A stretch of 64,000 nucleotides of DNA from Bacteroidota bacterium. GTDB taxonomy: Bacteria > Bacteroidota > Bacteroidia > Bacteroidales > UBA6013. Both the position numbers and the translations under genes were made by a program. The notes beneath the pieces are model-generated. The model saw only the letters and a list, made by a program, of their open reading frames with translations. It ran no database searches and was not told where the DNA came from. The stretch is from NCBI GenBank assembly GCA_020048645.1, contig JAIFMG010000041.1, forward strand, positions 1 to 64,000, given 5' to 3'. Below, one piece after another: positions 1-64,000 of this stretch (position 1 is the stretch's first letter; each line of letters starts with the position of its first letter).

Positions 1-294
1 AAAAATTTCGTGTTCTTCGTGTTTTTCGTGGAAAAAAATCGAACATTGATTTCAGATTTAACACAATCTAATTTCAAAGTCTTACTTACTTGCAATTGGG
101 ATCAATATGAGATGAATTTTTTCCTTTCCAGTTGGTTTTCCATTCCTATCCAAAGAATTTGCATCCGTCAAACAAATCTTCAGGTAAATTTACGATTTTG
201 ATTTCAAAAGTCAATATTTCGAAGAGGCATTTCCATCAGGCGCCGAATTGGCAGGCTTTGGGAGTGAAATCGACTTTGCCTAGTTGCGCAATTA

Positions 295-1080
295 TTGGAC
301 TCCCAGCGGCTGGTCGAGGCTGTCGAGTCTGCCCAAAAATCACTAGCTTTGGGAGAAACGTCCCTGCGGGAGGCTATGGAAAAGAAACTGGTGGAAAAGG
401 GTTGGTACGATTTCGAGCTGGTGAAAAGCGCCTGGTTCGAGCCGGAAGAAAAGGAGTACTGGGTGGTGGCCGATCCCTTCGGCAGGAAGCACCTGTTGGA
501 CCCTGGGCACTACGCGTGCTACGGCCTGGCGCCAGGCAAGGCGTTCCGGGGCATCGTCGAGAAGCTGAACTGCCAGGGGCGGACCCTGATCGAGCCCGAG
601 CATCCGCGCTACAAGCTGGGCCAGAGCTACTGGTTCGCGGTGCGGGCCCTCCTGCCCGCGGGGCATGGCGGGCAGGACAGCGGGCCCGAATACGCGCTGC
701 TCGACGAGTTCGGGCAGGAGCGTCGGGCGGCGGCGCGCTGCTGGCAGACCAAGGCGCCCCTGCCCGCGCGGCTGCTCTGCCGCGTGGACCGCATCTTGCG
801 CGGCAACTTCTTCCTGACCAACCAGCACCACGACCACCCCAAGCTCCGGACCGGCGGGCGCTACAAGCTCAAGGTCGAGGCCTGGCGCGAGGTCGTCGAT
901 GAGCGGCACGAGCTGGTCTTGGAGCTGACGGCCACGGCGCCCGACGGCTGCGCGTACCGCCTGCCCCTGCCCGAGGAGCCGCCCCTGCCCCGCCCCACCC
1001 GCGTCGAGGCGCTGCTGGCCGACTGGCGCGACGGCCTGCCTGTTTGGAATCTCTTGGGCAATATGTCAAAGAAAAGCTAA
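295..1080 (+). CDS. hypothetical protein
   Basis: Intact 261-aa ORF with TTG start (alternative ATG at about 376). Protein-like composition; no motif recognised. Confidence 0.55.
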   Translation: MDSQRLVEAVESAQKSLALGETSLREAMEKKLVEKGWYDFELVKSAWFEPEEKEYWVVADPFGRKHLLDPGHYACYGLAPGKAFRGIVEKLNCQGRTLIEPEHPRYKLGQSYWFAVRALLPAGHGGQDSGPEYALLDEFGQERRAAARCWQTKAPLPARLLCRVDRILRGNFFLTNQHHDHPKLRTGGRYKLKVEAWREVVDERHELVLELTATAPDGCAYRLPLPEEPPLPRPTRVEALLADWRDGLPVWNLLGNMSKKS

Positions 1081-1186
1081 ATCGCCCGCGGGCGCTTTGC
1101 ATCTTCGACAAAAAAAGCAATCTTGCTGCCAAACAAGCCCAAACCCACGCGACAGACCAGCCCAACACCCACCACCCCAAAAGCCC

Positions 1187-1294
1187 ATGGAAATGCAAGA
1201 CAACTCGCTCCTCTACATCATAGCCGCCATCGTCCTGCTCCACGTCCTGGGCGGAGTGGCCATACTGATCTACCGCATCAACAAACGAGACTGA
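1187..1294 (+). CDS. small single-pass membrane protein (35 aa)
   Basis: MEMQDNSLLYIIAAIVLLHVLGGVAILIYRINKRD; clear TM helix, lies just upstream of the next co-directional gene. Confidence 0.5.
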   Translation: MEMQDNSLLYIIAAIVLLHVLGGVAILIYRINKRD

Positions 1295-1298
1295 CACC

Positions 1299-1937
1299 AT
1301 GTTGAAGAAACTGGCATTTCTCTTGACGGTCCTGCTCCTCGCGGGCCAATCGCAGGCGCAAGAAAGGCCCGCCCCGTCGGACAGCCTGCGCATCGTCGAG
1401 TTTTCCGGCACCTTGCTCAACGACAGCCTACAGCCGGTCTCCTTCGCCACGGTGCAGGTGCTGCACAAGCGGCGCGGCACCATCGCCGACTTCTGGGGCT
1501 ACTTCTACCTCCCGGTCGAGGTGGGCGACACCATCGTCTTCGCCTCGGTCGGCTACAAGAAGGCCTACCACGTCGTCCCCGCGGACGCCGCCGACAACTA
1601 CCAGCGCAACGTCCACATGAAGCTCGACAACATCCTCCTGGGCGAGGTCCTGGTCTTGCCTTGGCACAACTACGAGCAGTTCAAGCAGGCCTTCATCGCC
1701 CTGGAGCTGCCCAAGGACGACTACGAGACGGCCATTGTCAACTTCGAGGTGATCATGACCCAGGTCAAGATGAACGAGTACGCCACCACCAGCTCGATGG
1801 GCCACCGCAACTACATGCGCAGCGTGGCCAACCAGAACTACTACGCCGGCGGCCAGCAGCCGACCATCAACATGAACCCGCTGGCCTGGGCCCAGCTCAT
1901 CGAGGCCATCCGCAGCGGGGCCTTCCGACGGCATTGA
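1299..1937 (+). CDS. carboxypeptidase-regulatory-like (CarboxypepD_reg-like) domain secreted protein
   Basis: Signal peptide; FSGTLLNDSLQPVSFATVQVLHKRRGTIADFWGYFYLPVEVGDTIVFASVGYKK is typical of CarboxypepD_reg-like domains in Bacteroidota. Confidence 0.75.
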   Translation: MLKKLAFLLTVLLLAGQSQAQERPAPSDSLRIVEFSGTLLNDSLQPVSFATVQVLHKRRGTIADFWGYFYLPVEVGDTIVFASVGYKKAYHVVPADAADNYQRNVHMKLDNILLGEVLVLPWHNYEQFKQAFIALELPKDDYETAIVNFEVIMTQVKMNEYATTSSMGHRNYMRSVANQNYYAGGQQPTINMNPLAWAQLIEAIRSGAFRRH

Positions 1938-1955
1938 GCCCGCGCGGGGCCGTCC

Positions 1956-2828
1956 TCAGCGGGCCGAAATGAGCTCGACCTCGAAGACCAGCGTCGCGTA
2001 GGGCGGAATCACGCCCTCGACGCCCTCCTTGCCATAGGCCAGGAAAGAGGGAACGATGAGCGTGGCCTTCTGCCCCACGGCCAGTTTCGAGAAACCCTCC
2101 TCCCAGCCGTCGATCACCTCGCGGGCGCCGAGCCGGAAGCTGAAGGTCTCGGCGCGCCGCCGCGACGAGTCGAACACCACGCCGTCGAGGAAGCTGCCTT
2201 CGTAGTGGACTTCGAGCGTCTGCCCGGGCTTCGCCAGCGGTCCCTCGGCAGGCCCTTGCGGGATGAAGTACAATCCGCTCAGGCTTGGCTCCTGCTCTAT
2301 CTTCTTGAGGGCCAGGAACTCATCAATCAGGCGCATCTCCTCGGAGCGGAGCTGCTGCTCCTTGGCTCGGAGCTGCTCCTGGTACTCCTCCTGGGTCTGG
2401 CTGGCCAGCAGCTCGGCCCTGAAGAGCAGCGTGGAGCCAGCAGGCAGTTCGGGTGGCAAGGGCTGGCGGGCGTTGTGCCGGTAGAACGAATCGGCAGGAA
2501 CCCGGAAGAGGATGCTGTCGCCCACGCGCAGGAGCGCGAGTCCGGCATCGACGCTCGGGCCGGCGTGCTTGGGAGGCTCGAGCCGGAGGCGGAACAGGTC
2601 GGGCAGTTCGCGGGTCGAAAAGAGGGCCGGGCCGCCCTCGGGGCCGTACTCGAGCTTGAGGACCAGCACGTCGCCCGGCATGGGCTTGGGCGCGTTCTCG
2701 TCCGTGTGCCAGAGGCGGTACTCCAGCCCGGTCTCGGCGTCGGTGCGCCAGCGTTCGGAATCGTCGGACTGGCAGGCGGCCAAGGCGGCCAGGGCCAGTG
2801 GAAGCGAAAGGGAAATGAGCTTGCTCAT
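1956..2828 (-). CDS. FKBP-type peptidyl-prolyl cis-trans isomerase, lipoprotein
   Basis: Lipobox LAALAAC; C-terminal FKBP signature GQTLEVHYEGSFLDGVVFDSS...VIDGWEEG...IPPYATLVFEVEL. Start chosen at MSKLISL (2828). Confidence 0.85.
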   Translation of the reverse strand: MSKLISLSLPLALAALAACQSDDSERWRTDAETGLEYRLWHTDENAPKPMPGDVLVLKLEYGPEGGPALFSTRELPDLFRLRLEPPKHAGPSVDAGLALLRVGDSILFRVPADSFYRHNARQPLPPELPAGSTLLFRAELLASQTQEEYQEQLRAKEQQLRSEEMRLIDEFLALKKIEQEPSLSGLYFIPQGPAEGPLAKPGQTLEVHYEGSFLDGVVFDSSRRRAETFSFRLGAREVIDGWEEGFSKLAVGQKATLIVPSFLAYGKEGVEGVIPPYATLVFEVELISAR

Positions 2829-5800
2829 ATGCGGATGCCAATGACCAGGATGTCGTCCACCTGCTCCTGCTCGCCTCTCCATTCCTCGAAAATGTCGTCG
2901 AGGATCTTGCCTTGCACGGCCATGGGCAAGTGGTGGTTTTCGAGAATGACATCCCGGAAACGCTTGATTTTGAACTTTTTGCCCCTGCTGCCTCCAAACT
3001 GGTCCTGGTATCCGTCGGAGAAGATGTAAAAGACATCGCCGGTCTTGATATCGAACTCGTGGGTCGTGAAGGGATCCATGCGGTCATAAATGGCGATGGG
3101 CATCTTGTCGGGCTTGACGATTTCGAGCTCACCGTCGCGGATGAGGATCATGGGGTTGTTGGCGCCAGCGAAATAGAGCTTCATGGCCTCCATGTCCACG
3201 GTGCAGAGCGAGCCGTCCATGCCATCGCGGGCCTCGTTCTCGATGCCTTTCTGGTTGAGCGACTTGATGATGCTGTCGCGTAGGCGTCCGAGGATCTGGG
3301 TGGGGTTCTCGACGTCGGTCTCGTTGACGATACGGTTGAGGAAGCTGACTCCCAACATGCTCATGAATGCCCCGGGCACGCCGTGGCCGGTGCAGTCGGC
3401 CGCCAGGACGATGAGCTTTCGGTTCTCCTTGGCGGTGAACCAGTAGAAGTCGCCCGAGACGATGTCCTTGGGCTTGAACAGGACGAAGGACTCGCTGATG
3501 ATGTTGTCGGGGAAATGGTCGCTCAGGGTGGCGCGCTGTATCCTTCGGGCGTAGTGGATGCTGTCGAGGATTTCCTGGCGCTGGTGCTCGATCTGGTCGC
3601 GCTGGTTCTCGGCGATCATGCGCTGCTTCTCGACGGCGTCGCGCTGGGCCTCGATTTCGTCGCGCTGCTCCTCAATGGCGTCGCGCTGGGCCTCGATTTC
3701 CTCCTTCTGCTGCACCACTTCGGCCGTGCGCAGGCGGACTTCCTCTTCGAGGCGCTCCTTCTGCCGGCGCATCTTGGCCGTGCGGACCAGGTACCAGAAG
3801 TAGAGGCTGAGCAGAATGGCCAGCACGGCGCCGACCTTGGCCAGCGTCGTCTGCCACCAGGCCGGCTCGATGGTGATGTAGAGGCGGATGGGCTCCTTGC
3901 TCCACTTGCCGTCGTTGTTGGAGCCGAGCACCTCGAAGATGTACTCGCCCGGCGGCACCTGGTTGTAGGTGGCGAAGCGGCGCGTGCCCACGTTGTTCCA
4001 GTCCTGGTCGAGGTTGACCATGCGGTACTTGTACTGGTTCTTCGAGGGGAAGACGTAGTCCAGGGCCACGAAGTCGATCGAGATGACGTCCTGGTCGTGG
4101 TTCAGGACGATGTGGGTTTTCTCGCTGATGACGGTGTCGAGCTCGTTGTAAACGCGGTTGAGGACGCTGAAGCCTGTTATGACGACCTCGGGGGCGTGCT
4201 CGTTGTCGCGCATCTTGTCGGGGAAGAAGGCGTTGAAGCCGTTGATGCCGCCGAAGAGCATCTCGCCCTGCGCGGTCATGAAGTAGGACCCCACCAGGAA
4301 CTCGTTGCTCTGGAGGCCGTCGCGGACGTCGTAGTTGCGCACCTCGATGCTCGTCGGGTTGAGGAAGCGGCCGCGGCCGAGGGGGATGTTGCGGAGGGTG
4401 TCCACGACGACCTCGGTGGCGCGGAGGGTGTCGTAATGGACCTCGAACCTGCCCAGGCCCCGGTTCGTGCTGACCCAGAGCCGCCCGGCCCTGTCCTCTA
4501 GGACGCCCATGATGACATCGTTGGGCAGTCCGTCCTTCTCGTCGAAGGATTCGAAGGTGTTGTTGTGCTCGTTGAAGCGGTTGAGGCTTCCCTTGGTGCC
4601 GACCCAGATCCAGCCGCGGGAGTCCTCGAAGACCGAATAGACCCTGTCGTCGCCCATGGCGCCCGGCTGTCCGTTGGTGGGATACCTGTAAAAGCGCGGC
4701 CCGTCGCTGGGCGGATTCTTGAACATCTGCAGGCCGCCGCCGTAGGTGCCCACCCAGAAGCGCTTCTTGCTGTCCTCGAACAAAGTCGTTACGAAGTCGT
4801 TGGCCAGGTCAAACTGGCCTTGGCCTTGCCGGAACGCCTTGAAAGTCTGGCTGTTGTAATCGTAAAGGCAAAGCCCGCCTCCGAAGGTGGCCACCCAGAG
4901 GTTTCCGTTGGAATCCTCCTGCACGTCCCAGACGCGGTTGTTGGTCAGGCTTCCCGGCAGGTTCTCATCGTGCTTGAACACCTTGAAGGTGCCCTTTTGG
5001 CGGTCCATCAGGGCCAGGCCTCCGCCGTCGGTGGCCACCCAGAAGTTGCCGCGGCTGTCCTCGAACATGGCCCGGACGTGGTTGTTGGGCAGTGTGTTGG
5101 GCTTGGTGGGGTCGAAGCGGTATCTCCAGAACTGGTTCGTGCTCCGGTCCCAGCGGTTGAGGCCGGTCTCCACGGTTCCCACCCACATCTGGCCCTGCCG
5201 GTCCATGTAAATCGAGCGCACCTGGTTGGAGCTTAGGCTGTTCGGGTCGTAGGGGTTGTGCCGGAACAGGTCCAGGTCCTCGGCCGCGCGGCTCCACTTG
5301 TTGACCCCGCCGAGCGAGGTGCCCACCCAGAGCAGCCCGGCGCGATCCTGGAACAGGCAGTTGACATTGTCCACGCTGAGGCTGTTCGGGTCGGTGGGGT
5401 CGTTGCGGTAGGCCGCGAAGGTCTCCGCGGACGGGTCGAAACGGACCAGCCCCCCCCCTGCCGTGCCCAGCCAGAGGATTCCGTTGGCGTCCTTCTCGAT
5501 GGCGTTGATGGCGTCGTTGCTCAGCCGCGAGTTCTCGCGGGTGTAGAACTTCACCTTGGACATGCCGCTGATGCCCAACCTGAACTTCCGCAGGCCGTAG
5601 TCCGTGCCCAGCCAGAGCGTGTCGCCGTCGATAAGCAGCGTGTTGATCGTGTTGCTGCGGATGCCCAGCGAGTCGGTCTCCTTCGAGGTCCTGTACGAGA
5701 CGATCCCGCCCTGCACGATGTCAATGGCGTTGATGGCCGAGTCGGTGGCCACCCAGAGCTTGGTCATGCCTTGCGCGGCCATGTCGTTGATCTGGGTCAG

Positions 5801-6331
5801 GCGCCCGCCGACGCCCGAGACGAAGGTGCTGAAACGGATTCTCCCCGAGGGAGCCAGGGTGTCGAGCAGGCACAGGCCCGAGTCGGTGCCGAACCAGACG
5901 CCGCCCCGGCCGTCTTCGGCGATGGTGCGTATCTCGTTGCCGCAGAGGCTGCCCGGGTCAGCGGGATCGTGCTGGAAGCGAACGAACACGTCGTTGTAGC
6001 GGTCGTAGAGGCAAAGCCCGGCCCCGCGGGTGCCCACCCAAAGCCTCCGGGAGGCATCCTCATAGACCACCGTTATCGCGTTGTCGGATATGGTGTTTGG
6101 GTCATCGGGGTTGTTCCGGTAGGCCAGCACTTCGTAACCGTCGTACCGGTTCAGCCCATCCAAGGTCGCGAACCACATGAAGCCTCGGTAGTCTTGCTCG
6201 ATGCTGTAAACGTTGCTCTGGGACAAGCCTTGCTCCAACGAAATGTGATCGAATTTGATCCTGCTGTTTTGAGACCAGCCCCAAAGCGGAAGGGCCAGCG
6301 CCAAGGTCAAGAGCAAGTGGCTTTTTTTCAT
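2825..6331 (-). CDS. beta-propeller (reg_prop) / Y_Y_Y sensor with TM, coiled coil and C-terminal SpoIIE/PP2C-type phosphatase
   Basis: Start at MKKSHLLLTLALALPLWGWSQ (6331). Many LWVGT/FWVAT propeller repeats, a Y_Y_Y region, one TM, EAQRD coiled coil, and SpoIIE motifs FKPKDIVSGDFYW and DCTGHGVPGAFMSMLG. Confidence 0.88.
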   Translation of the reverse strand: MKKSHLLLTLALALPLWGWSQNSRIKFDHISLEQGLSQSNVYSIEQDYRGFMWFATLDGLNRYDGYEVLAYRNNPDDPNTISDNAITVVYEDASRRLWVGTRGAGLCLYDRYNDVFVRFQHDPADPGSLCGNEIRTIAEDGRGGVWFGTDSGLCLLDTLAPSGRIRFSTFVSGVGGRLTQINDMAAQGMTKLWVATDSAINAIDIVQGGIVSYRTSKETDSLGIRSNTINTLLIDGDTLWLGTDYGLRKFRLGISGMSKVKFYTRENSRLSNDAINAIEKDANGILWLGTAGGGLVRFDPSAETFAAYRNDPTDPNSLSVDNVNCLFQDRAGLLWVGTSLGGVNKWSRAAEDLDLFRHNPYDPNSLSSNQVRSIYMDRQGQMWVGTVETGLNRWDRSTNQFWRYRFDPTKPNTLPNNHVRAMFEDSRGNFWVATDGGGLALMDRQKGTFKVFKHDENLPGSLTNNRVWDVQEDSNGNLWVATFGGGLCLYDYNSQTFKAFRQGQGQFDLANDFVTTLFEDSKKRFWVGTYGGGLQMFKNPPSDGPRFYRYPTNGQPGAMGDDRVYSVFEDSRGWIWVGTKGSLNRFNEHNNTFESFDEKDGLPNDVIMGVLEDRAGRLWVSTNRGLGRFEVHYDTLRATEVVVDTLRNIPLGRGRFLNPTSIEVRNYDVRDGLQSNEFLVGSYFMTAQGEMLFGGINGFNAFFPDKMRDNEHAPEVVITGFSVLNRVYNELDTVISEKTHIVLNHDQDVISIDFVALDYVFPSKNQYKYRMVNLDQDWNNVGTRRFATYNQVPPGEYIFEVLGSNNDGKWSKEPIRLYITIEPAWWQTTLAKVGAVLAILLSLYFWYLVRTAKMRRQKERLEEEVRLRTAEVVQQKEEIEAQRDAIEEQRDEIEAQRDAVEKQRMIAENQRDQIEHQRQEILDSIHYARRIQRATLSDHFPDNIISESFVLFKPKDIVSGDFYWFTAKENRKLIVLAADCTGHGVPGAFMSMLGVSFLNRIVNETDVENPTQILGRLRDSIIKSLNQKGIENEARDGMDGSLCTVDMEAMKLYFAGANNPMILIRDGELEIVKPDKMPIAIYDRMDPFTTHEFDIKTGDVFYIFSDGYQDQFGGSRGKKFKIKRFRDVILENHHLPMAVQGKILDDIFEEWRGEQEQVDDILVIGIRI

Positions 6332-6743
6332 CGGACTTCTGGTGGGCTTGTTTGGTAGGTAAAAGTACAAAAAAATGCCCATCCCAATCTGGCCATACCC
6401 GTAGATTAAAACGCCTGGCCAGAGCTGGGCGCCGCTCGGGCTTTCCCGCCAGAAAGTCTTTCCGTCCGCCATGAGGCGATGCCTTCGGCCAGGGGCATCG
6501 GGGGCCGCCCGCTTGCCTTCGCAACAGGCTGGCCCTAAGGCACTCGAAACGGAATCGGGCAGTGCCCGCCCGCGCCTGCACGGGGCCAGGGCGAAAGCCT
6601 CGGAACAGGCTGCCGCGCCAATTTCCCAAGAACGCGGACCCCGGCCGCCTGGCCCTCCCAGGCGCAAGAAAACTGATTGGGCTTTTTGCTGGCCCGAGGC
6701 CTCCGCGCCGTCCCGGCCCAGCCCCGCCCGCGCCCTGTCCTCG

Positions 6744-6794
6744 GAAAAAGAGAAGCCGCCACCCCATGCGGAAGGGCGGCGGCTTCTCTTTTTC
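6744..6794 (-). terminator. rho-independent terminator of the YceI-like gene
   Basis: gaaaaagagaagccgcc...ggcggcttctctttttc near-perfect inverted repeat just 3' of the minus-strand CDS. Confidence 0.75.
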
Positions 6795-6809
6795 GATGGA
6801 AAGCCACTA

Positions 6810-7496
6810 TCACTTGGAAGCGTCTGCCTTGGCCTTGAAGGCGATGGTGATGCCCATGTTGTCGTGGACGATGTACTCCTTCAGGTCGGCGAAGATCGTG
6901 GTGGAGTTGTAGGTGATTCCCCAGTCGAGGCGGTTGAGCAGGAACTGCGGCGAGCTGGCCTCCAGCCCCGCGTCCGTGACGGTGACGTTGGCGGGGAAGC
7001 TGATGCTCTTGGTCTTGTCGCGCAAGGTCAGGTTGCCGGTCACCATGTGCGAGGTCTGGATGGAGTCGTTGATGGTCTGGGCCTTCTCCTCCACGGAGGT
7101 GATGACGAACTTCGCCGTGGGGAAGGTGTCCACGTTGAAGAAGTCGGGGTTCTTCAGGTGGCCGACCAGCTTGCCGTTGTTGTCGTCATTGGCGGGGATG
7201 TCCTGGACGTCGATGGTGGTCATGTCGAAGACGACCTCGCCGCCCACGATCTTGCCGGCCTCGACCTGAATGCTGCCGCTCTGGACCTGGACGTAGCCCC
7301 AGTGCTCGCCGGTGGGCTTGCTGCCGTACCAGCGCAGGCGGCTGCCAGCGGTCTCGACGGCGTAGGTCTTCGCGGTTTGGGAGGCCTCGCCCACTTCCTG
7401 CGCGTCGCCGGTTTCGGAAGATACGCCCTCGGGGCCCGAGCTGCAAGAGGCCATCAGAGCCACGGCAGCCAGCGAAAGGAAAAACACTTTTTTCAT
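6810..7496 (-). CDS. YceI family lipoprotein
   Basis: Lipobox (ALMASC); YceI-like core ...GEVVFDMTTIDV...HLKNPDFFNVDTFPTAKFVITSV...GNLTLRDKTKSISFPANV. Confidence 0.85.
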   Translation of the reverse strand: MKKVFFLSLAAVALMASCSSGPEGVSSETGDAQEVGEASQTAKTYAVETAGSRLRWYGSKPTGEHWGYVQVQSGSIQVEAGKIVGGEVVFDMTTIDVQDIPANDDNNGKLVGHLKNPDFFNVDTFPTAKFVITSVEEKAQTINDSIQTSHMVTGNLTLRDKTKSISFPANVTVTDAGLEASSPQFLLNRLDWGITYNSTTIFADLKEYIVHDNMGITIAFKAKADASK

Positions 7497-7549
7497 CGTT
7501 CTATGAAATTGGATTAAATTGTTTCGGTGGAAAATTTAAGATTCGTTCA

Positions 7550-7579
7550 CAAAAGTAGCCATTGTCGGCGAACGAACAA
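7550..7579 (-). promoter_or_regulatory. Bacteroidota-type promoter of the YceI-like gene
   Basis: On the minus strand TTG-N19-TACTTTTG, matching the -33/-7 consensus TTG...TAnnTTTG, about 55 nt upstream of the start. Confidence 0.6.
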
Positions 7580-7713
7580 GAGCCGATAACGGAGAAAAAA
7601 CCCAAGGGCATCCAATCCTCGGAATACAGGCGCGAAGATAGGCGCGTCGGGGCAGAAGGCGAATGCAAGAACGAAGGATAAAAAGGTTCTTTTCTCGGAA
7701 GGGCGGACGCCAA

Positions 7714-7748
7714 AGGGCCGACGTTTCCCTTCCGGGAAAGTCGGCCCT
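7714..7748 (-). terminator. hairpin downstream of the partner-switching cluster
   Basis: gggccgac-g-tttccc ttcc gggaaa gtcggccc stem-loop, 3' of the STAS gene; only a short T-run. Confidence 0.55.
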
Positions 7749-7793
7749 GGGGTTTGGGCAAGGTGGGTCATCGGAGACCCGAGGCCAGGCTGC

Positions 7794-8126
7794 TCAAAAC
7801 TCGGCGAGGGCGGCCTGGAGATTGTCGGTGATCGTGAAGATCGGGGTGAAGCCGGAGACCTCGAAGACCTCGTAGATCAGCTCGTTCATGCTGCAAAGGA
7901 CGAGCTTGCCCCCGATCTTGTTGAGGTGCTTGAGGAACATCAGGAAGACGCGGAGGCCGGAGCTGGCAACGAAGTCGAGGTTCTCGCAGTCGATGACCAC
8001 GTTCTTCTCCTTGCGGGAAGAGATCTCGGAGAACTTCTCCTGGAAAAGTTTCGAGCTGGCGGTATCCACTTTACCCACCAGTTCTATGATTGTGATTTCG
8101 CCTTCTTTTCTCTCTTTGATTTCCAT
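7794..8126 (-). CDS. STAS-domain anti-anti-sigma factor antagonist
   Basis: MEIKERKEGEITIIELVGKVDTASS...NVVIDCENLDFVASSGLRVFLMFLK; conserved phosphorylatable Ser context (ASSGLR). Confidence 0.88.
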   Translation of the reverse strand: MEIKERKEGEITIIELVGKVDTASSKLFQEKFSEISSRKEKNVVIDCENLDFVASSGLRVFLMFLKHLNKIGGKLVLCSMNELIYEVFEVSGFTPIFTITDNLQAALAEF

Positions 8127-8160
8127 GTCGGTATGTTTGAGGTTGGGTTGAAACAGGGGT

Positions 8161-8577
8161 TCAGAAAACTTTTTTGGAAAGCCGCACCACGTTCTTGCCG
8201 CGGACGCGTTCGTAATCAAATGAATCCATCATCTTCTTGACCAGATGGACGCCCAATCCGCCGATGGGCTTGCCATCCACGTCGAGGCTCAGGTCGGGGA
8301 CCGGGGCGTTGCGCGGGTCGTAGGCCTGGCCGTCGTCCGAGATCTGGACCAGGAGCCGGTCGCCGCTGAGGCTGAACTCGATCTCGATGAAGTGCTCCTT
8401 GTCGTCGGTGTAACCGTGGGTGATGACGTTGGTGATGAGTTCGTCCAAGGCCAGGTTGACCTTGTAAACGCTCCCGGGGTCCAGGCGGTTGTCCTCGCCA
8501 AACTCTTCGAACAGGTCGAGCACCGTGGTGACCTCGCTGATGTCGTTGACAATGGTTACCTTGAACTGCTTGCTCAT
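8161..8577 (-). CDS. RsbW-like anti-sigma/serine kinase ATPase (HATPase_c_2)
   Basis: LALDELITNVITHGY N-box, ISDDGQAYDP, GLGVHLVKKMMD. Confidence 0.88.
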   Translation of the reverse strand: MSKQFKVTIVNDISEVTTVLDLFEEFGEDNRLDPGSVYKVNLALDELITNVITHGYTDDKEHFIEIEFSLSGDRLLVQISDDGQAYDPRNAPVPDLSLDVDGKPIGGLGVHLVKKMMDSFDYERVRGKNVVRLSKKVF

Positions 8578-8613
8578 CTTCTGTGGAATGTTAGTCAGGG
8601 AGGTGGAAATGGG

Positions 8614-9768
8614 CTATCCTTTGAACTCGAAGCAGAGGATGGTGATGTCGTCCGACTGGTCGGCGCCGTTGGCGTGGCGGGCGACGTCCTCGGCCATGCC
8701 CTCCGAGACTTCCTTGGGGGACTTGCCCGCAAGCTCCTTGAGCTGGGCGCCCACCTTCTCGTCCGTGTAGATCTGGCTCTCCGGGTTCATGGCCTCGGGC
8801 ACCCCGTCGGTGTAGAGGAAGATCGTGTCCGTCGGCGAAAGCTGGACGCTCTTCAGGCCGTAGGGCATCCCGTCCATCACGCCCAGGGCCATGTTCTTGG
8901 TGGTGGGCAGCATCTCCACGCTTCCGTCCTTCCTGACCAGGTAGGGCGGGCAATGGCCGGCGTTCGAGTAGCGGAAAAGACCGGTCTTGAGGTTGAGGAT
9001 GCCGTAGAAGGCCGTCACGAACATCGAGTCGATGCTCTCCTCGCAGATCAGGTCGTTGGCCTCGGCCATGCAGAGCTCGGCGCTTTTGCCGTCCCGGCCC
9101 GTGGTCCGGATGATGGTCCGGCTCAGGGCCATGAAGATGGCCCCCGGCACGCCCTTGCCGGCCACGTCGCCGATCACGAAGCCGAAATGCTCGTCGTCGA
9201 TCTGGAAGAAGTCGTAGAGGTCGCCGCCCACGTCCTTGGCCGCCTTCATCATCCCGAACACCTCCAGGTCCGTGCGGTCGGGGAACTCGCTGGGAACGAG
9301 CGAGAGCTGGATGCTCTTGGCCACGTTCAGGTCCTGCTGTATCGACACGAGCTGGTCGCGCTGCCGGAGCGACTCCCGGATCTGCTGTATCTGCTCGATG
9401 GTCTTGTTGATGGTGATCTCCAGGTCCTTGAAGTCGATGGGCTTGTTCACGAAGTCGAACGCGCCCCGGTTCATGGCCGTGCGCAGGTTGTCCATGTCGC
9501 CATAGGCCGTGACCATCACCGTCTTGAGCTCCGGCCGGTTGAGCTCCTTGACGCGGTCCAGCAGGGTCAGCCCGTCCATCTCGGGCATGTTGATGTCCGA
9601 GAGGATGAAGTCGATGTCAGGGTGCTCGTTCAGGCGGTCCAGGGCCTGGTAGCCGTTGTTGGCAAAGACGAACTCATAAATCCCCTTGCGGATGTCCCGC
9701 CGGAACTTCTGCATGATGAGCAGCTCCAGGTCCGGTTCGTCGTCCACGCTCAATATCTTGATAGCCAT
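8614..9768 (-). CDS. response regulator with SpoIIE-type PP2C phosphatase output
   Basis: REC: ILSVDDEPDLELL...DFILSDINMPEMDGL...VMVTAYGDMDN...FVNKPIDF; SpoIIE: DVGGDLYDFFQID...GDVAGKGVPGAIFMAL. Confidence 0.92.
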   Translation of the reverse strand: MAIKILSVDDEPDLELLIMQKFRRDIRKGIYEFVFANNGYQALDRLNEHPDIDFILSDINMPEMDGLTLLDRVKELNRPELKTVMVTAYGDMDNLRTAMNRGAFDFVNKPIDFKDLEITINKTIEQIQQIRESLRQRDQLVSIQQDLNVAKSIQLSLVPSEFPDRTDLEVFGMMKAAKDVGGDLYDFFQIDDEHFGFVIGDVAGKGVPGAIFMALSRTIIRTTGRDGKSAELCMAEANDLICEESIDSMFVTAFYGILNLKTGLFRYSNAGHCPPYLVRKDGSVEMLPTTKNMALGVMDGMPYGLKSVQLSPTDTIFLYTDGVPEAMNPESQIYTDEKVGAQLKELAGKSPKEVSEGMAEDVARHANGADQSDDITILCFEFKG

Positions 9769-9844
9769 TGCCGATGTTTTTTTGTTGTTTCAAAAATACG
9801 AATAATCCAATGCCAAGAAAATCCTGAACGCAAAAATCGGGGTC

Positions 9845-10699
9845 TTAGTCGCGCGAAAGCGAGATTTTGAGGCTGTCGGGGATGCTGATCCGGAAAAGGG
9901 TGTGCTCGCCGGGGAGGCTCTCCACCTCCAGCCTGCCCTGGTGCTTGACCTCCACGATGTCCTTGCTCATCGACAGGCCCAGGCCGGTGCCCCGGTCAAC
10001 GCCCTTGGTGGTGAAGAAGGGAGTGAAGATCTTGTCGATGACCGACTGCGGCATCCCGGGGCCGTTGTCCTTGATGGTCAGCACCACTTCGCCGGCCTGC
10101 TTGCGGGTGGTCACCCACAGGCGCGGCTGGTATCCTTCCATGCCCTCGGCCACCATCTTCTCCTCCATGGCCTGGCACGCGTTGGTGACGATGTTGATCA
10201 CCACGCGGCCGAACTGGTCGGGCGCCACGTTCACCTTGCCGATGGCAGGGTCGAGCTGGTAGTCGATCGAGGTGTTGAAGTCGCGGTTGCTGCCCCGCAC
10301 CCCGTGGTAGCCCAGGTTCGTGAAGTCGCTGACCATGGTGTTGAAGTCCACGCTGAAGATGGCGCCCTCCTCCTTGCGGGCCTGGGCCAGCATCCCGTTG
10401 ACGATGCGCGAGGCCCGCTGGCCGTGCTGGAGCACCGACCGCGAGTTCTCGGCCAGGCTCTGGCAAAGCTCCGCCAGGTCCGCGTAGCTGTCGGCGTCGA
10501 GCTGGTCCTTGGCCTGCCCAAGGATTTCCAGCATCTCGCTGGCGATGTCCGCGTTGAGGTTCGAGAAGTTGTTGATGAAGTTCAAGGGGTTGCGGATCTC
10601 GTGGATGATGCCGGCGGTCATTTTGCCAATCTCGGCCAGGCGGTCCAGGTGCTGGATCGTCGAGCGCAGCTTGCTGATGTTTTCTTCTTGTTCCGACAC
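9845..10699 (-). CDS. soluble sensor histidine kinase
   Basis: GTG start at VSEQEENISK; AEIGKMTAGIIHEIRNPLNFINNF (H present), HATPase NACQAM, DNGPGMP, GTGLGLSMSKDIV. No TM or sensor domain seen. Confidence 0.85.
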   Translation of the reverse strand: MSEQEENISKLRSTIQHLDRLAEIGKMTAGIIHEIRNPLNFINNFSNLNADIASEMLEILGQAKDQLDADSYADLAELCQSLAENSRSVLQHGQRASRIVNGMLAQARKEEGAIFSVDFNTMVSDFTNLGYHGVRGSNRDFNTSIDYQLDPAIGKVNVAPDQFGRVVINIVTNACQAMEEKMVAEGMEGYQPRLWVTTRKQAGEVVLTIKDNGPGMPQSVIDKIFTPFFTTKGVDRGTGLGLSMSKDIVEVKHQGRLEVESLPGEHTLFRISIPDSLKISLSRD

Positions 10700-10716
10700 G
10701 GTTGGTGGTTTTTGGG

Positions 10717-13700
10717 TTAGGATTCGTTTTCTTCGGTCTTGGGCTTGGCGATGGGGATGGACACCGTGAACCGGGCGAAGGCCCCGTCCTCGGACTCGAC
10801 CGCGATGGTCCCCTTGTGCTGCTTGACGATGTCGATGCCAGAATAGAGGCCCAGCCCGGTGCCCTCGGCCGTGGGCTTGGTCGTGAAGAGCGGGTCGAAG
10901 ATCTTCGGCAGGTTCTTCTCCGGGATGCCCAGCCCGTTGTCCTCGAAGCACAGCAGCAGCAGCTCGTCCTCGACCCTAAGGCTCACCCGGAGCCGGGCCG
11001 CGAAGCCCGCCCCCACCCGCTCCTGCTTCTTGGCCAGCGAGTAGATGGCGTTCCGGGCGATGTAGAGCAGCGCCTTGCCGAACTCCTCCGGAATCACGTT
11101 CACCGGGTCGAGCTCCTCCAGCTCGAAGGCCAGCTCGGGCTCGAATCCCCTGAACTGGTTCTGGCCCTCGGCAAGGGCCTGCTGGGCCGCCTCGCGGGCC
11201 ATGGCGCTCAGGTCGCTCGGGTAGAAGCGCGTCGGCTTGGCCTTCATCAGGGCCTCCATCTCCTTGATGATCCGCGTGGCCGTCACGCCGTGCTGGTTGA
11301 TCTTGACCAGGTTGCCGTTGATCATCTCGATCACCTCCACCTGCTCCTCCAGCAGGTCCTGGCCTTCCGAGGCGTCCTCGCCCAAGGCCTCCCTGGTCTC
11401 CGCGATGATGTCCTTGAGCTCCTGGGTCAGCTCGGTCGAGACTTCCGAGAAGTTGTTGATGTAGTTCAGCGGGTTGATGATGCGGTCCACGATGCCCTGG
11501 GTCAACTGCCCGATGGACGCCATCTTCTCCTTGCGGACCAGCTCCTCCTGCGTCTCGCGCAGGTTGATCAGGGTCATCTGGAGGTCCTCCAGGATCTGCG
11601 TCTTGATGAAGGCCGAGACCAGGTGCTCCTTGAGGTTCCGCAGCAGCGAGAAGGCCTCGCTGCTGAAGGCGTCCTCGCTCTCGGGGTTGTCCAGCACGAT
11701 GAAGCCCTCGATCTGGTCCTTGTTGTCGGGCACGTTGATCAGGATGACCACCCGCGAGTGGGCGCCCACGAAGGCCGGGTGGCCGCCCCCCGCGCCGAGC
11801 TTGGCCCGGTAGCGGATGCTCTCGTCAAGCGCTTCGGTGCCGCCGATCAGCTCGGCGTGCGTCTCCTCCACGCTCAGGGGCTTCAGTTGCTCGTCGCTCA
11901 TCTCGAAGCCGAACTTGGCCGCGAACTCGTACAGGTGCGTCTGCTTGTTCAGCAAGACCGCGTAGCAGTGCTCGGCGCCCTTGATCTGGTGCAGTTTCGA
12001 AAGGATCGAGCGCATCAGGCTCGTGAAGTTGACCTCCTCGTTGATCGACTGCACGATGATGTCGATCTGCTCGAGCTGGATGTTCTTCTGGGCCAGCTCC
12101 GAGGCCTGCTTCTCGATCTCCTCCTTCTGGCTCTCCACGGCCTGCTTCTGCTTGGCGATCTCGTCGCGCTGCTGCACGATCTCGGCCGTCCGCTCGCGCA
12201 CGATCTTCTCGAGCTGCTGCTTCTCCTTGACCAGCCGCCGCGAGTTCAGCTTCACCACGCCGATCACCAGAAGCACCAGGCTGACCAGGTAGAGCAGGTA
12301 GGCCAACACCGTGCGGTAGTACGGCGGGCGGATCCGGAAGGTGAAGCTGGCCACCCGGCTCTCCTGGCCGTGGATGTTCCGCGCCTTGACCTGGAAGACG
12401 TAGGTGCCCTCGAACAGGTTCGTGAACTCCTTCTTGGTCTCCTTGGTCCATGGCGACCACTGGTTGTCGTAGTTCTTCAGGCGCACGCTGAACTCCGTGG
12501 CCTCGATTCCCTCGAAGTAGGGCGAGGCGAACTCGAACACCAGCGTGTTGTGCGCGTAGTCCACCTCGAAGACCAGGTCGTCGGGCTGCTTGTTCCAGGC
12601 CACCGAAAGTGTGTCGTTGAGCGGATGCTCCAGCGCGAAGGTGCCATGGAACAGCACCGAGTCGCGGCCCGCCTGCACCCGGTGGATCACCGCCAGGAAA
12701 TCCTGGTCGAGCTTCGGCTCGATCCGGTCCAGCACCGCGTAGTCGAAGCTGTAGAGCACGGCGCCCCGGGCCAGCCACAGCTTCAGCTCGCTGTCGATGA
12801 ACAGGTCCATCGTCTCGCCATTCGGCAGGCGCCGGTAGGGGACGCTGTCCACCTCGAAGCCCCCGCCGGGCCTGGCGCTGATGCGCTCCACCCAGTAGCG
12901 GTTGCCCCGGTAGATGATGCCCACGATGGCCTCCTGGTCGGGCATCTTCACGAACTTGAGCACGCCCGCCTGCTTGCTGTCGAAATAGGCCGAGAAGACC
13001 GGGTGCGGCACGAACGAGCGGCTCTCCGCGTCGAAGATGAACATCCCCGCCTCGCTGCAGGCCACCAGCTCGCCCTCCAGCTCGCCCAGCTCCAGGCCGT
13101 TGATGCTGCGCAGACCGCTCGTGGCGTCGTAGATGTCCACCAGGGTGTCCTGCCCTTCCACCCGGATGTTCACCAGCCCGTTGTTCTTGGTGCTGAGCCA
13201 GAAGTCGCCCGGGCCCGCGAGGTGGATGTCCCTGAACTCCAGGTTCTCGTTCTCGTAGATCTTGGTCTTGGAAAGGCTCCCCGCCTCCACGTCGAACCGC
13301 AGGAACTGGCCCCGGCAGGCGGCGTAGAGCTGGCCAGGGCCGGCCGCTGTCAGCGCGTAGATGGGCGGCACCCCAGGCAGGGTCGAGCGGGCCGAGTTGC
13401 TGGCCGCGTCCAGCTCGAAAAGCCCCCCGTTGTTGGCGATGAACGTCCGCTGCCCGCCCTCGACTTCCACCTGGGCGAAGCACCACGACTGGTCGCCGAT
13501 GCCCTGCACCTTGTCGAAGATAGGCCCGCCGGCCGTATAGCGCAGCCGGTGCGCCCCCAGCACCGTGGTGATGTAGATCGTCGAGTCGATCTCGGTGATG
13601 CTGTAAACCGTCTCGCTGAGCTTGTAAATCTCGTCGTAGATCGAGAAGGGCGAGAGGAACTCCAGGCTCACGATGCCCGTGTTCAGCGAAAGCCAAAGCA

Positions 13701-14637
13701 CGTTCTTGCCCGAGGAGGAGCTGGAGTTGTAGCTGTGTATCACGATGGGGTCCGGCAGGCGGGCCGAGATGTGCCGCACCAGCTCGCCCTCGGGGTTGAT
13801 CTCGAAGAAGCCGTTGCCCAGCGTGCCGAAGCCGAAGTTCCCGTTGACCAGGGCCACCGCGTTGTAGATCGCCCCGTCGCGGTTGATGCCCGGGGCCGTC
13901 GTCTCGAAATAGGTGGCCGAGACGCTGTCCATGACGCTCAGGTCGTATAGGTACAGGCCATGCAGGCGCGTGGCCACCAGAACGCGGCTCTCGTCATAGG
14001 GCAGGATCCCGAAGATGTCCTTCTCCACGAAGACGTTCTTCTGCGGCACCAGGACGCGGTGGTCGGCTGTCAGCTCGCAGATCCCGTTCGCGTAGTTGCC
14101 GATGAAGTAGCGCCCGTTGGCCACGAAGTTGATGAAGCTCGACGGAGGCGTCTCCAGCACCTCGATGCCCTTGTAGTCATAGACGAAGATGCGGCTCGGC
14201 GTGTTGAAATAGACCTTCCCGTTCCAAACGTTGGTGCGCAGCACCTGCGAGAAGGCCCTGTGCTCCTCCGCCTCGATCAGCCCCACGAGCGACTGGTAGC
14301 GCAACTGGCCCTTCGCGTCGGGCTTCAGGTAGCCGAACTCGCCCGCCGCGCCCACGAAGATGGTCCCGGCGCTGTCGCGCTGGATCGAGAACACTATCGA
14401 GCCGTTGTCGATCGGTATCTGCTTCCAATGCGTGCCATCGAACTGGAGCACGGCGCCCTCTACACCAAAGTGCATCACCCCGCGGTTGTCCTCGACGGCG
14501 CACCAGACCTGGGCCGGGCCGTCGTAGTCTTCGGGTGTGTAAACATGCGTCAGCGGATCACCCGTATGGTTGGCTTGCGAAAAGGCCCATTGCCCTGGAA
14601 CAAGCCATGCTAGCAGCATCAACAGTCTGATTCTCAT
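10717..14637 (-). CDS. propeller/Y_Y_Y transmembrane sensor with GAF-like region and histidine-kinase-like C-terminus lacking the phospho-acceptor His
   Basis: Signal peptide, propeller repeats, Y_Y_Y, TM (VLAYLLYLVSLVLLVIGVV), coiled coil, MASIGQLTQGIVDRIINPLNYINNFSE, DNGLGIP, GTGLGLYSGIDIVKQHKG. Confidence 0.85.
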   Translation of the reverse strand: MRIRLLMLLAWLVPGQWAFSQANHTGDPLTHVYTPEDYDGPAQVWCAVEDNRGVMHFGVEGAVLQFDGTHWKQIPIDNGSIVFSIQRDSAGTIFVGAAGEFGYLKPDAKGQLRYQSLVGLIEAEEHRAFSQVLRTNVWNGKVYFNTPSRIFVYDYKGIEVLETPPSSFINFVANGRYFIGNYANGICELTADHRVLVPQKNVFVEKDIFGILPYDESRVLVATRLHGLYLYDLSVMDSVSATYFETTAPGINRDGAIYNAVALVNGNFGFGTLGNGFFEINPEGELVRHISARLPDPIVIHSYNSSSSSGKNVLWLSLNTGIVSLEFLSPFSIYDEIYKLSETVYSITEIDSTIYITTVLGAHRLRYTAGGPIFDKVQGIGDQSWCFAQVEVEGGQRTFIANNGGLFELDAASNSARSTLPGVPPIYALTAAGPGQLYAACRGQFLRFDVEAGSLSKTKIYENENLEFRDIHLAGPGDFWLSTKNNGLVNIRVEGQDTLVDIYDATSGLRSINGLELGELEGELVACSEAGMFIFDAESRSFVPHPVFSAYFDSKQAGVLKFVKMPDQEAIVGIIYRGNRYWVERISARPGGGFEVDSVPYRRLPNGETMDLFIDSELKLWLARGAVLYSFDYAVLDRIEPKLDQDFLAVIHRVQAGRDSVLFHGTFALEHPLNDTLSVAWNKQPDDLVFEVDYAHNTLVFEFASPYFEGIEATEFSVRLKNYDNQWSPWTKETKKEFTNLFEGTYVFQVKARNIHGQESRVASFTFRIRPPYYRTVLAYLLYLVSLVLLVIGVVKLNSRRLVKEKQQLEKIVRERTAEIVQQRDEIAKQKQAVESQKEEIEKQASELAQKNIQLEQIDIIVQSINEEVNFTSLMRSILSKLHQIKGAEHCYAVLLNKQTHLYEFAAKFGFEMSDEQLKPLSVEETHAELIGGTEALDESIRYRAKLGAGGGHPAFVGAHSRVVILINVPDNKDQIEGFIVLDNPESEDAFSSEAFSLLRNLKEHLVSAFIKTQILEDLQMTLINLRETQEELVRKEKMASIGQLTQGIVDRIINPLNYINNFSEVSTELTQELKDIIAETREALGEDASEGQDLLEEQVEVIEMINGNLVKINQHGVTATRIIKEMEALMKAKPTRFYPSDLSAMAREAAQQALAEGQNQFRGFEPELAFELEELDPVNVIPEEFGKALLYIARNAIYSLAKKQERVGAGFAARLRVSLRVEDELLLLCFEDNGLGIPEKNLPKIFDPLFTTKPTAEGTGLGLYSGIDIVKQHKGTIAVESEDGAFARFTVSIPIAKPKTEENES

Positions 14638-14784
14638 TCGATGGTAAACTACTGCGTTTGCGGATTCGCCGCCTCTGGCGGCCTCCTTGGGTTGAAATCG
14701 GTCGGGAATGAAAAAAACTCTGCCTTAAAAATTCACGCTAATATAAGATTATGTATCAAGCCCATCCTATTCGACAAATAAATT

Positions 14785-14816
14785 GAGCGTGGCCAAGCCG
14801 AAGATTGGCCACGCTC
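14785..14816 (-). terminator. rho-independent-like terminator of the T9SS-cargo gene
   Basis: gagcgtggccaa gccgaaga ttggccacgctc, 12-bp stem, T-rich on the minus strand. Confidence 0.65.
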
Positions 14817-14829
14817 GAAAGCCCTCGCG

Positions 14830-16002
14830 TCAAGGAACGAAAATCTTCCGGACCACGCTGCCCTGGGTCGTGCCCACCCGCAGGAGGTACCAGTTGCTCA
14901 CCGCGTTGATCTGCTCGTAGCCGATGTTCATCGTCTGGTCGCCGGCCCGCTGGCTGTACATGACCTGGCCCAGGAGGTTGATCACCTCGAGCCGCTCGAT
15001 TCGGTTGCCCTGCGCCACGCTGATGTAGAGGCCGCGGTCGTCCTGGAGGACTTCCAGCGGGAAGGAGTTCGACTCGACCACTTCCACGAAGGTCATGAAG
15101 TCGCTCTCGCCGGCGGTGAAATCGCCCAGGGCCGAGACCGCGCCCATGAAGCTGCCCGCGGAGGCCTGGTTGAGCAGCTCCCACTGGTTGCCGTCCCAGC
15201 GCCCGCCGAACAGCGAGCTTTCCGTGCCGGCCACGTCAGCGGCCGAGTAGTTGAAGGTCAGGTTGCTGCTGAAGCTGCTCACGCCCTCGGCGCCCACGAC
15301 CCAGTAGCGGTTCAGGAAGTTGGTCTGGCTCTCGTTCTCCGGATGCTTCTGGTTGACCACGCGGGCCGAGATCTGGCCCTGGCCGAACGAGGCCTGGCCG
15401 AAGACCAGCTCGAAGGGCGAGTAGTCGGCGCCATTGTCCATGTCGCCAATCGGGAAGAGGTACTCGACGCCCACGGCATCCACCCCGCGGACCATCATGC
15501 CCTGCCCGTCGGCGCCCACCATGTTGCCCGGGCCGAAGCCCGTGCCGCTGGAAAGGCTCGCGGTTGGGCCGAGCACCAAGTGGTTGTCCCCCAAGACGAT
15601 GACCCCTGCGTCCATGACCAGGCTCTTGTCAATCCGCACGCTCTGCTCCAGGACAACGCCCGCGGCGTTGTTGGTGCGCAGGCCCGGGATGCCCAGCTCC
15701 GCCACCCCCGAGAGGGTCTGCTGCTCCTGCCCGTCGAGCACCAGGTGCCCCGTGCTCGCCGCCGCGATGGCATCGCCGGCAGCCGAGTTGTCGGTCCAGT
15801 CGCCCGATACGAACATCTGGCCATCGACACGCAGCGAACCGCTGTTGTGGACATAGTGCCCCGTGGCCTGTCCGCCCAGCACGAGCACCTGCGCCATTTC
15901 GGGGATCACGATGTGCGCCCCATTGTTGATGACCCCTTGCGCGTTGGCGCCCAGGGCCAGGGCAATGCCCGCGGCGCCTAGCGCCATTGTTTTCGTTTTC
16001 AT
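14830..16002 (-). CDS. secreted protein with T9SS type A C-terminal sorting domain
   Basis: Signal peptide; C-terminus IERLEVINLLGQVMYSQRAGDQTMNIGYEQ...NWYLLRVGTTQGSVVRKIFVP is a Por-type CTD. Confidence 0.85.
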   Translation of the reverse strand: MKTKTMALGAAGIALALGANAQGVINNGAHIVIPEMAQVLVLGGQATGHYVHNSGSLRVDGQMFVSGDWTDNSAAGDAIAAASTGHLVLDGQEQQTLSGVAELGIPGLRTNNAAGVVLEQSVRIDKSLVMDAGVIVLGDNHLVLGPTASLSSGTGFGPGNMVGADGQGMMVRGVDAVGVEYLFPIGDMDNGADYSPFELVFGQASFGQGQISARVVNQKHPENESQTNFLNRYWVVGAEGVSSFSSNLTFNYSAADVAGTESSLFGGRWDGNQWELLNQASAGSFMGAVSALGDFTAGESDFMTFVEVVESNSFPLEVLQDDRGLYISVAQGNRIERLEVINLLGQVMYSQRAGDQTMNIGYEQINAVSNWYLLRVGTTQGSVVRKIFVP

Positions 16003-16023
16003 ATCACGTTCGGTTTAAAGTTT

Positions 16024-18753
16024 TCAATTGATGTCAACCCAGTCCATGCCGTTGAAATAGCGTAGCGTGCAGGTGCCGTCGAAGTTGTCCTGCATGTACA
16101 AGTCGCCCATCGAGGGCAGAATCGGCTCCGAATCCATCGGCTCCAGCCGCATGGCCGAGCTGATGTGCAGCTTCCGCTCCGGATTCCGCACACCCACGCC
16201 CAGCGCGCCCGTGTTCGGCGCGACAAAGACGCCCAAGTCCTCATTCAGGTTGGGATCCGTGTAGAACTGGTATCCGCCCGCGGCCCGCACCACGAACTCG
16301 TTCGGGCCCGAGCTGCTCACGGGCGTGCCCGCGTTCGAGTTGTCCCCGAACACGATCGAGCCGTCGCCGATGCTCTGGGCGTTCGTGCCGAAAGCCATCG
16401 TCCGGTAGCCGAAGGAAGTAACCCCCTCGTTGCCAATGGCGAAGGCGCCCTCGCCTTCCGCCACCGCGTAGGTGCCCAGCGCGAAAGAGTTGTCGCCCTG
16501 CGCGTAGGCGTTGAAGCCGATGGCGAACGCGCTGGAGCCGTAAATGACGCCGCCGCCCGTCATCGTCGGGTCGTAGATCGTCGGGTTGCCGCCCGCGTAG
16601 GCGAACTTGCCCAGGGCCACCGAGCCGTCGCCCAGCGCGTAGGCGTTCTCGCCAATGGCGAACGAGCCTTGCCCCTCGGAGACAGAACCGAAGCCGATCG
16701 AGTAGGAGTTCTGGCCGCGGGCCGAGGCCTGCTGGCCGATCGCGAACGAGCCGATGCCCGTGGCGTAGGCGCTGAAGCCAATGGCCACCGAGTTGGCGCT
16801 GAAGGTCTTGCCGGGCAACACCTTGCCATCCTTGTCGATGTCCGTCTGGTCGCCCCCCGCGAAGGCGGACTGGCCAATGGCAACCGAGCCAAGCCCCAAG
16901 GCGTAAGACTCGCCGCCCAAGGCCAAGGCGCCCCGTCCCTGCGCCGTCGAGCCCATGCCGTAGGCATAGGAGTTCTCGCCCCGGGCCGAGGCCCCCATGC
17001 CGATGGCGAAGGACGACAGGCCCGTGGCGTAGGAGCTGTTGCCAATGGCCACCGAGTTGGCGCTGAAGGTCGCCGTAGGGTCGATCACGTTGCCCGACCC
17101 GTCGATGGCAGTCTGGTCGCCGCCCGCGTAGGCGAACTGGCCGAGCGCCAGCGAGCCGAAGCCCAGCGCGAAGGCCGAGTTGCCAATGGCGAACGAGCCG
17201 TCGCCGTGCGCCAGCGAGTTGTAGCCGATCGAGTAGGCGTCCGTGCCAATGGCCGAGGAGCTTTCGCCAATGGCCAAGGACCCCAGCCCGTCGGCGGAGG
17301 CGCTGGCGCCCAGCGCGTAAGAGTTCGGACCATTGGTCACCGCGCCGATGCCCAGCGCGAAGCTCTGCGTCCCCTCCGCGGAGGCGTAGCGCCCGAAGGC
17401 GAAGCTGTTGTCTTCGTGCGTTACGGCACCGTCGCCAATGGCCACCGAAGAGGCGCCCAGGGCCTCGGCCTCGTAGCCGATGGCCGTCGAGTAGTCCCCG
17501 ATGGCACGCGGCCGGTAGCCGAAGGCCTGCGAGTAGTCGCCCATGGCCAGCGCGTGGTAGCCCGTGCCCATGGAGTTGGTGCCCACCGAGTCGGCGCCGC
17601 CGATCTGGACCCGGCCCACCCGGAAGGCCTCGCGGTTCGGGTACCAGAGCATCCGGGGCTCGTCGAGGACCACCTCGGCCGCCGTCGCTCCCGAGACCAG
17701 GAAGGCCTGCTCGGCCTCGCCCTCTTTGGCGGCCGTGTAGCCGCCCACGGCGAATCCGCCCGCGCCCGCCTTGCTCGAGTTGTCAGGGTAATAGACCCGG
17801 GTGCTGTCGGGCGTGACCCGCAGGTACTCGCGCGAGCCGAACTTCGAGGCGCCGTAGCCGCCCACGGCGAAGCCGCCCGCGCCCGCCTTGGCTTCCGACT
17901 CGGGCACATAGACCCGCGTGCTGTCGGGCGTCACGAAAAGGATGTTGTTGATGCCTGCCTTCGCGGCCGAGTAGCCGCCCACGGCGAAGCCGCCCGCGCC
18001 CGCCTTGGCGGCGTCGTCGGGCACGTAAACCCGGGTGCTATCGGGCGTCACGAACAGGAAGTTGCTCATGCCCGCCTTCGAGGCGCCATAGCCGCCCACG
18101 GCGAAGCCGCCCGCGCCCGCCTTGTCGGCCGCGTCGGGCACATACACGCGCGTGCTGTCGCGGGTGACCCGGAAGATCTCCTCGTCCGTGTTCAGGCTCG
18201 CGACCGAGAAGCCGCCCCAGCCGGTGGTCGGTGCCTCCTCGACGAAGACCCGCACCCCTTCGGGATAGACGGCGAAGACGGTCTGGCCCTCGCTGTTCTT
18301 GACCTCGAAGAGCGGGTCGTTCGGCCCGCTGGCGCCGTTGCCTTGCACGGCCAGCTTGCCCCCGGGGCTGTTGGTGCCCAGGCCGACGTTCTGGTCAGGG
18401 TTGGTCAGGAAGACCGAGCTGGAGCTGGCCTGCCAGAGGTTGTCGCCCGTGGAGGGCAAGGCCAGGTTGGTCCAGATTGTGCCGTTGTAGAAGAAGAAGC
18501 TGCCCAGGTCGGTGTCGAAGACCAGCAGGCCGGTGGCCGGGTTCGCGATGGCTACCCGCTGGGTCGAGCTTACCCTCGGCACCAGGATGCCCCTCTCGGT
18601 GGAGGAAATATCCAGCATCGCGGAGGGGTCGGGGGTCTGCCCCGGGACGTCCGAGATGCCGACGCTCTGCGCCATGGCCGCCCCTCCCACCAGGGAAAGG
18701 AGACCCAAGCTGGCCAGCGTCCGTTTCAATCCTTTGTTGATGATGTTTCGCAT
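16024..18753 (-). CDS. YadA-head-like (Hep_Hag) 14-residue repeat surface protein
   Basis: Signal peptide; ISDVPGQTPDPSAMLDISSTERGILVPR; more than 20 14-residue SVAIGxxAYAxGxxS repeats; no YadA anchor or T9SS CTD recognised. Confidence 0.82.
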   Translation of the reverse strand: MRNIINKGLKRTLASLGLLSLVGGAAMAQSVGISDVPGQTPDPSAMLDISSTERGILVPRVSSTQRVAIANPATGLLVFDTDLGSFFFYNGTIWTNLALPSTGDNLWQASSSSVFLTNPDQNVGLGTNSPGGKLAVQGNGASGPNDPLFEVKNSEGQTVFAVYPEGVRVFVEEAPTTGWGGFSVASLNTDEEIFRVTRDSTRVYVPDAADKAGAGGFAVGGYGASKAGMSNFLFVTPDSTRVYVPDDAAKAGAGGFAVGGYSAAKAGINNILFVTPDSTRVYVPESEAKAGAGGFAVGGYGASKFGSREYLRVTPDSTRVYYPDNSSKAGAGGFAVGGYTAAKEGEAEQAFLVSGATAAEVVLDEPRMLWYPNREAFRVGRVQIGGADSVGTNSMGTGYHALAMGDYSQAFGYRPRAIGDYSTAIGYEAEALGASSVAIGDGAVTHEDNSFAFGRYASAEGTQSFALGIGAVTNGPNSYALGASASADGLGSLAIGESSSAIGTDAYSIGYNSLAHGDGSFAIGNSAFALGFGSLALGQFAYAGGDQTAIDGSGNVIDPTATFSANSVAIGNSSYATGLSSFAIGMGASARGENSYAYGMGSTAQGRGALALGGESYALGLGSVAIGQSAFAGGDQTDIDKDGKVLPGKTFSANSVAIGFSAYATGIGSFAIGQQASARGQNSYSIGFGSVSEGQGSFAIGENAYALGDGSVALGKFAYAGGNPTIYDPTMTGGGVIYGSSAFAIGFNAYAQGDNSFALGTYAVAEGEGAFAIGNEGVTSFGYRTMAFGTNAQSIGDGSIVFGDNSNAGTPVSSSGPNEFVVRAAGGYQFYTDPNLNEDLGVFVAPNTGALGVGVRNPERKLHISSAMRLEPMDSEPILPSMGDLYMQDNFDGTCTLRYFNGMDWVDIN
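17700..18190 (-). repeat. about 117-bp in-frame tandem repeats (about 39 aa, roughly 4 copies)
   Basis: (F/L)VTPDSTRVYVPDxAxKAGAGGFAVGGYxAxKAGxxN repeated, spacing about 117 bp. Confidence 0.85.
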
Positions 18754-18838
18754 TGGCTTTTAGAATTAGGATGGATGTTTGGTTTGTCTGCCTAAATATA
18801 GTCCATTCTTCTACAATACGGAAAAGCGATCATCAAAC

Positions 18839-21800
18839 TCACGCCTGGACCAAGGGCAGGCGCAGCGAGAAGTTGGCGAACTTGTCCACTTCGGAGCTCA
18901 CCTCCAGCCTTCCCTTGTGCATCTTGACCACGTCCATGCAGTAATAGAGGCCCAGGCCCGTGGCCTCGGCGGGAGGCCGCGTGGTGAACAAGGGGTCGAA
19001 GACCTTGCGGATGTCCTGCTCGGGGATGCCCACGCCGTTGTCCACCAGATCGAGCCGCACGTGGTCCTGCTCGACGCGGCCCACCACCCTAAACAAGGGC
19101 TGGTACGAAGCCCCGGCCTTCTGGCGCCGGTTGCGCATCGAAATGGCCGAGTTGTGGCACATGTGCCGGAGCATCTTGATGAACTCCGCCGGCACGATGC
19201 GCACGGGCAGGCTCGCCTCCTTGAACTCGAACTGGACCTGCGGGTTGGGAAGGCTCTTGTCAGAGCCGGCAATCTCAGTGAAGAGCCTTGGCACGTACTC
19301 GCGGCTGAACTGCGCCAGGTCCAAGGCTGCGAACTCCTGCGACTTGGGCCGGATCACGTCCTCCATCTCCTTGATGATGCGCGTGGCCACGCGCCCGTGC
19401 GAAAGGATCTTCGAGACGTTCGAGTGCATCATGCCCAGCACGTCCTCGAGCTCGGCCTTGAGCTCCTCGTCCAAGTCCGGGGCCTCCTCGGTGAGCATCT
19501 CCGATACCTCGTCCTTGAGCTCGAGCGTTACGTCCGAGAAGTTCACGATGTAATTCAGCGGGTTGATGACCCTGTCCACCAGGCCCTGCGTGAGCTTGCC
19601 CGCCGAGGCGAGCTGCTCTTGGCGCACCAGCTCTTCCTGGGTCTCGCGCAAGTTCAGCAAGGTGACCTGGAGGTCCTCCAGGATGCGGGTCTTGATGAAG
19701 GCCGAGATCAGGTGCTGCTTGAGGTTGTTGGTCATGCTGAAGTCGCTGCTGTCGAAGGCGTCGTGGTGCTTGAGGTTGGCCAGGATGATGAAGCCCTGCA
19801 CCTTGCTCTCGATGTTGACCACGATGACCAGGATGGACTTGGGCGGAGGCGAGAGCCCCAGCGGGTTGAGCGCCCGGTCCTCGATCTCGTTCTTGAAGAA
19901 GATGTCCTCGAAGACCTCCATCGAGCCCCGCAAGAAGAGGTCCTCGGCCTCCTCGAAGGTCAGCTCGTGGTTCTGGACCAGCTCCTTGTCCACCCCGAAG
20001 GTGGCCTTGTAGGTGAAGTTCCCCGTCTCCTGGTTGAGCACCAGCGCGCCCGCCTTCTCGGTGCCCTTGATCATCTTGAGCATGGTCAGCAGGGCATCGA
20101 AAAGGCCCTCCAGCTTGATCTGCGAGTTGATGGTCTTGACGATGCGGTTGATCTTGCCGAGCTCCTCGTTCTTCTTGGCCAGCTCCAGCGACTGCTTCTC
20201 CATCTCCTCCTTCTGCCGCACGACCTCCTCGGTGCGCTCCTCGATGGTCTTCTCCAAGGCCATTTTCTCCTTGAGCAACTGCCGCGAGCGCAGCTTGAAA
20301 GCGAACCAGATGGCCAACCCCAGGATGCTGAGGTAGAACACGAAGGCCCACCACTTGTAGAACCAAGGCCGCAGCACCTCGAAGCGGAAAGTGGCCTCCT
20401 GGCTGATGTTGCCCTCGCGGTCGCGGGCCTTCACCCGGAAGACATAGACCCCGGCGGGCAAGTTCGTGTATTCCTTGGTGTTGATGGCCCCGAAAGGCGA
20501 CCAAGACTCGTCGAAGCCCTCGAGCAGGTAGCTGAAGAGCAACTGGCCACGGGCATGGAAGCGCGGCGCCGCGAACTCGAAGCGGATGCTGTTGAAGTGG
20601 TGCGAGAGCCTTGGCGCGGCGCCCTCGGCCTGGCCCGGCGCGATGCCGCCCTCCGCGCGCAGGAAGGTCCCCGCGAAAAGCAGCGAGTCGCCAACGGTCG
20701 AAACCCGCCGAATCATGGCCCCGAACTCGATCGCCCGCTCGGCCATTTGCTCGCTGTCGAAGACCACCAGCCCCTTGGGCCCGGCCAGCCAGGTGCGGCC
20801 GCCGTCGAAGTAGATGCTGCTCACCACGAAGTCCGAAACCGACATGAACGGCTCGCGCAAGACCTTGGCAGAGTCCTCGCCAAGCCGCTCCAGAATGGCG
20901 ATGTCGCGCTGGCTGCCCTGCGTGGCCCAGTAGCGCCCGCTGGCGTCGCGCTTGAACAGGTCGAACCAGAAGTTCTGCCTGCCGAAAGGATAGGACTCCA
21001 CGAAACGGTCCTGGGCAGGGTCATAGACGTAGAAGTTCTGCTCGGAGCTGAAGACCACGTTGTCCTCCAGCAGGTTCATCTCGTAGCCGATGATCGTGTC
21101 GCTCGAGTAGCGCTTGTACTCCCAGTTCGAGGGATCGACCCGCACCAGGCCCTGCCTGAGGCTTTCCATCCAGATGCCCTTCCCTTTGACAGCCAGCAGC
21201 TTGGTCACCGAAACGCCAGCCTGGACCTCCCGTGCGAGCCTCCAGCCGTCGCCCTCGCGGGCCAGCACGGCCAGGCCGCTGGTCGTGCCCACGTAGAGCG
21301 TGTCGGCCGAGCCCGGCGATGCGATGATGCTCGTGGCGAACAGCTCGACCAGCAGCGCCGCCTCCCCCTGCTCGACCCGATAGACGCCCCGGCTGGTGGC
21401 CGCCAGCAGGTCGGGGCCGGCCTGCGCGAAGCCGAAGCATCCGTAGATGATTTCGGCCTGGCTCTCCGCGTCGGCGACCTTGGCGAACTGGCCGCTGGCG
21501 TCCATGTACTGGATGCCCTGCGAGCTGGCCAGATAGACCGTGCCATTGTGCCGGACCACCTCGCGCGCCTCGCCGCTGATGCCGTCCTCGTCGTCGAGCA
21601 CGCCGATGGGGCTGGGATACTCCACCAGGGCAAGCCCGTCGTTCAGGGCCAGCCAGATGTTGTGGTGCATGTCCACGAAAATGTCGTTGACCGACTCGTT
21701 CTCAAGCCCGTCGGATTTGTCGATGACCATGACCGGATGGCCCTCCTTGTCGGCGATGACCAGGCCCATGCCGTCGGTGCCCAGCGCGAACTGCCCGTTG

Positions 21801-22579
21801 GGGAGCAAGGTGCCGCAGGTGATCGATCCCAGCGACGCGCTGGCTTCCAGGCCCTTGACAATCCGTCCGTCGCGCAGCGCGAGGATGCCCAGCCGCCGGG
21901 TGATCAGCCAGTAGCCCCCATCGGGGTTCTCGACCATCGAGACCACTTCGATCTGCTTGGGGATGTCTTCGGCCATGCCCAGGCTGGCCAAGGGCTGGCC
22001 CGGCCCGTAGAACTGCGCCCCCGATTCCTTGCGGAAGATGTAGAGCCGATCGCCAAAGACGAAGGTGGAGACCACCAGGTCAACCGGCTCGATGATGCGG
22101 GTCAGGGACTGGCCATCCCATTGGAAGACGGCCGAATCGGAAGCGAAGTAGGCCCAGCCGTTGTCGGCCACCAGCGCCCGGTGGAAAGTCTGGTCGGCGA
22201 AGCGGAACATCGAGTCGGGCACCAGCGGGCGGAAGGTCATCCGGCCCAGCGCGTCCGGCAGCAGGCGCCCCAGCTCGCCCCGGGCGGCCACGAAGATCTG
22301 CCCGCTGTCGGCCAGCTCGGCCAGGTCGTTCACCTGCCGGTTGTCGGCCGTCGGTATCATGCGCCACTGCCAGCCGTCGTACTCGAGCACTCCGGCGAAG
22401 TTGGCCGCGAGGATCGTCCCCCGGGCGTCCTGCGTCAGGCTGAAGTTCTGCCCGTGCGCCTGGTACTGCTCCACGGAGAAGTAGCGCACCAGCGGACTGC
22501 CCGCCTGTTGCGCGCTGGCCAAAGGCATCCAGAGCCCTGTCGCAAGCCAAAGGAAAGAGATCGCGCGGAAGATTTTCAT
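18839..22579 (-). CDS. propeller/Y_Y_Y transmembrane sensor with GAF-like region and histidine-kinase-like C-terminus lacking the phospho-acceptor His
   Basis: Same architecture as 10717-14637; LASAGKLTQGLVDRVINPLNYIVNFSD, DNGVGIP, ATGLGLYYCMDVVKMHKG. Confidence 0.84.
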   Translation of the reverse strand: MKIFRAISFLWLATGLWMPLASAQQAGSPLVRYFSVEQYQAHGQNFSLTQDARGTILAANFAGVLEYDGWQWRMIPTADNRQVNDLAELADSGQIFVAARGELGRLLPDALGRMTFRPLVPDSMFRFADQTFHRALVADNGWAYFASDSAVFQWDGQSLTRIIEPVDLVVSTFVFGDRLYIFRKESGAQFYGPGQPLASLGMAEDIPKQIEVVSMVENPDGGYWLITRRLGILALRDGRIVKGLEASASLGSITCGTLLPNGQFALGTDGMGLVIADKEGHPVMVIDKSDGLENESVNDIFVDMHHNIWLALNDGLALVEYPSPIGVLDDEDGISGEAREVVRHNGTVYLASSQGIQYMDASGQFAKVADAESQAEIIYGCFGFAQAGPDLLAATSRGVYRVEQGEAALLVELFATSIIASPGSADTLYVGTTSGLAVLAREGDGWRLAREVQAGVSVTKLLAVKGKGIWMESLRQGLVRVDPSNWEYKRYSSDTIIGYEMNLLEDNVVFSSEQNFYVYDPAQDRFVESYPFGRQNFWFDLFKRDASGRYWATQGSQRDIAILERLGEDSAKVLREPFMSVSDFVVSSIYFDGGRTWLAGPKGLVVFDSEQMAERAIEFGAMIRRVSTVGDSLLFAGTFLRAEGGIAPGQAEGAAPRLSHHFNSIRFEFAAPRFHARGQLLFSYLLEGFDESWSPFGAINTKEYTNLPAGVYVFRVKARDREGNISQEATFRFEVLRPWFYKWWAFVFYLSILGLAIWFAFKLRSRQLLKEKMALEKTIEERTEEVVRQKEEMEKQSLELAKKNEELGKINRIVKTINSQIKLEGLFDALLTMLKMIKGTEKAGALVLNQETGNFTYKATFGVDKELVQNHELTFEEAEDLFLRGSMEVFEDIFFKNEIEDRALNPLGLSPPPKSILVIVVNIESKVQGFIILANLKHHDAFDSSDFSMTNNLKQHLISAFIKTRILEDLQVTLLNLRETQEELVRQEQLASAGKLTQGLVDRVINPLNYIVNFSDVTLELKDEVSEMLTEEAPDLDEELKAELEDVLGMMHSNVSKILSHGRVATRIIKEMEDVIRPKSQEFAALDLAQFSREYVPRLFTEIAGSDKSLPNPQVQFEFKEASLPVRIVPAEFIKMLRHMCHNSAISMRNRRQKAGASYQPLFRVVGRVEQDHVRLDLVDNGVGIPEQDIRKVFDPLFTTRPPAEATGLGLYYCMDVVKMHKGRLEVSSEVDKFANFSLRLPLVQA

Positions 22580-22603
22580 GGTTTCAAGGGCTAATTTTCA
22601 GGG

Positions 22604-25600
22604 CTAGTACGACGCGGCCACGCTCAGCTCGGGCCTGGACAGCATCGCGAGGAAACTCTTGGTAACTTCGACGTTGGAGTTGAGCAGGTCATAGAGCGAG
22701 ACCGTGGGGATGGCCATCAGCAGGCAGTCCTCGACGGCGCGCAGCTCGACCTGCTGGCGCCGCAGGGCGGGGGCGGTAAGCTCGCCCAGCAGCTCGGACG
22801 CGGCCCAGCGCGAGGGGACCTCGGGCACCGAAAGGCTCAGCCGGCCTTCGCAGACCAGCAGGAAGTCCTTGTCGGGGTCGAGCCGGAACTCCTGCCCGGC
22901 CGAGAGCCGGATAGGCTTGCAGGAGAAGGCCAGGCCGACGAGCAAGCTCTGGTGCAGGCTGCTGAAAAAGCGGTTCTGCCGAAGCAGCTCGATGCGGAGC
23001 CAGATGCCGACCCGCTGCGGATCTTTGCTGTAATTGAGGAACTTGCGCAAGAAGAGGGCCTCGGGCGGATACTTGAGCTCCACGTCGGCCAGCAGGCCCT
23101 CGAGGCTGCCTGGCCAGCGCGACAGCAAGACCTGGCAGGAGACCTCGCGGAGCAGCATGTTCGGGTGCAGGGCCAGCCCGCGCAGCAGCGACTGGGCCTC
23201 GGGGTCGGCCTGCTTCTCGAGCTCGAGCACGGCGCAGGCCTTGGTCCAGACCCGCAGGGTCGAGAAGTCGCGCATGAGCAGCTCCTTCAGGCGCGCCTGC
23301 ACGGGGTGACGCCGCTGCGGGAACAGGTTCTCGTAGGCCTTGACGGCCAAGGGCATCTCGGTGTTCTCGACCATGGGCACCACCAGGGCCTTGAGGTCTT
23401 CGGTGAGCACCATTTCCAGGATCTCGAGCGCGTAGTTGCGGTCCTCGCCCTCCGAGCTGAGCGACTCCTGCAAGGTGGCCATGGTCTGGTTGTCGTAGAG
23501 GCATCCCAGGAGCTGGAAGATCTTCTCCTGCGAGCTGCGCCGCTCGATCTCGAGGGCGTCCACCAGCCGCGGGTGCGAGACGGGGTCAAGGTCGATGCTG
23601 GTGGCCAGGAGCCAGACGTGGTGCTCGACCTGCTTTTCGACAAGGCCCTTGAAGAAGTTGGCGTTCTTCTCCGAGACCTTGTAGCCGAACAGGTGCAAAG
23701 CCCGCAGGACGTTGGCCTTGACCTTCAGCGAACTGTTGGTCAGCTTGTTGGCCAGCAGCTCCAGCTTGTCCTCCTCGATGATGGTCTCCATGGCCTTGAC
23801 CACGCGGAACTGTCGGTGCGGCTCGTCCATCTTCTTCTGGAAGTAGTTGTCGAGCCCGGGCAGGATGGGCGGGCCGATCTTGCGGATGGCAGAGGCGGCC
23901 AGGGTGGCCGTCTCGATGCTGGAAAGCGAGTTGACCACGAAGGCGTTGAGCTCCTTGCGGCGGATCTTCCCGGCCGAGACCAGGGCCTGCTCGCGGACCT
24001 GGCCGTTGTCGTCCTGCATGAGCGAGAGCAGGAGCCGGATGGCCTTGAACCGCCCCGTGTAGCCCAGCAGACGGGCCGCCTCGAGCCGCAGGGCCCAGTC
24101 GGCCTCGCCGCACATCCGGGCCAGGTCCTTCATCCGGCGGCGGCTCTTCTCTTCGAGGAACTCGCACAAGGCGCCGGCCTCGGACCCGTCCTCGCGGGAG
24201 GCCAGCCCGCGCAGGGTCGGGATGGCCGACAGGACCAGCCGCTCGCGCACGAGCGCCAGCAGCCGCCCGCGGAGGTCCGGGCGCAGGCCCAGCAGCTCCG
24301 TCAGGATGTCGCCCATGTGGGCAGGCTCAAGCCGCTCGACCAGCAGCAGCAGGTGCGCAAACTCCTCCGGCTCCGCCTCCGCCAGCCGAAGCCGAAGCGC
24401 CGCCAAGTTCGTATTCGAAAGCTCCTCCTCGTTCTTGAGGCTCTTGTTCTGCTTGATGGTCTCCAGGTTCGCCTGGAGGCGCATCTTGTACTCCTTGGCC
24501 ATTTTCAAGCTCTGCGGAACCCAGAACAGCAGCATGGCCAGCAGGATGACGTTGAAGTGGATGAGGCTCATGCCCGGCAGGAAGCCCAGCAGCAGCAGCA
24601 AGACCCCGGCGGCCACGCCCCCGAAGGCCTTGGGGCCCGACTCCATGAAGTTCTGCATGGCCACGCGGTCCTCCTTGGGCAGGGGCTGGAACAGCACCTG
24701 GAAGGCCGGATCGTAGAAGCTCGTGCGCAAGACCCTGAAAAACAGCTTGGTCATGGAAACAAAACCCAGGAACACAATGGCCGTGCCGAAGAAAAAACCG
24801 GAAAAAATCGCCAGGGCCACGCTCAGGCCCGAGATGAAAGGCAGCGAGGCCAGGCCGAAGCGGAGGCCGTAGCGGCTCAGCAGCTTGCCCGAGAGGAAGG
24901 TCTTCATCAGGAACTCCACGAAGGTGTTGAAGCCGAAGAACAGCGCGATGAAAACCGACAGCACCTGCGCCTCCGAAAACTGGTCCTTCAGGTTGACCAT
25001 GAAGATGAAGTCCACGAAGAAGTTGCCGAACATCGGCAGCAGGGACACCCAGAAGAAGGTGCGGAAATAAGGCTCGCGGAACAGCTCGCGCATGCTCTTG
25101 CCCACCGGCTTGCCGTCCTCGCCCAAGGCGGCCCCCTTGGGCGCGGGCTTCTGCGAAAGCCTCTCGCGGAAGCGCGCCACGATGGCCATCATCAGCACGA
25201 TGCAGACGGCCATGGCCCCGAAGCTGATCAGCATGACCTGCTCGGTGCTGATGTAGCGCAGCAGGATGGGCACCGAAAAGAAGCTCAGCATCGAGGCGAG
25301 CACCTCGCCCGTGCCAATCAGCCCGAAAAGCCGCTTGCCCTGCCGAAGGTCGAACACCTTGCCCGCCACGCCCCAGAAGGTCAGCGCCTGCACGAAGACG
25401 ATTACCCGCATCCAGACGAACATCAAGAACGCCAGCCACTTGTTGCCCGTGGCCATGTAGCCCAAGACCATCAGCAGGATGCTCGCCGCCAGAAAGACCA
25501 CCCCAGCCACCGAGAACACCGAGAAAGGCAGCTTCTGCTGGACCTTGCTGACCCCCTTGCCCAGGCCGAACAGGAAGAGGCCCCCGATCACATAAGCCAG

Positions 25601-25768
25601 CGGGATCGCGCCCCGCTCGAACTCCAGCAGGAACAAGCTCGTGGAAGAAGTGTAGAAGAATGCCGTGGCCGCACCTATGAAGAACGAGAAGGCCACCAGC
25701 TCCACGAGCTGCTTGCCCTCGCCCTTGCGAAGGTTGAACATGCGTTGGAACCACGAGCTCTTGGCCAT
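22604..25768 (-). CDS. NTT/Npt-like multi-TM transporter fused to HEAT repeats and a C-terminal cyclic-nucleotide-binding-like domain
   Basis: N-terminal about 400 aa with about 12 TMs (FFIGAATAFFYTSSTSLFLLEF...), then HEAT-like helices (LEAARLLGYTGRFKAIRLLLSLMQDDNGQVREQALVSAG), then LSAGQEFRLDPDKDFLLVCEGRLSLS..., cNMP-like beta roll. Confidence 0.75.
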   Translation of the reverse strand: MAKSSWFQRMFNLRKGEGKQLVELVAFSFFIGAATAFFYTSSTSLFLLEFERGAIPLAYVIGGLFLFGLGKGVSKVQQKLPFSVFSVAGVVFLAASILLMVLGYMATGNKWLAFLMFVWMRVIVFVQALTFWGVAGKVFDLRQGKRLFGLIGTGEVLASMLSFFSVPILLRYISTEQVMLISFGAMAVCIVLMMAIVARFRERLSQKPAPKGAALGEDGKPVGKSMRELFREPYFRTFFWVSLLPMFGNFFVDFIFMVNLKDQFSEAQVLSVFIALFFGFNTFVEFLMKTFLSGKLLSRYGLRFGLASLPFISGLSVALAIFSGFFFGTAIVFLGFVSMTKLFFRVLRTSFYDPAFQVLFQPLPKEDRVAMQNFMESGPKAFGGVAAGVLLLLLGFLPGMSLIHFNVILLAMLLFWVPQSLKMAKEYKMRLQANLETIKQNKSLKNEEELSNTNLAALRLRLAEAEPEEFAHLLLLVERLEPAHMGDILTELLGLRPDLRGRLLALVRERLVLSAIPTLRGLASREDGSEAGALCEFLEEKSRRRMKDLARMCGEADWALRLEAARLLGYTGRFKAIRLLLSLMQDDNGQVREQALVSAGKIRRKELNAFVVNSLSSIETATLAASAIRKIGPPILPGLDNYFQKKMDEPHRQFRVVKAMETIIEEDKLELLANKLTNSSLKVKANVLRALHLFGYKVSEKNANFFKGLVEKQVEHHVWLLATSIDLDPVSHPRLVDALEIERRSSQEKIFQLLGCLYDNQTMATLQESLSSEGEDRNYALEILEMVLTEDLKALVVPMVENTEMPLAVKAYENLFPQRRHPVQARLKELLMRDFSTLRVWTKACAVLELEKQADPEAQSLLRGLALHPNMLLREVSCQVLLSRWPGSLEGLLADVELKYPPEALFLRKFLNYSKDPQRVGIWLRIELLRQNRFFSSLHQSLLVGLAFSCKPIRLSAGQEFRLDPDKDFLLVCEGRLSLSVPEVPSRWAASELLGELTAPALRRQQVELRAVEDCLLMAIPTVSLYDLLNSNVEVTKSFLAMLSRPELSVAASY

Positions 25769-25790
25769 TGGGGGCGGGAGTTGTTAGTAT

Positions 25791-26432
25791 TCAGAGACGT
25801 ATCCGGTAGCCGATGCGCAGGTAGGCCATGTAGCGGTGCTCGGCATACCAGTCGGGCAGGTAGGCCAGCAGGAAGCTCAGCCGGCTGTCGCTCATCACGT
25901 GCAGGCTCGGACCCAGGAACCAGTTCGGCGTGTCGTAGGGCACATCCTGCAAGAAGATGCTCAGGAACCCGAAGTGGTACTGCGGAGTCACCTGCCAGCG
26001 CACGTACTGCACGATCTGGAAGTGGTCCCTGGCCTTGTCGTTCAGGGTCCAGTAGTAGCGGCCCTGCAACTGCACCAGCAGCTTTCCCGCGAAGGCCGAA
26101 GTGTTGTAGTCGGCCCGGATGCCCGTCCACGCCCGGCCGATGCCCCAGGGGCTTTCCAGGCTCTCGGCGGGCTGGCGCCGGAAGTAGTCCACCTTGGTAT
26201 AGCTGAACAGCGTCAGCTTGCCGAAGGTCTTGCCCAGGATGATGTCCGTCCGGCCCAAGCCGAAAGGCTCGATGTGGTCGATCGGGCGGAAGCGGAGGTC
26301 CCATTTGCCCTTGTCGATGGTCAGGCGCAGCTCCGGCGACCACTTGTGCCAGACCTCGGGGTCGAAGTCTTGCGCGGACAGCCGGGAGGCGGCGGCGCCC
26401 CAGAGGGCCAGCAGGAAGAGGAATCTTTTCAT
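25791..26432 (-). CDS. DUF2490-like outer-membrane protein
   Basis: Signal peptide; WHKWSPELRLTIDKGKWDLRFRP...beta-barrel-like, ends LRIGYRIRL. Confidence 0.65.
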   Translation of the reverse strand: MKRFLFLLALWGAAASRLSAQDFDPEVWHKWSPELRLTIDKGKWDLRFRPIDHIEPFGLGRTDIILGKTFGKLTLFSYTKVDYFRRQPAESLESPWGIGRAWTGIRADYNTSAFAGKLLVQLQGRYYWTLNDKARDHFQIVQYVRWQVTPQYHFGFLSIFLQDVPYDTPNWFLGPSLHVMSDSRLSFLLAYLPDWYAEHRYMAYLRIGYRIRL

Positions 26433-26484
26433 GGCTTCGGAATTGGTTGTGTGTGTCTGCGTTCTGCGCCAGGCCGCAGGCGGT

Positions 26485-27708
26485 TCAGCCGCCCTGCGCC
26501 TGCAACTGGTCGATCACCTGGGCGAACTCGGCCTTGTCGATCACGGCCCGCCCGCGGCTGAACGCGGTCTCCTTCACCCAGTTGAGCAGCCAGGCCACCT
26601 GCCCGTCCTCCAGCTCGCGGCCCAGCTCCTGGGCCACCTTGCGCACGACGCGGCGGTTGGCGAGCTGCGTCAGGAACACCTGCTGCTCGATGCCCAGCAC
26701 CTTCTTGGCGTCGAAAGGCTGGAAAGCCTCCGGCGTCACGAAAGGCGTGCCCGTGGAGATGGTGTTGATGCCCGTGCCCACGATCGGGTCGGTGATCTTG
26801 AACGGCACCCCCGTGAACTCGCTCACGCGCTTGGCGATGGGGTAGATGAGCTTCAGGTCGATGCCCTCGGTGAAAGGCCTCGTGGAAATACCCGTTCGCT
26901 CCTCGATGCGCTCCTCCTGGTAGCCCAGCATGAACAGGAGCTGCTCGGTGGCCAACAAGCCGTTGCGCTCGCCCAGGCCCAGCCACGAGCTCGTGATCAA
27001 CTTCACGTCGCGGCGCATGGCCATGATGTTGTTGATCGAGGCGAAGCCCAGGTCGTTGTGGAAGTGCGTGCTCAGCGGGATCTCCGGGTTCACCCTGGCC
27101 CGGAGCCGGTCGATGTAGCGCTCGCACTCGAACGGGTAGAACACCCCGATCGAGTCGGCGAAGCCAATGGTCGAGGCACCCAGCTCGTAGAAGCGGTTGG
27201 CCACCTCGGCCACGAACTCCGGCTCGTTCTCCGAGGCGCCCGCGAGTTGCATGTCGATGGGGATGCCCCCCGAGCGGTCGAGCGCGTACTTGAGGATGTC
27301 CGCCCCGAAGTCAACCAGCTCGTGCGGCTCCTTCTTGAGCATCGAGCGCGTGAGCGTCCCCCCCACCGGGAAGACGATGGCCGCCCGCGGATGCCTGGCG
27401 CCCCGCACCGAGTCGATGCAAAGATCCACGTCCTCGCGCATGGCCCTACCGTTGGAAGCCAGGTGGCAGGTATCGACCTGGTCGGCCAAGGCCCGGATGG
27501 CCTCGAACTCGCGCTTGCCAATCGATGGGAAACCCGCCGCGAAGACCAGGTGGCGGTGGCCATGCCCCCGGAACAGCTCCGAGGTCATGCGGGCAATCTC
27601 CACCCGCTGCTCGCCCGTCAGGAGCGTCTTGGCCTGGGCGCCGTCGCGGGCGACTTCCTCCCAGATGACAACCTTGCCTGCCTTGAGTGATTCAACGATT
27701 TGGTCCAT
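26485..27708 (-). CDS. DRE-TIM metallolyase family protein (isopropylmalate/homocitrate synthase or HMG-CoA-lyase-like)
   Basis: EEVARDGAQ (RDGxQ), STHFHNDLGFA (HxH), GLGERNG motifs; about 407 aa, no LeuA regulatory domain evident. Confidence 0.8.
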   Translation of the reverse strand: MDQIVESLKAGKVVIWEEVARDGAQAKTLLTGEQRVEIARMTSELFRGHGHRHLVFAAGFPSIGKREFEAIRALADQVDTCHLASNGRAMREDVDLCIDSVRGARHPRAAIVFPVGGTLTRSMLKKEPHELVDFGADILKYALDRSGGIPIDMQLAGASENEPEFVAEVANRFYELGASTIGFADSIGVFYPFECERYIDRLRARVNPEIPLSTHFHNDLGFASINNIMAMRRDVKLITSSWLGLGERNGLLATEQLLFMLGYQEERIEERTGISTRPFTEGIDLKLIYPIAKRVSEFTGVPFKITDPIVGTGINTISTGTPFVTPEAFQPFDAKKVLGIEQQVFLTQLANRRVVRKVAQELGRELEDGQVAWLLNWVKETAFSRGRAVIDKAEFAQVIDQLQAQGG

Positions 27709-27725
27709 AGGAATGATGGTGTTGG

Positions 27726-30347
27726 TTAGAATTTGAAACCCGCCCGAAGGTGCGCATTGAAACCGTTCTGTGGCAGCGCCGAAACCTCCGGATAGCCGGA
27801 AGCCTCGTTCAGCCCAGGCGAGAAATAGGTGTTGTTGAACAGGTTGTTGAGCGTGAGCTGAAGCGAGAAGTGCGGCAACTGGTAGGTGGCCGTGGCGAAG
27901 AAGACAGCATACGGGTCGAAGGTGAACTTGTTCTTCGGCGCCGTGGTGTTCTCGCCCGTGGGCTTCTCGCCCACGAAGTTCATCCGCAGGTGTACGTTGA
28001 GCCGGGGGATGACATCGTAGTAGGCCCCGATGTTGATCTGGTGCGCCGCGATGTCGGCCACGCGCAGTTGGCGCAGGGTGTCGCCCCCTTCCGAGACCAG
28101 CGGCACGCCCCGCTCGTTGACGGGGTCGAGCTGGAAAGGCCGGGTGTGGGTGTAGTTGGCGTAGAGCTCCAGCTTGCCCATGTCCAGCAGCGCGTTGCCC
28201 ATCAGGCCTGTGACGCGCTGCCGCCCCACCGGCTGGTTCTGGTTGGTGCGCAGGCTATCGACATAGACCTCCTGGATGATGTTGCTGTAATAGGAAAGGT
28301 AGCCCGAAAGGTCGGTGTAGAGCTGGCCGCCCATCCACTGCCGCGCCACGCTCAGCTCCGCGTTCTTGACCTTCTCGGGCTGCAAGTTCGGGTTGGGCAG
28401 CTCGCGCTTGCCCGCCACGGTCGAGAACTTCTCGCGGTTGGTCGCGTCCTTGAAGGCCTCCGAGTAGATGGCCTTGAAGATGAAGTCGCCCGGCGTGGCC
28501 ACCAGGGCCAAGCGGGGGTTGAAGACATTGCCGTAGCCCTGGTTGTCGCGGATGCGGTTGTTGTCGTAGCGGAGGCCCAGGGTCAGGCTCAGCAAGTCCC
28601 CGTAGTTGAAGCGGGCTTGCGAGTAGAGGCCCAAGTCTGTGGAAAACAAGACGTTGCCCCCAGCTATCTCGGTGCCCGGGAATCCGTTCTGCTCGGCATC
28701 GTTCTGGAGCGAGATCAAGTAGTCGCCCTGAACCGAGCTGAAGCGGTTCTCGATGCCGGCCACGAGGCTGAACCAGTTGTTGGGGACCAGGAAGATCTTG
28801 AACTCGTTCCGCAACTGGCTGGACTTCTGGAACAGGTAGGTGCTGTCCTGCCGGGGGGCCATGTCCTCCATCAGCTCGGCCAGGCCGTAGGCCCTGCCCG
28901 TGGAGTACCGGTAGTTGCGGAAGCGGACGATGCGGTTGTCGCGGTGGAAGTCGTGGGTCTTGAATTGGGTTAGATTGCTGATGCTGAGCACGTTCGGAAT
29001 CAATTCCCTCTCGTAGCGCAAGTAGAGGAACTGGTGTACGGGCGCCCAGCTCTGGCCCTGGTCGGCCCCCAGGTAGTCGATGTCGGAATACTGCACGCCG
29101 GGCGCCTCGGTCTTGTACCAATGGTAGAAGCCCAAGGTGAAGTCGTCGATCTGCAGCTTGGCATTCACCGCGAAAGACTCGGCATGGTCGGAGTACTCGA
29201 TCGGGTCGAAGAAGGACTTGTCCAGGTCGTAGGCCCGGCGCAAGCCCGCCTCCGTGGGGACGATGAGGCTGTCGCCGAAGACCTGGTAATAGGCGTGGCT
29301 TGTGGGGTGGCCCAGCAGGAACCCGGCCACCTCGTTCCGGTCGGACAGCGTCAGGCTGCGCAAGTAGTCGCTGCGGACGCTGTCGAAGCCCGGCGGCTCG
29401 AAGTCGTGCAGCTCCAGGTGCGAGAAGTCCGCCTCGTCGGTCTCGAAAAGGCGCGTCGTGATGGAGAAAGAGATTGGAGCCTCGCGGGCCTTGGCCGCGA
29501 AGGTGGCGTCCAGGAAGCGGGTGTTGTAGGAACCGTAGCCGACCTGGCCCGTGGCCCCGAAGAGCTTCCCTTCCTCGATGAACTCCTCGGGCTGCTTGGT
29601 GATGATGTTGATCACCCCCAAGAAGGCGTTCGATCCATACATGGTAGAGGCGGGCCCGAAGACGACCTCGACGCTCTTGAGGTTGCTCATGGGGAACTGC
29701 CTCGAAAGATAAACGTTGCTGGACCACAGGTCGTTGTCCTCGACCCCATCCACCAGGAACAAGGTCCGGTTGGTGTTGATGGAGCGGTATCCGCGCTGGT
29801 AGATGTGCGAGTAGAGGTTGCCGTTGGAGCGGGAGATGTCGAAGCCCGGCAGGTCGTGCATGATCTGCTCGAAGTCCCCGTAGCCCGACTTGAAGACCTG
29901 CTCCTGGGTGACCAGGTTGACCGTGGCCGGTGCCTCGAAGAGGCTCTCTGTGGTCTTGGAGACGGAGGTAACCTGTCGGTTGCTGCCGATCTGCTTGAGC
30001 AGGCGGACCATCTCGACAAAGCGCGGCGAGGCGCCCGAGATGAGGTTGGGGTTGAAGTTGGGCGAGATCTTCAGCAGCTCCGAGCAGTTCTGGCCAGCCG
30101 CCGCGTAGTCGTCCTTGGCCAGGTAGGTCTCGGCCAGCAGCATCAGGGCCTGCACCTTGTAATCGTCGTTGGGCCGCTCGGGCGCCGTGCAGGGCGTCAG
30201 GTCGTGGATGACCCGGTCGAAGGCCCCCCGCTCGAAATTCTTGCGGGCGTCCTCGATTCCGTCGCGGTCGCACTGGGCGTAAGCCCCGAACAAAGGCAGG
30301 CCCCAGAGCAGGGCCGCCAGCGCCAATTTCGAAAAGCTCTTGTTCAT
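27726..30347 (-). CDS. TonB-dependent receptor with N-terminal TPR-like periplasmic domain
   Basis: Signal peptide; TPR-like helices (ARKNFERGAFDRVIHDL...LLAETYLAKDDYAAAGQNCSELLKISPNF); plug (PATVNLVTQEQVFKSGYGDFEQIMHDLPGFDIS, GPASTMYGSNAFLGVINIITK); barrel to ...HLRAGFKF. Confidence 0.85.
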   Translation of the reverse strand: MNKSFSKLALAALLWGLPLFGAYAQCDRDGIEDARKNFERGAFDRVIHDLTPCTAPERPNDDYKVQALMLLAETYLAKDDYAAAGQNCSELLKISPNFNPNLISGASPRFVEMVRLLKQIGSNRQVTSVSKTTESLFEAPATVNLVTQEQVFKSGYGDFEQIMHDLPGFDISRSNGNLYSHIYQRGYRSINTNRTLFLVDGVEDNDLWSSNVYLSRQFPMSNLKSVEVVFGPASTMYGSNAFLGVINIITKQPEEFIEEGKLFGATGQVGYGSYNTRFLDATFAAKAREAPISFSITTRLFETDEADFSHLELHDFEPPGFDSVRSDYLRSLTLSDRNEVAGFLLGHPTSHAYYQVFGDSLIVPTEAGLRRAYDLDKSFFDPIEYSDHAESFAVNAKLQIDDFTLGFYHWYKTEAPGVQYSDIDYLGADQGQSWAPVHQFLYLRYERELIPNVLSISNLTQFKTHDFHRDNRIVRFRNYRYSTGRAYGLAELMEDMAPRQDSTYLFQKSSQLRNEFKIFLVPNNWFSLVAGIENRFSSVQGDYLISLQNDAEQNGFPGTEIAGGNVLFSTDLGLYSQARFNYGDLLSLTLGLRYDNNRIRDNQGYGNVFNPRLALVATPGDFIFKAIYSEAFKDATNREKFSTVAGKRELPNPNLQPEKVKNAELSVARQWMGGQLYTDLSGYLSYYSNIIQEVYVDSLRTNQNQPVGRQRVTGLMGNALLDMGKLELYANYTHTRPFQLDPVNERGVPLVSEGGDTLRQLRVADIAAHQINIGAYYDVIPRLNVHLRMNFVGEKPTGENTTAPKNKFTFDPYAVFFATATYQLPHFSLQLTLNNLFNNTYFSPGLNEASGYPEVSALPQNGFNAHLRAGFKF

Positions 30348-33300
30348 GGATTGTCTCCTCCTGTCGTTTGCGATGGGGCCGCGACCCCGATGTACTTCTC
30401 GCGCTCGCGCTCGTCGAGGGTGCGGCCCACCATGGCGCGGACCTGCCCGGCCAGGGCCGGGAGGCTCACGGGCCAGCGTCGGATGGTCCGGTCGGCGCTC
30501 GAGGAGACCAGGAAGGCCCCCTGCTCGACGAACTCCAGGTCGTAGATCCAGTTCTGGTGCGTGCCGATGACCACCGGCTCGGTGTTGGGAAGGTCGCGGC
30601 GCCAGAGGCGGACGGTGCCGTCGTAGCTGCCCGTGGCCATGAGCCGGTCGCCCTCGGGGCTGGTCGCGAAGTCGATGGCGTTGACCTGGGTGGAGTGGCC
30701 GATGAACTCGCTGACCTTGCGGCGGTTCTCGTAGTCCCAGATCTCGACCCGTCCGTTATGCAGGCCCACGGCCACCAGGCCCTTGTCGTCGAGGAAGGCC
30801 ACGGCGCCGATGGGCACCTCGGGCGCCACCACGAACTTCGAGTAGCGCTGGCTCTGCGGGTCCACCAGGATCAGGCTGCCGTCGGAGCCGGCCAGCGCGA
30901 AGCCGGTCTCGCTCGGGCTGATGTCGGCGGCCACGAAGCGCGTGGGGAATTTCGTGGAGAGCACCCGCGAGAAGCCCTGCCCATCCTTGACCCAGATGGA
31001 GGCCACGCTGTCGGCCGAGGCGGCGATGAAAATCTGGCCCGAGCGCGAGAACTCGATGGCCGTGACGATGTCCTTGTGGTCGCTCGGCAGGGCCGCGGCC
31101 TGCCCGTCGCGCCAGTCGTTCCAGAAGTAGAGCTTGCCGGTGTGGGTGCCCGCCACCACGTCGCCCTCGGCCCCGAAGGAGACCGAGCGCATGACCCGCT
31201 CGCGGCGGTTGCCGGGGACTTCGAGCCTGGCGACGGACTGGCCGGCGGCGTCCCAGACCTGCACGCTGGCCTCGTCGCTGGCCGAGACGAAATAGGTCCC
31301 TGCCTTCTCGAAGCTGACCGTGCGGATGCCGTCGCCGCCCGCCCGGGTGACGTTTTGGAGGTCGGCCACCGAGAGCAGGGAGTTGTAGAGGTCGGGCGAG
31401 AAGTGGTCGCCGCCGTTGGCCAGGTGGATGGCGTAGGCTTCCAGGGCCAGGAGCCGGGCCAGCTCGGCGTTCTCGTCGCTGGCCTCGTAGAGCTGCTGGG
31501 CCTTGATGGCCACGGCGCGCGAGGTGGCTATCTGGCTGAGCCTGTCGGCGATGGCCCGCTGCTCCTGGGCGACGTCCGCCGTGGAGTCGGCCCTGTCGCG
31601 CTCCTGGCGCATCCGGCGCTCGTTGAGCAGGGCCCGCTGGAGGTTCTGCCGTGCCTCGAGGCCCAGCACCACGGCCGTGTCGCGCTCCTTCTGGGCAGCC
31701 CGCTGGGCGATGATGGCCAGCCGCTGCTGGTCGAGGGCGAACTCCTTCTCGAGGTTGGTGAAGATTTCCTGCTGCTCGGCGATGGCCTGCTGCTGGTCGG
31801 CAATCTTGCGCTGCGAGGTGGCCACCTGGCGCTCCTTCTCGGCCAGTTGCTTCTGCTGCTTGGCCTCGTTGGTCTGCGAAAGGGCGATGGCCAGGCTCTG
31901 GTCGGCCTGGAACTTGAGCAGGGCCGCGATCAGCAGCAGCGCGATGGAAATCAGGGCCGCCGCGCCCAGGACCACGGAGGTCGTCCGTGCGCGGCGCAGC
32001 TCGCGGGCGCGCTTGGCCTCCCTCTCCTTTTCGAGCCGCTGGGCCTCCGAGTAGCTGGTCCGCAGGAAGCCCACCACCCTGTCGAAGGCGGGGTCGTAGC
32101 GGGCCGCCCAGAACTGGGTGGGCTGCTGCTTCTGGAACCAGTTCCAGGCCACCTCCAGCTCGGGGTTGACCCAGAGCGCCGTCTGGCCGGTGTGGTAGAG
32201 CTTGGACGAGTTGGACAGGCGGAGGTAGAGCTCGGCCGACTTGGTCTCCTCCTCCACCCACTCGCGCAGCCTGCGCCAGATGCGCATGATGCTCTCGTGC
32301 GAGATGTCCAGGATGGTCTCGGAGGTCAGGATGACCGAGGGCGGGGGCATGATGAAGGAGTTGCCCTCGCCGCGGAAGCGCTCGACCACTTCGACCAGCT
32401 CGTGCTCCTTGACCCCGGCCACCTGGCTGATCTTGCTGAGCTCGGTGGGCTTGCGGGTGGCCCGGTTGTCGGGGCCGAGTATCGTCAGGGTCTTGAACAC
32501 CTTCTCGGCCAGGCGCTTGCCGCCCTCGTCGGGGATGCCGTTGAAGATCTCCTCGGCGTGCAGCGAGAGCGAGCTGGCCATTCCGCCCACGGTCTCGTAG
32601 TGGTGGACGTCGATGGGCACGTCGTCCTGGAAGTTGTTGGCGTGGTAGTCCCAGGTGCGCATCAGGGCGTGCTGCATCACCGGAAGCTGGTCGTAGTTGT
32701 TCGCGAAGTCCTCGATCACCTTATCGACCAGCTTGGGGGTGTAGAGCTGTCCGTTGATTTCGATGGGGCCGTAGATGGCCGTGCGGATTTCCTCCTGGTT
32801 CATCCGGGGCACCAGGTAGGCGCCCTCGTTGATCATCTCGTTGAGGCCGCGGAACTCGGTGCAGTCGTCGATGAAGTCGGAGCGCATGGTCACCACGCTG
32901 TAGTAGTTCTCCTGCGAGGCCGTGGAGTACTCCGTCAGCAGGTCCACGAAGCGGAGGTTGTCCTCGTGGGTCTCTGGGGAGATGTTCTCAATCTTGAAGC
33001 GGAAGATCTCCTCGAACTGGTCCACGATCAGCAGCCATTTCTTGGGGCTGGTCTTGTTGACCTTCTCGAAGAGGCGCAGCAGGCTGGGCGGGCCGTGCCG
33101 GAGCTCGTCGGCCACCTGCCGCGACGACTCGAACAGGCCCTTGGTCTCGGGGCTGCGCCGCAAGCGGTCGAAGATGGCGCTGGCCAGGTTCAGGATGGGG
33201 TCGGTGCCAGGCGTGAAGGTGACCACGCGCCACTCGCTCGTCTCCAACTGCGTCTGGCTCCGCAGAAGCGTAGGAATCAGGCCCGCCAGGACCAGGGAGG

Positions 33301-33457
33301 ACTTGCCGCTGCCCGATGAGCCGATCAGGGCCAAGAAGCGGTTGTGCGTCAAGATTTTCAGCACCTCCACCACCTGGCTCTCCCTGCCAAAGAACAGGTC
33401 GGCCTCATCGGTACGGAAACTTCGTATGCCCGGAAATGGATTGCGTTTCACTGACAA
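30344..33457 (-). CDS. nSTAND1-type NTPase with TM helix, coiled coil and C-terminal WD40 repeats
   Basis: NPFPGIRSFRTDEADLFFGRESQVVEVL; Walker A GSSGSGKSSL; Walker B-like KWLLIVDQFEEIF; TM SVVLGAAALISIALLLIAALL; WD repeats (ATGSYDGTVRLWRRD, VSSSADRTIRRWPV). Confidence 0.88.
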   Translation of the reverse strand: MSVKRNPFPGIRSFRTDEADLFFGRESQVVEVLKILTHNRFLALIGSSGSGKSSLVLAGLIPTLLRSQTQLETSEWRVVTFTPGTDPILNLASAIFDRLRRSPETKGLFESSRQVADELRHGPPSLLRLFEKVNKTSPKKWLLIVDQFEEIFRFKIENISPETHEDNLRFVDLLTEYSTASQENYYSVVTMRSDFIDDCTEFRGLNEMINEGAYLVPRMNQEEIRTAIYGPIEINGQLYTPKLVDKVIEDFANNYDQLPVMQHALMRTWDYHANNFQDDVPIDVHHYETVGGMASSLSLHAEEIFNGIPDEGGKRLAEKVFKTLTILGPDNRATRKPTELSKISQVAGVKEHELVEVVERFRGEGNSFIMPPPSVILTSETILDISHESIMRIWRRLREWVEEETKSAELYLRLSNSSKLYHTGQTALWVNPELEVAWNWFQKQQPTQFWAARYDPAFDRVVGFLRTSYSEAQRLEKEREAKRARELRRARTTSVVLGAAALISIALLLIAALLKFQADQSLAIALSQTNEAKQQKQLAEKERQVATSQRKIADQQQAIAEQQEIFTNLEKEFALDQQRLAIIAQRAAQKERDTAVVLGLEARQNLQRALLNERRMRQERDRADSTADVAQEQRAIADRLSQIATSRAVAIKAQQLYEASDENAELARLLALEAYAIHLANGGDHFSPDLYNSLLSVADLQNVTRAGGDGIRTVSFEKAGTYFVSASDEASVQVWDAAGQSVARLEVPGNRRERVMRSVSFGAEGDVVAGTHTGKLYFWNDWRDGQAAALPSDHKDIVTAIEFSRSGQIFIAASADSVASIWVKDGQGFSRVLSTKFPTRFVAADISPSETGFALAGSDGSLILVDPQSQRYSKFVVAPEVPIGAVAFLDDKGLVAVGLHNGRVEIWDYENRRKVSEFIGHSTQVNAIDFATSPEGDRLMATGSYDGTVRLWRRDLPNTEPVVIGTHQNWIYDLEFVEQGAFLVSSSADRTIRRWPVSLPALAGQVRAMVGRTLDEREREKYIGVAAPSQTTGGDNP

Positions 33458-33487
33458 TTGGATTTGGGGAAAGGTGGCTTTGGGACG

Positions 33488-33519
33488 CTAAAATAAGCGT
33501 TTTTAATTGAAGCCGTCAA
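33488..33519 (-). promoter_or_regulatory. putative Bacteroidota-type promoter of the six-gene operon
   Basis: Minus strand TTG-N21-TATTTTAG (one deviation from TAnnTTTG), 30-60 nt upstream of the nSTAND gene. Confidence 0.4.
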
Positions 33520-33967
33520 ATCTTGTAGAATGCCATGCCGGCCAAATTTCCCCCAACGACTGCCAAAGAATGGCCAAGGGAGCCCTTGGTGGGAACAGCC
33601 GCGGAACAGGAGCCTCCATTATAAGCATTGCTTTCGAATCAGGAACATAAAAAATCACAAAAGAGTTGTTTCCCAAAAATAAAGAAGGACCAATAAGATT
33701 TAGAGCCGGCCCGGAAGCTGTCCATCCCTCCCTGCGGATGGGACAAGAATGGGCTGGAAAGATGGCCTTCGCCAAAAGATTTCGAGCGTTTGGCAAGCCG
33801 TCCCGAGGGCCCTTGGCGCGGATCATGGGCGGGTATTCTGCCCCGGGCGTTTGCTCCGACGCGCGGAAATGCCCATATTGTATCGTTTTTGGATGGGTGG
33901 GCACGCGGCCGCGCTTTGGCGCGCGGTGCCTCCGCCCCGCCCGTCATAACCCGAATGCAGCCCCACC

Positions 33968-36900
33968 ATGCAAGAAAAGACTACCCATGGCGGCATCAAG
34001 TCCAAGAGCCTCTCGCGCTTCTTCTCGCAGTACATGGCCGTGCTCACGCTCGCGGTGGCCCTGGTGCTCGGCGGATTCTCGGTGGCCAAGGAATGGCGCT
34101 GGTACCGACAGAAGTCCGACGACCTGCGCGAGAACTACCTTGAGGCGCGCAAGGCGCGGATGCAGGCCCTGATCCAGGAGGTCGAGAACACCATCGAGTA
34201 CCACCGCGCCAAGGCCGGGCGCGAGCTCGAGCGCACCCTGCGCGGCGAGGTGGCAGACGCCGTCCGCATCGCCGAGAACCTCCGCCGCCAGAACCCCGGG
34301 ATGGACCGCGCCCGCCTGGCCACCCTGCTCAAGCAGGTGCTCGAGCCGCTGCGCTTCAACCAGGGCCGCGCCTCGCTCTGCGTCTTCGACAACTCCGGAT
34401 GGAACGTCATGATGCCCCTGCGCCCCGAGCAGGAGGGAACCTACCTGGGCGACTACCAGCTCCCCGACGGCCGCTACCCCGTCCGCCAGATCGTCGATTC
34501 GGCCCTGGTGCGCCAGGCCTTCCTCTTCGACTGGTTCCCGCATCCGCTGGACAACGACACCCTGCTGGGCCCCAGCCTGGCCTACTTCGAGCGCATCGAG
34601 GGGCTCGACCTGCTGGTCGGCGCCGGCGACTACCTCGAGGCCAACATGGGCGACGTCCAGAACTTCGTCATGGACCGCGTCGGCGAGATGGGCCTCGACG
34701 GCCAGAAAATCTTCGTCTGCACCTACGGCGGGGCGCTGCTCTTCGACCAGGGCATCCGGCAGAACCAGGTGCGCGAAGGCTGGCAGGACGTCGCGCCCCA
34801 GCGCCGCGCCACCTGCCAGTTGGCCCTGGCCGACAGCTCCGGCCAAGGCCAGTTCCTGATCGACCAGGACCAGAGCCGGGCCACCTACGTCAAGGCCTAC
34901 CCCGACTGGGAGTTCCTCCTGGGCATCGAGATGGACCTGCGCCTAGCCCAGGAGCTGGCCGAGCAGCGCGGCGAGCTGGGCCGGAACCTCACCAAGCAGG
35001 TCTCCCTGATCCTGCTCGTGGTCTTGCTGCTCATGCTGGCCACCGCCCGCGTCTCGCGCTACCTGGCCAGCACCACCCGCGAGAACTTCCGCGTCTTCAC
35101 CTCCTTCTTCCAGAAGGCCGCCCGCGAATCGGCCCAGATCGACAAGGACGGCCTGAGCTTCGAAGAGTTCCGCGAGCTGGCCTCATACGCCAACCACATG
35201 ATAGCCAAGCGCTCCGAAGCCGAGGCCAACCTCAGCACCGAGCGCTCGAGGCTGCGGCACCTGATCGACTCCGTGCCCGACATGATCTACTTCCAGGACA
35301 CCTCCAGCCGCTTCCTGGGATGCAACCTCTCCTACCAGCAGTTCGTCGGACGCGACGAGCAGGGCATCGTCGGCAAGACCTACCAGGACATCCTGACCAG
35401 CGAGCTGGCCCGCTTCCACCACGAGCTAGACCGGCAGGTCATCGAGCAGCAGAAGACCCTCGCGGTGCAGGAGGAGCTCGAGCTGCCCCAGCACGACGGC
35501 CAGCGCCGCGTCTTCAAGACCCTCAAGGTCCTCTACTACGACAGCCAGCGGCGCGTGCTGGGCATCATCGGCGTATCGCACGACATCACCGCCCTCAAGC
35601 AGCACGAGGCCGAGCTCGAGGAGGCCCGCCGCAAGGCCGAGCAGGCCGACCGCATGAAGTCCACCTTCCTGGCCAACATGAGCCACGAGATACGGACGCC
35701 CATGAACGCCATCATCGGATTCACCCGCCTGCTCTCATACCCCGAGATCCCTGAGCACAAGCGCATGGCCTACGCCGAGTTCGTCCACAGCAGCGGCAAG
35801 AACCTGCTCAACCTGATCAACGACATCATCGACGTGGCCAAGATTGAGGCCGGCCAGATACAGGTCAAGCCCGCCCCCACCCTGCCCAACAAGATGCTCG
35901 ACGAGCTGCGCATCACCTTCAACAAGCAGAAAATCGACCGCCGCAAGGAGCTCGTGGCCATCCGCTCGCACAAGGCCGAGCCCGACGACGACTTCTGCAT
36001 CCTGACCGACCCCTTCCGCCTCCACCAGATCCTGGCCAACCTCCTGGGCAACGCCTTGAAATTCACCCACCAGGGCCAGATCGATTTCGGATACGAGATC
36101 CTCGGCCAGGACATCCGCTTCTTCGTCGAGGACACCGGCATCGGCATCCCCGACGACAAGCTGGAGCTGATCTTCGAGCGCTTCGGCCAGGTCGAGGACC
36201 TGCGGGTGGACAACCGCGAGGGCACGGGCCTGGGCCTGGCCATTTCCAGCCAGTTGGCCCGGCTGCTCGGCGGCGGCATCCATGTGCGCTCGGAGATGGG
36301 CAAAGGCTCGCGCTTCTGGTTCGACCTGCCCCTGCGCCGCGTGCCCGCCTCCGAGGTGCCCAAGGCCGAGACCTTCCGCAAGCGATCCTTCAACTGGGAG
36401 GGCGTCCGCGTGCTGGTGGCCGAGGACAACCCGCTCAACCAGACCCTGGTGATGGACACCCTGCTGCTGTTCGACAAGGACCTGCGCGTGGACATCGCCG
36501 AAGACGGCCAGAAGGCCCTCGAAATGGCCCGGAAAAACGCTTACAGCATCGTGCTCATGGACGTGCGGATGCCGAAGATGGACGGCTTCCAGGCCACCCG
36601 CGCCATCCGCGAGACCCTGCCCGAGCCCATGCGCTCGGTGCCCATCCTGGGCCTCTCGGCGCACGCCCTCAAGGAGGAGAAGGAGCGGTGCCTCCAGGCG
36701 GGCATGGACGCGTACCTGACCAAGCCCTTCATGCCCGAGGAGCTCTTCTGGAAAATCGACTCGCTGCTGGCCCCCGACGAGGTCAACCGGCAACTGGCCG
36801 AGGAGACGCCCGCCGTCCGCGACATCGAGGCCGCCGTCGCGCCGCCGCCCCAGGAGTTCGATTGGGTGGCCCGCAACAAAGCCCTGCTCGAGGTCTCCTT

Positions 36901-37222
36901 CCTCAAGAAGATCTACCAGTCCAACCCCCAGCGCCTCAACGAGCTGCTCAACCAGACCCTGCGCGACATCCCCCGGCAGATGCGCAAGATGCGCGAAGAC
37001 CTCGCCCAAGGCCAGGCCAAGGAGGTCGGCGTCATGGCCCACGCCCTGCGGACCTCCTTCCTCTACCTGGGCATGGCGGACCTCCGCGGCCTGGCCGGAA
37101 AGCTCGAGACCAGCGCCCTGGGCGGCCAGGACCCCGACGAGCTGGACGACCTCCTGCTCGACCTCGAGGAGGCCTGGGAAGACCAGCGCGACCAGTTCCT
37201 GCCCGGCCCGGCCGAGGCATGA
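33968..37222 (+). CDS. hybrid histidine kinase: Cache-like sensor, PAS, HisKA, HATPase, REC, Hpt
   Basis: FLANMSHEIRTPMNAIIGF; EDTGIGIP; GTGLGLAI; VAEDNPLNQ...VLMDVRMPKMDGFQATR...LTKPF; C-terminal Hpt MAHALRTSFLYLGM. Confidence 0.92.
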   Translation: MQEKTTHGGIKSKSLSRFFSQYMAVLTLAVALVLGGFSVAKEWRWYRQKSDDLRENYLEARKARMQALIQEVENTIEYHRAKAGRELERTLRGEVADAVRIAENLRRQNPGMDRARLATLLKQVLEPLRFNQGRASLCVFDNSGWNVMMPLRPEQEGTYLGDYQLPDGRYPVRQIVDSALVRQAFLFDWFPHPLDNDTLLGPSLAYFERIEGLDLLVGAGDYLEANMGDVQNFVMDRVGEMGLDGQKIFVCTYGGALLFDQGIRQNQVREGWQDVAPQRRATCQLALADSSGQGQFLIDQDQSRATYVKAYPDWEFLLGIEMDLRLAQELAEQRGELGRNLTKQVSLILLVVLLLMLATARVSRYLASTTRENFRVFTSFFQKAARESAQIDKDGLSFEEFRELASYANHMIAKRSEAEANLSTERSRLRHLIDSVPDMIYFQDTSSRFLGCNLSYQQFVGRDEQGIVGKTYQDILTSELARFHHELDRQVIEQQKTLAVQEELELPQHDGQRRVFKTLKVLYYDSQRRVLGIIGVSHDITALKQHEAELEEARRKAEQADRMKSTFLANMSHEIRTPMNAIIGFTRLLSYPEIPEHKRMAYAEFVHSSGKNLLNLINDIIDVAKIEAGQIQVKPAPTLPNKMLDELRITFNKQKIDRRKELVAIRSHKAEPDDDFCILTDPFRLHQILANLLGNALKFTHQGQIDFGYEILGQDIRFFVEDTGIGIPDDKLELIFERFGQVEDLRVDNREGTGLGLAISSQLARLLGGGIHVRSEMGKGSRFWFDLPLRRVPASEVPKAETFRKRSFNWEGVRVLVAEDNPLNQTLVMDTLLLFDKDLRVDIAEDGQKALEMARKNAYSIVLMDVRMPKMDGFQATRAIRETLPEPMRSVPILGLSAHALKEEKERCLQAGMDAYLTKPFMPEELFWKIDSLLAPDEVNRQLAEETPAVRDIEAAVAPPPQEFDWVARNKALLEVSFLKKIYQSNPQRLNELLNQTLRDIPRQMRKMREDLAQGQAKEVGVMAHALRTSFLYLGMADLRGLAGKLETSALGGQDPDELDDLLLDLEEAWEDQRDQFLPGPAEA

Positions 37223-37262
37223 AAGCATCCTCCAGCCTCAACGACCAAGTTTTGGAAAAACC

Positions 37263-37865
37263 ATGAGCATTCCGTTCCACCCGACAAGCTCCATTCGCCT
37301 GCTTCCGCTGCTGGCGTTTTTCATTCTTGGGGCAAGCCTCCCGGCGCTGGCCCAGGTGAAGCACGAGGCCGAGACGGGCGTCCGGCCCGAGCAGGTGCCC
37401 GGCATGGCCTTGGCCTTCGTCGAGTTCTGCCAGTTCCGCCGCGAGGTGCGCTGGATTGAGGAGCGCAGCGAGCTGGGCCTGACTTACGAGGCCAAAGCGC
37501 GCCACGACGGGCGACACCTGAGCATCGAGTTCGACAGCCTGGGCAACCTGCTGGACCTGGAAGTGGAAATCCGCCCGCACGAGATCCCCAGCCCCGCCCG
37601 CGAGCAGGTCGGGCAGGCGCTCGACGCGCGCTTCTCGGCCCACCGCGTCGAGCGGGCGCAGGCCCAGTACGTCGGCCCCGAGCAGGAAGTGCTGGCCTGG
37701 GTGCTGGCCCCCGGCGAGGTGGCCTGGAGCCCGAGCTTCGAGCTGGTCGTGCAGGGCCGCGACGCGGAAGGCGTCCACACCTACGAGCTGCTCTTCGACC
37801 CCGAGGGCCGCCTGCTGCGCGAAAGCCGGCTCGTGCTGCCGAACACCGAACACCTCGACCACTGA
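37263..37865 (+). CDS. secreted protein, possibly PepSY-like
   Basis: Signal peptide ending ALAQ; repeated short beta units resembling PepSY-like Bacteroidota periplasmic proteins. Confidence 0.5.
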   Translation: MSIPFHPTSSIRLLPLLAFFILGASLPALAQVKHEAETGVRPEQVPGMALAFVEFCQFRREVRWIEERSELGLTYEAKARHDGRHLSIEFDSLGNLLDLEVEIRPHEIPSPAREQVGQALDARFSAHRVERAQAQYVGPEQEVLAWVLAPGEVAWSPSFELVVQGRDAEGVHTYELLFDPEGRLLRESRLVLPNTEHLDH

Positions 37866-37868
37866 GCC

Positions 37869-38573
37869 ATGAAGCCGAAACACCTCCGCCCTCGGCTGCT
37901 GGCCGCCGCGCTGCTGTGCTGGCTGGCCCTGCCCAACGCCCTGGCCCAGCAGGAGCACCGCTCGGGCCTGCTCACCAGCGTCAACCTCAACAAAAAGCTC
38001 CGCCAGAGCCTGGCCTTCAATTTCAAGGCCGAGAACCGGCTGCTGTTCTGGCACGGCGACGGCCTCGGCCTCGCGCCCTGGAACCCGACCTACGAGCGCG
38101 TGGACCTGGCCTCCACACTGCTCTTCCCGCTGGGCCTGGGCCTGCGCGGAGGGGCGGGCTACATGTTCCGCACCCTGCCCGGCGCCAGCCTGCACCGCTT
38201 CTCGGCGCAAGCCACGCGCTCGCGGGCGCTCCACCGGGGCCGCCTGGGCCACCGCTACCTGGCCGACCTCAGCCTCCGCGACGGAAGGGCGCCCTCGTGG
38301 CGGCTGCGCTACCGCCCGCTGCTGGAGCTGCCCCTGGCGGGCGACGCCGTGGACCCGGGCGAGCTCTACCTCAAGCTCGGCCCCGAGGCGCTGGGCATCG
38401 CCGCCGCGGGCGAGCTGGGCTGGGAGGCCCGCGCGCTGCTGAACCTGGGCCTCCAGACCGCCCCCGGCCAGATGCTGGAGCTGGGCCTCGACTTCCGGTG
38501 GGCCGGAGTCCAAAGCCAAGCCCTCGAGGAGGGCCAGTACTGGCTCACGCTGTCCTGGTTCGCGAGCTGGTGA
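37869..38573 (+). CDS. DUF2490-like protein
   Basis: Signal peptide; NKKLRQSLAFNFKAENRLL...; alternating barrel-like pattern to the C-terminus; 3 bp after the preceding gene. Confidence 0.55.
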   Translation: MKPKHLRPRLLAAALLCWLALPNALAQQEHRSGLLTSVNLNKKLRQSLAFNFKAENRLLFWHGDGLGLAPWNPTYERVDLASTLLFPLGLGLRGGAGYMFRTLPGASLHRFSAQATRSRALHRGRLGHRYLADLSLRDGRAPSWRLRYRPLLELPLAGDAVDPGELYLKLGPEALGIAAAGELGWEARALLNLGLQTAPGQMLELGLDFRWAGVQSQALEEGQYWLTLSWFASW

Positions 38574-38633
38574 GCAATTCTACGAAAATGCCAGGGCTAC
38601 GCCCCTTTAGAACGCGCGGGCTTCGCAATTCTA

Positions 38634-38938
38634 CGAAGATGCCAGGGCTACGCCCCTGAAAATGCGGGAACCATCGCCGCAAAAGCCCTGAAAGGGCGCA
38701 ATAACATAGCCATGGGTGAAGCCCATGGTGACAACACGCCCACCAACGGCCAAGCCCTGAAAGGGCGCAATAATCCCACGCCGTGGCAAAGTCCGATCGA
38801 AGATGGCAAGGCTACGCCCGTGAAAATGCGGGAACCATCGCCGCAAAAGCCCTGAAAGGGCGCAATAACATAGCCATGGGTGAAGCCCATGGTGACAAAA
38901 CGACCACCAACGGCCAAGCCCTGAAAGGGCGAAATAAT
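38634..38938. repeat. 164-bp-period tandem duplication of palindromic repeat units
   Basis: Copies at 38634-38775 and 38798-38938 share aaaatgcgggaaccatcgccgcaaaagccctgaaagggcgcaataacatagccatgggtgaagcccatggtgacaa... Confidence 0.9.
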
Positions 38939-39089
38939 CAGGCGAAGGACAAAGTCCGTGGCGCAGGAATCAGGCCCTATCATCACCCATGAGGACAATT
39001 TCACCCCTTCGGGGTTCTATTCTTTGGCCTGGCTCCGCTCTCTACAATCATTACACCCCTTCGGGGTTGTGCGAGGCTTCATGGCAATC

Positions 39090-39208
39090 CATCACCTTTG
39101 AACGCAACTGGGAATAAGACCTCATTTTTGGGTAAAACCTTAGTAGAAAATCAATTGGCAAAGTCAAAATAACCTTATTACCTTATGGCAATCCATGAAT
39201 TTGCAATG
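39090..39208. repeat. about 120-bp dispersed repeat, copy A (inverted partner at 49612-49730)
   Basis: Core atttttgggtaaaaccttagtagaaaatcaat and gtcaaaataaccttattaccttat are present in reverse complement near 49.65 kb. Confidence 0.9.
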
Positions 39209-39356
39209 TGATAGACTGCTTTGAAGCGTCTTTGGTTTCGAATTGAACCCCTTTCGGAGTTCTGGTTCGCAGTGGTTCGCTGCTCCCCCGGATTTCATCC
39301 GGGGCTATCCACGTTCAATCCCTTTGGGATTGGCGGAACAGCCCGATTTTGTCGGA
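39208..39356 (+). repeat. REP-like dispersed repeat, copy 1
   Basis: gttctggttcgcagtggttcgctgctcccccggatttcatccggggctatccacgttcaatccctttgggattggcggaacagcccgattttgtcgga; matches 55029-55174. Confidence 0.85.
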
Positions 39357-39529
39357 TGTTGCTGCCTGGGGCATTTCACCCATCGAAGGCAAATGGGATG
39401 AAAGTCAATTGGCCTCAATGCAATTCTCTGTTTCCCAAGGGGTTGAAAATTCTAAAAAAAAATTTCGCTCCTGGATGCAGCGCCGACCCAGGCGGGGCCG
39501 TATTTGGAGCAAACAAAAGAAGACAGCCC

Positions 39530-40099
39530 TTGGCCACCCCGCGAACCATAGCCCACCACGAGCTGGTGGAACGATGCCGAAAAGGCGACCCGAAGGCGCA
39601 AATGGCCCTCTACAAGCTCTACGCCCGTGCGATGTTCAACACCAGCCTGCGCATCCTGGGCCAGAACGGCGAGGCGGAGGAGGCGATGCAGGAAGCGTTC
39701 CTGAAGGCCTTCGCGAAGCTGGACGAGTTCGGCGGGCAGGTGGAGTTCGGGGCGTGGCTCAAGCGCATCGTGGTCAACCAGAGCCTGGACGTGCTGCGGG
39801 CGCGCAAATCGCGGGTGGGCTTCTTGGAAGAGCTGGACGGCCAGGAAATGGCCTCGGACGACGAGCAGGACCCGCCGTGGGATGACGAGCAGGAGATGGT
39901 GGGCCGCCTGAAGGCCGCGCTGCCGCTTCTGCCCGAGGGCTACCGGGCGGTGCTGAGCCTCTACCTCTTCGAGGGCTACGACCACCAGGAGATAGCCCAG
40001 ATCCTGGGCGTGGAGGCCTCGGCCTCGCGCTCGCAACTTTCCAGGGCCAAGAAGAAGCTGGCCGAACTGCTATCGAAAAACCCAAAGAAATCGACATGA
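39530..40099 (+). CDS. RNA polymerase sigma-70 family (ECF-type) sigma factor
   Basis: LVERCRKGDPKAQMALYKLYARAMFNTSLRILGQNGEAEEAMQEAFLKAF...LPEGYRAVLSLYLFEGYDHQEIAQILGVEASASRSQLSRAKKKL. TTG start assumed; the longer tracked ORF starts inside the repeat. Confidence 0.88.
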   Translation: MATPRTIAHHELVERCRKGDPKAQMALYKLYARAMFNTSLRILGQNGEAEEAMQEAFLKAFAKLDEFGGQVEFGAWLKRIVVNQSLDVLRARKSRVGFLEELDGQEMASDDEQDPPWDDEQEMVGRLKAALPLLPEGYRAVLSLYLFEGYDHQEIAQILGVEASASRSQLSRAKKKLAELLSKNPKKST

Positions 40100-40653
40100 A
40101 AAAGCTCCAAGAACTGGCAAAAAGACGGGCGGAGGACTTCGAGCAAGACCTCCCGGAAGGACACCAGGATCGGTTCCTGGAAAAACTCTCGGCCCGCGCC
40201 CAGGCCAAGCCGACCCAACGGCCGGCCCTGCCGCGGATGCTGGCCCGCCGGGCCATGAAGGTGGCCGCCAGCCTGCTGGGCGCCGGCCTGGGCCTGGGTC
40301 TGCTCTACCTGATGCTCAACCCCGGCGCCCCCGTGCAGGCCTCGCAGACCGCCGACGGCCTTTCGCTGGGCGACATCTCGCCCGAGTACCGCGAGGTCGA
40401 GATCTTCTACCAGCGCGAGCTCGACCGCAAGCTCAAGACCCTGGAAAGCCTGGAATGCGGCAACGGCGACTTCGACAAGCAGGCCGTCCGTCAGGAAATC
40501 GACCTGATCGACACCAGCTACCAGCAACTGCGCCGCGAGCTGCTCAACAACACGGCCGACGAGCGCGTCATCCAGGCCATGATCGAGTCGTACAGGGTGC
40601 GCGACCAACTGCTCGAGCGCGTCATCGAAAGGGTCGCGCCGACTTGCGAATGA
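40096..40653 (+). CDS. single-pass membrane protein, probable anti-sigma factor
   Basis: Overlaps the sigma stop (ATGA); cytoplasmic N-terminus, one TM (VAASLLGAGLGLGLLYLML), helical periplasmic part. Confidence 0.6.
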   Translation: MKKLQELAKRRAEDFEQDLPEGHQDRFLEKLSARAQAKPTQRPALPRMLARRAMKVAASLLGAGLGLGLLYLMLNPGAPVQASQTADGLSLGDISPEYREVEIFYQRELDRKLKTLESLECGNGDFDKQAVRQEIDLIDTSYQQLRRELLNNTADERVIQAMIESYRVRDQLLERVIERVAPTCE

Positions 40654-40702
40654 ACTGAAAACATCTTCACAATCCCAAGAAAACAATCAACACCATAGAA
40701 CC

Positions 40703-41731
40703 ATGAAAACCACAAAACTCCTCGCGCTCAGCCTTCTACTGACCTTCCTGGCGGCGGGCTCGGCCCTGGCCGACGACACCTTCACGCGGGTGTTCGAGCA
40801 AAGTTTCACCCCCGAAGCCAGCAGCATGGTGGACATCGTCAACAAGCACGGCAACGTGCGGGTCGAAAGCTGGAGCCAGAACCAGGTCAAGATCACGGTG
40901 ACCCTCTCGACAGAGGCCAGCAGCCAGGAGCGGGCCGACCGCGAGTTCGACAAGGTGAGCATCGCGCTGGCGCAGACCGGGGCCACCATCTCCGGCAAGA
41001 CCAGCATCCAGGGCAGCCTCCAGGACGTGCGGATCGACTACCTGGTGCAGATGCCCAAGCAGCTCCGCCTGGACGTGCAGAACAGCTTCGGCGACCTGAC
41101 CGTGGGCGAACTGACCGGGAAGGTCAACTTCGACCTGAGCTACGGCACCCTGGTGGCCGACAAGATCCTGAGCGACGACAGCCAGCCCCGCTCGTCCATC
41201 AGCTTGAGCTACAGCGACGGAAGCCGCATCCAGCAGGCCAACTGGCTCAAGCTTGACCTGAGCTACTCGGACCTGGACGTGGTCCAGAGCAAGGCCCTGA
41301 TGATTGTCAGCAAGTACTCGGAGCTGGAGCTGCAAGAAGTGGACATGGCCGTGGCCAACTCGATGTACGACGAGTATGAGGTGGGCACGGTCAACAAGTT
41401 CGTGGCCGAGTCGAAGTACGCGGACTTCAGCTTCGAGCGGGTGAACACCCTGCTGGAGCTGGACCTGTCGTACACGGACCTGGACGTGCAAGTGCTGGCC
41501 CCGACGGTGGAGAAGGTGAGCGTCGCCAGCAAGTACGGCGACATCGCGTTGGCCTTCGGCAGTGCCTTCGCGGGGCGCTACGACCTCTCGGCGGAGTATG
41601 GCGACCTGAGCGTCCCGCAAGGCTGGGCGGCTCCCACCGCCGTCGGGCACACGGGCGAAACCATCAAGGGCGGCAGTGGCGCGGCCGAGCTCTTCATCGA
41701 CCTGAAGTACGGCGACCTCCAGATCCGCTGA
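40703..41731 (+). CDS. secreted DUF4097-like/putative adhesin beta-repeat protein
   Basis: Signal peptide; VDIVNKHGNVRVESWSQNQVKITVTL; repeated SKYxDxxxE/LDLSYxDLDV beta-strand units. Confidence 0.7.
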   Translation: MKTTKLLALSLLLTFLAAGSALADDTFTRVFEQSFTPEASSMVDIVNKHGNVRVESWSQNQVKITVTLSTEASSQERADREFDKVSIALAQTGATISGKTSIQGSLQDVRIDYLVQMPKQLRLDVQNSFGDLTVGELTGKVNFDLSYGTLVADKILSDDSQPRSSISLSYSDGSRIQQANWLKLDLSYSDLDVVQSKALMIVSKYSELELQEVDMAVANSMYDEYEVGTVNKFVAESKYADFSFERVNTLLELDLSYTDLDVQVLAPTVEKVSVASKYGDIALAFGSAFAGRYDLSAEYGDLSVPQGWAAPTAVGHTGETIKGGSGAAELFIDLKYGDLQIR

Positions 41732-41756
41732 GCCAGCAGACCCGCCCCGCGCCGCG

Positions 41757-41788
41757 AAAGCCGTCCCCAATCGGGGCGGCTTTTTTTG
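41757..41788 (+). terminator. rho-independent terminator
   Basis: aagccgtcccc aatc ggggcggcttttttt. Confidence 0.85.
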
Positions 41789-41880
41789 TGGCTGCGGGCT
41801 TATCGAGGCTCCGGTTTTCATTTTTCGGCGCGAGTTGTTAAATTTGGAAAAAACATCTCCAAGACTTCTCAACAAGCCAC

Positions 41881-42108
41881 ATGAAAAACCCAGAACCTAC
41901 AACCAAGTACAGCGAGGCCATTGCCCGCGTGGAGGAGATACTCCAGAGCATCCAAAGCTCCGAACTCGACGTGGACGAGCTCGTGGCCCGCATCCAAGAG
42001 GCCACCCAGCTCATCCAATTCTGCAAGAGCCGCCTGAAAAGCGCCGGAGGCGAGCTGGACAAGCTCTTCGACGACCTGGAGCAAGACCTCGACATCTCGA
42101 AGAAATGA
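41881..42108 (+). CDS. xseB: exodeoxyribonuclease VII small subunit
   Basis: YSEAIARVEEILQSIQSSELDVDELVARIQEATQLIQFCKSRLKSAGGELDKLFDDLE, typical XseB length and motif. Confidence 0.88.
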   Translation: MKNPEPTTKYSEAIARVEEILQSIQSSELDVDELVARIQEATQLIQFCKSRLKSAGGELDKLFDDLEQDLDISKK

Positions 42109-42140
42109 CCGCCCGCCCCACCCCATCCCGCCCCCGCACG

Positions 42141-43706
42141 ATGCGCAAAATCCTGCTCCTGCTCTGCCTTGTGCCGCTCGGCGCCCTCGAGGCCTCGGCC
42201 CAAAAAGGCCTGCTCTCGGCCAGCGACCTAGCCCGCTGCCAGGTGTTCACGAGCCTAGAGCAGGCCCTAGAGCAGGCCGACACGGCCTATCGGCTCGACC
42301 TGAGCGGGCAAGGCCTCGCGGCGCTGGACCCCCGCGTCAAGCAGTTGGCCAAGCTCCAGGTGCTCGACCTGTCGGACAACGCCCTGCAAAGCCTGCCGGC
42401 GGCCATCCAGCAACTGGGCCGGCTCCAGGTGCTCGACCTTTCCAACAACCGTTTCGACAGCCTGCCGCAGGCCATCGGCTATTTCCCCTACATCCAGCGG
42501 GTTGACCTCTCGGACAACCGGCTGGCGGACCTGCCCGCCAGCATGGCCAACCTGCGCGAGCTCAAGGAGCTGGACCTGGCGCGCAACCAGCTCGCGCGCC
42601 TGCCGGATGCCCTCCGCTTCATGGAAGGCCTGGAGCAGCTCGACTGCGAGGGCAACCGCATCAACGAGCTGCCCAACTTCCTGGCCGCGCTGGTCAAGGT
42701 GCGCGACTTCGACCTCGACTACAACCTGCTGGTGGCCTTGCCCACCGAAATCGGCGCCATGGCCTCGCTGCGCCGGCTCGAAATCAAGCACAACCGCCTG
42801 ACGGCCATCCCGGCCAGCATGGGCCAGCTCAACTACCTCGAGCAGCTCGACCTCTCGTTCAACCTCCTGACCATCCTGCCCGAGGAGCTCGGCAACATGT
42901 ACGGCCTGCGGCACCTCAGCCTGCACCACAACCTGCTGCGCTGGATCCCCTGGACCATCGGCGACCTCTCGGGCCTCGAGACCCTCGAGATCTACGCCAA
43001 CCAGATACAGGGCCTGCCCAAGGAGATCGGCAACCTCTTCTCGCTGGAGCTGCTCGACGCCTGGGGCAACCAGATCCAGCGCCTGCCCGTGGAGATCGCC
43101 TACCTCGAGTACGTCGAGAAGATGGACCTCTCGCACAACCGCATCGACAGCCTGCCCGAGGCCCTGGCCTACCTGCCCAAGCTCAAGTTCCTCTTCCTGG
43201 GCGACAACCGCATCGCCAGCCTGCCGCCCGAAATCGCCAAGATGGAGGCCCTGCGCTACCTCCACCTCGAAAACAACCTGCTGCGCGAGCTGCCCGAGGG
43301 CCTGGGCCAACTGGCCGAGCTGGAATCGCTGAAGCTCGACGGCAACCTGCTGGCCCAACTGCCCGAGGCGGTGCTGGCCCTGCCCAAGCTGGGCTACCTC
43401 GGCCTCGCGGGCAATCCGCTCGAAAGCCTGCCCGTAGTCGCCGCCGGATCGGCGCCGCTGCTGCGCGGGCTCGACTGTGGCGGGCTGGACCAACTGGCAG
43501 ACCCCGGCGCGCTCTGGAGCTGGCTGGGGTCCTTCCCCGAAGTGGAATCGCTCTGGCTGCGCGCCGCGGGGCAGGCCGAGCTGGCCCAGAAGTGTGCCGG
43601 CCTGCCGCCTCTCTCCTTCCTGGATGTTTCCGAAAACGGGCTGACGGCCCGACAACTGGCGGCGCTGCGCCAAGCCCGCCCAGGCTGCATGACGGTCTCG
43701 GACTAG
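42141..43706 (+). CDS. secreted leucine-rich-repeat protein
   Basis: Signal peptide; about 18 LRRs (LQVLDLSDNALQSLPAAIQQLGR...). Alternative start at 42105 overlapping the xseB stop. Confidence 0.85.
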   Translation: MRKILLLLCLVPLGALEASAQKGLLSASDLARCQVFTSLEQALEQADTAYRLDLSGQGLAALDPRVKQLAKLQVLDLSDNALQSLPAAIQQLGRLQVLDLSNNRFDSLPQAIGYFPYIQRVDLSDNRLADLPASMANLRELKELDLARNQLARLPDALRFMEGLEQLDCEGNRINELPNFLAALVKVRDFDLDYNLLVALPTEIGAMASLRRLEIKHNRLTAIPASMGQLNYLEQLDLSFNLLTILPEELGNMYGLRHLSLHHNLLRWIPWTIGDLSGLETLEIYANQIQGLPKEIGNLFSLELLDAWGNQIQRLPVEIAYLEYVEKMDLSHNRIDSLPEALAYLPKLKFLFLGDNRIASLPPEIAKMEALRYLHLENNLLRELPEGLGQLAELESLKLDGNLLAQLPEAVLALPKLGYLGLAGNPLESLPVVAAGSAPLLRGLDCGGLDQLADPGALWSWLGSFPEVESLWLRAAGQAELAQKCAGLPPLSFLDVSENGLTARQLAALRQARPGCMTVSD

Positions 43707-43770
43707 CGAGGCCCCAGTCGGCAAGGCTGGCCATAAATCATTATCTTCGCGAAACAAAAAGACAACGCAC

Positions 43771-44916
43771 ATGATCATCGCCAACCCCATCTTCGACGTG
43801 GTCTTCAAGCGGCTGATGCAGGACGAGAAAGTCGCCAAGTTCTTCATTTCGACACTGCTCGGGCAACCCGTGGTGAGCCTCTCGTTATTGCCCCAAGAAA
43901 GAGTCTTGTCCGATACCGACAAGACGCTGCGGCTCTACCGGCTCGACTTCGTTGCCAACATCCGCCTGGAGGACGGCAGCCTCAAGAAAGTGCTGATCGA
44001 GGTTCAGAAGTCGCTGGAGTCCATCGACATCATGCGCTTCCGCAACTACCTGGCCGACCAGTACAAGACCCTGGACCTGATGATGGGCAAGCCTAAGCCC
44101 TTGCCCATCACGACGATCTACCTGCTGGGCGACAACGTTCCGGGCATCGAGACGCCCTGCCTCCGGGTCGAGCGGGTTTACACCGACATGGTCAACAACA
44201 AGATCGTCGAGACCCGCAGCGACTTCATCGAAAAGCTGACCCACGACAGCTACGTCGTGCAGATGGGACGAACCAACCCGAAGGTGAACACGGTGCTTTC
44301 GAGGCTGCTGAGCATCTTCGAGCAAGACAACTTCGCAGACGACAAGGGCGTTACCAAGTACTATGTCGAATCCGTCGAAGACGAAGGCATCAAGCGCATC
44401 ACCGACATCCTGCAATTCGTGGGGACCAACCCCGAAGAACGGCAGCGGATCGAAGGCGAACAGGAAGTCTGGCGAACCTATTATGCCCATTTCGGTGAAA
44501 AGGAGGATGAGCTTGCCCAAAAAGTCCAGGCCCACTTGGACGTGATCGTCAAGCAAAACCAAACCATCGAGCAGCAAAACAAAGTGGTGGAAGAGCAAAG
44601 CAGGGCCATCGAAGAGCAGCAGAAAGTGATGGAAGACCAGCAGAAAGCCATGGAAGACCAGCAGAAAGCCATGGAAGACCAGCAGAAAGCCATGGAAGAC
44701 CAGCAGAAAGCCATGGAAGAGAAAGCGATGGAAGACCAGCAGAAAGCGATAGAAGACCAGCAGAAAGCGATAGAACGTCAACAAAAAGACATGGACGAGC
44801 TTCGGCAGATGATGAGGGAGCAAATGCGCATGATGGAGGAGCAGCGTAGGACTGCCGCAGAGAAAGACCAGCAGATCGAAGCGCTGCGGCGCAGGCTCGA
44901 CCCCGACAAGGGCTGA
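43771..44916 (+). CDS. Rpn family / PD-(D/E)XK nuclease family transposase-like protein
   Basis: NPIFDVVFKRLMQDEKVAKFFISTLLGQPV...LDFVANIRLEDGSLKKVLIEVQKS...IDIMRFRNYLADQY, long C-terminal coiled coil. Confidence 0.85.
   Translation: MIIANPIFDVVFKRLMQDEKVAKFFISTLLGQPVVSLSLLPQERVLSDTDKTLRLYRLDFVANIRLEDGSLKKVLIEVQKSLESIDIMRFRNYLADQYKTLDLMMGKPKPLPITTIYLLGDNVPGIETPCLRVERVYTDMVNNKIVETRSDFIEKLTHDSYVVQMGRTNPKVNTVLSRLLSIFEQDNFADDKGVTKYYVESVEDEGIKRITDILQFVGTNPEERQRIEGEQEVWRTYYAHFGEKEDELAQKVQAHLDVIVKQNQTIEQQNKVVEEQSRAIEEQQKVMEDQQKAMEDQQKAMEDQQKAMEDQQKAMEEKAMEDQQKAIEDQQKAIERQQKDMDELRQMMREQMRMMEEQRRTAAEKDQQIEALRRRLDPDKG
44629..44769 (+). repeat. in-frame 21-bp tandem repeat (EDQQKAM)
   Basis: Four identical units atggaagaccagcagaaagcc (44629-44712), a 15-bp variant, then two more near-identical 21-mers. 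Confidence 0.95.
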
Positions 44917-44940
44917 AACCCGCGCCCAGCGTTCCTCGGT

Positions 44941-46167
44941 TCAGGCCTTGACCCAGATTTCCCAATCCTGGCCCGCCATTTTCCACTGGAAGGCGCCTTC
45001 GGGCTGCCATCCGGGCTGGCCGATGCGCAGGAGGGTGTTGTCGTTGCAGAGGGCCACGTAGCGGTGCCGGTCGGCCACCAGGATGCGGAGGCTGCTGTTG
45101 GCTCGGATTCCTTGCTGCCCGCGCAAAGCCACCAGGGCCTCGATGGTTTTCCGCAATTCGGGTCCCCAGTCGAAGAGGTGGGGCCAGTAAACGCAAGGGG
45201 TTCCGGGATGGGTGAGCAGGTAGGCGTAGCCCGTCTCGACCTTTTCGGAAGGGAAAGGCCAATGGTTCTGTCCGCCGTCGGGCGAGGGTCCGGTGTCGTG
45301 GTTGTCGAGGAAGGTCACGGTGGCCTTGGGGTTCTTGCCCAGGCATCCGCAGGCGCGCCCCATGCTGTCGCGGAGCCTCCAGTACTCGCCCTTGCGCAAG
45401 GCGAGCATGAGCTGCCATTTGGTGGTGAAGTCGAAGACGGCGGAAAGGTTCTGTGTGGCTTCGACCCAATGGAGCAGGCCGTCGCGGTGGTCGTCCACCA
45501 CTTGGCCTCCGCCGTGGTAGTCGCCCTGGATGTCGGGCCAGAGCTCGCCGACGCTGAAGTAGGGCTCGGTGGCCTGGTTGTAGAGGGTGATGAACTTGGG
45601 CAGGAAGCCTTTGACGTAGTCGTAGCGCCAGGCCGAGAAGCCCACGTCGTCGCGCAGCCAGTTGAGCCAGTGGATGATGGCCTTCTGGACGGCGGGGTTG
45701 CTGTGGTCGAGGTCGCGGCCGGCGTGGAAGTCGGCGCCGGTATCCTTGCTGCCCGAGCCGACGCCCCACTCGTCGTTGGCCGTTACGGCGGCCTTGTTGT
45801 CGCCGAAGCTGGGGCTGGAAAAGTCCGCCCAGTTGTTGGTGCCGACGCGGTGGTTGACCACGATGTCGGCCATGCAGCGGACGCCGTTTTGGCGGAGGGC
45901 GGCGACGGCCTCGCGCAGCTCTTGCTCCGAGCCGTGGTCGGAGTTGAGGTTGTACCACTCGGAGGGCAGGTATCCGGTTCCGCCGGTTGACTTCGAGACG
46001 GGCGGGAACCAGACCATGGTGAAGCCCATCCGGGCTATCTCAGGCGCGAGGCGGTGGAGGATGTTCCAGGTTCCGTGTCGCCAGGTCTCCCAGTGGAAGC
46101 CTTGAAGGAAGATGTCGCTTCCGTTGCCCAGCGGAGGCGCCGGAAGGTTGGTGGTGTTGGGGCTCAT
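44941..46167 (-). CDS. GH13 alpha-amylase (cytoplasmic, plant/liquefying-type)
   Basis: DIFLQGFHWET, ADIVVNHRVG, GFSAWRYDYVKGF, FSVGELW, TFLDNHDTG - GH13 catalytic motifs. Confidence 0.9.
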   Translation of the reverse strand: MSPNTTNLPAPPLGNGSDIFLQGFHWETWRHGTWNILHRLAPEIARMGFTMVWFPPVSKSTGGTGYLPSEWYNLNSDHGSEQELREAVAALRQNGVRCMADIVVNHRVGTNNWADFSSPSFGDNKAAVTANDEWGVGSGSKDTGADFHAGRDLDHSNPAVQKAIIHWLNWLRDDVGFSAWRYDYVKGFLPKFITLYNQATEPYFSVGELWPDIQGDYHGGGQVVDDHRDGLLHWVEATQNLSAVFDFTTKWQLMLALRKGEYWRLRDSMGRACGCLGKNPKATVTFLDNHDTGPSPDGGQNHWPFPSEKVETGYAYLLTHPGTPCVYWPHLFDWGPELRKTIEALVALRGQQGIRANSSLRILVADRHRYVALCNDNTLLRIGQPGWQPEGAFQWKMAGQDWEIWVKA

Positions 46168-46299
46168 GCTTGTTCGTTTTGTTTCGGTCTTGAAGATAGA
46201 AAGTCGCCGCCAATCGGCAAGCGCCCCTGCAAAAAAAACCTTCGCGGGTCGAGGTGCCAAGCCCCGAAGGCGGGCTGGCATTGGGTATTTTCGGGAGCA

Positions 46300-47082
46300 A
46301 TGATTAACATCGCGGCCAAAAATAAGCCGATGGACTGGCAAGATTACTTGATACTTTTCGCGGTGGGCGTGCCTGTCGGCCTGGTGAACACGGTGGCGGG
46401 AAGCGGCTCGCTGGTGAGCCTGGCCGTGATGATGTGGATGGGCATGCCCGCGGGCCTGGCCAACGGCACCAACCGGGTGGCGGTGCTGATGCAGACCTTC
46501 GTGGGGGCGGCCCGCTTCGGCCAGGCCAATGTGCTGGAATGGCGCCAGGGCCTCTGGTTCTCCCTGCCGGCCATCGTCGGAGCGCTGGTGGGCGCGCGGC
46601 TGGCCTTGGACATCGACGAACAGATGATGCGGCAGACCATCGCCTTCCTGCTGGTGTTCATGTTCTTCCTGGTGCTGGTGCGTCCGCAGCGCTGGCTGCA
46701 TGGCAAGGAGGGCCAGGCCAGCCAGCGTCCCAACGCCTGGCAGTCGGTCATCTTCTTCCTGATCGGCGTCTATGGCGGCTTCATCCAGGCGGGCGTGGGC
46801 TTCTTCCTGATAGCCGGGCTGGTGCTGAGCGCGGGCTTCGACCTGGTGAAGTCGAACGCCATGAAGCTGCTCATCAGCTTCATCTTCACGCCTTTCACGC
46901 TGGTGGTCTTCGTCTGGGACGGCCAGGTCGATTGGCTGTCGGGCTTCGCGCTGGGGCTGGGCAGCATGCTGGGGGCCTTGGCGGGTGCGGCCCTGGCCCT
47001 GCGCGGCGGGAGCGGCCTGATCAGGGTGATGCTGATGGTGATGCTCGTGGCCTCGGCCCTGCACATGTTCGGCCTGTTCTGA
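46300..47082 (+). CDS. TSUP/TauE-SafE family sulfite exporter-like transporter
   Basis: GVPVGLVNTVAGSGSLVSLAVMMWMGMPAGLANGTNRVAVLMQ...; repeated TM halves. Alternative start at 46330. Confidence 0.85.
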   Translation: MINIAAKNKPMDWQDYLILFAVGVPVGLVNTVAGSGSLVSLAVMMWMGMPAGLANGTNRVAVLMQTFVGAARFGQANVLEWRQGLWFSLPAIVGALVGARLALDIDEQMMRQTIAFLLVFMFFLVLVRPQRWLHGKEGQASQRPNAWQSVIFFLIGVYGGFIQAGVGFFLIAGLVLSAGFDLVKSNAMKLLISFIFTPFTLVVFVWDGQVDWLSGFALGLGSMLGALAGAALALRGGSGLIRVMLMVMLVASALHMFGLF

Positions 47083-47154
47083 ATTGCGCCTTCGCGGGAC
47101 TGGCAAGCCATTTGACGAAAAAGATCGCCCCGAAACCAAAATGACAACCGCGCC

Positions 47155-47466
47155 ATGAAGAAAACGCTCGAACTGCTTGGCCTGCTGGTCCTGGCCCTGC
47201 TCCAGTTGCCCTCGCTGTTCTTCCTTGGCTCGATGGGCCTTGACGCCCTCTCGGAAGGCAGTCCTTCGGGAACGGATTGGCTCGAGTACATCGCTCCCCC
47301 CGTGCTGGCCCTGGTGGCGCTGGCGCTGGGCGGCTGGCTCCTGCCGAAGGTCCTCTCGGGGACGCCCCGCCAGAGGGCCTGGTGGGCCTTCGGCCTTGTC
47401 GCCTCGTTCTCATTCTTCATCAGCGCCGCGCTCCTGCTTAGCGCCTTGGCCTACGCCTTCATGTGA
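47155..47466 (+). CDS. small membrane protein
   Basis: 103-aa ORF with three hydrophobic segments. Confidence 0.5.
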   Translation: MKKTLELLGLLVLALLQLPSLFFLGSMGLDALSEGSPSGTDWLEYIAPPVLALVALALGGWLLPKVLSGTPRQRAWWAFGLVASFSFFISAALLLSALAYAFM

Positions 47467-47497
47467 GCCCGGGCCCGCGGGCGATGGGCGCCTCCTC

Positions 47498-47528
47498 TTG
47501 GGCGGTTTTGAAAAAAACGGTACCTTTG
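47498..47528 (+). promoter_or_regulatory. putative Bacteroidota-type promoter
   Basis: TTG-N20-TACCTTTG upstream of the 47660 ORF. Confidence 0.4.
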
Positions 47529-47659
47529 GGAAGCCAGTCGCCCGCTTGGCAACCGCTGGAAATCAGGCCTTGGACATGAATCCACGGCTGGCTAGGCCCG
47601 CGCTTTCATGCCTTTGTCTTGTTGGCGCTGGCCCTCGGCTTCGAATCGAAATTTGCCCC

Positions 47660-47953
47660 ATGCAGAACTTTAGAACCAAAAGGCTGATAATCTTGCTGTT
47701 CACGCTCATCGCCGCGGTGCTGGCCGTGGTCTCGGCCATTTTCTCGACCCAGGCGCTCGGCTGGCTGACCCGCGCGGGAAGCCTGCTGGCCATGCTGCTC
47801 ATGGCCCTGGCCATCTGGCAGGGCTGGCGGCTGGACCGCCACCTCGCGAGCCGCGAGGAAGACCGGCACTGGAGGATCTACATGGCCTTCTACTTCCCCG
47901 GCCTGATCGTCTTCTTCGCCACCTTCAGCCTGCTCATCATCGAAACTGCCTGA
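47660..47953 (+). CDS. small membrane protein
   Basis: MQNFRTKRLIILLFTLIAAVLAVVSAIF...; three TM segments. Confidence 0.6.
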   Translation: MQNFRTKRLIILLFTLIAAVLAVVSAIFSTQALGWLTRAGSLLAMLLMALAIWQGWRLDRHLASREEDRHWRIYMAFYFPGLIVFFATFSLLIIETA

Positions 47954-48008
47954 TCCTCGGCCCCTAGTGGCGAATCAACGGCATCCACCCCAAAAAGAAA
48001 GAAAAAAA

Positions 48009-48518
48009 ATGGACGACGACAAACCCAAGGCGGGCCACGGGCTCGGAGGATGGAAGGACGTGCGGGCCAAGACCATCGTGGCCGAAAAGGTGCTCAAGTC
48101 GATGGGCGCGGGCATCATCCCCCTGCCGCTGGTGGACCTGGCGGTGCTGACCAAGATCCAGATGGACATGCTGCACGAGTTCTGCGCGCTCTACGAGGCC
48201 GACTACAACGAGGTCTCGGGCAAAGCGCTGATCTCGACCCTGACCTCGGGGCTGATCTCGCGGGGGGCGGCCAGCCTGATCAAGAGCATCCCCGGCGTGG
48301 GCACCCTGATCGGCGGGGTGTCGAGCGCGGTGCTGTTCGGGGCCTCCACCTACGCCATGGGCAGCGTCTTCAAGAAGTACCTGACCGAGAAGGGCAACCT
48401 GGCGGGCATCAGCCTCGACGAGGCCAAGTCGTTCTACAAGAGCGCCTTCGAGAAAGGCAAGCAGGTGGCCAAAGACCTGCGCGACAAGACCCGGACCGAC
48501 AAGGACATCGAACTTTGA
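48009..48518 (+). CDS. DUF697/YcjF-like protein
   Basis: ADYNEVSGKALISTLTSGLISRGAASLIKSIPGVGTLIGGVSSAVLFGASTYAMGSVFKKYL; typical DUF697 hydrophobic hairpin. Confidence 0.75.
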   Translation: MDDDKPKAGHGLGGWKDVRAKTIVAEKVLKSMGAGIIPLPLVDLAVLTKIQMDMLHEFCALYEADYNEVSGKALISTLTSGLISRGAASLIKSIPGVGTLIGGVSSAVLFGASTYAMGSVFKKYLTEKGNLAGISLDEAKSFYKSAFEKGKQVAKDLRDKTRTDKDIEL

Positions 48519-48529
48519 GCCCCGCCGCC

Positions 48530-49468
48530 ATGCAAGCCAAACCCTACCGCCTGAGCCTGGCCGAGCTGGCCGTGCTGACCCGCCGGACCGAGAAGCAGGC
48601 CCGGCAACTGCTGGAGCCGCACGAGTGCGAATCGGCCAGCACCCGCCTGGGATGGGTGGAGCCCGCGGCCGTGCGGCGGCTGCTCGCCGAGCGCGGGCAC
48701 GGCTTCGGCTTCACGGTCTCGGCGCACATCAACCTGCGCGGCGGCATCGGCAAGACCACCAGCGCCGCAAGCCTGGCCAGCCGCGCGGCCCAGTACGGCT
48801 ACCGCGTGGCCCTGCTCGACCTCGACCCGCAGGGCTCGGCCTCGCTGCTTTTCGACAAGCTGCCCCAGGAGCAGGAGCCCATCTTCTACGACGTCTGGGC
48901 ACGGCCCGAGCAGGACCTGCCCCCGGCCCTCAAGCCCATCCAGGACGGCTTCGCGCTCCTGCCTTCGAGCCTGGAGAACGCCCTGCTCGACTCTAGCCTC
49001 TCGAAGCCGGCCAACCTCAAGCAGGCCGTGGCCTCCAGCGTCAAGGTGCTGCGCCAGTTGGGCTACGACCTGGTGGTCATCGACTGCCCGCCCTCGCTGG
49101 GCGCGGCCACCATCTCGTCGATCTGCGCCGCCGACCGCGTGGTCATCCCGGTCTGGAGCGACCCCTTCTCGTTCAAGGGCCTGGAGCTGACCCTCGAGGA
49201 GATACAGTCCATCACCGAGACCTTCTCGCTGGCGGCGCCCCGCGTGGTGCTGCTTTATTCGCGTTTCGACAAGCGCGAGAAGATCGGCGTGGAAGCCCTG
49301 GAGCTGCTCCGCGCCCAGCACCCCGACAAGCTGGCGCCCATGCCCATCCGCACCAGCAGCGAGTTCTCGAAGGCCCTGCAAAGGCACCAGACCATCTTCG
49401 CCGAGGCCGCCCGCAACACCGCCCGCGACGACTACGACGCCTTCACGCGCCACCTGCTGGGCTTCTGA
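48530..49468 (+). CDS. ParA-family ATPase with N-terminal HTH-like region
   Basis: HINLRGGIGKTTSAASLASRAAQYGYRVALLDLDPQGSASLLF, LVVIDCPPSLG, VIPVWSDPFSFKGLE. Confidence 0.88.
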   Translation: MQAKPYRLSLAELAVLTRRTEKQARQLLEPHECESASTRLGWVEPAAVRRLLAERGHGFGFTVSAHINLRGGIGKTTSAASLASRAAQYGYRVALLDLDPQGSASLLFDKLPQEQEPIFYDVWARPEQDLPPALKPIQDGFALLPSSLENALLDSSLSKPANLKQAVASSVKVLRQLGYDLVVIDCPPSLGAATISSICAADRVVIPVWSDPFSFKGLELTLEEIQSITETFSLAAPRVVLLYSRFDKREKIGVEALELLRAQHPDKLAPMPIRTSSEFSKALQRHQTIFAEAARNTARDDYDAFTRHLLGF

Positions 49469-49611
49469 GCCCCAGTAGCTTTCGATGGTGCAATATACCA
49501 ATGGCCAGCACCGGGCAAAATTTCGATCGAGGTGGACGTTGAGGATACGGATTGGGTGGGGTTTGCTGAAATAGCCAATCTTCCTCAAAACTTGCTTTTC
49601 CATCCATTTTG

Positions 49612-49730
49612 CATCGCAAATTCATGGGCTATCATAAGGTAATAAGGTTATTTTGACTCCGCCGATTGATTTTCTACTAAGGTTTTACCCAAAAATAAGG
49701 TCTTATACCGAGTTGCGTTCGATGGTGATG
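49612..49730. repeat. about 120-bp dispersed repeat, copy B (inverted relative to 39090-39208)
   Basis: Reverse complement aligns across nearly the full length with copy A. Confidence 0.9.
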
Positions 49731-49976
49731 AATACAAATCGGCAGCACCCTTCGATAATGGGAAGATTCGGGGCGAATCCCGAAGGGATGGGATTGTTGT
49801 AGCCAGCCCAGCGCGGGTTGGAGGGGAACCCTGGAGGGGTGGCATTGTCTGGCCCATCCTCCCGATGAGGACAATTCCACCCCTCCGGGGTTGGGCGAGT
49901 TTTCAAGGCAATCCATCACCCTTGAACGCGACTTTGTATGCGCCCAGGGGCGCCGCGCGGGCATTTTCCGCCCATC

Positions 49977-50021
49977 CCAAAGGAGAAAGACGGCCCGCGC
50001 GGGGTCGTCTTTCTCCTTTGG
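49977..50021 (-). terminator. hairpin terminator
   Basis: ccaaaggagaaagacg...cgtctttctcctttgg, 16-bp stem, directly 3' of the DUF2892 gene. Confidence 0.75.
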
Positions 50022-50038
50022 CGAAGCGGCGCTTCCGC

Positions 50039-50245
50039 TCAGGACTTCTTCGGCAGGGTGCGGATGCCGAAGGGCAGGTAGAGCGGACAAAAGCGTATGA
50101 CCGAGGTCAGGACGAAAACGCCCGCCAAGACCAGCATGACGATGCCCAGCGTGCCCGCCAGCATGCCCATGAAGTAGGCCGCGACAATCGCCGCCGCGAT
50201 GACCAGGCGCACGCCCCGGTCCAGGTTGCCCATGTTTGCTTCCAT
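50039..50245 (-). CDS. DUF2892/YgaP-like small membrane protein
   Basis: MEANMGNLDRGVRLVIAAAIVAAYFMG...VRFCPLYLPFGIRT. Confidence 0.82.
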   Translation of the reverse strand: MEANMGNLDRGVRLVIAAAIVAAYFMGMLAGTLGIVMLVLAGVFVLTSVIRFCPLYLPFGIRTLPKKS

Positions 50246-50691
50246 GATTTGAGTTTTTGAGGAATGAAGGAAATCCATTTTGTGAAGCATGAGAAGACCA
50301 GCCTTCGGCAGGTCCATGCGTGCCAAAAATAGCTCTTTTTGGGCAGATTCGCCCCCGCAGGCCGGGAGCAGCCCGCGAGCAGGTACGGCCGCCGAATCCA
50401 CTTGGCCCGAAGAGCGCTCCTTCCGGGCCAAGCATTTGGGGATTTGGGGCTTTTTGATCATCTTTAAGCCATAGGTCAAGGGCAGAAGCCGCCTAGATAG
50501 CTGGCTACCAGTGGCCTAGGCGAAACTGGGCGAGCCCGGGCGGAGGCGTGGGCCTCCGCCGATTCTGAAGCGCGAGAAGTATCATTTCCATCGGAGGTGG
50601 CCAAGGGCCATGAACTTTCCTAGAAAATGCCTTTTGCCTTCCAGCCCTTGCCCAAACGCCATCGGAACGACAAACCAATCCCCCTAGATAG

Positions 50692-53460
50692 ATGCGAACA
50701 CTAGAACTGGTCAAAGAAAAACTGGGCAAGCCTTACAGCGACTTGGAGTTCCTGCTCAACTGCCTCAAGGAGGTGCTTGAGGAGACCGGAGACGCCGAGC
50801 TGGCCAAGGCCATCCCCTGGATCAACCCCGACAAGAAATTCGCCGAGGATGAGTTCACGGGCAAGCACGTCCACCTTTACTCGCTGGTTTTCAAGCTGTT
50901 GAACATCGTAGAGGTGAACGGCGCGGTCCAGGCCCGCCGGGCGAGCGAGGACGAGCACGGCCTGGAGAGCGTCAACGGCCTCTGGGCGCACAACCTGAAG
51001 CTGCTCAAGGACGCGGGCATCTCGCCCGAGGCGATCGCCCGCGCGATCGGGCACATGCGCGTGGAGCCGGTGCTGACGGCCCACCCCACTGAGGCCAAGC
51101 GCGCCACGGTGCTGGAGCACCAGCGGCGCCTCTACCTGCTGATGGTGGACCGCGAGAACCAGATGTGGACCAAGGTGGAGCGCGAGCAGATCCGCCGCAA
51201 CATCAAGCTCAACATGCTCCGCCTCTGGAAGACCGAGGAGATCTTCACCGAGAAGCCCGACCTGCACTCGGAGCTGAACAACGTGCTGCACTACCTGACG
51301 AACGTTTTCCCCGAAGTGCTGGAAATCCACGACCTGCGCTTCAAGCAGGCCTGGGAGGCCCTGGGCTTCGACACGAAGCTGGTGAACGACCACCAGCACC
51401 ACTGCCAGCTCTCGTTCGGCAACTGGGTGGGCGGCGACCGCGACGGGCACCCGCTGGTAACGGCCGAGGTGACGCGCCACACCCTGCACCAGCTCCAGCT
51501 CAACGCCTTCATCATCATCAAGCGGCAGTTGATGAACCTGGTCAAGAAGCTCAGCTACTCGGTGGACTTCAAGGACGCCCCCTACCTGCTGCGCCAGCGG
51601 GTGGAGCTCATGCGCGAGGAGCTGGGCGAGCTGGGGCAGAAGGCCTTCCACCGCAACCGGGGCGAGATCTTCCGGCAGTTCGTGAACCTGATGGTCCACA
51701 AGCTGCCGCTGGACATCAAGCGCGAGCACGCGGTGGAGATACAGGAGCGCCCGGGCTGCTACACCCGGCACAGCCAACTGCTGAGCGACCTGGAGCTGCT
51801 CCAGGATGTGCTGGTGGACTACGGCCTGCACGCCTCGGCCTACTACGACCTGCACAAGGCCATCCGGGTGGTGAGCACCTTCGGCTTCCACCTGGCCAAC
51901 CTGGACGTGCGGCAGAACAGCAGCTTCCACGAGAAGGCCCTCCAGCAACTGATCGACGCCGCGGCCCTGCGCGACAAGCGCTTCCTGGACTGGGACGAGG
52001 CCCAGCGGCGGGCGTTCCTGGACGCCGAGCTCTGCTCGAACCGCCCGTTCACGCATCCCAAGATGCACCTGGAGGCGGAGGCGCAGGCCGTTGTGGACAG
52101 CTACGTGGTCTTGCGCGACCACGTCGAGAAGCACGGCATCTGGGGCCTGGGATCGCTGATCGTGAGCATGACCCGGAGCGTCTCGGACCTGGTGGCCGTC
52201 TATGTGCTGGCCCGCGAGGCCGGCCTGCTGGTCCAGACCGAGGCGGGGCTGGTCTGCCCGCTGCCCGTGGTGCCGCTGTTCGAGACCATCGACGACCTGC
52301 ACCGCAGCGCGGGCATCCTGGACGAGTTCCTCTCGCACCCGTTCACGCGGCGCAGCCTGGAGTACCAGCGGACGGCGCGGGGCGCGGCCCAGCGCTCGCA
52401 GCAGGTGATGATCGGCTACAGCGACAGCAACAAGGACGGGGGCATCCTGTCGAGCCAGTGGAACCTGTTCAACGCGCAGAGCCGCCTGGCCGAGGTGGGC
52501 CGGCGGCACGGGGTGAAGATCCGCTTCTTCCACGGCAAGGGCGGCTCGATCAGCCGGGGCGCCGGCCCGACGCACTGGTTCCTCAAGACCCTGCCGCACT
52601 CGGCCCTCGATGGGGACGTCCGGCAGACGGAGCAGGGCGAGACCATCGCGCAGAAGTACGCCAACAAGATGAACGCTGCCTACAACATCGAGCTGCTGAC
52701 GGCGGGCACGGTGGCCAACTCGCTGCTGCACCAGCACCAGGAGCAGAACGGCTACCCGCTGGCGCAGGCCTTCGAGTTCATCGCCCAGGAGAGCGAGCGC
52801 CGCTACAAGGCCCTGACGCACCACGAGCACTTCATCGACTTCTTCCGGCAGGCCACGCCCATCGACGCCATCGAGATGAGCAAGATCGGCTCGCGGCCTT
52901 CGCGGCGCTCGGGCAAGCGCACGCTCGACGACCTGCGGGCCATCCCCTGGGTGTTCAGTTGGAGCCAGTCGCGGTACAACATCACGGGCTGGTTCGGCGT
53001 GGGCACGGCCCTGAAGGCCCTGCGCGACCAGAGGCCCGAGGACTTCGAGCTTTTCCGGCAGGCCTCGCGGGGCGACGCGCTGGTTCGCTACGTGCTCACG
53101 AACGTTGACACCAGCCTGGCGGCCACGAACGAGCAGGTGATGAGGCAGTACGCCCTGCTGGTGGAGGACCACCAGGTGCGCGCGCAGGTGCTGGGGATGA
53201 TGCTCGAGGAGCTGGGCCTGGCCCGGGAGATGCTCTCGGAGCTGCTCGGACGGGGCATCCACGAGCGCCGCGAGCAGCACTACTACTCGAACATCGTCCG
53301 CGAGGAGGCCCTGGCCGAGCTGCACAAGCTCCAGGTGAACCTCCTGCACCGCTGGCGCACGCTCAAGGACGAGCAGCGGCTCGAGGAGGCCGAGGCCGTC
53401 CTGCTGGAGCTCCTGAAAAGCATCAACGCCATCGCCAGCGCGCTGCGGAACACGGGCTGA
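50692..53460 (+). CDS. ppc: phosphoenolpyruvate carboxylase
   Basis: VLTAHPTEAKR, FGNWVGGDRDGHP, MIGYSDSNKDGG, FHGKGGSISRGAGPTH, QGETIAQKY, C-terminal ...NAIASALRNTG. Confidence 0.97.
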   Translation: MRTLELVKEKLGKPYSDLEFLLNCLKEVLEETGDAELAKAIPWINPDKKFAEDEFTGKHVHLYSLVFKLLNIVEVNGAVQARRASEDEHGLESVNGLWAHNLKLLKDAGISPEAIARAIGHMRVEPVLTAHPTEAKRATVLEHQRRLYLLMVDRENQMWTKVEREQIRRNIKLNMLRLWKTEEIFTEKPDLHSELNNVLHYLTNVFPEVLEIHDLRFKQAWEALGFDTKLVNDHQHHCQLSFGNWVGGDRDGHPLVTAEVTRHTLHQLQLNAFIIIKRQLMNLVKKLSYSVDFKDAPYLLRQRVELMREELGELGQKAFHRNRGEIFRQFVNLMVHKLPLDIKREHAVEIQERPGCYTRHSQLLSDLELLQDVLVDYGLHASAYYDLHKAIRVVSTFGFHLANLDVRQNSSFHEKALQQLIDAAALRDKRFLDWDEAQRRAFLDAELCSNRPFTHPKMHLEAEAQAVVDSYVVLRDHVEKHGIWGLGSLIVSMTRSVSDLVAVYVLAREAGLLVQTEAGLVCPLPVVPLFETIDDLHRSAGILDEFLSHPFTRRSLEYQRTARGAAQRSQQVMIGYSDSNKDGGILSSQWNLFNAQSRLAEVGRRHGVKIRFFHGKGGSISRGAGPTHWFLKTLPHSALDGDVRQTEQGETIAQKYANKMNAAYNIELLTAGTVANSLLHQHQEQNGYPLAQAFEFIAQESERRYKALTHHEHFIDFFRQATPIDAIEMSKIGSRPSRRSGKRTLDDLRAIPWVFSWSQSRYNITGWFGVGTALKALRDQRPEDFELFRQASRGDALVRYVLTNVDTSLAATNEQVMRQYALLVEDHQVRAQVLGMMLEELGLAREMLSELLGRGIHERREQHYYSNIVREEALAELHKLQVNLLHRWRTLKDEQRLEEAEAVLLELLKSINAIASALRNTG

Positions 53461-53504
53461 AATCGGGCCGGTTTTGGGCCGAACGCGTTTTTCCATTCGT
53501 CTGC

Positions 53505-53541
53505 AAAAAGCGCCTTTTTCGATGAAAAAGGCGCTTTTTTT
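53505..53541 (+). terminator. rho-independent terminator of ppc
   Basis: aaaaagcgcctttttcgatgaaaaaggcgcttttttt. Confidence 0.88.
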
Positions 53542-53612
53542 AGGGTTTTCACGCAAAAAAACGCAAAACAGGCTCGAATCCGCAAACGTTTTCGTAACTA
53601 ATTATATTGGAA

Positions 53613-53644
53613 TTGTCTTTTTTTTGTAAAAAAATCTACTTTTG
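53613..53644 (+). promoter_or_regulatory. Bacteroidota-type promoter of the desaturase gene
   Basis: TTG-N21-TACTTTTG. Confidence 0.5.
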
Positions 53645-53684
53645 GGCTGGAAGTTCTGTAATCCGCCGCGGCGGGAGAGAACAG

Positions 53685-53750
53685 ATGCAATGGTCACGCT
53701 TTCTCCTAAACGCTTTGAAAAACGCCAAGCCCGATGTGATTTCGGGCTAG
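53685..53750 (+). CDS. possible leader peptide (21 aa) upstream of the desaturase
   Basis: ATG..TAG, MQWSRFLLNALKNAKPDVISG*, preceded by GGAGAG at 5-nt spacing; its last codons form one hairpin (agcccga...tcgggct). Confidence 0.35.
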   Translation: MQWSRFLLNALKNAKPDVISG

Positions 53751-53786
53751 TCCCTTCCTCTTTTTTTCACCAACTCTTTTCTGCCC

Positions 53787-54902
53787 ATGAGCAACGCACC
53801 AATCAAGTTCCCGAACGAAACGGGAAAGGAGTTCGTCAGCACGCTTCGCAACCGCGTCAACGACTACTTCAAAGAAAAAGGCATCACCCGCTTCGGTGAC
53901 GCCTCGATGGTATTGAAGACGGTCTTCATGCTGTCGCTTTATTTCGTACCCTACGCGTTCATGCTATCGGGGACCGTGAGCTCCACCTGGGGTTTCCTGG
54001 GCCTGTGGGTCCTGATGGGCCTGGGCATGGCCGGCATCGGCTTCTCGGTGATGCACGACGCCAACCACAACGCCTACTCGTCGAACCGCACGCTGAACAA
54101 GGTGATCGGCTATACGCTGAACATGCTCGGTGGAAACGCCACGAACTGGAAGATCCAGCACAACAAGCTGCACCACTCGTTCACGAACATCGACGGCATG
54201 GACGATGACATCACCCGCATCAGCATCATGCGCTTCTCGCCGCACTCCAAGCTGCGCTTCTTCCACCGCTTCCAGCACATCTACGCGTGGTTCTTCTACG
54301 GCTTCCTGACCCTTTCGTGGGTAACCTCCAAGGAGTTCCTGCAACTGGCCGACTACCGCCGGCGCGACCTGACCAAGGAGCATGGCGAGTTCGGCATGTT
54401 GATGCTCCAGATGACCCTGACCAAGATCGCCTACTATGGCTACATCATGGTCTTGCCGCTGGTCTTGCTGGACGTCTCTCCCTGGCTGATCATCGCCGGA
54501 TTCTTCTCGCTGCACTTCGTGGCGGGCTTCACCCTGAGCGTGGTGTTCCAACTGGCCCACGTCATGCCCGAGTGCGAGTTCCCCACCCCCGACGAGGCCG
54601 GCACCATGGAGAACAACTGGGCCATCCACCAGCTCCTGACCACCTCGAACTACTCGCACGAGAACCGCGTTCTCTCGTGGTTCGTCGGTGGGCTGAACTA
54701 CCAGGTCGAGCACCACTTGTTCCCCAGCATCTGCCACATCCACTACCGCAAGCTGTCCGAAATCGTCCGCAAGACGGCCCAGGAGTTCAAGCTGCCGTAC
54801 AACTCCAACCCCACCTTCTTCGGCGCGCTCTACAGCCATGCCAAGATGCTGCACACGCTCGGCACGCAGGAGCACCTGCCGGAGCACATCCACCTGCACT
54901 GA
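53787..54902 (+). CDS. membrane fatty acid desaturase (acyl-CoA/front-end type)
   Basis: Histidine boxes HDANHN, HNKLHH, QVEHH; TMs. Confidence 0.9.
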   Translation: MSNAPIKFPNETGKEFVSTLRNRVNDYFKEKGITRFGDASMVLKTVFMLSLYFVPYAFMLSGTVSSTWGFLGLWVLMGLGMAGIGFSVMHDANHNAYSSNRTLNKVIGYTLNMLGGNATNWKIQHNKLHHSFTNIDGMDDDITRISIMRFSPHSKLRFFHRFQHIYAWFFYGFLTLSWVTSKEFLQLADYRRRDLTKEHGEFGMLMLQMTLTKIAYYGYIMVLPLVLLDVSPWLIIAGFFSLHFVAGFTLSVVFQLAHVMPECEFPTPDEAGTMENNWAIHQLLTTSNYSHENRVLSWFVGGLNYQVEHHLFPSICHIHYRKLSEIVRKTAQEFKLPYNSNPTFFGALYSHAKMLHTLGTQEHLPEHIHLH

Positions 54903-54933
54903 TTTCCAAACCTTTCCCGATTCTTCCCTGAAC

Positions 54934-54971
54934 GAGGCCGCCCCCCAAAGTGGGGCGGCCTCATTTTTTTT
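54934..54971 (+). terminator. rho-independent terminator
   Basis: gaggccgcccc(cc)aaagt ggggcggcctc attttttttt. Confidence 0.88.
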
Positions 54972-55028
54972 GTAGCCCTTCTTCCGCGTCGGCTGCGAGA
55001 TGCCTTTCTACCAAGTTGCTATCCAAGG

Positions 55029-55174
55029 TGATAGATGGACTTGGTACGTGTTGGTTTTCGCATGGAATCCCTACGGGGTTCTGGTTCGCGGCGGTTCTCT
55101 GCTCCCCGGATTTCATCCGAGGCTATCCACATTCAATCCCTTCGGGATTGGCGGAACAGCCCGATTTTGTCGGA
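55029..55174 (+). repeat. REP-like dispersed repeat, copy 2
   Basis: Aligns with 39208-39356 (gttctggttcgc..ggatttcatcc..ggctatccac.ttcaatccctt.gggattggcggaacagcccgattttgtcgga). Confidence 0.85.
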
Positions 55175-55555
55175 CGCAGGCACTTGGGATGTTCCACCAA
55201 TGCTCGCAACTTGGTATTGTGGTTACTCGATCGCGTCCGATGCTGCAAAATCAAAACCACCTACGGCGGACAAAAATCTGGGTCGCAGAGCAATCTTATG
55301 ACCCAGATTTGGAGAATTTGGCGGATAATTATTGATAATCAGCTCATTTCCAACTCTTCTTTGCCCAGGGTCCTAGCTTTTCACCCAAAAGAAGGAAAAA
55401 GCATCCTCCTGTTCGTTCGAAAGCAAGTTCGGGAGACACCATTCGCGTGTTGGAGAATGGGGTTTGCGGTCCAAAAATGACATTTCGGGATATTGTGCTT
55501 GGCCTTGACTCCAGATCGGCCTTAATTCGATGGTGAAAACCAACACACCTTTCGC

Positions 55556-57721
55556 ATGAGACAAACCATTATTTTCCTTTTCGCTTCACTGTGGATTTCC
55601 AACGCGATGGGGCAGGCGGACATATTTGAGATGAGCCTGGAGGAGTTGATGGACCTGGAAGTGGTAACGGCCTCGCAGTTCGAGGAAAAGGCCAGCGACG
55701 CGCCCGCCACGGTGCTGGTCATCACCCGCGAGCAGATGCGCGAATACGGCTGGCGCGACCTGAAGGACGTTTTCCGGGCCATTCCGGGCTTCGACGTCTC
55801 CTACGAGAGCGGGGGCGAGGTCAAGTCGGTCGTGGTGGCGCGGGGCGTCAACGGCAACAACAAGCTGCTGGTGCTGCAAGACGGCCAGCGGCTGAACCCG
55901 CTCTCCGGCGAGCGGTTCGTCTTCGGGCACAACCTTCCGCTGGACTTCTACCAGCGCATCGAGATCGTCTATGGGCCGGCCTCCGCCTTGTACGGGCCGG
56001 ACGCCTACGCGGGCGTCATCAACCTGATCACCCGCGACGGCGGGGAGCTCGACGGGTTCGAGCTGCGCTCGGGCTACGTCTCGACCGGGGCTTGGGATGG
56101 CTCGGCGCTCTTTGGCAAGCGGGTTGACCAGCACACGGACTTCGTGCTGGGCCTGCGGGCCTTCCACGGCCAGGACTTCGCCCTGCACGAGCACTACACC
56201 CACCCAGACGACTACGGCCCCGTAGGCCTGTACTCCGGGGCCTTGGGCGAGCTGGAGAACGAGTATCCGATCCAGAACTTCAACCTCCTGGCCAAGATCC
56301 GGCACAAGCGCCTGAGCCTTTCGCTCGACTGGCAGCGCTACTACGAGACCAACGCCTACACGGCACTGCCCTGGCTCTACGCCTACGTGCGCGAGAACGT
56401 CTGGGCGCAGGACCTGCGGCACCTGAACCTCACGCACCAGACCATCGACCGCGAAAAGTTCGACCTGCGGGCGAGCCTCTCGCTGGGCGACTACGAGGTG
56501 GACCCGGCCAGCAACTTCACCACGGTCAACTCGGATCTGACGCAAAAGGGCGCGGCCTTCAAATACGCCTACTCGGCCCAGATCCAAGGCTCCGTGCAGG
56601 CCACCTGGACCCCTTCCGAGAGCTTCTCGCTTGTCGCGGGCGGCCTTTACGCCTGGGTGAAGTCGTTCCCGAAGACCCAGAACTTGCCCGAGCCCTTCGC
56701 GGCCAACGGCGAGCTCATCGACGACCTGCGCTTCTACACCGACGCGCTGGGCTTCGTCTTCGGTTCCTACGAGCTGAGCGACCCCTACTTCGGGCGGCGC
56801 GATTTTAGCAACCTCGGAGCCTTCGCCCAGGCCAACTACCGCCCCATCCAGACCCTTTCGGCAACGGCGGGGCTCCGCTACGACTACAACAGCGGCTTCG
56901 GCCCGACGCTCAACCCGCGGCTGGGCCTCGTGTTCGAGCCGCTCGCGAAGCTCAAGCTCAAGGCCATGTACGGCCATGCTTACATCCAGCCCTCGAACTA
57001 CGACAAGTGGGAGAACTGGGCCATCCCCGGCTACATGCACATCCCCAACACGAAGATCAAACCCGAGCGGCTGCGGGCCTACGAGTTCAGCGCCAACTAT
57101 TTCCCCACACAGGACATCAGCCTGCGGCTGAGCCTTTTCCACAACGACATGCGCGACATCATCCGCCCCATTTCGGGCCTTACGCCCCAGGAGCACAACA
57201 ACGGCAGGGCCTTTTTCAACCCCTACGGCAATGGCGGCGTCGAGCACAACGGCAACCTGGGGCGCATCACCAGCCAGGGCATCGAGCTGGCCGCCAGCGC
57301 GCAAGTCGGCAAATTCCTGCCATCGCTGGCCTACTCGCTGCTGGAGGGCGAGGACTTCGAGAGCGGGCTCTCCGTGCCGAAGATCTCCACGCACAAGGTC
57401 CAGGCGGCCTTGACCTTCCGCCACCGGAAACTCTCGGCCACCCTGCACATGCGCTACTTTTCCGACATCCACACCTCGCCGCAAAACACGCTCTACGGCG
57501 AGCTGGGCGACAAGAGCTACCTCCTGCCGGCCAACCTGGCCATCCTCTACGCCAACCTGGTCTGGTCGCCCAGTGAGAGCCTCTCGGTGAGCCTGGCGGT
57601 GGACAACGTCCTGAACACGGCCTATTACGGCTCCTCGCCCTACAACGAGACCGGCTGGCTGGTGGCCAGGGCGCCGCAAGCGCTGCGCAAGAGCTCCATC
57701 GCCATCAGCCACCGCTTCTGA
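55556..57721 (+). CDS. TonB-dependent receptor
   Basis: Signal peptide; SLEELMDLEVVTASQFEEKASDAPATVLVITREQMREYGWRDLKDVFRAIPGFD plug; barrel ending SIAISHRF. Confidence 0.9.
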   Translation: MRQTIIFLFASLWISNAMGQADIFEMSLEELMDLEVVTASQFEEKASDAPATVLVITREQMREYGWRDLKDVFRAIPGFDVSYESGGEVKSVVVARGVNGNNKLLVLQDGQRLNPLSGERFVFGHNLPLDFYQRIEIVYGPASALYGPDAYAGVINLITRDGGELDGFELRSGYVSTGAWDGSALFGKRVDQHTDFVLGLRAFHGQDFALHEHYTHPDDYGPVGLYSGALGELENEYPIQNFNLLAKIRHKRLSLSLDWQRYYETNAYTALPWLYAYVRENVWAQDLRHLNLTHQTIDREKFDLRASLSLGDYEVDPASNFTTVNSDLTQKGAAFKYAYSAQIQGSVQATWTPSESFSLVAGGLYAWVKSFPKTQNLPEPFAANGELIDDLRFYTDALGFVFGSYELSDPYFGRRDFSNLGAFAQANYRPIQTLSATAGLRYDYNSGFGPTLNPRLGLVFEPLAKLKLKAMYGHAYIQPSNYDKWENWAIPGYMHIPNTKIKPERLRAYEFSANYFPTQDISLRLSLFHNDMRDIIRPISGLTPQEHNNGRAFFNPYGNGGVEHNGNLGRITSQGIELAASAQVGKFLPSLAYSLLEGEDFESGLSVPKISTHKVQAALTFRHRKLSATLHMRYFSDIHTSPQNTLYGELGDKSYLLPANLAILYANLVWSPSESLSVSLAVDNVLNTAYYGSSPYNETGWLVARAPQALRKSSIAISHRF

Positions 57722-57733
57722 GCGGTGGCCAAG

Positions 57734-57818
57734 GCCCAAAAAGCGGACGCGGATTCCTCCCAAAGAAGACATCCGCGTCCGCGATGGATAGGCAGTCCAG
57801 AGGAGCTTGATTTTCAGC
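57734..57818 (-). repeat. direct repeat containing a minus-facing terminator hairpin, copy 1
   Basis: gcggacgcggat...atccgcgtccgc plus gatggataggcagtccagaggagcttgatt.tcagc; near-identical to 58250-58335. Confidence 0.88.
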
Positions 57819-57870
57819 TTGCCCCAAGCACTTTCCCGCGAACCGGAAAGCCATTGGCCGCCATATTTTT

Positions 57871-58111
57871 CGCCAATGTTTTTTTGTCCACGAAAGGCAC
57901 GAAGAACACGAAACTTGTCTCACGAAAGTTTTTTTTGTCCACGAAAGGCACGAAGAACACGAAACTTGTCTCGCGAATGTTTTTTTGTCCACCAAAGGCA
58001 CGAAGAACACGAAACTTGTCAAGAACACGAAACTTGTCTCGCGAATGTTTTTTTGTCCACCAAAGGCACGAAGAACACGAAACTTGTCTCGCGAATGTTT
58101 TTTTGTCCACC
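57871..58111. repeat. tandem array, about 50-bp period (tttttttgtccacgaaaggcacgaagaacacgaaacttgtctc.cgaa)
   Basis: gtcca(c) motif at 57886, 57937, 57987, 58055, 58105, with an 18-bp internal duplication in one unit. Confidence 0.92.
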
Positions 58112-58120
58112 TGGATTCAA

Positions 58121-58217
58121 GTCAATAGCCCCTGATGAAATCCGGGGGAACCGCAGCGAACCAGACCCCCGTAGGGCTTGAATGCAGCAACCAAAACTTT
58201 CCAAGTCAATCTATGAC
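58121..58217 (-). repeat. REP-like dispersed repeat, copy 3 (inverted, partial)
   Basis: Reverse complement: agattgacttgg...tttggttgc...ccctacgggggtctggttcgctgcggttcccccggatttcatcaggggctat. Confidence 0.75.
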
Positions 58218-58250
58218 GCTTGATGGCTACGAGGCATAAGCGTCGAGGGC

Positions 58251-58299
58251 CCCAAAAAGCGGACGCGGATTCCTTCCCGAAGGAGGCATCCGCGTCCGC
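58251..58299 (-). terminator. terminator of the subtilase gene
   Basis: 12-bp stem gcggacgcggat/atccgcgtccgc; on the minus strand followed by TTTTT. Confidence 0.75.
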
Positions 58300-58330
58300 G
58301 ATGGATGGGCAGGCCAGAGGAGCTTGATTA

Positions 58331-59998
58331 TCAGCGCAACTTCCTGAAATCCTGTTGGAAAGACACTCCGTCGAGCTCGCCGATGAGGGTGTATTCGCCC
58401 GCTGGCAAGGCTTCGAGGCCTGGCCATTGGCCCAGTTGGTGGCAGCCGGGAAGCAGGGGCTCCTGCCAGGCGCGCAGGGCCACGCCGTTCTTGTCTTGCA
58501 GGCGGAGCTCCAGGGCGGGCGCGCCTGGGGCCGCCTCGACTTCGACGCGCTGGCTGGCGCCGACGAAGCTGACGCGGGCCTTGGGATGGGAGGCCAAGGT
58601 GCGGCGCCCCATGCCCCGCAGGAAGGCGTCGGCCAGCAGGAAGTCGGGGATGCCGAAGCCGAGCTGCACGCTGGGCGACGCGTAGCGGTTGGCGCTGGCC
58701 TCGAGGGCCTTGATGACCTGCATGGGCTGGCGGTCGGGGTTGGCCTGCCAGAGGCAAGTCACCATGCCGGCCATGATGGGCGATGAGAAGGAAGTGCCGC
58801 TGGCCTGCGACACCCCATCGCCATAGGCGTTCTGGACGATGGAGTTGAGGCCCATCGCGCTGACGTTGGGCTTGACGCGGCCGTCTTCGCTGAAGCCCTC
58901 GGAGGTGAAGTAGGCGGGCGCGCCGTTGGACCCGACGGCCCCGACGGTCAAGACGCTGTCGGCATCGGCGGGGCTGGTGATCTTGCGCCAGGGCTCGTCG
59001 CCCGAGTTTCCGGCGCTGGTCACCATGAGCATGCCTTTGTGGGCGGCCCAGTCGCTGCCGATGCTGATGATGGCGCTGCTGCCGTTGAGGAAGGCGTGGG
59101 TGTAGTCGGGCCCAGAGTCGAAGTCGTTGTAACCCAGGGAGGTGTTGACCACGTCGGCGCCCACGCTGTCGGCGTACTCGGCGGCCACGGTCCAGTTGAA
59201 CTCCTCGACGGGGAACTCGCTGGCGGCGTCCTCGGAGCGGAGGAGCCAGAACTGGGCCTCGGGCGCGGTGCCGACGAAGGTGCCGGGCTTGTTGGCGCCG
59301 ATGGTCGAAAAGACCTGCATCCCGTGGGTGGAGGTGTTGAACTTGAGGGGCCCGCCGCGGACGAAGTCCCAGTGGCCGAGGACTTTGTCGCTTTCGAACG
59401 CGCCGACGATGCAGTCCAACGAATTGGCCTTGTAGAACCCGGCATCAATGACGGCCACCTGCATGCCCTGGCCCTCGAAGCCCATGCGGTGCAGGTCCAC
59501 TCCCTTGAGCTGCTCGATCTGGGCCAGGCCCCTGCCGTAGTTGTTCGCCTCCTCCAGCTCGGCCTGCCGCCAGCGCAAGGGCAGGACGGCCAGGGGCTGG
59601 GGCGCGGGCGGCGGGGCCTTTTCGGCGGGCTTGTCCAGCCACTGCCTGTCCACCACGAAGGGCAGGTCCATGATGCGCTCCAGCACCTGCGGGTCGGTGG
59701 CCACCACGCTGACGGCGTTGAACCACTTGGATACGTTCCGAATGTCTCCGCCAGCCTGGCTCACGGCCTGGCGGTAGGCGGGGTTGACGGGCAGGTCCTG
59801 CTCGGCCAGCCCGATTCCCATCCGCTGGCGGCGCTCGATGGACCTGGGCGATAGGAACTCTTCGGGGCGCTCGAGCGAATACGGGGAATCGTCCTTGTCG
59901 GTGAACTGGATCCAGTAGGTGTCGGGCGCGAGCGAGAACTGCCCGCTGGCCTCCAGGAACAGCCCCAAGGCGCCCAAGAGCAAGAAAGTCTTCTTCAT
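58331..59998 (-). CDS. secreted S8 family (subtilisin-like) serine peptidase
   Basis: Signal peptide; D in VAVIDAGF, H in STHGMQV, S in SGTSFSSPIMAG. Confidence 0.9.
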   Translation of the reverse strand: MKKTFLLLGALGLFLEASGQFSLAPDTYWIQFTDKDDSPYSLERPEEFLSPRSIERRQRMGIGLAEQDLPVNPAYRQAVSQAGGDIRNVSKWFNAVSVVATDPQVLERIMDLPFVVDRQWLDKPAEKAPPPAPQPLAVLPLRWRQAELEEANNYGRGLAQIEQLKGVDLHRMGFEGQGMQVAVIDAGFYKANSLDCIVGAFESDKVLGHWDFVRGGPLKFNTSTHGMQVFSTIGANKPGTFVGTAPEAQFWLLRSEDAASEFPVEEFNWTVAAEYADSVGADVVNTSLGYNDFDSGPDYTHAFLNGSSAIISIGSDWAAHKGMLMVTSAGNSGDEPWRKITSPADADSVLTVGAVGSNGAPAYFTSEGFSEDGRVKPNVSAMGLNSIVQNAYGDGVSQASGTSFSSPIMAGMVTCLWQANPDRQPMQVIKALEASANRYASPSVQLGFGIPDFLLADAFLRGMGRRTLASHPKARVSFVGASQRVEVEAAPGAPALELRLQDKNGVALRAWQEPLLPGCHQLGQWPGLEALPAGEYTLIGELDGVSFQQDFRKLR

Positions 59999-60018
59999 TT
60001 GGGGGAAATTTAATGGTG

Positions 60019-61449
60019 TCAAATTTTGGTATCCGATACGATTGGGTCCATCTGGCTTTTGATTTCCTGGGCGATGCCCCCGGCCCGCCGGCGGAGGTCC
60101 GCGTCGGATTGCCAGCGCCACCGCGCGCCGAGCTTTCGCCACCAGCGGTGGTAGTGCAGGGCGAAGATGCCCGAGGCCGGCAGGGACAGGCCGAAGAGCA
60201 GGTTGAGCCACCAGGGCCCGAACCAGAGGAAGGAAAGCCCGAAGAGCGTCGCGAAGAGGATGGGGAACAAAAATACTCCCCCCAGGGCGAACTTGATGGA
60301 GCTTCGGAACTGGGTGTCGGCGATCTTGCGCTGGGTGAAGCGTTCGAGCAGGAAATGGGGCAGGAAGCTGATGGCGGCTCCGTAGAGGAAGAAAGGCAGC
60401 AGCAGCAGCAGGCCCAGGGCGCGGCCGGCCAAGGCGGGCCTGGAGCTGGGGCGATGCGGGACCCAGGGGCGTATGTCCTTGGCCTTGAGCTCCTTGTCGA
60501 GCCGCAGGGCCTTTTCTTCGAGCTGGGCGTAGGCCTCGGGGTCGGCCTTGCGCAGGCGGTGCAGCCCCTCGGCGGAGCGCTGGTCGGCCAGGAGGCGGTT
60601 GGGGTAGCTGTCGTCGAGGCCCATGCGGCCGAGCAGGGGCAGGCGGTAGAACTGGCGCAGGAAGTCGTCGGCCGCGTAGTGCTTGAGGTCTCGGATGTTG
60701 AGCATCAGGCCCGAGATGCCGTCGGAGAGGCGGTCGCGGAAGGCGAGCATCCCCCGCTGCGGGTTCTCGAGGTAGGCGTCTCGGAAGTCGGCCACCTCGA
60801 CGGGCTTGCCGAAGCGGACATGGACGACGGTGCGGGCGTTGGTGTAGTGCCAGAGGTGCAGGCCCACGGGCACGACCTTGAGCCCGAGCTGCCAGTGGTT
60901 GCGCTCCTCGGCCTGGAAGGCGATGCGCGAGAGGCCCTTCTGCAAGACGCGCAAGTGGTGCTTGTCGATGTGCGTGGCCTCGGGGAAGATGGCCAGCGGG
61001 TACTCCTTCTTTTCGAGCACCTCGATGGACTTCTCGAAGATGCGCTCGTTCAGGGCCAGGGTGTCCTTGCCGTCGCGCAGGCGGAACACGGGCATGATGC
61101 GCATGAAGGTCAGGACGCTGGCCAGCCTGGGGTTGCGGAAGATGTCGGCCCGCGCCAGGAAGACCACCGGCCGCCGGGTGTTGAAGACCACGGCCAGGGC
61201 GTCCATCAGGGCGTTCTGGTGGTTGGGCGCCAGGATGAGGGCCTGGCCGCGGGGCAGGTTCTCCAGCCCCTCGACGTGTACCTGGTGGTAGAAGAGCCTG
61301 TAGAAGCCAATCACGATGCGCTTGAGCGGCTCGTGCATGAAAAAATGCTGGTCAACCCGGTCGATGAAGGAAAGGTCCAGCTTGGATTCTTGGCTCTCTT
61401 GTGGTTCTGGTTGTGCTTGTGTTGGCATGGGCATTGGGAAACGGTTCAA
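60019..61449 (-). CDS. PlsC-type 1-acylglycerol-3-phosphate acyltransferase family protein
   Basis: APNHQNALMDAL (HX4D), IFPEATHIDKHHLRVLQKGLSRIA; C-terminal TM segments. Confidence 0.85.
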   Translation of the reverse strand: MNRFPMPMPTQAQPEPQESQESKLDLSFIDRVDQHFFMHEPLKRIVIGFYRLFYHQVHVEGLENLPRGQALILAPNHQNALMDALAVVFNTRRPVVFLARADIFRNPRLASVLTFMRIMPVFRLRDGKDTLALNERIFEKSIEVLEKKEYPLAIFPEATHIDKHHLRVLQKGLSRIAFQAEERNHWQLGLKVVPVGLHLWHYTNARTVVHVRFGKPVEVADFRDAYLENPQRGMLAFRDRLSDGISGLMLNIRDLKHYAADDFLRQFYRLPLLGRMGLDDSYPNRLLADQRSAEGLHRLRKADPEAYAQLEEKALRLDKELKAKDIRPWVPHRPSSRPALAGRALGLLLLLPFFLYGAAISFLPHFLLERFTQRKIADTQFRSSIKFALGGVFLFPILFATLFGLSFLWFGPWWLNLLFGLSLPASGIFALHYHRWWRKLGARWRWQSDADLRRRAGGIAQEIKSQMDPIVSDTKI

Positions 61450-62432
61450 TCAATGGGTTCCTTGTCCTTGTCGGAAGAGGCGCGGCTGGGGCGTCCCAGG
61501 CGAAGGATATAGCTGAGCTCGTCCTCGGATACGGGAATCTTGTTCCAGAGGTAGGCCACCCCGAGGCCGGAGATGATGTGCCAGATGCCCCACCACGCGG
61601 CGATGAAGGCCATGCCGCCCTGCCCATCGAAGAGGCTGAATATCAGGACCAGGCCAAGGCCGCTGTTCTGGATGCCGGTCTCGATGGTGATCGTGCGCCG
61701 GTCGCGCTTGTAAACGCGGGCCACGGAGCTGGTCAGGTAGCCGGCGAACAGGGCCACGCCGTTGTGGATGAGGACAATGAGCATGATGTACTTGATGTAC
61801 TTCAGGAAGTAGTCGAAGTTGTTGGCGAAGGCCACCACGACGAAGCCCATGAAGATGACGATGGACAGGCGCTTGACCGGGCGGATGAACCGGCGGGTCA
61901 GGTCGGGGAAGCGATGGTTGAAGGCCATGCCCAGCAAAAGCGGGATGCCCAGGAGGATGAACACGCTCTGGAACATCTCCCAGGCGTCGATCTCCAGCGG
62001 TGGAAGGTCCGCCCGGCCCGTGTAAATCCCCCCCCAGAGGGCGAAGTTGAGCGGGGTCAGCACCACTGCCGCGAGCGTGGCGATGGCCGTCAGGCTGACC
62101 GACAGGGCCGTGTTGCCGCCCGCCATCGAGGAGATGAAGTTGGAGATGTTGCCCCCTGGACAACTGGCCACCAGGATCATGCCCATGGCCACCCCCGCCG
62201 AGAGGTCCAGGCTCACCACGACGAGGTAGGTCATCGCGGGCATCACCACGAACTGGGCCAACATGCCCACCCACACGGACTTGAGGTTCCGCGCGACATC
62301 CCGGAAGTGGGACATCTTGATTTCCAAGGCCACGCCAAACATTATAAAAGCAAGGGTGATGTTCAGCAAATGCAGGCTTTGGGGGCTGAAGTTGAGCCGA
62401 ATCGGGTCAAGGGCTTCGAGGGCTTCTCGCAT
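61446..62432 (-). CDS. bile acid:sodium symporter (SBF/ACR3-like) family transporter
   Basis: LAQFVVMPAMTYLVV...ILVASCPGGNISNFISSMAGGNTALSVSLTAIATLAA; 4-bp overlap with the PlsC gene. Confidence 0.9.
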   Translation of the reverse strand: MREALEALDPIRLNFSPQSLHLLNITLAFIMFGVALEIKMSHFRDVARNLKSVWVGMLAQFVVMPAMTYLVVVSLDLSAGVAMGMILVASCPGGNISNFISSMAGGNTALSVSLTAIATLAAVVLTPLNFALWGGIYTGRADLPPLEIDAWEMFQSVFILLGIPLLLGMAFNHRFPDLTRRFIRPVKRLSIVIFMGFVVVAFANNFDYFLKYIKYIMLIVLIHNGVALFAGYLTSSVARVYKRDRRTITIETGIQNSGLGLVLIFSLFDGQGGMAFIAAWWGIWHIISGLGVAYLWNKIPVSEDELSYILRLGRPSRASSDKDKEPID

Positions 62433-62690
62433 CTTGAGGGTTTCTTACGTGTATTGGGTCAGGGGAACGCACGGCGGCCTGTGCCCCGGGCGGCTAGCCC
62501 TGGGCGAAGGCCTTGCCAAATATAGCAATATTTGGCCGCCGTGGCCCCCAGGAAGGGCTCCAGCGGCCCGCGCTTTTGGCAGTTTGTCCGATTCGGCTTA
62601 TTTTCAGGGCTTGGCAGGACACCTCCAGCCCGCTGCTCCCGCTAGGCTGCGACTTCTTTTCCCTTCTGACCAGGAACACATTCTCTTGGA

Positions 62691-64000
62691 ATGAGCACCA
62701 AGCCCGATTCCCTCCGCGCGTCGATCAGCGAGCCCAGCGGCTCGCTGCGCAAGTTCTACACGGCCTTGGCCTGCCACTCCGCCTTGGGCTTCTCCGTCTC
62801 GCTGGGCCTGTTTTTCGCCCTGGTGGGCGATTGGCGGCAAGCCGTGGCCAGCCTGGCCTGGTCCGCCTATTTTGGGCTGCTCTCGGCCCTGGCCTTCAAG
62901 GACAAGGCCACCCGCCAGCTTCTCAGCCTGCTCATCCTGGGCGTCCTGGCCGCGCTGGCCCTGGTCGTTACGCTGGTTCCCAGGGGTTTCCTGCTGGTGG
63001 GCAACCTGTTCCTGTTCGCCGAGGTGCTCCTGCTGCTGGCCCTGCCCAAGCGGCGCTACATGGCCCTGATCCTGGCCATGCTCGCCGGGCTGGCCGCCGC
63101 CCTCTGGGCACGCTGGCGCGAGCAGGACCTTTCCGGGGGAATCCAGGCCGCCGAGCTCTGGACCATGGCCTTCCTCTCGGGCCTGAACCTGCTTTTCGTC
63201 GGCTGGACCATCGCCTCCCTGAAACGAGGCTACCAGGCCCAGCGGGAAATGGCCCGCGAGGAGAGGGCCAAGGCCCAGGAAAGGATCGAGCAGATCAACA
63301 GGCACAAGGCCAGGCTCGAGAAGCAGGCCCTCAAGCTCCTGGTGGCCCAAGACCGCATCCTGCGCCAGAGCCAGGAAATCGAGGCCATCAACAAGCAGCG
63401 CGACGAGAGCATCGCCTACGCCAAGAACCTCCAGCGCACCCTCATGCCCAAGTTCAGCGACTTCCGCGCCCACTTCTCCAACAGCTTCGTGCTCTACCGG
63501 CCCAAGGACGTGCTCAGCGGAGACTTCGTCTGGGTGCAGGACACCGGACCATCCGTCGTGTTCGGCCTGGGCGACTGCACCGGGCACGGCGTCCGCGGAG
63601 CCTTCATGAGCGTCCTGGCCATGAACTTCCTCGACGAGGCCATCAGCAAGCGGCTCGCGAAGGCCGCGCCGGGACAAGGCGACGACCAGCCGCTCTTCGC
63701 CTGGCTCGAGCCCAGCGCGATGCTCGAGGACATGCGCCACCGCATCAAGAAGGCCCTCCAGAACGGCGACGAGGCCTCCGCCCAAGACGGCCTCGACATG
63801 GCCCTTTGCGTGTTCGACAAGGCCAGCCTGCGCCTGAAGTTCGCCGGGGCCAACCTCTCGCTGGCCGTCGTCCGGCGGCAGTTCCTGCGAGAGCCCGACT
63901 TCACCTGGATAGAGCCCAACCCCTCGAAATGGCAGCCCAAGCATTTCCAGTACGGCGAGACGGCCTACTACGAGGTTCCCGGCGAGAAGGTGCCCGTGGG
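62691..64000 (+). CDS. membrane-anchored SpoIIE-type PP2C phosphatase (partial, runs off the window)
   Basis: Own translation from ATG 62691: multi-TM N-terminus, coiled coil, LQRTLMPKFSDF, YRPKDVLSGDFVWV, GDCTGHGVRGAFMSVLAMNFLDEA. Absent from the ORF track because it has no stop in the window. Confidence 0.85.
   Translation, partial: MSTKPDSLRASISEPSGSLRKFYTALACHSALGFSVSLGLFFALVGDWRQAVASLAWSAYFGLLSALAFKDKATRQLLSLLILGVLAALALVVTLVPRGFLLVGNLFLFAEVLLLLALPKRRYMALILAMLAGLAAALWARWREQDLSGGIQAAELWTMAFLSGLNLLFVGWTIASLKRGYQAQREMAREERAKAQERIEQINRHKARLEKQALKLLVAQDRILRQSQEIEAINKQRDESIAYAKNLQRTLMPKFSDFRAHFSNSFVLYRPKDVLSGDFVWVQDTGPSVVFGLGDCTGHGVRGAFMSVLAMNFLDEAISKRLAKAAPGQGDDQPLFAWLEPSAMLEDMRHRIKKALQNGDEASAQDGLDMALCVFDKASLRLKFAGANLSLAVVRRQFLREPDFTWIEPNPSKWQPKHFQYGETAYYEVPGEKVPV

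Follow-up and report, generated by a model that had tools for sequence, protein, structure and literature searches.

The window, a stretch of 64,000 nucleotides, carries on its minus strand a five-gene operon in the order pHK1, sHK, receiver–SpoIIE, RsbW-like, and STAS (Table 1). The first gene encodes a histidine kinase-like protein whose H-box has lost its phospho-acceptor histidine, and the second encodes a short kinase that retains it.

Table 1. Features of the operon, of pHK1, and of the related genes in the same genome.
Feature	Position	Strand	Basis or remarks
pHK1, pseudo-histidine kinase, 1306 aa	10717..14637	-	propeller/Y_Y_Y, TM, coiled coil, GAF-like, DHp without His, CA
pHK1, Val-Asp-Arg replacing Ala/Ile-His-Glu of the H-box	11482..11490	-	codons and alignment
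pHK1, extracytoplasmic propeller and Y_Y_Y sensor region	12322..14637	-	Y_Y_Y match and homology; domain end approximate
pHK1, GAF-like domain	11686..11970	-	AF2 topology, model residues 94-188; predicted assignment
pHK1, DHp-like helical hairpin with preceding coiled coil	11245..11661	-	alignment, AF2 model, structural matches
pHK1, CA (ATP-binding) lobe	10753..11223	-	HATPase_c match; conserved N/G1/G2 boxes
sHK, soluble sensorless histidine kinase, 284 aa	9845..10699	-	probable GTG start; His at residue 33; HisKA above cut-off
RR-PP2C, receiver domain fused to SpoIIE/PP2C phosphatase	8614..9768	-	Pfam
RsbW-like HATPase_c_2 protein, serine/threonine kinase by homology	8161..8577	-	domain searches
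STAS anti-sigma-factor-antagonist-like protein	7794..8126	-	domain searches
pHK2, second propeller pseudokinase (GLVDRVINPLNYIVNFS), 1246 aa	18839..22579	-	ORF, Pfam, sensor identity
MFS-like/HEAT-repeat membrane protein, directly upstream of pHK2	22604..25768	-	same gene precedes propeller pHKs and intact HKs elsewhere
Third pHK of the window genome (G000:C147)	L061 8917-11946	-	TPR repeats replace propeller

Anatomy of pHK1 and its neighbourhood

The pHK1 reading frame runs uninterrupted from 14637 to 10717 (1306 codons). Its minus-strand codons at the H-box are GTG (11490-11488, Val), GAC (11487-11485, Asp), and CGC (11484-11482, Arg), exactly as the earlier note had read them, and the description given there of a pseudo-histidine kinase holds, as neither the His nor the Glu beside it is present and the ATP lobe is retained. 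Measured against a canonical HisKA kinase, pHK lacks the H-box His and keeps the N, G1, and G2 boxes, with the first Asn of the N-box mostly lost. Pfam searches matched HATPase_c (1.6e-14) and Y_Y_Y in pHK1, gave no match for the GAF-like domain, and found HisKA in neither pHK1 nor pHK2; an NCBIfam search of pHK and sHK returned generic kinase matches only, all below cut-off. A transmembrane segment can be read from the pHK1 sequence, and a propeller is predicted in the sensor region from homology to proteins with Reg_prop matches (25-27% identity to intact propeller kinases over ~815 aa).

In the AF2 model of pHK1 (mean pLDDT 80), a coiled coil leads to a GAF-like fold, and a DHp-like hairpin and the CA lobe follow; at a pTM of 0.45 the domains are loosely placed relative to one another, and trust is limited to the individual folds. 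The structural matches of the model are DHp–CA structures of histidine kinases, such as ZraS (9jfj), and include the DivL structure (4q20, E 4.9e-12).

The PP2C phosphatase, the HATPase_c_2 protein, and the STAS protein together give the window operon the content of an Rsb partner switch. HATPase_c_2 occurs in the window genome in one strong, short RsbW-like protein, which is that of the operon, and as one domain in a 333 aa frame. The window-type five-gene operon is complete at four other loci (L070, L071, L072, and L156), and the alternative order STAS–RsbW–pHK–sHK–RR-PP2C is found at L162 and L165. RR-PP2C usually follows pHK/sHK, and the RsbW-like and STAS genes are present in several genomes. 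Just downstream of the operon, positions 2825-6667 (minus strand) encode a propeller (Reg_prop) and Y_Y_Y sensor fused to a SpoIIE phosphatase, which may feed directly into the same partner switch as a second input. Between the pHK1 and pHK2 genes (14830-18753, minus strand) lie a gene for a protein with YadA-head repeats (16024-18753) and one for a 390 aa protein whose end resembles a sorting signal (14830-16002).

Conservation of the Asp-Arg substitution

The Asp-Arg pair is common to pHK1, two paralogues in the same genome, and 18 proteins from other Bacteroidota-type genomes, in a comparison set where the window genome is the sole member of its family. The TPR-bearing paralogue has no adjacent sHK, RR-PP2C, RsbW, or STAS gene on its contig. 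A scan of public genomes found the motif on six named contigs, whose records carry the labels Bacteroidales, Draconibacterium, Chlorobiota, Owenweeksia (two), and Roseivirga. As a degenerate DNA pattern, the motif matched at least 9 of the 393 genomes from the order and at least 3 of the 396 from the phylum, both counts including the window genome and both being lower bounds, since relatives with NPI or NPM (G104, G035) escape the pattern; the reversed-pattern control gave zero matches in every genome listed. The motif is rare but scattered. The earlier note had proposed a profile search over the DHp variant; such a profile (A2), which scores the whole domain, returned both HE and DR members, including the DR proteins of G104 and G035. 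Ignavibacteriales/Bacteroidetes records (L073-L076) show 28-30% identity to the pHK profile and have an H-box outside the searched motif.

In an alignment of 21 pHKs, 15 sHKs, and 50 other kinases, the His position is occupied by Asp in 21/21 pHKs and by His in all sHKs (15/15) and other kinases (50/50), and the following residue is Arg in 21/21 pHKs and Glu in the remainder (15/15 and 50/50). The Asn at +4 and the Pro after it are kept in all three groups, and the receiver-docking stretch NPLNYxNF is mostly invariant in the 21 pHKs. In the ATP lobe, which the earlier note had described as kept, the second N-box Asn, the G1 DxGxG, and the G2 GxGL are invariant (21/21), and the first N-box Asn is retained in just 6 of the 21. 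The lobe probably still binds nucleotide. Helix 2 has changed: in place of the Arg that is invariant in kinases two residues past the HG pair, pHKs have Asn, Ser, Thr, or Val; GML has become xME, and HSR has become LLK.

The Asn four residues after His is the usual phosphatase residue in HisKA kinases, and its invariance in the pHKs (21/21), together with that of most of the docking stretch, would also be consistent with a phosphatase or a receiver-binding role. pHK might accordingly be pictured as a phosphatase that is under signal control and dedicated to the RR-PP2C receiver, and sHK as a constitutive kinase, the two activities of a bifunctional enzyme being divided with no hetero-oligomers. 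We consider this arrangement unlikely, because the neighbouring Glu has been replaced by Arg, helix 2 carries the changes R to S/N, L to E, and HSR to LLK, and the Asn belongs to the NPL motif, where it may be retained for shape. Phosphorylation of the Asp itself, or of another helix residue, instead of His is hard to credit: the strict conservation of the Asp, with no drift, speaks for it, but the Glu-to-Arg change does away with the acidic residue normally found next to the His, and every genome checked has a partner whose His is intact.

Across the pHKs, the Asp is encoded by two codons and the Arg by six, indicating that the residues, not the DNA, are conserved. Loss of catalytic residues alone would fit a decaying pseudogene or a sequencing error, the latter already thought unlikely in the earlier note. 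The full-length reading frame, the recurrence of the same two residues in the two paralogues and in 21/21 aligned proteins, the varied codons, and the single well-supported clade rule this explanation out, leaving it a negligible probability. That clade has a branch support of 100/100 in a tree built with motif columns 27-32 removed; membership of the pHK class is set by Asp-Arg itself, and the tree is blind to those columns. Repeated independent loss of the His is unsupported, given the single clade recovered in this way.

The sensorless partner kinase and the two operon states

The probable GTG start of sHK lies 17 bases past the pHK1 stop codon, and the protein matches HisKA (29.6 bits; cut-off 26.9) and HATPase_c, in agreement with the earlier note, which saw in the next gene a real kinase. 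The description as a neighbour falls short, as sHK is a conserved sensorless partner. Only one genome was available to that note, so the clade, the pairing, and the unsplit operon described below were invisible to it. sHKs are 280-326 aa long with the His intact, and in 15 sHKs only 28-57 residues separate the first likely start from the His, which leaves sHK without a sensor. The losses are complementary: propeller and TPR pHKs keep large sensors, and sHKs keep the His.

A short sHK is present in 13/13 examined genomes with a pHK. Among 295 genomes of the order, the best-scoring short matches to the sHK profile (E <= 2e-114) are confined to pHK genomes, a co-occurrence test biased towards these genomes because the profile (A3) was built from their sHKs; other matches of that strength are full-length sensor kinases. 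A lower-scoring 301 aa kinase of a different clade lies beside RR-PP2C and a STAS-containing protein in a non-pHK genome (G099). The pHK and sHK distance matrices are correlated (r=0.86, permutation p=0.0001, 15 pairs); this shows co-inheritance, and contact is not proven by the correlation alone. sHK is most often the gene next to pHK, the two adjoining directly in the window and at L070, L071, L072, L153-L157, L161, L162, L163, and L165. Some pHKs are distant from sHK (in G016, G035, and G740, and two of the three in both G338 and the window genome), so the two genes are not always neighbours. The ratio of pHK to sHK is 3:1 in the window genome and in G338, and 2:1 in G679; this excess fits several inputs feeding one kinase. 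Fragments resembling the pHK CA lobe adjoin the sHK of G016 in several frames near a contig end (L152 5635-6357, minus strand), reflecting decay or an assembly error.

Two states of the operon were found. The unsplit state has the order MFS/HEAT, propeller HK (HE), RR-PP2C, RsbW, and STAS (L208 and L214, in genomes G082 and G666), with no sHK at that place. The same order from the kinase onward is seen at a contig end in G578 (L215), and G074 and G661 have the first three genes, MFS/HEAT, intact propeller kinase, and RR-PP2C. In the split state, the order is instead MFS/HEAT, propeller pHK (DR), sHK (HE), and RR-PP2C (L155, L157, and L161, in G144, G338, and G567); in G089, it ends past sHK at a contig end. 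The sensors of intact and Asp-version kinases share 36-42% identity over about 750-800 aa (G089, G144, G338, and G567), and the sensor parts of the window pHKs share 25-34% with those of intact propeller kinases. By length and sequence, the two sets of sensors are orthologous. A sensor pseudokinase and a sensorless kinase thus appear, from these gene orders, to have taken the place of a single kinase. The simplest history would be that a duplicated kinase divided into a sensor copy without the His and a His copy without the sensor; since the tree of pHKs, sHKs, and HE kinases is unrooted, we infer the order of these events. Chance neighbourhood of pHK and sHK is ruled out by the split and unsplit operons and by the co-occurrence in 13/13 genomes.

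Two other proteins accompany the propeller kinases. An MFS-like/HEAT protein of ~1000 aa precedes them, whether they have His or Asp, in the window and at L154, L155, L157, L161, L164, L166, and L207-L214, and the two together could possibly constitute a transporter-coupled sensor. Between the kinase gene or genes and RR-PP2C, several genomes of both operon states encode a protein of ~200 aa whose N-terminus looks signal-like and which is possibly an outer-membrane barrel (L155 7427-8038, L207 9672-10307, L212, L213, L214, and L215).

The split operons also bear on the idea that the ATP lobe of pHK works as an ATPase, or as a Ser/Thr kinase that targets the STAS protein or something else directly. 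The lobe residues are intact and the window operon includes STAS and RsbW-type proteins, but an RsbW-like protein is already there, L155, L157, and L161 have no STAS gene near the pHK, and the CA lobe is of the HATPase_c type found in histidine kinases. Such an activity seems highly improbable.

A proposed two-protein histidine kinase and related systems

At the level of genome comparison, the pairing of pHK with sHK is established. Together, the complementary losses, the pairing, and the unsplit operon suggest that pHK is likely the sensor half and sHK the phosphorylating half. We therefore favour, with a probability of roughly 60%, a reading in which pHK and sHK make up a two-protein histidine kinase: pHK, the sensor subunit, would control sHK, and sHK would phosphorylate RR-PP2C. 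We infer that the two are in physical contact, which of them controls the other, that phosphate passes between proteins, and that a partner switch lies downstream. pHK would contribute the extracytoplasmic sensor, the GAF-like domain, a DHp pair without phospho-acceptor, and an ATP lobe, and sHK, which has no sensor, the phospho-acceptor His together with an ATP lobe of its own. A signal reaching the DHp/CA region of pHK would pass to sHK most simply through DHp–DHp pairing in a hetero-oligomer, because both proteins keep the helix pair, and would switch sHK autophosphorylation on or off. Phosphorylated sHK would then phosphorylate the receiver–PP2C protein, whose phosphatase would act on the STAS protein and set the RsbW/STAS partner switch. 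A fuller version is held tentatively, at rather less than even odds: sensor pseudokinase–sHK heterodimers would form a natural two-subunit kinase through which several receptor types share one kinase and one partner switch, with the pHK ATP lobe possibly phosphorylating the partner His in trans.

DivL of Caulobacter is the best functional analogue, and pHK would be DivL-like in principle. DivL is a pseudo-histidine kinase that binds a receiver through an intact DHp–CA region and works without kinase activity (PMC4211667). Like pHK, it combines a histidine kinase fold and ATP boxes with a replaced phospho-acceptor His, and it works with a separate active kinase (PMC4211667). pHK would probably do so with sHK, to which its genomic pairing is strong. 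The two pseudokinases differ at the His position (Tyr in DivL, Asp-Arg in pHKs with Asp in 21/21), in input (PAS versus propeller/Y_Y_Y, GAF-like, or TPR), in partner (CckA is a sensor hybrid kinase, while sHK has no sensor), and in output (CtrA relay versus receiver–PP2C with RsbW/STAS). The receiver binding of DivL, the match of the pHK1 model to its structure, and the conserved docking stretch raise the alternative of a pHK that senses the phosphorylated state of the receiver and acts back on sHK, in the way that DivL recognises DivK~P and regulates CckA. Most pHKs, however, have large sensors of their own, orthologous to those of intact kinases, for which forward sensing by the sensor subunit is simpler, and such feedback is decidedly unlikely.

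Other systems share single features with the pair. In split histidine kinases (PMC3591291), such as Hik36–Hik43 of Synechocystis (PMC7656254), two proteins do the job of one kinase. Hik36–Hik43 is called a split kinase, is of CheA type, and has the HPT divided from the dimer, CA, and receiver domains (PMC7656254), whereas pHK and sHK both keep DHp and CA and divide sensor from phospho-acceptor. A split kinase has its ATP domain and phospho-acceptor on separate proteins, whereas sHK has both the His and HATPase_c. The Bacteroidota propeller/HisKA kinases of the HE[IV]xNPLNF[VI]NNF group have an orthologous sensor and the same domain order and operon, but keep the His and have no adjoining sHK. 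In the interacting sensor kinase pairs of Pseudomonas (PMC5992135), one HK-like protein regulates another; GacS–RetS is an example. These pairs differ from pHK/sHK in belonging to other families, in having other outputs, and in that each partner has its own sensor. Rsb-type modules, such as HsbR–HsbA of P. aeruginosa (PMC6482189), likewise contain receiver–PP2C, RsbW-like, and STAS proteins, but the input to the window module is the pHK/sHK pair. ChrS is a laboratory-evolved pseudokinase variant with a damaged ATP lobe (PMC9491836). A literature search that covered few subscription papers returned mainly DivL for pseudo-histidine kinases and nothing for heterodimeric histidine kinases, which is weak evidence. 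A conserved sensor-pseudokinase clade paired with sensorless kinases is absent from the DivL, ChrS, and Hik36–Hik43 accounts, and priority cannot be claimed.

Histidine pseudokinases are known mostly as single cases, such as DivL. The pHKs are a whole clade in which the loss of the His has been kept; every genome checked has a complementary partner without a sensor, and the unsplit operon survives in related genomes. The split and unsplit operons offer a before-and-after comparison for the separation of sensing from phosphorylation and for the way in which signals from several receptors might converge on one kinase.
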